From an uncultured Mailhella sp. (GTDB lineage Bacteria; Desulfobacterota; Desulfovibrionia; Desulfovibrionales; Desulfovibrionaceae), in NCBI GenBank assembly GCA_944324625.1, contig CALUWZ010000005.1, forward strand, positions 1-23,828: a DNA stretch of 23,828 nucleotides, in the 5' to 3' direction. Shown here piece after piece: positions 1-23,828 of this stretch. The notes beneath the pieces are model-generated. The model worked only from the letters and a program-made list of their open reading frames with translations. It did not search any database and had not been told where the DNA came from. Both the position numbers and the translations under genes were made by a program. The first letter of the stretch is position 1; every line of letters begins with the position of its first letter.

Positions 1-46
1 TAGCTTTAAAGCATAAAAATGGCAAGAGCGCGGCGCAGGCCTTAAA

Positions 47-832
47 TTATTCGGAAAGGCTTTGTTCGCTGAGGCTGTTTTCCGTGAACGTCCTGTTTTG
101 TCCGCCGCTGTTTTTTTGGGTTCTGCCGTTTTTCGGGGATTCGGGCTTTTCCAGAATCGGTGCGTAGCCCGCTTCAAAATCCGTGGCAAGGCTCGGCTCA
201 AGGGCTTTTTGTTTCTGCGGCGTCAGATTTCTGTATATGGTGCTGTCGTAGCCTATGCTGTACAGTTTCAGATCGCGGATGACAATGGGCTGTGCCTGCC
301 AGTAAGAGCCTGTTCTGTCGGTAATCATCAGCAGGTATTCGCGGGCAAGGCGGATATTGTTTTTATTGACTTTGTCCTTGCTTTGTTTTTCCTCGAAACG
401 GCAGTATACAAGCCAGTCCAATGTGTCGTTTCTGTCCCATTTCATGTCGCCGAGAAGGCTGACGGTCACCTGTTCCAGACCGTGCTGCGCGGTAAAGCCG
501 TGGCTGTACATGACGGCATCCGTATATTCTTCCGCAAGGTTTGCAAAGGTCCAGTGCCTGCTGTCCTCGGAGCTCGGGTAACGGAAAGAGAGGGTCAGTT
601 TGTTGTATAATTCCTCTGCCGTCACATGGCCCCATTCCTTGCTGAAAAGCTGTATCGGGCTGAAACTCGGCAGTTCTTCGGTAATAATGCCGTGCTTGGT
701 GAAATCAGCCAGCAGCATGGGCTTTACGTTCTGATAAACGGTATTGTCATAAACCCGTATAATGCCGTTCATTTCTGCATTGGCCGTGCAGGAGCAGAGC
801 AGAAAAAACGCCAAAAAAAGAAAATTTTTCAT
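47..832 (-). CDS. putative exported lipoprotein, unknown function
   Basis: This is a 261-residue protein that I do not recognise. The ATG at 832 is preferred over an in-frame TTG at 844 because it gives a clean secretion signal: MKNF, then a hydrophobic stretch, then LLCSC at residues 11-15, a plausible lipobox with Cys15 as the lipidated residue. Cleavage after ANA (residues 17-19) by signal peptidase I is the alternative. The mature part is mixed alpha/beta in character, with many aromatic residues and Trp, and has no further membrane segment. The C-terminus is polar and low in complexity, ending in a short LSEQ/SLSE duplication, so it may be a disordered tail. It is divergent from the exported protein gene at 966, with about 130 bases between the starts. 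A periplasmic or outer-membrane-associated location is inferred from the signal only. Confidence 0.72.
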   Translation of the reverse strand: MKNFLFLAFFLLCSCTANAEMNGIIRVYDNTVYQNVKPMLLADFTKHGIITEELPSFSPIQLFSKEWGHVTAEELYNKLTLSFRYPSSEDSRHWTFANLAEEYTDAVMYSHGFTAQHGLEQVTVSLLGDMKWDRNDTLDWLVYCRFEEKQSKDKVNKNNIRLAREYLLMITDRTGSYWQAQPIVIRDLKLYSIGYDSTIYRNLTPQKQKALEPSLATDFEAGYAPILEKPESPKNGRTQKNSGGQNRTFTENSLSEQSLSE

Positions 833-866
833 GGTACACCGCAATTTTTAAAAAATGGAATACTTA

Positions 867-895
867 TTGCAACTTACAGAATAAAAGGATATGTT
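867..895 (+). promoter_or_regulatory. possible sigma-70-type promoter for the CsgG-like lipoprotein gene
   Basis: TTGCAA at 867-872 and TATGTT at 890-895 are separated by 17 bases. Each matches four of six consensus positions. The pair lies in the divergent spacer about 70 bases upstream of the ATG at 966. This is a weak call from pattern only. Confidence 0.3.
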
Positions 896-965
896 CTGTC
901 AAGAAATCAACAGTTCACCTATACTGTCATTTTGTCAAAATAGCAATAAAATAATGGGGCGTTTT

Positions 966-1760
966 ATGGGAATTTTTACATTATTTCAACGGAATAACAA
1001 ATTTCTTCCGGCATGCTTTCTTATTCTGCTTTGCCTTTGTTCCTGTTCCACAGTGACGGGAACGGCACGCTACGCCTCTGACAAAACAAAAGAATTTGTT
1101 TCTCCGCGCGGCGGCAGGGCGGATTTTGACCTGCAGAACGGGTTCCGCATATACAAGCAGGCAGGCATTTATACGGGCGAAATCGTCACCCGCGTGCACC
1201 CCAACAAAAATTTGGACAAAAGGCCCGCTGCTCTTTTTGTTCCCCTCGGACTTGTGCAGAACAGCCGAGACCATTACGCGGTTTCCCAAGGCGTTTCAAG
1301 GCTTGTTTATGAAAGTTTTTTGGCGGAATCCACATTTTCCGCTTTGGAATATGCCGACTACGGCGTACCGTACCATACGGAGCAAATGCTGCCCTATGCA
1401 AAGGAAAAAGGGGCGGATTTTCTGGTGGGCGGCCTTATCAACCAGTATTATGACGGCGGAGCGGCGGGCGATTCCCGTTTTGCCATGCAGCTTTTTGTCT
1501 ATCACGTGGAAACGGGCAATCTGATTTGGTCCATACACCACAGCGGTGTTCTGCCCTATAAGCCTGACGGCGAATTTGCCTTTTTTACGGTGAAAAACCG
1601 CATGCCCGTCAATCCCATGTCAACGCTGATCAGTGCGGTGAGCGGCGAAATCGCCCTTCTTCTGCATTACTGGACGGACCCCGAAGCCATGAAGAAGCGG
1701 GAAATGCAGGAAGAACTGAAAAATTCCTACAGAGGGTATACCGCGCCCAATGCGTTTTAG
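966..1760 (+). CDS. lipoprotein with CsgG/FlgT/GNA1162-like domain
   Basis: This is a 264-residue exported lipoprotein. The frame is open from 891, but the ATG at 966 is preferred because GGGG lies about six bases upstream and a signal peptide follows directly: MGIFTLF, a hydrophobic core, then a lipobox-like LCLCSC. The mature region has the layout of the CsgG/FlgT/TolB-N-like fold: an opening beta strand (AALFVPLG), a helix (VSRLVYESFLA), then EQMLPYAKEKGADFLVGGLI, and a closing strand pair ending in VETGNLIWS. The GAD-x-hydrophobic-GG and TGxxxW motifs are the usual landmarks of such outer-membrane assembly or envelope lipoproteins. No curli or flagellar genes are nearby, so the specific role is unknown. 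It is divergent from another exported protein gene, which may point to a shared envelope function. The fold assignment is by pattern only. Confidence 0.72.
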   Translation: MGIFTLFQRNNKFLPACFLILLCLCSCSTVTGTARYASDKTKEFVSPRGGRADFDLQNGFRIYKQAGIYTGEIVTRVHPNKNLDKRPAALFVPLGLVQNSRDHYAVSQGVSRLVYESFLAESTFSALEYADYGVPYHTEQMLPYAKEKGADFLVGGLINQYYDGGAAGDSRFAMQLFVYHVETGNLIWSIHHSGVLPYKPDGEFAFFTVKNRMPVNPMSTLISAVSGEIALLLHYWTDPEAMKKREMQEELKNSYRGYTAPNAF

Positions 1761-1897
1761 GGTGTGTTTTTAAAGTGTTTTTCGGGGAAAATGATTTCCC
1801 CCTGCCCCTTCATTAAATCCCGCAGTCGGGAACGGCTGAAAAATGCCGTATATTTTGCAGGCATGCAGTTTGGTTCAAGCAAGGAATAAGGATTGTT

Positions 1898-2296
1898 ATG
1901 ATTGTCGGAATCGGGACGGATATTGTGATGATTGGGCGCATAGCCAAGAGTATTGAGCGTTTTGGCGGCAGTTTTTTGAAAAAAATCCTGACCGAAAAAG
2001 AATATGCCCAAATGCCCGTGAAAAATGCCAAACGGCAGGCGGAATGGACTGCCGCCCGTTTTGCCTGCAAGGAGGCTGCCGTAAAAGCCCTGGGCACGGG
2101 ATTCAGCGAGGGCATAGCTGCCGATCAGATTGAAATCCTGCGGGATGAGGGCAAGGCCCCGCAGATGTTTCTGCTCGGCAAAGCCAAGGAAAAGGCCGAC
2201 AGCCTCGGCGTGACGCACTGCCACGTGTCCTATGCCCATGAACGGGATACGGCAGTGGCCTTTGTGACCCTTGAAAAACGGGAAGGGCTTTTTTAA
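1898..2296 (+). CDS. acpS: holo-[acyl-carrier-protein] synthase
   Basis: AcpS transfers 4'-phosphopantetheine from coenzyme A to the conserved serine of acyl carrier protein, activating it for fatty acid synthesis in the cytoplasm. The 132-residue length is normal for the family. The N-terminus carries the signature GIGTDIV, with the Mg-binding Asp at residue 8. The second motif, FACKEAAVKALGTGF, holds Lys58 and Glu59, the other metal/CoA site. The C-terminal HVSYAHE stretch (residues 109-115) matches the usual HvSlSHe motif. The start is supported by AAGGA about seven bases upstream. It stands alone between an upstream lipoprotein gene and a convergent transporter. pdxJ, its frequent neighbour, is not present here. 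Confidence 0.96.
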   Translation: MIVGIGTDIVMIGRIAKSIERFGGSFLKKILTEKEYAQMPVKNAKRQAEWTAARFACKEAAVKALGTGFSEGIAADQIEILRDEGKAPQMFLLGKAKEKADSLGVTHCHVSYAHERDTAVAFVTLEKREGLF

Positions 2297-2319
2297 AAAA
2301 AAGCTTATGAAAATTTTTC

Positions 2320-2332
2320 GGGGCTTTGCCCC
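2320..2332. terminator. GGGGC-TTT-GCCCC hairpin between convergent genes
   Basis: A perfect five-base-pair GC stem (2320-2324 with 2328-2332) and three-base loop lies between the acpS stop and the stop of the convergent transporter. Read on the minus strand it is followed by GAAAAATTTTC, a weak T-rich tail. It may serve both directions. A hairpin with the same core occurs at 15869-15881. Confidence 0.45.
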
Positions 2333-2337
2333 TGCCA

Positions 2338-3819
2338 TTAAAAAATCACTTCCACCAATGTTACGGTAAACGCTGTAATGATTACGGCGCTAATGATGTT
2401 CAGGGCAAAGCCTGCCCGTATCATGGCGCCTATGGTCACCACTTCGGAACTGAAAACTATGGCGTTCGGCGGTGTTGCCACGGGCAGCATGAATGCGCAG
2501 CTTGCCGCAACGGCCGCTGGAATGGTGTACAGTTCCGGCGTAACGCCCTGAGCCATGGCAATGGCGCCCACAAGGGGCAGGAATGCGGCGGCGGTTGCCG
2601 TGTTTGATGTGATTTCCGTAAGGAAGAGAATAACCAGCACCACAATGCTGACAATGGCAACAAGGGGCAGATCGGCAAAAAGCTGCATTTGTCCTGCAAG
2701 CCACGTGGCAAGGCCCGAGCTTGAAATGGTGTCGGCAATGGACAGGCCGCCGCCGAAAAGGAGCAGTATGCCCCATGGAATGTGTTCAGCCTGTTCCCAT
2801 GTCAGCAAAAATTCGCGGTGGGAGTAATCCGTTGGGATAATGAACATGAGCATGCTGAAGAAAATGGCAATGGTGGTATCGGACACAAAGGGCAGGAATT
2901 TGGCGAGCATGGGCTGGCAGATCCAGCAAAGGGCGGCGGAGCTGAACAGGAAGAGCACCCATTTTTCGTCTTTGCGCATGGAACCGAGTTTTTTCAGTTC
3001 GCCGTCAAGCACTTTTTCGGCATTTTCTTTGTCAATGGAAACTTTGAGTTTTCCCCTTGTCAGCCACCAGAAAGTCAGGACAAGCAAAAGCAGGGAAATG
3101 GGCACGCCGAAAAGCATCCATTGTCCGAATCCCACATGAATGTCGTAGTGTTCTTCAAGAAAGGCGCGCAGAAGGGCGTTCGGCGGCGTGCCTATGAGCG
3201 TGGCAAGACCGCCGATGCTGGCGGAATAGGCAATGCCCAAAAGGAGCGCAACCTGAAAATGGTCGCTTGCTTCGTCGTGTTCATTGCCCGTAAAGAGCGT
3301 TGCCACGGAAATGCCGATGGGCGTCATCATCACGGCTGTGGCGGTATTGCTCATCCACATGCTGATAAATGCCGTGGCTGCCATAAAGCCTGCTATTTGG
3401 CGTCTCGGGCTTATGCCGACATTTTTTAAAATGGTCAGGGCTATGCGTTTGTGCAGATTGCAGGTTTCCATGGCAATGCCCAAAATAAAGCCGCCGAGAA
3501 ACAGAAAAATGGTCGGGTTTGCATAGGGCGCAGTGGCTTTGTTCAGGCTGGCCAGCCCAAGGGCGGGGATAAGCAGAATGGGCAGAAGCGAGGTGACGGG
3601 AATGGGCAGGGGTTCGGTGGCCCACCAAAGGGCAATGAGCGAACACATGCCGAAGCAGTGCCATGCGGACAGGGGAAGCGTGGGGCTTGGGGAAGGAAAC
3701 AGCAGTGTGGCAAGAAAAATCAAAATGCCGCCCCAAAAACCGAGTGTTGCCTCAATGCGGCTGAAAACAATGAATTTTCCTGCATTTTTGATGCCGCTTT
3801 TAATGAACTCTACAACCAT
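2338..3819 (-). CDS. DASS-family (SLC13) sodium/anion symporter
   Basis: This 493-residue polytopic membrane protein belongs to the divalent anion:Na+ symporter (DASS) family, whose members import dicarboxylates such as succinate, fumarate or malate, or tricarboxylates or sulfate. The substrate cannot be read from the sequence. Family hallmarks are visible: two SNTATA repeats, in WMSNTATAVMMTPIG in the first half and TSNTATAAAFLPL in the second, plus TPPNALL and TPPNAIVFSS, which form the substrate and Na+ sites. There are about eleven hydrophobic segments. The frame is open to a TTG at 3840, but the ATG at 3819 has a near-perfect AGGAGGT ribosome binding site five bases upstream and is the clear start. 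It is expressed from its own promoter through a long structured leader, described separately. It is convergent with acpS. Confidence 0.93.
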   Translation of the reverse strand: MVVEFIKSGIKNAGKFIVFSRIEATLGFWGGILIFLATLLFPSPSPTLPLSAWHCFGMCSLIALWWATEPLPIPVTSLLPILLIPALGLASLNKATAPYANPTIFLFLGGFILGIAMETCNLHKRIALTILKNVGISPRRQIAGFMAATAFISMWMSNTATAVMMTPIGISVATLFTGNEHDEASDHFQVALLLGIAYSASIGGLATLIGTPPNALLRAFLEEHYDIHVGFGQWMLFGVPISLLLLVLTFWWLTRGKLKVSIDKENAEKVLDGELKKLGSMRKDEKWVLFLFSSAALCWICQPMLAKFLPFVSDTTIAIFFSMLMFIIPTDYSHREFLLTWEQAEHIPWGILLLFGGGLSIADTISSSGLATWLAGQMQLFADLPLVAIVSIVVLVILFLTEITSNTATAAAFLPLVGAIAMAQGVTPELYTIPAAVAASCAFMLPVATPPNAIVFSSEVVTIGAMIRAGFALNIISAVIITAFTVTLVEVIF

Positions 3820-3846
3820 GCGTACCTCCTGAAAAAACAATCGGAT

Positions 3847-3941
3847 AAAAAAATAGGCTTTTTACAAGGAAAGTTATATGCAAAGCGGACAACTAGGGGA
3901 CTCATCTGCTTTGCCGCAGAACGCAAACCTTGTAAAAAGCC
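3847..3941 (-). terminator. long-stem intrinsic-terminator-like hairpin in the symporter leader
   Basis: Positions 3928-3941 and 3856-3869 form a perfect 14-base-pair stem. Read on the minus strand, the stem closes immediately before TATTTTTTTA, a U-tract at 3853-3847. The apical 58 bases hold a second perfect seven-base-pair stem, GCAAAGC with GCTTTGC (3911-3905 region with 3886-3880 region). The structure ends about 30 bases before the symporter ATG, after the presumed promoter, so it would stop transcription before the gene unless prevented from folding. This is the layout of an attenuator or riboswitch expression platform. Confidence 0.6.
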
Positions 3942-4004
3942 TTTCAGGGATCAGGGTAAATCCTCGGCAGTATGACTGCCACAAAAAAAAGAGCGTATGG
4001 CTAT
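3942..4004 (-). promoter_or_regulatory. 5' leader upstream of attenuator hairpin, possible sensory RNA
   Basis: Between the inferred transcription start (about 4004) and the long-stem hairpin, the minus-strand RNA can form a six-base-pair hairpin, GGCAGT-CAT-ACTGCC (3980-3966), then a small GGAU/AUCC hairpin. I could not match it to a known riboswitch class: no TPP, SAM, cobalamin, c-di-GMP, fluoride, glycine or Moco core is evident. The call as a sensory RNA is inference from structure and position. Confidence 0.35.
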
Positions 4005-4010
4005 GGGTTG

Positions 4011-4039
4011 AAAGTAGAAAGTTCTTTTCTTTGTGTCAA
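4011..4039 (-). promoter_or_regulatory. probable promoter of the DASS symporter
   Basis: On the minus strand a perfect TTGACA (4039-4034) is followed after 17 bases by TACTTT (4016-4011), a weak -10 box. It predicts a start near 4004 and a leader of roughly 185 bases before the ATG at 3819. Confidence 0.45.
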
Positions 4040-4356
4040 CCGAGGGGAAAAACTTTTTTGCGTTCTTTTTTTCTGTAAAATAATTTTATTTGTAATTATA
4101 CAAAGTTATCGGAAACAAAAAACTTTGTGTTTTGCAACATATTGAAATATAACACAAAATAAAATGCCGTAAAACCGAAAAAAACAAAGCTCGGCTATTT
4201 TTGCGTATTAATGAATAAAAACAGCTGGTTGCGCATGTTTTTTCTGTGTCGGATTTTTTTATAACATAAAAGGCAAGTCATTTTCAATTCTTTTTTTTTT
4301 TTTTTCATACATTAAGCAGTAAAAAATGCATGTATTTGGACAGTTTATGCATGCAT
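4040..4356. other. AT-rich non-coding stretch with a 15-base T run
   Basis: This spacer lies between the symporter promoter and the adenine deaminase terminator. It is strongly AT-rich, includes a run of 15 T at 4291-4305 and two nearby ATGCAT palindromes around 4327-4356. No convincing ORF, RNA gene or repeat was seen. Confidence 0.5.
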
Positions 4357-4381
4357 AAAAAAAAGAGCCCGAAGGCTCCTT
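4357..4381 (-). terminator. intrinsic terminator of adenine deaminase gene
   Basis: On the minus strand GAGCC-TTCG-GGCTC (4378-4365) with a stable UUCG-type loop is followed by a run of eight T. It lies 27 bases after the deaminase stop codon. An A/T tract on the other flank could make it bidirectional. Confidence 0.88.
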
Positions 4382-4407
4382 TTTTAATGGTTCCGTATGC
4401 AGGGGAT

Positions 4408-6171
4408 TTAATTGTTTTCGGCGTCAATGTCCGTAAAGCTGAAGGTCTGTACGTTGAAAAGTCCCTGCGGCGTGAGTTTTATGTCGGGAATGACGGGCAG
4501 GGCAAGAAAACTTAAGGTCATGAACGCGTCTGCCATGTCCCAGATTTGGAAATGGTTTTTGGCTGTGTCGTAAAGCCTGTCAAGGGCATTTGCCACATGT
4601 TCGGGACTGTCCGTGCTCATGATGCCGCCCACGGGCAGGGGAAGGGCTGCGATGATTTCGCCTTTGCAGACCATAACAATGCCGCCGCCCATTTTTTCCG
4701 CTTCCTGCAGGGCAAACAGAATGTCTTCGTCATTGTCGCCCGCTGCCACAAGGTTGTGGCTGTCGTGGGAAGTGCTGGTGGCAATGGCTCCGTTTTTCAG
4801 GCCGTATTCGGGATGCAGCAGGCCTATGCCCGTTTTGCCTGTTTTTTTGTGGCGTTCGACAACAGCAAGCTTGATAAAGCCCTTGTTCGCGGCAAAATCA
4901 AAATTGCCGTTTTCGTCGGTTTTAACATCCATGATTTCGCATTTTGTCAGCAAAGAATGGGGAAGAACACGGATGACGCGGGCTTTTCCGGAGGGAACAG
5001 GCAGGTTCAGGTTTTCGGGCAGAAGGGCCTGCATGCTGTCCAGTACGATATGGCTGAGCTGTTCCAGCTTCGGATTGTATTCTTTTTTTGTCTGTGCAAG
5101 GAATTTGCCGTCCTTTGCGGCAAGTTCGCCTTTGACGTAGACGGCATGGGGCCTGCATGCTTCCATGTCGTTTACCAGCATAAAGCTTGCCTCATAGCCG
5201 GGTGCAAGGGCTCCCTTGTGTTTTATGCCGTATGCTTTGGCAGTGTTTATGCTTGCCATGCGCACGGCGTCAATGGGGGCAATGCCGCGGCTTACGGCAA
5301 GGGCAACGTTGCTGCTGATATGGCCGCGCCGCAGAATGTCCGCGCACTGCTTGTCGTCCGTGCAGAAAAGGCATTGGGAAAGATTGCGGCTGTTAACCGC
5401 AGGAAGAAGGTTGACCACGTCGTGGGCGGCGGAACCTTCGCGCAGAAGTACGTACATGCCGCGGCGCATGCGGTCTTTTGCCTCTTCGGGCGTGGTGCAT
5501 TCATGGTCGGTCTGCACGCCTGCAAGGCAGTATGTGTCAAGGGCTGCGCCTGCAAGCATGGGAGCGTGGCCGTCAATCATTTTGCCGGCATTTGCGGCAA
5601 GGGCCAGTTTGTCAAGCACGCCTTCGTCACCTGCAAGCACGCCGGGCACATTCATCATTTCGCCGAGGCCGCAGATGTTTTCGTCCTGCATGAGTTCGCT
5701 AAGGTCAAGGGCGCAAAGGCGTGCGCCGCTGTCTTCAAAGGGCAGGGCGGGCACGCAGGACGGCAGCATGAATTTTACGTCCAGAAGGCTTTGCTTTGCG
5801 CTTTCAATCATGTAGCGTATGCCGTCCATGCCTTTGACGTTGGCTATTTCGTGGGGGTCGGCGATGACTGTGCCCGTGCCGAAGGGAATGACCAGTTCGG
5901 CAAATTTTTCGGGACTGAGCATGGAAGATTCAATATGAACGTGGGCGTCCAGAAACAGGGGGAGGAGATAGGCGTTTTCGGCATCAACAACGGCATTGGC
6001 CGTCATGTTCGGATCAAAGCCCACAATATGTCCCTTATGCACGCACAGGGAACCTTGGAAAAATTCGCCGCCGAACACGTCGGCAATGCGGGCATTGTCA
6101 ATTCTGAGGTCAGCTGCGGATTTATTTTTAAGATCCTGCAGAATGTTTTGAATTTTGCTGTACTTTGTCAT
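4408..6171 (-). CDS. ade: adenine deaminase
   Basis: This enzyme hydrolyses adenine to hypoxanthine and ammonia for purine salvage. The 587-residue protein is normal in length for the prokaryotic amidohydrolase-superfamily adenine deaminases (AdeC/Ade). The metal-site motifs are present: LDAHVHIESSM (His77, His79, Glu81), IADPHEIANVKG (Asp105, His107), GHAP and TDHECT in the middle, and FCTDDKQ with the catalytic Asp. The C-terminal domain has the family's TSTSHDSHNL and GGGIVM stretches. The frame is open to 6201, but the ATG at 6171 is chosen because AAGAGGT lies about five bases upstream. It is divergent from cutA, with only 56 bases between the starts, so the promoters must be compact and may overlap. 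A PfkB-type kinase lies just beyond cutA, hinting at purine/nucleoside metabolism. Confidence 0.95.
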   Translation of the reverse strand: MTKYSKIQNILQDLKNKSAADLRIDNARIADVFGGEFFQGSLCVHKGHIVGFDPNMTANAVVDAENAYLLPLFLDAHVHIESSMLSPEKFAELVIPFGTGTVIADPHEIANVKGMDGIRYMIESAKQSLLDVKFMLPSCVPALPFEDSGARLCALDLSELMQDENICGLGEMMNVPGVLAGDEGVLDKLALAANAGKMIDGHAPMLAGAALDTYCLAGVQTDHECTTPEEAKDRMRRGMYVLLREGSAAHDVVNLLPAVNSRNLSQCLFCTDDKQCADILRRGHISSNVALAVSRGIAPIDAVRMASINTAKAYGIKHKGALAPGYEASFMLVNDMEACRPHAVYVKGELAAKDGKFLAQTKKEYNPKLEQLSHIVLDSMQALLPENLNLPVPSGKARVIRVLPHSLLTKCEIMDVKTDENGNFDFAANKGFIKLAVVERHKKTGKTGIGLLHPEYGLKNGAIATSTSHDSHNLVAAGDNDEDILFALQEAEKMGGGIVMVCKGEIIAALPLPVGGIMSTDSPEHVANALDRLYDTAKNHFQIWDMADAFMTLSFLALPVIPDIKLTPQGLFNVQTFSFTDIDAENN

Positions 6172-6227
6172 AGAATACCTCTTAATCATACTGTACAGCA
6201 TACCGGCGGAAAAGCAAAGGAAATTTT

Positions 6228-6551
6228 ATGGCGGAAATTTTATGTTATGTTACGGCAAAAACCAAGGAAGAGGCCGAGGCAATTGCCGAATATCTTTTGG
6301 AAAAACGGCTCATTGCGGGCGCAAACCTTTTTCCCGTGGAAAGCCGTTACCGCTGGCAGGGCGAAATCTGCCGCGGAACGGAATACGGCATTTTCATGCA
6401 GAGCAGGCAGGAATGTTTTCCCGAAATCGAGAAAGCCGTAAAACAATTGCATAGTTACGAAATTCCCTGTATACTGTCTTTCGGCATAGCCGAAGGCAAT
6501 GCGGATTTTTTGTCTTGGATACACATAAACACGCAAAACAAAAGAGGATGA
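6228..6551 (+). CDS. cutA: CutA1-family protein (divalent-cation tolerance)
   Basis: This is a 107-residue protein of the CutA1 family, small ferredoxin-like subunits that form very stable trimers. The E. coli member was linked to copper tolerance, but the molecular role remains uncertain. Family landmarks are clear: the opening strand CYVTAKTKEEAEAIAEYLLE, the ANLFPVESRYRWQGEI segment, and HSYEIPCILSFGIAEGNADFLSWI near the end. AAGGA lies about six bases before the ATG. One base separates its stop from the ATG of the downstream kinase, so the two are co-transcribed and probably translationally coupled. It is divergent from adenine deaminase. Confidence 0.94.
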   Translation: MAEILCYVTAKTKEEAEAIAEYLLEKRLIAGANLFPVESRYRWQGEICRGTEYGIFMQSRQECFPEIEKAVKQLHSYEIPCILSFGIAEGNADFLSWIHINTQNKRG

Positions 6552-6552
6552 T

Positions 6553-7497
6553 ATGAACATTCATGTAATGGGTTCTGTGGCTTTTGACAGAATCATGACC
6601 TATAAAGGAAATTTCGAGGATTTGCTTCTGCCCGACAAGCTGCATATGCTCAGCGTGGTTTTTCTTATTGACAGAATAGAAGAAAAGCGCGGCGGCACGG
6701 CGGGCAATGTGGCGTATAACCTTGCCATGCTTGAGGAACAGGCGCATATTTACTGTTCCGTGGGCCATGACTTCAGGGGCTCCTATGAAAAAGCCCTGCA
6801 GAACATGAAGGTCAATCTGGACGGCATACGCATTTTGGAAGAACAGCTTACGGCCTGCGCTTATATTACAGCCGACCAAAAAGGCAACCAGATCACGGGC
6901 TTCAGCCCTGCGGCCATGAACACGCCTGCCGACCCGAGTGCCTTCAGCCATATAAAAACAGGCGACATCGGCATTGTGTCTCCCGGCAATGCGGAAGATA
7001 TGGGACGTTTTCCGCAGATTTTCAAGGAAAAGAACGTGCCCTATATTTATGACCCCGGCCAGCAGATTCCTGCGGTCAGCAGGGAATCCCACCTTGCAAG
7101 CATTGAGGGTGCGCAGGCCCTTATCGGCAACGACTATGAAATTGCCCTTATCTGCGAACGCACAGGCTGCACCAAGGCCGATCTTATGGACAAGGCAAAA
7201 TATGTCATTACCACGCTTGGGGAAGGCGGCTGCCTTATTTCCCAAAAAGGCAGGGACGACATTCTTGTGCCTGCCCCGAAAATCAGCATGCTTGCGGAAC
7301 CGACGGGTGCGGGCGACTCTTTGCGTGCGGGCATGCTCAAGGGCCTGACCAAGGGCTTTGATATGGAAACCTGCGTCAAGCTCGGCAGCATCTGCGCAGC
7401 CTACTGCGTGGAAAAATACGGCACGCAGGAGCATTATTACACGCTGGAAAGCTTTAGGGAGCGGTATAGGGAAAATTACGGCCCCTGCCCTTTATAA
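6553..7497 (+). CDS. PfkB-family carbohydrate/nucleoside kinase (adenosine-kinase-like)
   Basis: This 314-residue cytoplasmic kinase belongs to the PfkB (ribokinase) family, which phosphorylates sugars or nucleosides with ATP. The substrate-site motif RGGTAGNVAYNLA is at residues 46-58, and the signature EPTGAGDSLRAGML with catalytic Asp255 is at 249-262. The N-terminus (GSVAFDRI) and overall layout resemble bacterial adenosine-kinase-like members. The substrate cannot be fixed from sequence, but proximity to adenine deaminase makes a nucleoside plausible. The gene starts one base after cutA and ends in a strong intrinsic terminator, so cutA and this gene form a two-gene operon. Ribokinase or a fructose-type kinase are the alternatives. 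Confidence 0.88.
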   Translation: MNIHVMGSVAFDRIMTYKGNFEDLLLPDKLHMLSVVFLIDRIEEKRGGTAGNVAYNLAMLEEQAHIYCSVGHDFRGSYEKALQNMKVNLDGIRILEEQLTACAYITADQKGNQITGFSPAAMNTPADPSAFSHIKTGDIGIVSPGNAEDMGRFPQIFKEKNVPYIYDPGQQIPAVSRESHLASIEGAQALIGNDYEIALICERTGCTKADLMDKAKYVITTLGEGGCLISQKGRDDILVPAPKISMLAEPTGAGDSLRAGMLKGLTKGFDMETCVKLGSICAAYCVEKYGTQEHYYTLESFRERYRENYGPCPL

Positions 7498-7504
7498 ATT
7501 AATG

Positions 7505-7537
7505 TTAAAGCCCTTAAACGGGCTTTAATTTTTTTTT
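7505..7537 (+). terminator. intrinsic terminator of the cutA-kinase operon
   Basis: TTAAAGCCC (7505-7513) and GGGCTTTAA (7520-7528) form a nine-base-pair stem with a six-base loop. A run of nine T follows at 7529-7537. It lies eight bases after the kinase stop codon. Confidence 0.93.
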
Positions 7538-7629
7538 GATATATTAAATTTTTTTTTTGTTCCGATAAAGCAGGTAACATGCTTAACGTTTAACAGTACG
7601 GATAAAAATTTTCGGGAACAGAGCGTACC

Positions 7630-10392
7630 ATGCTGGAAATCAAAAACATACTGGACAGCCAAGCCGCCATACAGGAAGAAATGCTGACTTCGCAGGGGGT
7701 CTGCGTCTGGATTGTGTGGGGTCAGACGGGACAGCCGCAGAATGCCGCAGACATTTTGCTGGAAGCTGGCGCGCTTAATATCGTTACGGTGCTGAATCAG
7801 TCCCTGTGGTTTTTCTTCAATGCGGAAGTTGCCGTCAACAGTCTGGCAAAGCTGGATTTGTGGGGCAAGCAGTTCAGCATAGGCATTACTGCCTATACGT
7901 TTCCGGGCAAGCTTTGCGTTGGGGTTGACCAAACCAAGATGGTGGATGTTCCGTCCGAATTTCGGCATTTAAAAACCGAAGTTGCCAATACCCGCTCCTA
8001 TATTTATATTCACCCCAATTACGGTTCTTTGGCGGCGAGCATTCCCGGCATAAGCATTTATGAAATGAAGGGCCTTGACCAGCAGGGCGGCATAAACTGG
8101 AAAATGGTCACTGCGGAACGGCGTCTGCCTTTTTCCGTGGAACAGGGCTGGTATGCCTTTGTGCACCCCTTGGGAAATCCCATTGACAAACAGTTTCAGC
8201 GCGGCTGGCAGACTATTTTCCGTTATCTGGAAAGCTTTATCACCGAAAACAAGCTTAAATATTCCCTGCAGGACAATTTTCTCATTGTTCCCTTGGAAAA
8301 CCTTTCCATTCTGCGTGCATGGATGAAGGCGGTTGTTTCCACCATCGAAATCATACGGGAACAGCATTCCGACGCCTACTGGCCGTGCCTGAACGCCGTT
8401 CTTGACAAGAACAACCTGAACTTTACGCCCGACCTGCCCTTTAAAGTCAATGTGGACTGGAACGAGCTTTGCCCCGACACGCCGTATTTAAGCTATAAAA
8501 ACGCATTTATTCTGGGGGAAGATTTTCAAATCAAAGATCTTGTCTATTCCAGCGCCAAAACCAGCATAGATTCGTTTTGTACGGTTATTCTGAAAGACCA
8601 GAATACGGAAGTCAATCCCTTTACCGTGCTCCTGCCCGACACCCTCGTGCCCGGCAAAACCCCGTGTTTTTACTGCGGGGCGTCCAACCACAGCCCGCGC
8701 CAGTGTCCGAGCAAAAACGCCGAGCCCGTGGGGTCCCTGTATTTTGAAAAACTCAATGACATAAACCTTTCGGACATCAATGCGGCTTTTCGTGAAATTG
8801 ACAATAAAATCAATAAAATCGGAACAAAAGCCTATGATGAGCTCATAGAGGAAAACAATACGGCGGGCAAGCTTCTCAAGGCGATTTTTGCCATAAATCA
8901 CATTGTGCAGCTGCCCAATCTGTCCCGTATCTGGCGCATTACCAGCAGGGATATCGAGTCTGAGCCCGAAATGACCGCAGCCCAGCTTGCCGATCCGAAT
9001 CAGATTCTGCTTCAGCGCTTTATCAAGTGTTCGCCGCAGGACATGCATGCCTTTGAGCGTGAGTGCGTGCAGCTTCTGCAGCAAAATCCCAAAAACTGGC
9101 ACATACACTGCGTGCTCGGTTTTATTTTTATGGAAAAAGGCGATTTGGACAAAGCCATTCAGCTTTGGCGCGATGCGGACAAGCTCTGCACCATTACCCT
9201 GCATCAGGCATGGCTTAAATTTCTTATAGCCCGCGCCCGCGAAGTGCAGGGACATTATGCCGATGCAGTGGAAATTTATCAGCACGTCATGCGCCTTCTG
9301 CCCACGTGGACAGATCCGCAGTACCGCATTTTGGTCTGCAACATGAAGCGCGGCTTTACGGACCAAGTCTGCAGGCAGATTTTGGAAATTGTCAACAAAT
9401 ATCCGTTCTTTTTCCACAAAGTTATTCTTGATCCTGAGCTTATCCGCGGTCAGTCCCTGCTTATCGGTTCCCTGCAGCGTTTTTGGAAAGAGGCGTACAA
9501 TAAGTTTTTTGTGGAAAGGGCGGCGCTTGAGGCTTTGAATGCAAAAATTCAGGAATGGTTTACCGAAGAAACAAACCCCATTCCCGAACAGACCAAGAAC
9601 GTGCAGTATCTTCTGAAACTCGGCGAAATCAAAAACTATCTGCTTTTTTTGGACATTGCAAGGGAAAGGCCGGTTTTGGAAGCTGAAGTCACCCAAGCCA
9701 TTGACAATGAAATTTCACGGATGAAGACAGCCTATGAAAAAAGTCTGTTCAAGCTGGAATTTATCCGTGATGAAATGAGCTGGTTCGCCCTGCAGAAAAC
9801 CCTTACCCATTTTAATAACCTGTTCAACGACTGCGCCAAAATTCTGAACTGGGCATTCGGTTCGGATTTTACCGACCCTGCGGTATTCAGGCAGGCGCGG
9901 GAAAAGCTTGTTGTTTTGGAAGAACAGGTGGCGGAACTTGAGAAAAAGCTCAATGTCCTGCAAATGGTCAGGGATATCACTTTGTTTTTCCTTTTGACCA
10001 TGCGCACGTTTATGAAACTGAGCATGATTCTGCTGCCTTTGGGGCTTGCCGCCATTTTTGCCAGCCTGTTCTTCGGGGGGCAGATGGGCCTCGGGCAAAT
10101 GCAGGGAATTATAAAAAGCAATTTTTGGCCATTAATAAAAGTTGTCTTCAGTATTGCTCTTATGCTATCATTGGGGCTGGCATCCTTGAAAACAACAGTG
10201 GTTTTTGAGAAAAAACGCCGTGAAATGATAGAAAAAGCACGGGAAATGCGGGAGCAGAAGCAAAAGGCCAGAGTGGAAAAAGCCCGTCAGTTCAGGGCTT
10301 CCCTTGAAAGCGACCCCGTCCAGCGGGAACGCCGCAAGGCAGCGGGGCAGACCCCCTATCCCCGTGAACAGGCAGAAAGAGCAAATGGGTAA
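7630..10392 (+). CDS. large TPR protein with CCHC zinc knuckle and C-terminal membrane hairpin, unknown function
   Basis: This is a 920-residue protein with no family name that I recognise. Residues 1-330 look like a folded alpha/beta region. A perfect zinc-knuckle pattern C-x2-C-x4-H-x4-C follows: CFYCGASNHSPRQC, with ligands Cys346, Cys349, His354 and Cys359. About residues 465-580 are helical repeats of TPR type (LGFIFMEKGDLDKAIQLW and similar). A long helical, partly coiled-coil stretch follows to about 780. Two hydrophobic segments near 790-815 and 830-855 form a membrane hairpin. The tail is a charged helix rich in K/R/E, then a disordered end. It is likely anchored to the inner membrane with both ends in the cytoplasm (inference). 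It has its own terminator-bounded upstream region, and a CYTH gene starts 33 bases after its stop. Retrovirus-type knuckles usually bind single-stranded nucleic acid and are rare in bacteria. Confidence 0.85.
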   Translation: MLEIKNILDSQAAIQEEMLTSQGVCVWIVWGQTGQPQNAADILLEAGALNIVTVLNQSLWFFFNAEVAVNSLAKLDLWGKQFSIGITAYTFPGKLCVGVDQTKMVDVPSEFRHLKTEVANTRSYIYIHPNYGSLAASIPGISIYEMKGLDQQGGINWKMVTAERRLPFSVEQGWYAFVHPLGNPIDKQFQRGWQTIFRYLESFITENKLKYSLQDNFLIVPLENLSILRAWMKAVVSTIEIIREQHSDAYWPCLNAVLDKNNLNFTPDLPFKVNVDWNELCPDTPYLSYKNAFILGEDFQIKDLVYSSAKTSIDSFCTVILKDQNTEVNPFTVLLPDTLVPGKTPCFYCGASNHSPRQCPSKNAEPVGSLYFEKLNDINLSDINAAFREIDNKINKIGTKAYDELIEENNTAGKLLKAIFAINHIVQLPNLSRIWRITSRDIESEPEMTAAQLADPNQILLQRFIKCSPQDMHAFERECVQLLQQNPKNWHIHCVLGFIFMEKGDLDKAIQLWRDADKLCTITLHQAWLKFLIARAREVQGHYADAVEIYQHVMRLLPTWTDPQYRILVCNMKRGFTDQVCRQILEIVNKYPFFFHKVILDPELIRGQSLLIGSLQRFWKEAYNKFFVERAALEALNAKIQEWFTEETNPIPEQTKNVQYLLKLGEIKNYLLFLDIARERPVLEAEVTQAIDNEISRMKTAYEKSLFKLEFIRDEMSWFALQKTLTHFNNLFNDCAKILNWAFGSDFTDPAVFRQAREKLVVLEEQVAELEKKLNVLQMVRDITLFFLLTMRTFMKLSMILLPLGLAAIFASLFFGGQMGLGQMQGIIKSNFWPLIKVVFSIALMLSLGLASLKTTVVFEKKRREMIEKAREMREQKQKARVEKARQFRASLESDPVQRERRKAAGQTPYPREQAERANG

Positions 10393-10425
10393 CATGAGCT
10401 TTTTCAGGCAAAACGGGAGTAATGC

Positions 10426-10902
10426 ATGAATAAGGAAATTGAACGCAAATTCCTGATAAAAAACAATGACTGGAGGGGCAGGGCAAAACCTGTTTTGTAC
10501 CGTCAGGGCTATATAGCCAGAACAACGGACAGGACGGCCCGTATCCGTGTGGCAGGCAATGAGGGGTTCATTACCATTAAAGTAAAAGTGGGACCTATTT
10601 CCAGAAACGAATATGAATATCCCATTCCGCTTTCCGATGCCAATGAACTTTTAAATTCCCTTGACCCTGCCGAAATTATTGAAAAATACCGCTATACTTT
10701 TGAAGAGTGCGGCCATGTGTGGGAAATTGACGAATTTATCGGCGCAAACAAAGGGCTTGTTGTTGCCGAGGTGGAGCTTGCAAGCGAAGAGGAAGAGATT
10801 GACCTGCCGTCATGGGTTGGGGAGGAGGTAAGCAAGATTTCCAAATATTTCAATTCTTCCCTTGTGCAGAGCCCCTATTCTTCATGGAATAAGAATTCAT
10901 AA
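10426..10902 (+). CDS. CYTH-domain protein (triphosphate tunnel metalloenzyme)
   Basis: This 158-residue single-domain protein belongs to the CYTH/triphosphate tunnel metalloenzyme superfamily. Members hydrolyse tripolyphosphate or thiamine triphosphate, or act as class IV adenylate cyclases. The defining N-terminal ExExK motif is EIERK (Glu4, Glu6, Lys8). The tunnel strands follow: RTARIRV, FITIKVKV, NEYEYPI, EKYRYTF, WEIDEF and VVAEVEL, each supplying alternating charged residues, as expected. It is about the size of short bacterial members that usually act as inorganic triphosphatases. GGGAG lies about eight bases before the ATG. It probably shares a transcript with the upstream 920-residue protein, from which it is separated by 33 bases. 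Which triphosphate it uses cannot be told from sequence. Confidence 0.92.
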   Translation: MNKEIERKFLIKNNDWRGRAKPVLYRQGYIARTTDRTARIRVAGNEGFITIKVKVGPISRNEYEYPIPLSDANELLNSLDPAEIIEKYRYTFEECGHVWEIDEFIGANKGLVVAEVELASEEEEIDLPSWVGEEVSKISKYFNSSLVQSPYSSWNKNS

Positions 10903-11196
10903 TTATTTAAAGGGGTGTTTTTCATAAAGGGGTATTTTCAGCCTGTTTTACTCTTTTTCGGCAGGAAACAGGCGTTTCCGCTTCCAAAGGGTGAAAACCG
11001 TAAATCAAAAGCCTTGCCTTTTTGCAGGTACGCGCATTGTTTACGGTGATTTTATTATAAAAAAAATTTAGGAACATACTTTAACATTCTTTATAAAATA
11101 AAAAAAATAAAATTTTCCCTAAAGTTTTGTTTTTGTTCTGCCGATAATATATTCGTATTATTTTATATAAAAGTAAACAAAGTAAAGGTCAGCGCC
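10903..11196. other. AT-rich intergenic region with two inverted repeats
   Basis: The first part holds GCCTGTTT (10941-10948) with AAACAGGC (10966-10973), an eight-base-pair stem with a 17-base loop. ACCGTAAA (10997-11004) pairs with TTTACGGT (11040-11047) around a 35-base interior. Neither has a good T tail, so they are not clear terminators. The last 130 bases are extremely A/T-rich and probably hold the promoter for the gene at 11197. No ORF was seen. Confidence 0.45.
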
Positions 11197-11616
11197 ATGA
11201 TAGAGTACTATCGCTTTTACGAAGTTGAATCCCTGATCAGTCAGGGGAAATTGAAAGAGGCGGCTGAAGAGCTGCGTTCCCTGCAAAAGCTGTATTTGGA
11301 ACTTTCGCAGGAAAATTCCAAACTCAAAGTTCAGCTTCACGAACTGGAAGAAATTTTGAGCATTTCCCGCAATATTATTTTTGACGGGGATGCCTATTGG
11401 CTCATTTCGGGCGGAGAAAAACAGGGGCCGTTCTGTCCCAAGTGTTATCATGCCAACGGAGATTTAATCCGCATGCATGTGTACAAAAAGGATGAATTTA
11501 ACCTTAAAACCAAATGGGTCTGCCCCCACTGCAGTTTTTCCGCAGAACCCGATGTGGATTTGGATACGGGCAAGGCTCCGTCACAGCGGGCAAAAATTAT
11601 TCCTTTTATGCAGTAA
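11197..11616 (+). CDS. small coiled-coil plus zinc-ribbon protein
   Basis: This is a 139-residue protein of unknown specific function. Residues about 10-55 form an amphipathic helix with heptad character (EAAEELRSLQKLYLELSQENSKL...), likely a coiled coil or dimerisation element. The second half is a zinc ribbon: GPFCPKC, then about 30 residues, then WVCPHC, giving four cysteine ligands. The segment YWLISGGEKQGPFCPKCY followed by a W-x-C-x2-C closing knuckle is a pattern found in small proteins from phage and accessory regions as well as chromosomes. It could be a nucleic-acid-binding or adaptor protein. It stands alone with its own strong terminator and a very AT-rich upstream region. The start ATG is not preceded by a strong Shine-Dalgarno; AAAGG lies about ten bases upstream. 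Confidence 0.82.
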   Translation: MIEYYRFYEVESLISQGKLKEAAEELRSLQKLYLELSQENSKLKVQLHELEEILSISRNIIFDGDAYWLISGGEKQGPFCPKCYHANGDLIRMHVYKKDEFNLKTKWVCPHCSFSAEPDVDLDTGKAPSQRAKIIPFMQ

Positions 11617-11641
11617 GGCCGTTTTTGAAACGGCCTTTTTT
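11617..11641 (+). terminator. intrinsic terminator of the zinc-ribbon gene
   Basis: GGCCGTTT (11617-11624) and AAACGGCC (11628-11635) form an eight-base-pair stem with a three-base loop. Six T follow. It starts directly after the stop codon. Confidence 0.93.
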
Positions 11642-11862
11642 ATTCTTCAGCAAAAAAACGGATAATTTGGCGGAATAAAAATCTACGGATGCAAGATTGT
11701 TTTCTTTTGGCACAGTTGATGTGTCTGCAGAAAAAAACAAAGGAGGCACTGTTTCGGGGAATTTTGTTCTGTATGCCGAAAAGATTTTTCATGCAGAATT
11801 TTTTTGTCCGCAGAGTGCCGAAAAAATCCCCCTGTGCGCATATTGAAATTAATGTTCGTTTG

Positions 11863-11906
11863 CGCTACTGTAGCGTATTGAGAATGAGTTTTTATAAGCG
11901 ATAAAT
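11863..11906 (+). promoter_or_regulatory. possible polA promoter with adjacent palindrome
   Basis: CGCTAC-T-GTAGCG (11863-11875) is a perfect short palindrome that abuts TTGAGA (11878-11883). ATAAAT follows after 17 bases at 11901-11906. The set lies about 30 bases upstream of the polA ATG. The palindrome could be an operator. The rest of 11642-11862 shows nothing convincing; a 71-codon open frame there lacks protein-like features. Confidence 0.3.
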
Positions 11907-11936
11907 AACAAGTAAATAAATAAGATAGGGAATTAT

Positions 11937-14810
11937 ATGGCTTTACGGGAAAAACTTGGTTTTGACAAAGAACCCTTGTATGTCATGGACGGCAACGCGT
12001 TTATTTTCCGCGGATTTTTTGCCAATCAGCGCATGGCGCGTTCCGATTCCTTTCCCACGGGGTCCATTCATATTGTGGGCAAAACCGTGTTTAAAATTCT
12101 GCGTGAGGAAAGACCGCAGTATTTTCTTTTTGTGCTGGACGGGCAGGGAAAGCATTTCCGCCATGAGCTTTTTGCCGAATACAAAGCCAACAGGCCGCAG
12201 GCTCCGGAAGAGCTTAAACTGCAGTTTGACCCCGTAAAAACCATGCTGCACCGTTTGGGCATACACGTGGAAGTGTCCGAAAATGCCGAGGCGGACGATT
12301 ACATAGCTTCCCTTGCCAAAAAATATTCCGCGGAACGGCCCGTGGTTATTGTGGGCATGGATAAGGATCTGAAACAATGCCTTAATGAAAACGTGGTTAT
12401 GTGGGACCCTGCTTCCAAAGATGAAAAAATTGTCACCGTGCAGTCTTTTCGGGAAGAAACAGGGCTTTTGCCGGCTCAGTGGCCCGACGTGCAGGCGCTT
12501 ATCGGCGACAGCAGCGACAATATCCCCGGAGTCAAGGGCATAGGCGAAAAAACAGCCATAAAGCTATTTCAGGATTTTCCGAATCTTGAAAGCATAGAAC
12601 AAAATTTCGACAGTCTGCCTCCTGCCGTAAAAAAGAAAATGGACGGCAATCTTAAGGCCATGTATCTGTACCGCAGGCTTACCACCCTGAATACGTCCTG
12701 CTGTGACCTCGCCCTCGGCGAAATGGCGGTGCGGCCTGCCCATGAGCGCGATGTTCTGGGCTTTTTCAGGGAATATGAACTCAATTCCCTTGCAAAGGAT
12801 TTCGGCGAACTGGTGAAGAAAAAATGCATAGTCCTGCAGGAAGACAGCACGGCGCAGGGTTCTTTGCTCGGATCCCTGTTTGGTGCGGGGACGGACGGCG
12901 CGGACAGTCAAAAAAATGCTGAGGAAAACGGTGCGGCGTCAGAAAGCCAAAGCATGCCTAAAACGCCGCAGCCCAAAACCGTGAGCAGGGAAGAACTGCC
13001 CTCTGCCAAGCATAAATGCCTTGCGCTTATTCCCGAAACGGCACGGGAGGAAAAAGACGGGAAAAGTTCGGGGTTTTATTTTGCCCTGTGTCCCATGCCT
13101 GCGGCGCTGCAGCACATAAAAAACAGTGCCAAAAAGGAAAAAAACAAAAAGCCCCAGCAGGAGCAGTCCAGTTTAATTTCCCTGCTCGGCGGAAGCCTGA
13201 CGGAAAAAGACATACAGGAAAAAGGCACAGGCGGTTCCGATATGTTTGCCCTGCCCTATGCCGAGCGCAGCGATTATTTTTATGGCGGCGACTTCAGGGA
13301 TCTGCTTGGGCTCCTGACAGAGGCGGAACTTGTGATAGCCTGTGATGTCAAGGCGCTTTTCCATGAATTTCCGATACTGTGGGAACACTTCGGACAGAAG
13401 AATGTGTTCTTTGATCTTGCCCTGTCCGCATGGCTTCTTTCTTCCGACGAAAAAAATTATACATGGCTCAGCCTCGGCACGCGCCATGCCACGGAACACG
13501 GGCTTTCCATGGACAATCCCGCCACTGTGGCGCTTTCCCTGTTTGAGCATGACGTGCGCCAAATGGAAGGCAGAAACCTGCTTTCGCTTATGGCGGATAT
13601 GGAAATGCCCTTGGTTTCCGTGCTTTTTTCCATGGAAAAGGCAGGCATACAGGTCAATGTGGGGGCTTTGTTTGAATTTTTGGAAGAAGTGCGTGACGAA
13701 CTTGACAGCCTGACCAACAAAATTTACGAGGCCGCAGGCACTGCCTTCAATATCCGTTCCGGCAAACAGCTCAGCGATATTCTGTTCAAAAAGCTGGGGC
13801 TGGAAAAGGCAAAATCCACCAAGGGCGGACAGGCTTCCACCTCTCAGGAGGTTTTGGAAAAGCTTTCAGGCACCCACCCCGTGATTGAGGCTCTGCAGGA
13901 ATACAGAAAACTCGAAAAACTGCGCTCTTCCTATCTTGAGCCTCTGCCCAAGCTGACAGGTGCGGACAGCAGAATACATACCACGTTTAATCAGACAGGC
14001 ACGGGCACGGGCCGTCTTTCTTCCAGCAATCCCAATCTGCAGAATATTCCCGTCCGCGGCGAACTCGGCAGGCGCATGCGCCAGTGCTTTGTGGCGCGTG
14101 AGGGCTGTCTGCTGGTTTCTGCGGATTATTCGCAGGTGGAACTGCGCGTGCTTGCCCACTGTTCGGGAGACATGACCCTGCGCAATGCCTTTATGAACAA
14201 TGAAGACATTCACGCCCGTACGGCTTCCCTGCTGTATGATACGGACATGGACGCCGTGACGCCCGACATGCGCCGTCATGCAAAAACCATAAACTTCGGG
14301 CTCTTGTACGGCATGGGGCCCCGCAAGCTTTCCCAAGATCTGAATATTTCCATGCAGGAGGCAAAGCGTTTTATGGAAGTGTACTTTGAACGCTTCCAAA
14401 CCATTAAGGAATTTTATGAAAAAGTGGAAACCTTTGCCCGCGAACATGCCTATGTGGTGACCATTGCAGGCCGTCAGCGCTCATTGCCCGATATTATGTC
14501 AGGCAACCATCAGGCGCGGGCCATGGCGGAACGCCAGTCCATCAATACCCTTATCCAAGGCAGTGCGGCGGATATCATCAAGCTTGCCATGCTTGCCGTG
14601 CATAGGGACAAACAGCTCAAAGAATGGGATGCGCGCCTGCTTCTGCAGATCCATGACGAACTGATTCTGGAAGTTCCCGAAGAAAATGCCGAACGGGCAG
14701 GAAAGCGCATGGCGGAAATTATGATGAACATTGCGCCGCTCGGCAGACGTCTTTCCGTGCCCCTGCTCGTGGATTACGGAACAGGAAAAAACTGGGGGCT
14801 TGCGCATTAA
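11937..14810 (+). CDS. polA: DNA polymerase I with degenerate proofreading domain
   Basis: DNA polymerase I fills gaps and removes RNA primers in replication and repair. The protein has 957 residues. The N-terminal 5' nuclease is complete: Asp18, the acidic pair Asp120/Asp121, Asp142 and Asp144, and the helix-hairpin-helix region GDSSDNIPGVKGIGEKTA at 190-207. The C-terminal polymerase domain has TGTGRLSSSNPNLQNIP (689-705), motif A SADYSQVELR with catalytic Asp730, the O helix RRHAKTINFGLLYG (779-792) and motif C IHDE (905-908). The middle 3'-5' exonuclease domain lacks its metal ligands: the usual DxE is LIPE near 364-367, and the N-x-x-x-D and Y-x-x-x-D motifs are not recognisable. Low-complexity, charged inserts lie at about 318-355 and 395-430. 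AGGGA lies about seven bases before the ATG. The TAA overlaps the next ATG. Confidence 0.97.
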   Translation: MALREKLGFDKEPLYVMDGNAFIFRGFFANQRMARSDSFPTGSIHIVGKTVFKILREERPQYFLFVLDGQGKHFRHELFAEYKANRPQAPEELKLQFDPVKTMLHRLGIHVEVSENAEADDYIASLAKKYSAERPVVIVGMDKDLKQCLNENVVMWDPASKDEKIVTVQSFREETGLLPAQWPDVQALIGDSSDNIPGVKGIGEKTAIKLFQDFPNLESIEQNFDSLPPAVKKKMDGNLKAMYLYRRLTTLNTSCCDLALGEMAVRPAHERDVLGFFREYELNSLAKDFGELVKKKCIVLQEDSTAQGSLLGSLFGAGTDGADSQKNAEENGAASESQSMPKTPQPKTVSREELPSAKHKCLALIPETAREEKDGKSSGFYFALCPMPAALQHIKNSAKKEKNKKPQQEQSSLISLLGGSLTEKDIQEKGTGGSDMFALPYAERSDYFYGGDFRDLLGLLTEAELVIACDVKALFHEFPILWEHFGQKNVFFDLALSAWLLSSDEKNYTWLSLGTRHATEHGLSMDNPATVALSLFEHDVRQMEGRNLLSLMADMEMPLVSVLFSMEKAGIQVNVGALFEFLEEVRDELDSLTNKIYEAAGTAFNIRSGKQLSDILFKKLGLEKAKSTKGGQASTSQEVLEKLSGTHPVIEALQEYRKLEKLRSSYLEPLPKLTGADSRIHTTFNQTGTGTGRLSSSNPNLQNIPVRGELGRRMRQCFVAREGCLLVSADYSQVELRVLAHCSGDMTLRNAFMNNEDIHARTASLLYDTDMDAVTPDMRRHAKTINFGLLYGMGPRKLSQDLNISMQEAKRFMEVYFERFQTIKEFYEKVETFAREHAYVVTIAGRQRSLPDIMSGNHQARAMAERQSINTLIQGSAADIIKLAMLAVHRDKQLKEWDARLLLQIHDELILEVPEENAERAGKRMAEIMMNIAPLGRRLSVPLLVDYGTGKNWGLAH

Positions 14811-15781
14811 TGCAGGATATTTTCGTGCAGGACATTCTTTCGTATCTTCCGCCCCTGAAACCGCTTCTGCAGCTGTTTGCGGGGCTTTGCACTGGCCTTT
14901 TTCTGGCGTCTTTCATGGAGGCGCTGAACATTACCAAAAAAGTTGCCGTGCTGACCCGTCCCTTTGTCAAATATGCCCGTTTGAGCGATATTTCCGCAGG
15001 CAGTTTCGCCCTTGCCCTGTTTTCGCCTGCCTCCGCCAATGCCATGCTCGGCGAGGCTCTGCAGAATAAGAAACTCTCGGAAAAAGAAGTGGTGATATCC
15101 AATCTTTTCAACAGCCTGCCTTCAACGCTGACCCATATCCCCACGTTTTTCTTTATGTCTTTTCCCATTCTCGGCAGGGCGGCGGTCATTTATACGGCCA
15201 TTTCCGTGGTGACGGCGGTTTTCCGCACCGCGGCAACGGTTTTGGTCGGACGTTTTCTTCTGCCTGTGCAAAATACGTATAATCTTGCAGACCCCGAACA
15301 GACGGAAGAAAAAAAGACAGTCTGGCGCCATGCCCTGCATCTTGGATGGAAACGCTTTGTAAAACGCCTGCCGAGACTGCTTTTTGTCGGTATTCCCGTG
15401 TATGTTTTGATTTTTTACCTGCAGCGTTTCGGCTTTTTCAAATACGTGGAAAACTGGTTTGTGCACAGCCTTGGTTTTGATTTTCTCAAACCAGAGGCCG
15501 TGAGCATTATCGTGCTGTACATGGCGGCGGAACTTCGGGCTTCTTTGGTTGCAGGCGGAACTGTGTATCAGGCAGGCCTTATCAGTGCCAATGAAGTGGT
15601 GCTGGCGCTTTTGATCGGCAATGTGCTGTCCACGCCCATGCGCGGCATACGCCACCAGCTTCCTGCCTATACAAGTTATTATCCCGCAGGCTTTGCCGTA
15701 AAACTGCTGGTATACAACCAAGTGTCGCGCAGCCTGTCCATGGCGCTGGTGGCTGTTTTGTTTTATGTGTTTTTCTTTTAA
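14810..15781 (+). CDS. nucleoside-recognition (Gate) domain membrane protein
   Basis: This is a 323-residue inner-membrane protein with about seven or eight hydrophobic segments. It resembles the nucleoside-recognition/Gate family, which includes SpmA/SpmB-like proteins and the core of concentrative nucleoside transporters. The first half has FMEALNITKKVAVLTRPFVKYARLS, followed by a GSFALALFSPASANAMLGE segment typical of Gate helices. A second, similar half has RHALHLGWKRFVKRLPRLLFVGIPVYV and later ALLIGNVLSTPMRGIRHQLP. The substrate is unknown, and the family may act in transport or as a membrane gate. Its ATG overlaps the polA stop codon (TAATG at 14808-14812), so translation is coupled to polA. 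An intrinsic terminator follows its stop codon. Confidence 0.85.
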   Translation: MQDIFVQDILSYLPPLKPLLQLFAGLCTGLFLASFMEALNITKKVAVLTRPFVKYARLSDISAGSFALALFSPASANAMLGEALQNKKLSEKEVVISNLFNSLPSTLTHIPTFFFMSFPILGRAAVIYTAISVVTAVFRTAATVLVGRFLLPVQNTYNLADPEQTEEKKTVWRHALHLGWKRFVKRLPRLLFVGIPVYVLIFYLQRFGFFKYVENWFVHSLGFDFLKPEAVSIIVLYMAAELRASLVAGGTVYQAGLISANEVVLALLIGNVLSTPMRGIRHQLPAYTSYYPAGFAVKLLVYNQVSRSLSMALVAVLFYVFFF

Positions 15782-15813
15782 GGGGTTTTGCCCTTGACCC
15801 CAAAATTTTTTTT
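15782..15813 (+). terminator. intrinsic terminator after the polA operon
   Basis: GGGGT (15782-15786) pairs with ACCCC (15797-15801). A short A run and then eight T follow (15806-15813). It begins directly at the stop codon of the membrane-protein gene. Confidence 0.7.
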
Positions 15814-15867
15814 ATTTTATTATTTATTTTCAATATTACATAAATCTTTTATCAAAAGTTCTTTTTT

Positions 15868-15933
15868 GGGGGCTTTGCCCCAACCCCAGAAAGATGGGGT
15901 ACGCTTCGGGGGCAAGCCCCCTGTTCGTACCCC
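15868..15933. repeat. nested GC-rich palindromes
   Basis: GGGGC-TTT-GCCCC (15869-15881) is followed by a two-level hairpin. The outer stem GGGGTACG/CGTACCCC (15896-15903 with 15926-15933) encloses GGGGGC-AA-GCCCCC (15908-15921). Such closely packed palindromes between convergent genes resemble REP/BIME-type intergenic elements. Two overlapping open frames across this region are compositionally repeat-like and not credible genes. Confidence 0.6.
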
Positions 15934-16069
15934 TCTTTCATCTCCCCGAACAGCCCCCTATGTTCACTTCGCCAAAGAGAGCTGCCGCCCTCTTTTGCGG
16001 AGTTCACAGCAAAAAAAATCCTTGTCCTTTTCTCGGTCTGTTGCTCATTGGCTATTACAAAGCCGTATT

Positions 16070-16099
16070 TTTGCCGTCCTGCGCAAGCAGTACGGCAAA
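16070..16099. repeat. long hairpin with GCAA tetraloop
   Basis: TTTGCCGT (16070-16077) pairs with ACGGCAAA (16092-16099). After one mismatch, CTGC pairs with GCAG across a GCAA (GNRA-type) loop. The fold has twelve base pairs. No T tail is adjacent, so it is not a simple terminator. Confidence 0.6.
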
Positions 16100-16157
16100 T
16101 GCAGTTCGTTGTTCAGACACGTTGCCACAAGCCAAAATACAGGCAAAAATCCAAATA

Positions 16158-16207
16158 GCAACGAGTTCCGCAGGAGAGGGCGAAAGCTCTCGGCTGCGCA
16201 ACGAGTT
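16158..16207. repeat. hairpin flanked by a 10-base direct repeat
   Basis: GCAACGAGTT occurs at 16158-16167 and again at 16198-16207. Between and touching the copies, CGCAG+GAGAG pairs with CTCTC...CTGCG (16169-16178 with 16187-16198). A palindrome bounded by direct repeats can mark a mobile intergenic element, but the arrangement could also be chance. Confidence 0.45.
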
Positions 16208-16228
16208 ACAGGGGGTATGCTTGGGTTT

Positions 16229-16302
16229 CCAAAGGGTGAGAGCAAGGGGACAGCGTCCCCGACAGCTTACCCTTTGGTCGGGTCAAGGGGTGAAGCCCCT
16301 TG
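16229..16302. repeat. two strong palindromes next to the aminotransferase 3' end
   Basis: CCAAAGGGT/ACCCTTTGG (16229-16237 with 16269-16277) encloses AGC/GCT and GGGGAC-AGC-GTCCCC (16246-16260), a three-level hairpin. CAAGGGG-TGAAG-CCCCTTG (16284-16302) follows 14 bases before the aminotransferase stop. The latter could terminate the minus-strand transcript, though a T tail is not obvious. Confidence 0.6.
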
Positions 16303-16315
16303 AAATGTTTTGCAA

Positions 16316-17518
16316 TTACTTTGCATATTCCTTTAACGCCCTGCAGGCGTTTTGGATTTGTTCGGTGCTGACGCCTGAAAAGGCAAGGCGCACAAAGTGT
16401 TCTGTTTCGTTCGGCAGTTTTTTGCCGAAGTGTTCGCGGGTGCAGAAGGAAACCCCTGTTTTGACAAGCACGTCTTCGGCAAAGTCCGCATAGTTTGCTG
16501 CAAAGCCTTTTTGCGCCATGAGCTTGGTTACGTTGGGGTAGAGGTAAAAGGCGCAGTTGGGGCTCGGGCAGTGCACGCCGTTTATTTCATTGAGCAGTTT
16601 TACCGCCAAGTCGCGGCGCAGGCGCAGTTCGTCAATGATTTTTTTGTTTTCGCTTTCGGGCAGTTTCAGGGCTTCCAGTGCGCCGTACTGGGTGAAATGG
16701 GGCGTGCAGGATTCTATGTTCACATTGAGCTTGGAAAGCTGGGGAATATATTTGTCCGGCGCAAGCATGGCGCCTACGCGCCAGCCTGTCATGGCAAATT
16801 TTTTGGAGAAAGTATACAGCAGCACGCAGCGGTCGCGGATTTCCTCTATTTCCAGCATGGAGTGGGATTTGCCTTCATAGCGGATGTCGAAATAAGCTTC
16901 GTCAATCAGTGCCGTGAGGTTGTATTTCAGTATGATTTCCGCCAGTTTTTCTCTTTCTTCCGCGCTTGCTTCGGACCCTGTCGGGTTTTGGAAGTCATTG
17001 ATGACAATGCAGGTTGTTTTTGGGGTTATGGATTTTTCAAGGGCTTCAAGGTTAATGGCGTAGCCTCGGGCTGTTTCCAAAAATCCGTATGGTTTGGGGA
17101 TTCCGCCCAGAAATTCGATAAAAGACTCATAAATGGGAAAGCCGGGATTCGGGAAAAGCACTTCGTCGCCTTCGTTCATAAAACCGAGCAGAAATTTTGC
17201 GATAACAGGCTTGCCGCCGGTTTGGATAAGCACGTTTTGGGCTGTGTATTTTGTATGTCTGGTGGCGTTGATTTCTTCGGCAAGGGCTTCGCGCAGGGGC
17301 AGAATGCCTGCGGCGGGGCAGTAGCCTGTTCTGCCGTCGCGCACGGCCCTGAACATGGCTTCTGTCACAGGTTCGGGGGTTTTGAAATTCAAGTCCCCAA
17401 GGTGGAAGGGGTATACAATGTTGCCGTCTTCTTGGTGCTTCATGGCCCGCAGGGCAACCTGAAACGCGTTTTCCGTGCCCAGTCTGTTCATTCTTTCTGA
17501 TAAGCCTCTTGATATCAT
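16316..17518 (-). CDS. PLP-dependent class I/II aminotransferase
   Basis: This 400-residue fold-type I aminotransferase moves an amino group between an amino acid and a 2-oxo acid in the cytoplasm. Substrates are not readable; aspartate- or alanine-type are common for this subgroup. PLP-site residues are visible: NPGFPIY (124-130), NDFQNPTGS with Asn178, DEAY (Asp206, Tyr209), and the lysine motif FSKKFAMTGWRVGAM with the Schiff-base Lys239 and Arg247. RLAFSG near the C-terminus carries the carboxylate-binding Arg. The frame is open to 17551, but the ATG at 17518 has AGGAG eight bases upstream. That AGGAG overlaps the stop codon of the Memo-family gene just upstream, so the two genes are co-transcribed and translationally coupled. 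Confidence 0.93.
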   Translation of the reverse strand: MISRGLSERMNRLGTENAFQVALRAMKHQEDGNIVYPFHLGDLNFKTPEPVTEAMFRAVRDGRTGYCPAAGILPLREALAEEINATRHTKYTAQNVLIQTGGKPVIAKFLLGFMNEGDEVLFPNPGFPIYESFIEFLGGIPKPYGFLETARGYAINLEALEKSITPKTTCIVINDFQNPTGSEASAEEREKLAEIILKYNLTALIDEAYFDIRYEGKSHSMLEIEEIRDRCVLLYTFSKKFAMTGWRVGAMLAPDKYIPQLSKLNVNIESCTPHFTQYGALEALKLPESENKKIIDELRLRRDLAVKLLNEINGVHCPSPNCAFYLYPNVTKLMAQKGFAANYADFAEDVLVKTGVSFCTREHFGKKLPNETEHFVRLAFSGVSTEQIQNACRALKEYAK

Positions 17519-17528
17519 GGCAAAACTC

Positions 17529-18341
17529 CTACATGAAATATAATCCTGCATACCCGACTACGCGGCCTGCGTCGCCTGAAGTCCGTGCTGACGTATCATA
17601 ACCTGCAATGCGGCATTCCTGCAAGCCCAAAGCCTTGGCTGTGCGTATGCCGATATAGGCGCCGAGCACGCCGCACATGCTGATGTCATGCGTGATTACT
17701 GTTTGAAAAAGGGCTTTTTCGTCCAGATTTTTTATGGCTTCAAGAGCCAGAAAATCCTTGCGGCGGTTTTCTTTTTCATCGGCAAAATGGTTCATGTCGG
17801 AACTGATGACAAGCCCCGTGTCCGTGCTGTCTGCCATGATTTGGCTGACTGCCTGCGCCATTCGGTCAAGATTGTCCGTATTCATCAGCGAAACGGGGAC
17901 AATGGAAAAACTGCCGCCGTACTGATACTGCAGAAAAGGCAAAATCACTTCAATGGAATGTTCGCGAAGATGCGCGCCGCGGTCAGCAGTAAAAAAAGGA
18001 TACTGCAGAAGCTGCCGCGCCGTGCTGTCTGAAATTTTTACAGGTCCGAGCGGTGTTTCAAAAGCGCCGCTGTCCCAGACTGCGCCGTGCCTGCCAAGCC
18101 CCGTATGGTTTGGGCAGAGCATAATCAGAGTTTTGGGCAGGCGGATTTGGGACAAGGTCTGCGCCATAACCGTGCCCGAATAGATATGGCCCGCATGGGG
18201 AAGCATGCAGATTTTTACGGGCAGAGGCGCATTGCCCGTCTGTTTCTGTTCTGCCTGCATAAAGAAATCGCGCAGGCTTGCGTTCAGGCTTTCCGGTTCG
18301 TGCGGATAAAAAAGGCCTGCGCACTGCATTTTTCTCAGCAT
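17529..18341 (-). CDS. Memo-family protein (AmmeMemoRadiSam system protein B-like)
   Basis: This 270-residue protein belongs to the Memo/LigB-like dioxygenase-fold family. In bacteria the family often occurs with AMMECR1 and radical-SAM partners, but neither is present here. Family landmarks are AGLFYP near the start, MLPHAGHIYSG (46-56), LCPNHTG (74-80), LREHSIEVILPFLQY, ISSDMNHFA, HDISMCGVLG, and the closing YDTSARTSGDAGRVVGYAGL. The conserved histidines and cysteine of the putative metal site (His in PHAGH, His in REHS, Cys in SMCG) are retained. The start at 18341 is supported by AAGGAG six bases upstream. The stop codon TAG is part of the ribosome binding site of the following aminotransferase, so expression of the two is coupled. 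The biochemical role of the family is not settled. Confidence 0.93.
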   Translation of the reverse strand: MLRKMQCAGLFYPHEPESLNASLRDFFMQAEQKQTGNAPLPVKICMLPHAGHIYSGTVMAQTLSQIRLPKTLIMLCPNHTGLGRHGAVWDSGAFETPLGPVKISDSTARQLLQYPFFTADRGAHLREHSIEVILPFLQYQYGGSFSIVPVSLMNTDNLDRMAQAVSQIMADSTDTGLVISSDMNHFADEKENRRKDFLALEAIKNLDEKALFQTVITHDISMCGVLGAYIGIRTAKALGLQECRIAGYDTSARTSGDAGRVVGYAGLYFM

Positions 18342-18376
18342 GTGTTCTCCTTTTTGGTTTTGCGCAGAGTATGTAT

Positions 18377-18413
18377 AAAAATTGAACAGATAGTTATTTG
18401 TTTATCAATTTTT
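18377..18413. promoter_or_regulatory. inverted repeat in the divergent control region
   Basis: AAAAATTGA (18377-18385) and TCAATTTTT (18405-18413) form a nine-base inverted repeat with a 19-base spacer. It is about 36 bases upstream of the Memo-gene start and about 80 bases upstream of the sigma-54 promoter, a distance suited to an enhancer-binding protein site. The role is inference. Confidence 0.3.
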
Positions 18414-18492
18414 GTACAATGCGGATTTTGGCAATAAATGAAATATAAAATACTTTTTCTTGTTTTTCAATATGTTATAAATATAAAATTTT

Positions 18493-18509
18493 TTGGCACG
18501 GTACTTGCT
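18493..18509 (+). promoter_or_regulatory. sigma-54 (RpoN) promoter
   Basis: TTGGCACGGTACTTGCT matches the -24/-12 consensus YTGGCACG-N4-TTGCW at essentially every position. The GG (18495-18496) and GC (18507-18508) are 12 bases apart, as required. It predicts transcription from about 18520 toward the small secreted protein gene. TTGCT-TTAT-AGCAA (18505-18518) is an inverted repeat over the -12 element. Confidence 0.85.
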
Positions 18510-18553
18510 TTATAGCAAATAGGAAAAGTTGGTCATCATAGCTTATACAATTG

Positions 18554-18589
18554 CTAAAAATTGTCTTCCTCACGTATCACAATTTTTAG
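18554..18589 (+). other. leader hairpin 1 of the sigma-54 transcript
   Basis: CTAAAAATTGT (18554-18564) pairs perfectly with ACAATTTTTAG (18579-18589) around a 14-base loop. The loop's CTCAC (18569-18573) is complementary to GTGAG (18589-18593) just after the stem, so an alternative fold or pseudoknot is possible. Confidence 0.6.
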
Positions 18590-18600
18590 TGAGCTTTCCC

Positions 18601-18630
18601 GAGTATAAATCCCGTTCGGGATTTATACTC
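18601..18630 (+). other. perfect 30-base palindrome 14 bases before the start codon
   Basis: GAGTATAAATCCCG (18601-18614) is followed, after TT, by its exact complement (18617-18630). As RNA this gives a roughly 13-base-pair stem with a GTTC loop, ending nine bases upstream of the weak AGAG ribosome binding site of the gene at 18645. It could control translation or RNA stability, or be a DNA operator. Confidence 0.7.
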
Positions 18631-18644
18631 ACAAAGAGATAATC

Positions 18645-18929
18645 ATGCAAAAAACAATAAGAATGTACCTCTGGTTTTGTTTTGGCGGGATCATTTCTTT
18701 ATTTTTTGCACCTGTCGGCTTTGCAGAATGCTTGGAAAATGCTCCTCAGCCAAATTCGGACAATTCCTGTGAAATTTGGCAGGCGTCTTCAAATGACTAT
18801 ACCTTTCTGGAATTTTTGTCCGAGGTTTTCACATCTCATGACAAAACCGATATAAATAAGGAAACAACCCCCAATACCATACAAAAAACAGAACAATCTC
18901 CCCCAACAAAAAATTTTACAAACCATTAA
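18645..18929 (+). CDS. small secreted protein, sigma-54-controlled, unknown function
   Basis: This 94-residue protein resembles no family that I know. The N-terminus is a typical Sec signal: MQKTIR, then a hydrophobic core of about 17 residues, then VGFA with cleavage likely after Ala27. The mature peptide of about 67 residues has two cysteines (in ECLEN and NSCEIW), which could form one disulfide. The rest is acidic to polar, rich in Asn, Thr, Ser and Pro, and probably disordered at the C-terminus (NKETTPNTIQKTEQSPPTKN). The ATG has only a weak AGAG ribosome binding site. Evidence that it is a real gene is the context: a near-perfect sigma-54 promoter 136 bases upstream, two leader hairpins, and a strong terminator after it. 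A regulatory RNA that carries this frame by chance is the alternative. Confidence 0.6.
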   Translation: MQKTIRMYLWFCFGGIISLFFAPVGFAECLENAPQPNSDNSCEIWQASSNDYTFLEFLSEVFTSHDKTDINKETTPNTIQKTEQSPPTKNFTNH

Positions 18930-18943
18930 CCAACCCCTTATGA

Positions 18944-18970
18944 GCAGACTTTAGTGGTCTCAAAGTCTGC
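18944..18970 (+). other. 3' hairpin of the sigma-54 transcript
   Basis: GCAGACTTT (18944-18952) pairs with AAAGTCTGC (18962-18970) around a nine-base loop. It sits 14 bases after the stop codon and ten bases before the terminator stem. No T tail follows, so it is probably an RNA-stability or regulatory element. Confidence 0.55.
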
Positions 18971-18980
18971 ACTCCCCCAA

Positions 18981-19015
18981 AAGCACTTGGTTCCCCCCCA
19001 AGTGCTTATTTTTTT
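18981..19015 (+). terminator. intrinsic terminator of the small secreted protein gene
   Basis: AAGCACTTGG (18981-18990) and CCAAGTGCTT (18997-19006) form a ten-base-pair stem with loop TTCCCC. ATTTTTTT follows. This is the strongest terminator in the window by stem length and tail. Confidence 0.94.
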
Positions 19016-19419
19016 GTATTGTCTGCATAATTTTGTCAGCCAAAGAAAGGAAAATCTGATTTTGGGGAAGGAGAAGTTTTTTTGACCGGAATTGGCATAA
19101 TTGTTTTTCTGTTCCTGACCGAAAAGCAAAATAATTTGCTTTTGCTTTATTTATCAATTGGTTATAATTTGTTTCAAGTGTTCGCACCGTCTGTTTGGGC
19201 AAAGCTGTCACTGTTTGCTTTGCGCAGGGCGGGAGCGGCAAAGTTTTCAGGATGCCAAAAAGCGCGCGGCAATGTTTGTAAGGGCAGGGAGCAGGTCTGG
19301 CTGCGGCGCGCATGACAGATTAATTGACACAGCATATTGATCTGCATTTTCCATAATGGGACAGTTTGTATCACGGTATTATGATAAAAATGCTTCAATG
19401 CACAATGCAGATGTTCCGT
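19016..19419. other. non-coding stretch between convergent terminators
   Basis: This stretch lies between the terminator of the small secreted protein gene and the terminator of the BrnQ gene. An open frame at 19082-19315 has no credible start signal or protein-like features. A TTGACA at 19324-19329 lacks a well-spaced -10 box. Nothing else was recognised. Confidence 0.5.
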
Positions 19420-19457
19420 AAAAATTAAACCCCATAAGAGAAGTATTTCTTATGGGG
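19420..19457 (-). terminator. intrinsic terminator of the BrnQ gene
   Basis: CCCCATAAGA (19430-19439) pairs with TCTTATGGGG (19448-19457) around an eight-base loop. On the minus strand TTTAATTTTTA follows. It lies about 28 bases after the brnQ stop. Confidence 0.82.
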
Positions 19458-19484
19458 CTGCTGTTTAAAACGGAAATGTTTTAT

Positions 19485-20774
19485 TTATTTTTCATCGTTT
19501 TGTTTTGCGCTGTTTTTAAGTTTTGAGGCACAATACGCGATAATCATTCCCAAAACGCAGGGAATAATCCACACAAAGCCCACATCGGCCAGAGGAATTT
19601 TTTTCAGAAATTCAGTAATTCCCGTAAATCCCAAGGTTTGGGCGCCCACTTCAACAGTAATCGCTACAAGTGTTGCATAGGTTGCCGTTCTGAAAACCCA
19701 AACATTTTTCACGCCGAAAATATTTAACAAAATAAGAATGATTGTAACCGGATACAATATGCATAAGGCAGGAATGGAAAGCTTGATGATAAAATCAACG
19801 CCTCCGAGCGCCAAAACGCCCGAAAATACGGATATTATCAATGCCCACGCTTTATAGCTTATATTGGTGAACCGTGCAAACCAGTCGGCGGATATGGCAA
19901 CAAGGCCGACCGCAGTGGTAAAGCATGCGGCGGCAACGCAGATGCCGAAAGCAATTTTGCCTGCCGGGCCGAGGGTTACTTCCGCAAGGTACAGTGCGGA
20001 ACTTGTAGTTTCAAAGGTTCCCGCACCGCTGATTTTGGACCCCAAATACATGAGGCAGAAATAAATAACCCCGAGCCCCGCCGCAGCAATAAAAGCAGAA
20101 AAAAAAAAAAAAAATCTCTGTTCCCTTTCGTCTTTGATGCCTTTTCCTTCAAGGCCTTTGACAATAATTACGCCGAAAAGAACGGAAGCAAGGGCGTCCA
20201 TGGTCTGATATCCGTTTACAAAGCCCTGTGCGAAAACGCTTGTAACCTGCTTGTCAACAGGGGTGCCCAAATCGCCCGTAATCCCGAAAAAGGCAATGGC
20301 CGCCAAAATTGCAAGAAGTATGGGAGTGATGAATTTTCCTATGATATCGGTAAGCTTTGATTCTTTGATAACAATCAGATACGCCGCACCAAAAAACAGG
20401 GCGGAAGATATGACCGACAGCAAAAACGGATCGGTATTGGGAAAAGACGGAAGAACGCCCATTTCAAACGTGGTGGAACCCGTTCGCGGAATGGCAAAAA
20501 GCGGTCCGATCACAAGCACAAGTATGGTGCAGTAAAGCGTGTTGAAGCGGGCTGATATTTTTTTTGAAAAATCTTCAAGCCGTCCGACTTTGGTAAAAGC
20601 CAAAACGCCGAGCAGCGGCAGGCCGACGCCCGTCAGCAAAAATCCTATTCCTGCCAAAAACCAGTCCTTTCCCATGGCAATGCCCAAGGAAGGAGGGAAA
20701 ATAAGATTGCCTGCTCCAAAAAACATGGCAAACAACGCAAATCCTAAAATTACGGCTTCTTTTTTCTTGTTCAT
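19485..20774 (-). CDS. brnQ: branched-chain amino acid:cation symporter (LIVCS family)
   Basis: This 429-residue inner-membrane carrier imports leucine, isoleucine and valine with Na+ or H+. About twelve hydrophobic segments are present. The family N-terminus is clear: MNKKKEAVILGFALFAMFFGAGNLIFPPSLG, whose GAGNLIFPP is the LIVCS signature. Further landmarks are GFVNGYQTMDALASVLFGVIIV in the middle and LVAISADWFARFTNISYKAW in the second half. The frame is open to 20816, but the ATG at 20774 has GGGAG about eight bases upstream and the canonical N-terminus. A run of 16 T on the coding strand (20114-20099) encodes a phenylalanine stretch (RFFFFFSAF), and the gene is intact in this copy. It has its own terminator and promoter and stands alone. 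Confidence 0.95.
   Translation of the reverse strand: MNKKKEAVILGFALFAMFFGAGNLIFPPSLGIAMGKDWFLAGIGFLLTGVGLPLLGVLAFTKVGRLEDFSKKISARFNTLYCTILVLVIGPLFAIPRTGSTTFEMGVLPSFPNTDPFLLSVISSALFFGAAYLIVIKESKLTDIIGKFITPILLAILAAIAFFGITGDLGTPVDKQVTSVFAQGFVNGYQTMDALASVLFGVIIVKGLEGKGIKDEREQRFFFFFSAFIAAAGLGVIYFCLMYLGSKISGAGTFETTSSALYLAEVTLGPAGKIAFGICVAAACFTTAVGLVAISADWFARFTNISYKAWALIISVFSGVLALGGVDFIIKLSIPALCILYPVTIILILLNIFGVKNVWVFRTATYATLVAITVEVGAQTLGFTGITEFLKKIPLADVGFVWIIPCVLGMIIAYCASKLKNSAKQNDEK
20099..20114. repeat. 16-base A/T homopolymer inside brnQ
   Basis: Sixteen consecutive A on the plus strand lie in the coding region. Polymerase slippage by one base here would shift the frame of the BrnQ carrier at about residue 220. 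Confidence 0.95.
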
Positions 20775-20888
20775 ATAAAAATCTCCCTTTTGTCGGACGG
20801 GTCTTTTGCCTGACAATAGGAGAATTCCTCATAATTTGACTATTTTTTTGCTTTGGTTATGCATAGTTATTATGTTGTCAGCGCTTGA

Positions 20889-20918
20889 AATTTAATCAAA
20901 GATAATAAATCGTGTCAA
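20889..20918 (-). promoter_or_regulatory. possible brnQ promoter
   Basis: On the minus strand TTGACA (20918-20913) is followed by TAAATT (20894-20889) after 18 bases. A leader of about 105 bases precedes the brnQ ATG. The -35 is perfect and the -10 matches four of six. The stretch 20919-21107 shows nothing else convincing. Confidence 0.45.
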
Positions 20919-21107
20919 TGAATATTTTTTGCGTTTAAGGCATTTTTTAAGGAAAATATGCCCATTTGTGCCGATTTTGGATGTTTTCTCCGAAAAATAA
21001 AGAAATTTTAATTGTTATGATAACTGTATTTTGTGAAAGCGCCATAATGCAAAAAGAAAACAGAACGGTATCTTTATCGGATCAAATTCTTCTCAAAATT
21101 TAGGCAG

Positions 21108-21142
21108 ACAAAAAGCTCCGTATGACAAACATACGGAGCTTT
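21108..21142 (-). terminator. intrinsic terminator of the right-end AT-rich operon
   Basis: AAAGCTCCGTATG (21112-21124) and CATACGGAGCTTT (21130-21142) form a 13-base-pair perfect stem with loop ACAAA. Read on the minus strand the stem ends in a T run (TTTTTGTC). It lies about 190 bases after the stop of the last minus-strand gene; the intervening 21143-21335 is AT-rich with no gene. Confidence 0.75.
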
Positions 21143-21335
21143 CCAGCTTCTTTGAAAAATTTATAATTATAAAAATAAAGCTGTTCAAATTCATTCTTTG
21201 TGGTGGAGGCGGGGGAAATTTTCTTTTTGTTGTATTTATTTGATATTGTTTGAAATAAAAATTATTTTAAAATTTTTTTGCCATGGTTGTGTACACGCTA
21301 ATAAAAACTACATTTTTAACGCCTATAATATACAA

Positions 21336-22094
21336 TTATTTTTCTGTAATAATGTATGTTAATTCTTTTTTGTCATCAAATAAATATTGAAAACCACTTG
21401 ATAAAATAATTTCAACTTTATCATCTATGATAAGATATCTGTCATGTAATTTATCTTTATATGGTTTTATTTTTATTTTCTTATCAATAAGAGCAAAAGA
21501 CATATTCCCTGTACTTTCAGTATAAATCGTAATATCACATGTATCAAGACAATTTGCCTGTTTTAATAAATTTTGAATTTGAGTTAAAACTTTATGGCAA
21601 TATCTGTCTATTATTTCTATTTTATAAGCATGCTTCATTAAATTAATAAGATGTGCTTGCGCTATCTTTTTAGATTCAGATTTTTTAATTTTTTCTACAT
21701 ATGGAAATTGTGCAGTTAATTCATTAATATTAACTTCTTTTATTGTAGAATTTGCATTATATTGTTGAACTAATAAAATTTTATAGCAACTTTTTTCTAC
21801 TAACTTTTCCATTATTTCAGCTGAAAAAGGATTTTCCATAGAAAAATCTTGAAAATCCTCTTTCTTGGCAACAAACCAATATTCATTATTTAGCATTGCC
21901 TGAATTTTCATTGCATCAGGAAGTTTAGAAATTTTGGAATAATATTTTTCTAGTTGTTCTCTTGTTATATTAAAAGGTTTTAAAAATCTAAAAAGTTTGA
22001 GTTTTAAATCTTTATCAACGCTTTTTTTATCTTCATAAAAATCAAAAAAAGCTTCAACAAGTTTTTCCTCTAAAACGATATATCCCTTATCCAT
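21336..22094 (-). CDS. protein with C-terminal PLD-like HDR motif, third gene of putative defence operon
   Basis: This is a 252-residue protein with no family that I can name. The first 150 residues are mostly helical and lysine-rich. The C-terminal third has an alternating strand/helix pattern and the segment KLHDRYLIIDDKVEIILSSGF, starting at about 215, with His217-Asp218-Arg219. A single HD/HDR motif followed by a hydrophobic strand, then a Ser/Gly turn and another strand, is the layout of half a phospholipase-D-type active site. Such PLD-like domains occur in nuclease effectors and in the C-terminal domain of MIT proteins. Most PLD nucleases need two HxK motifs, which are not seen here; a dimer could supply them, or the domain may only bind. 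AGGGA lies about seven bases before the ATG. It begins nine bases after the ATPase stop, in the same AT-rich operon. Confidence 0.75.
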   Translation of the reverse strand: MDKGYIVLEEKLVEAFFDFYEDKKSVDKDLKLKLFRFLKPFNITREQLEKYYSKISKLPDAMKIQAMLNNEYWFVAKKEDFQDFSMENPFSAEIMEKLVEKSCYKILLVQQYNANSTIKEVNINELTAQFPYVEKIKKSESKKIAQAHLINLMKHAYKIEIIDRYCHKVLTQIQNLLKQANCLDTCDITIYTESTGNMSFALIDKKIKIKPYKDKLHDRYLIIDDKVEIILSSGFQYLFDDKKELTYIITEK

Positions 22095-22103
22095 GGCTTT
22101 CCC

Positions 22104-23129
22104 TTATAGCAATTCAAGATATTGCTTAGCTGTTGCATCAAAAAAGCCTGCAGGAAATTTACAATCATCTCCATTAGAATCTAAAAATCTGCCGCCTTTG
22201 CTTATGTTAATCTTTTTATACCCACTGTTTTCAAGATTGTTGTCTTTTTCTTTATAATAAATTGTTACATCTTCATTTGAAATTTCTTTTTTATAAACAT
22301 TGTAACAAAGCTTATAAATTAAATGCTCACAATGAGTTTCAATAATAACTCTAACGCCGGCATTAGCAACAAAAGCAAACAAATCAGCAAGTTTTGCCTG
22401 AGCTTTAGGGTGTAAATGAATTTCAGGGTTTTCAATTACTATTGTATCACCTATTTTACTAGATAAGCATGCAACTATAATTGAAAAAACAACACTTGAA
22501 CCAAAGCCGGTATTAAGAGATAAAAATTCTGAACCATCCTGATTTTTAAATTTCAATAAAACCAAATTAGCAATCTTTTCGGTTTTTATTTCTACGCCGA
22601 TAATTTCTTGCAACCAATAATTTACTTGAGCACCTAATGTAGTAGATTTCGTATTTGCACAAAGTTTATTGTCTAATTCTTCATATTTATTAATATCAAA
22701 AAAAGAAGGAGCAAATTGTCCGCGAACCCCAAAACTATTGTCAGTAGGTAAGGCATAAACATCCTGAGGACCTATTCTGTCAGCAGATAAAAAACGAATT
22801 TTACCTAAATTTTTTTCTAGTAATAATGCATGTACATTAAAAGAAAAAAAACTTTTATCCAATGCACAGATTTCCATTGCAGGTCTGTCATTTACTTGAC
22901 AAATAGCTTTATCTTCCGGTTTAGCATTAATATTTATAGGTGTCGGACAATATTTTTGTATGCATTCTTTTGTTTCATTGGATAAAATTTGCCAATGAGC
23001 TAAAAGGTATGCCTGTAATGCAGTAGATTTACCGCTGGAGTTTTCACCGGTAAAAATGGTTAATTGGTTTATATCAAGTTCTGCCTGTTCAACGCTTTTA
23101 AAATTTTTAATAATTAATTTTTCTGACAT
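22104..23129 (-). CDS. AAA/ABC-type ATPase (OLD/RecF-like, DUF3696-type C-terminus), putative defence component
   Basis: This is a 341-residue P-loop ATPase of the SMC/RecF/OLD-like class. The N-terminus LIIKNFKSVEQAELDINQLTIFTG leads to the Walker A motif GENSSGKST (28-36). The ABC-type signature region is LNTGFGSSVVFSIIVACL (205-222). Walker B is IVIENPEIHLHP (230-241), with Glu236 as the likely catalytic residue. The switch strand VIIETHCEHLI is at 261-271. The C-terminus ends in FPAGFFDATAKQYLELL, the pattern seen at the end of DUF3696-type ATPases. It is short for an OLD nuclease and has no Toprim domain, so nuclease activity would have to come from a partner. Its ATG overlaps the end of the DUF262 gene by 16 bases. 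Base composition is far more AT-rich than the left and centre of the window. Confidence 0.92.
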   Translation of the reverse strand: MSEKLIIKNFKSVEQAELDINQLTIFTGENSSGKSTALQAYLLAHWQILSNETKECIQKYCPTPININAKPEDKAICQVNDRPAMEICALDKSFFSFNVHALLLEKNLGKIRFLSADRIGPQDVYALPTDNSFGVRGQFAPSFFDINKYEELDNKLCANTKSTTLGAQVNYWLQEIIGVEIKTEKIANLVLLKFKNQDGSEFLSLNTGFGSSVVFSIIVACLSSKIGDTIVIENPEIHLHPKAQAKLADLFAFVANAGVRVIIETHCEHLIYKLCYNVYKKEISNEDVTIYYKEKDNNLENSGYKKINISKGGRFLDSNGDDCKFPAGFFDATAKQYLELL

Positions 23130-23828
23130 AATTCATTCTCTATTTCTATTAATGCATTTTTTAAATACTCAAAATGGGCAATCATTGTATTTTTGCCTTT
23201 TAATGATTCATCAAAGTTTTTTTGAATAAGCGGATCTTCAAAAATACTGTCAATTTTACTTTCTAAATATAAGATATTTTGTTCTGTTATATTTTTTATA
23301 TTAATAGAAGATAAAATAAACATTAATGATTCAAAAATGGTCATGTTAAATGGACCGGTTGCAACATGATTGCGAACGAATGCACCTTTTCCGTATAATG
23401 TTGTTGCAAGTTGAATGCTGAAATAAAAAAGTTTTTCTAACTCTTCTATGGTTTCATCGGAAAATTTATTGATAATTTTCATGGCAGAACCTAAAAATGC
23501 ATCAAAATCAGAAGTTAATTCCAAATTTTTTATTTGGTACTTATCCTGATTACCCCACAAATAAAATGCAAGGAAACGCAAAATAATATATCTGTCACGC
23601 ATTCTTTTAGAATCTATTCTTGTAGACAAAGAATTTTTAAATACATCAGATTCTGCTAATTCCTTTAAAAGTTTTGTAGACTTTCCAAGATACATAGCAT
23701 TGCGCATTTCTTGCTTATTTAAAGGAGATCCTCCGCTATTAATTCGTTCAAAAATATCAAGTTTTATTTTTTCAGGAGTCTTTGAATTAATTACATTTGC
23801 TTGAATTTGATATCGTTCAATTCTTGCT
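23114..23828 (-). CDS. DUF262-family protein (GmrSD/ParB-like nuclease family), 5' end outside the window
   Basis: The frame is open from the stop at 23114 to the window edge, giving at least 237 residues. The ATG at 23707 is an internal methionine, not the start. Translated upstream of it, the sequence reads through VINSKTPEKIKLDIFERIN, then SGGSPLNKQEMRNAMYLGK. The FERINSGGxPLNxQExRNAxYxG block is the hallmark of DUF262. These proteins carry a ParB/Srx-like NTPase/nuclease fold, seen in the modification-dependent restriction enzyme GmrSD and in many defence genes. The catalytic N-terminal part (the DGQQR-type motif expected in the family) lies outside the window. After the block come helical segments (DRYIILRFLAFYLWG, then ITEQNILYLESKID). 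The 16-base overlap with the ATPase gene indicates translational coupling. Confidence 0.9.
   Translation of the reverse strand, partial: ARIERYQIQANVINSKTPEKIKLDIFERINSGGSPLNKQEMRNAMYLGKSTKLLKELAESDVFKNSLSTRIDSKRMRDRYIILRFLAFYLWGNQDKYQIKNLELTSDFDAFLGSAMKIINKFSDETIEELEKLFYFSIQLATTLYGKGAFVRNHVATGPFNMTIFESLMFILSSINIKNITEQNILYLESKIDSIFEDPLIQKNFDESLKGKNTMIAHFEYLKNALIEIENELCQKN

Follow-up and report, generated by a model that had tools for sequence, protein, structure and literature searches.

A three-gene locus of an uncultured Mailhella sp. assigned to the known Menshen (NsnABC) defence system

The three genes at the right end of contig C5 of an uncultured Mailhella sp. almost certainly constitute a Menshen (NsnABC) operon, of the subtype in which NsnC carries a PLD-like H-x-R domain. 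The window analysed here is the entire contig (23,828 bases), which belongs to a draft genome assembled into 237 contigs (1.80 Mb, completeness 88.67%). According to the ORF listing, the trio nsnA-nsnB-nsnC occupies positions 21336-23827 of the minus strand, and the coordinates of its genes and motifs are collected in Table 1. An earlier reading of the letters alone (the sequence-only reading) had described three tightly packed minus-strand genes in an AT-rich region, and both observations were confirmed. The genes nsnA and nsnB overlap by 16 bases and nsnB and nsnC are separated by 9 bases, and the GC content of the trio is 27.6%, whereas 2.4-kb windows over positions 1-21000 have a median of 49.1% and never fall below 41.8%.

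Table 1. Coordinates of the nsn genes, their motifs and the shared flank. Positions refer to the window unless another contig is named.
Feature	Position	Strand	Description
nsnA, 3' part	23114..23827	-	237 codons, DUF262/GmrSD_N, runs off the contig end; PADLOC NsnA 2.8e-55, profile 156-382 of 385
nsnA, 5' part	contig C203 (L013 2868-3341)		PADLOC NsnA 6.9e-50, profile 13-157 of 385
nsnB	22104..23129	-	341-aa OLD/ABC-type ATPase without Toprim; PADLOC NsnB 5.7e-80, profile 3-343 of 345
NsnB Walker A, GENSSGKST	23022..23048	-	residues 28-36; GxNxxGKS conserved in a 15-sequence alignment
NsnB Walker B region, IVIENPEIHLHP	22407..22442	-	ENPE in 15/15 NsnB
nsnC	21336..22094	-	252 aa, predicted C-terminal PLD-like domain; PADLOC NsnC PDLC03880 5.9e-31, profile 3-240 of 242
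NsnC H217-x-R219-x4-D224	21423..21446	-	residues 217-224, HKD-like, Lys replaced by Arg
NsnC S233-G234-F235	21390..21398	-	after the HDR motif; SGF 14/18, SGI 3/18, SGV 1/18
Last stretch in common with the brnQ flank of G003	21254..21304		blastn 88.2% over 51 bases

When the trio was compared with PADLOC-DB 2.0.0 (2023), each gene matched its own model, namely NsnA, NsnB and NsnC. We take NsnABC to be the Menshen anti-phage system. The arrangement expected of Menshen, with the order A-B-C on one strand and tight packing, is present at the locus and likewise at all eight genome loci described below. Compared with the Menshen models PDLC03877, PDLC03878 and PDLC03880, the locus agrees in all three proteins, their order, their spacing and their motifs; nothing of substance differs, and only NsnC scores lower. 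Menshen is cited in published surveys, and the sections of PMC10952713 that deal with it treat the DUF262 gene as required and report phage protection that depends on the Menshen genes. The sequence-only reading had held that the combination was not a named system and might be undescribed, a proposal that found no support in the analysis. It had also named beforehand an existing catalogue entry as grounds for dropping the proposal, and PADLOC-DB holds such entries for all three proteins, the HDR type being PDLC03880. With these named models and the citation of Menshen in published surveys, an undescribed three-part defence system was rejected and retains next to no probability. The trio is an ordinary, already known system that the assembly has cut in two, and the claim of novelty was wrong; because the set is already catalogued in PADLOC-DB, no new system is at hand. 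Literature queries for NsnA, NsnB and NsnC by name returned nothing related by title among the matches listed, and queries for MITD1, MIT_C and DUF262 with HDR returned nothing on Menshen among the matches listed.

Since the window takes up a complete contig, its end at position 23828 truncates the DUF262 gene, and the N-terminus that the sequence-only reading expected beyond that position was located on another contig, C203. The NsnA model has two matches in the genome, one to the window piece and one to the last 429 bases of C203. On C203 the reading frame is open to the final base, with 158 codons from a TTG and the first ATG seven codons in, and it carries VVDGLQR; the VDGxQR motif is kept in NsnA nearly without exception among the alignment rows that cover it. 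The assignment of the first protein to the DUF262 family holds, with a Pfam GmrSD_N match of 64.1 bits for the C203 half, above the curated cut-off of 33.2, and PADLOC NsnA matches for both halves; the window piece reached 25.9 bits (E 1.3e-5), below that cut-off. The ends of C203 and C5 have 10 identical bases in common, which taken alone is modest evidence. When aligned on relatives, C203 ends in ...AQARI and C5 begins with ARIERYQ, where Moritella reads LQARIEDCQ, and the pieces join end to end. On the basis of the profile positions and this alignment, nsnA was most likely split by the assembly and is not broken.

A decayed or non-functional Menshen remnant, which would fit the presence of only part of nsnA in the window, is very unlikely here. 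One relative from the phylum (G184, L022) does resemble a remnant, with an NsnC match over 60 profile positions only and short NsnA-like ORFs seen by eye. At the Mailhella locus, however, nsnB and nsnC are full length, and the two open-frame pieces of nsnA cover the complementary profile ranges given in Table 1 and can be aligned end to end. A decayed nsnA was rejected on these grounds, and the broken DUF262 remnant that the sequence-only reading had allowed for turned out to be a gene cut by a contig end. Two other systems share features of the first protein. PD-T4-2 also has a DUF262-type first protein, but its PD-T4-2_A model matched at 8.3e-18, more weakly than the NsnA model. GmrSD has the GmrSD_N domain in common with NsnA; its type IV enzyme is defined by DUF262 together with DUF1524, whereas a Pfam search of the three proteins of the trio gave no match to the DUF1524 nuclease, and a GmrSD enzyme was rejected.

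The second protein is the OLD/RecF-like ATPase without Toprim that had been proposed for it. The Pfam matches are to AAA_15 (3.6e-21) and AAA_21 (7.3e-18), with a weak one to DUF3696 (0.0036). No family of the Toprim type was matched at E <= 1, and the protein ends at 341 aa. An OLD nuclease or a Gabija GajA, which are defined by the fusion of an ATPase with Toprim, was therefore rejected. Concerning the motifs claimed for this protein, relatives retain both the Walker A motif and a Walker-B-like ENPE, and the ABC signature was recognised by eye only. In a Walker B motif, the acidic residue is usually followed by a Glu that serves as the catalytic residue; in the ENPE of NsnB this place is taken by an Asn. 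ATP hydrolysis by NsnB is therefore in doubt, and nucleotide binding may outweigh hydrolysis.

The third protein is a diverged member of its family, since it scored 103-106 bits against PDLC03880 and the full-length relatives tested scored 166-293. HDRY is present in 18/18 HDR-type NsnC sequences; at the seventh position after the His, D occurs in 11 of them, E in 4 and N in 3. An intact HxK(x)4D motif was not found in NsnC, Arg taking the place of Lys in 18/18. Pfam gave nothing above a cut-off for the NsnC of the window. The Pfam family MIT_C matched three of the 18 NsnC sequences, each below the cut-off (0.0003, 0.0042 and 0.011), and the NsnC of the window was without a match. Searching PDB sequences with the NsnC alignment gave 0 matches at E <= 10, and NsnC had no match in phage records. 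Six proteins, including the query itself, were returned by the NsnC protein search. Among plasmids, 26 records were matched, none with at least 80% query coverage, and the matches listed span residues 216-251 only.

For a profile comparison, MIT_C domains were drawn from the phylum, in which 10 of 395 genomes have one (nine above the cut-off). Seven of the ten were used; the set omits L035 (two frames without the domain), L037 (a single sequence, kept apart) and L038 (below the cut-off and apparently unrelated). The two of the seven MIT_C proteins that were tested (L029 and L031) are BrxL. With hhalign, the match of NsnC to the seven MIT_C domains reached 91.7% (E 7.9e-7) and extended over 92 columns, the HxR motif among them; against two PDC-S05 proteins NsnC reached 93.1% (E 3.2e-7). 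None of six control pairs involving NsnA or NsnB exceeded 0.5%; with the NsnC columns shuffled 150 times, the match to MIT_C reached at most 2.3%, and with the columns reversed it was 0.07%. The NsnC-MIT_C match and its controls support the label of a PLD-like HDR protein, given to the third component by the sequence-only reading, and the C-terminus of NsnC would be PLD-like in the MIT_C-family sense. A single connected family is argued against by the match of PDC-S05 to MIT_C at 0.2%, although both match NsnC, and by the single sequence L037, which matched NsnC at 75.4% and MIT_C at 2.5%.

BrxL of BREX type 1, in which some members carry a C-terminal MIT_C/HKD-like domain, thus has an H-x-R domain related to the C-terminus of NsnC, but there the domain forms one protein with an ATPase from a different family. 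The PADLOC candidate PDC-S05 has a C-terminal HDR domain that matches NsnC (NsnC model, 4.5e-6 and 1.8e-5), but its N-terminal part differs, and among the ORFs listed its members stand alone, with no NsnA or NsnB. In print, the BrxL domain is already read as an HKD endonuclease in which Lys is changed to Arg (PMC12839542), and that paper credits a 2025 Menshen paper with reporting the endonuclease.

According to PMC10952713, the DUF262 proteins GmrS, BrxU and SspE bind and hydrolyse NTP in a D-G-Q-Q-R pocket. In the mechanism that we propose for the trio, NsnA, as a DUF262 protein with VDGxQR, would bind and hydrolyse NTP and recognise some feature of the DNA that invades. The OLD/ABC-type ATPase NsnB, with no nuclease domain of its own, would switch on nucleotide binding and relay the signal within a putative complex, and NsnC would cut nucleic acid by means of its PLD-type H-x-R site. 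Because the trio has neither Toprim nor DUF1524, the H-x-R site of NsnC is the clearest candidate active site, with NsnA as an alternative. The mechanism as a whole, with NsnC as the nuclease effector, seems to us reasonably probable, and catalysis by NsnC is putative because the acidic residue varies and Arg replaces Lys throughout.

The same two features could also be read as signs that, in an otherwise identical Menshen system, the HDR domain is a non-catalytic PLD-like module that binds nucleic acid, membrane or protein and acts as a sensor or adaptor, the damage being done by NsnA or by a recruited host enzyme. MIT_C, the Pfam family that matches, takes its name from a domain that eukaryotic MIT proteins carry, and this eukaryotic domain binds membranes and is not known to cut. 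Such a module would also suit other Menshen loci in which the third protein lacks the HDR string. Plasmid loci of Acinetobacter and Photobacterium have nsnA-nsnB followed by an NsnC of other PADLOC models, with 299 and 326 aa, so that Menshen loci are not uniform in their third component. In Menshen loci with these other models (PDLC03879 and PDLC03894), NsnA and NsnB are as in Mailhella, and the third protein, of about 300 aa, is without the HDR string. An hhalign comparison of HDR with non-HDR NsnC gave 0.5%, which is weak evidence of a difference where one side consists of single sequences, and a plasmid of Campylobacter peloridis carries an HDR-type NsnC. The title of the 2025 Menshen paper suggests that the variability of the third component is already in print. 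From these loci, the Menshen core may not need the HDR domain. However, His and Arg are kept in 18/18 NsnC sequences, as expected of an active site, and the part of PMC12839542 that treats the BrxL-related domain judges the Lys-to-Arg change of the HKD motif likely to preserve activity. We therefore regard a non-catalytic NsnC as possible but rather unlikely, and prefer NsnC as the candidate nuclease effector.

In order to follow the trio beyond Mailhella, NsnB peptide patterns were scanned over one genome per species (84,980 species), which returned eight loci as a pattern-limited sample. By record title, these comprise one Fibrobacter, four Bacteroidota and three Gammaproteobacteria, and the order nsnA-nsnB-nsnC on one strand was found in each of these named genomes. 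NsnC was confirmed by PADLOC in 8/8 loci; for NsnA, PADLOC confirmed both of the loci tested (L002 and L004), and phmmer matches to L004 were found in all eight. The trio is thus kept together elsewhere; by the sequence-only reading, the lack of such conservation would have spoken against the proposal. Across the phylum, seven genomes out of 395 gave a match to the NsnC model, among them that of the window. Beside the apparently decayed relative mentioned above, G252 and G257 have an NsnC-model match with an adjacent NsnB and, by eye, an NsnA-like end, and G152, G220 and G221 have partial NsnC matches, of which the two tested (G152 and G220) are PDC-S05. Among 99 relatives, the NsnC model gave two matches, one in the genome of the window and one in G084. 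Relatives of NsnB were found in 57 plasmid records (E <= 1e-5) and as 1746 proteins in a large protein set. Sporadic presence and carriage on plasmids fit a mobile defence system.

The assignment of the trio to a defence operon that adjoins other defence genes is likewise borne out, by the PADLOC matches for all three genes and by a type III restriction-modification system upstream. The gene before nsnA on C203 encodes a type III restriction subunit (PADLOC REase_III 1.3e-251), whose stop lies 35 bases before the TTG of nsnA and 56 bases before its first ATG. The first part of this gene overlaps the end of contig C143 over 116 bases with 4 mismatches. Contig C143 encodes a type III methyltransferase (MTase_III 3e-200) and, in addition, a 203-aa protein without a PADLOC match and a Snf2-like helicase, of which the rear part is present. 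The GC content is 44% in the C203 restriction gene and 24-30% in the nsn genes, which gives the nsn cassette a composition of its own.

A gene for a branched-chain amino acid transporter, here called brnQ, lies at positions 19485-20774 (Pfam 1.1e-110) and has a relative in three of six genomes of the genus, counting that of the window. In G003, a genome of the same genus that consists of a single contig, a match of 79% to the window extends over 1.4 kb of the flank. This common flank ends at position 21304, 31 bases before the nsnC stop, and the exchanged defence cargo starts beyond it, within those bases. Beyond the common flank, G003 carries hsdR, hsdS, PrrC and hsdM in place of the nsn genes; in G005 the contig breaks off near brnQ. 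The region beside brnQ is thus a variable defence site, in which the Menshen operon directly follows a type III restriction-modification system, and on the strength of two genomes it looks like a defence hotspot in the genus.

This setting raises the idea that HDR-type Menshen may guard restriction-modification systems, taking the place that PrrC has in type I loci and firing when a phage blocks the host restriction enzyme. Counted in its favour were the spacing of 35-56 bases between the type III restriction gene and nsnA, the PrrC gene between hsdS and hsdM of the type I system at the same brnQ site in G003, and an HDR-type Menshen nested between hsdS and hsdR in Moritella. In tblastn searches with 10 restriction-modification and PrrC queries, restriction-modification relatives were found in one of the eight genome loci (Moritella) and in none of three plasmid loci. 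A general tie of Menshen to restriction-modification is unsupported by these counts; ordinary clustering in defence islands is therefore the simpler reading, and a guard function appears improbable.

The trio should carry the annotation Menshen, and its candidacy as a novel system is closed. The analysis also yields small by-products, which we do not claim to be unpublished. These are a sequence link, obtained independently, that ties the third Menshen protein to the C-terminal domain found in some BrxL and in PDC-S05, the quite different third gene in other Menshen loci, and the defence hotspot on the brnQ side in the genus.

The Walker B motif of the NsnB ATPase ends in ENPE in the window and all 14 relatives (15/15), placing an asparagine where the catalytic glutamate is usually found. 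An HDR domain was also identified in genome G402, where it terminates a very long open frame of 1963 codons and is nearer to NsnC (75.4%) than to the PLD-like family MIT_C (2.5%) by hhalign. A locus in genome G184 looks like a Menshen remnant: the NsnC profile matched over 60 positions only, and NsnA-like sequence was seen by eye to be spread over separate short ORFs.

On the basis of contig overlap, a stretch running from a Snf2-like helicase to a type III restriction subunit, carried on two further contigs of the same genome (C143 and C203), was placed immediately 5' of nsnA. The rear part of the helicase, on C143, gave 'HKD+Snf2' as its top PADLOC model (1.8e-77), and the 203-aa protein of this stretch was without a match. 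In Moritella, the Menshen trio sits inside a type I R-M locus, flanked by hsdS on one side and on the other by hsdR, which is split over two ORFs.

Features and their positions
Feature	Location	Position	Remark
NsnB Walker B end, ENPE	window	22407-22442	sequence of window and 14 relatives
Snf2-like helicase (rear part), 203-aa protein, type III methyltransferase, type III restriction subunit	L045 (C143) and L013 (C203)	3-4495 and 1-2832	
HDR domain with SGGLDHLFD	L037 (G402)		end of 645-codon open stretch; - strand
Menshen trio within type I R-M system	L004 (Moritella)	2509-10139	
Run of 16 T (T16)	window	20099-20114	- strand; inside brnQ coding sequence
Type I R-M system with PrrC	L039 (G003)	2761-9693	corresponds to window 21254 onward

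The T16 tract in the transporter gene brnQ could be slippage-prone or else a sequencing artefact; brnQ of the same-genus genomes G003 and G005 showed no run of at least 8 T. In G003, the brnQ flank occupied by Menshen in the window holds a type I R-M system instead, whose hsdS and hsdM have PrrC between them. This flank is likely a defence hotspot.
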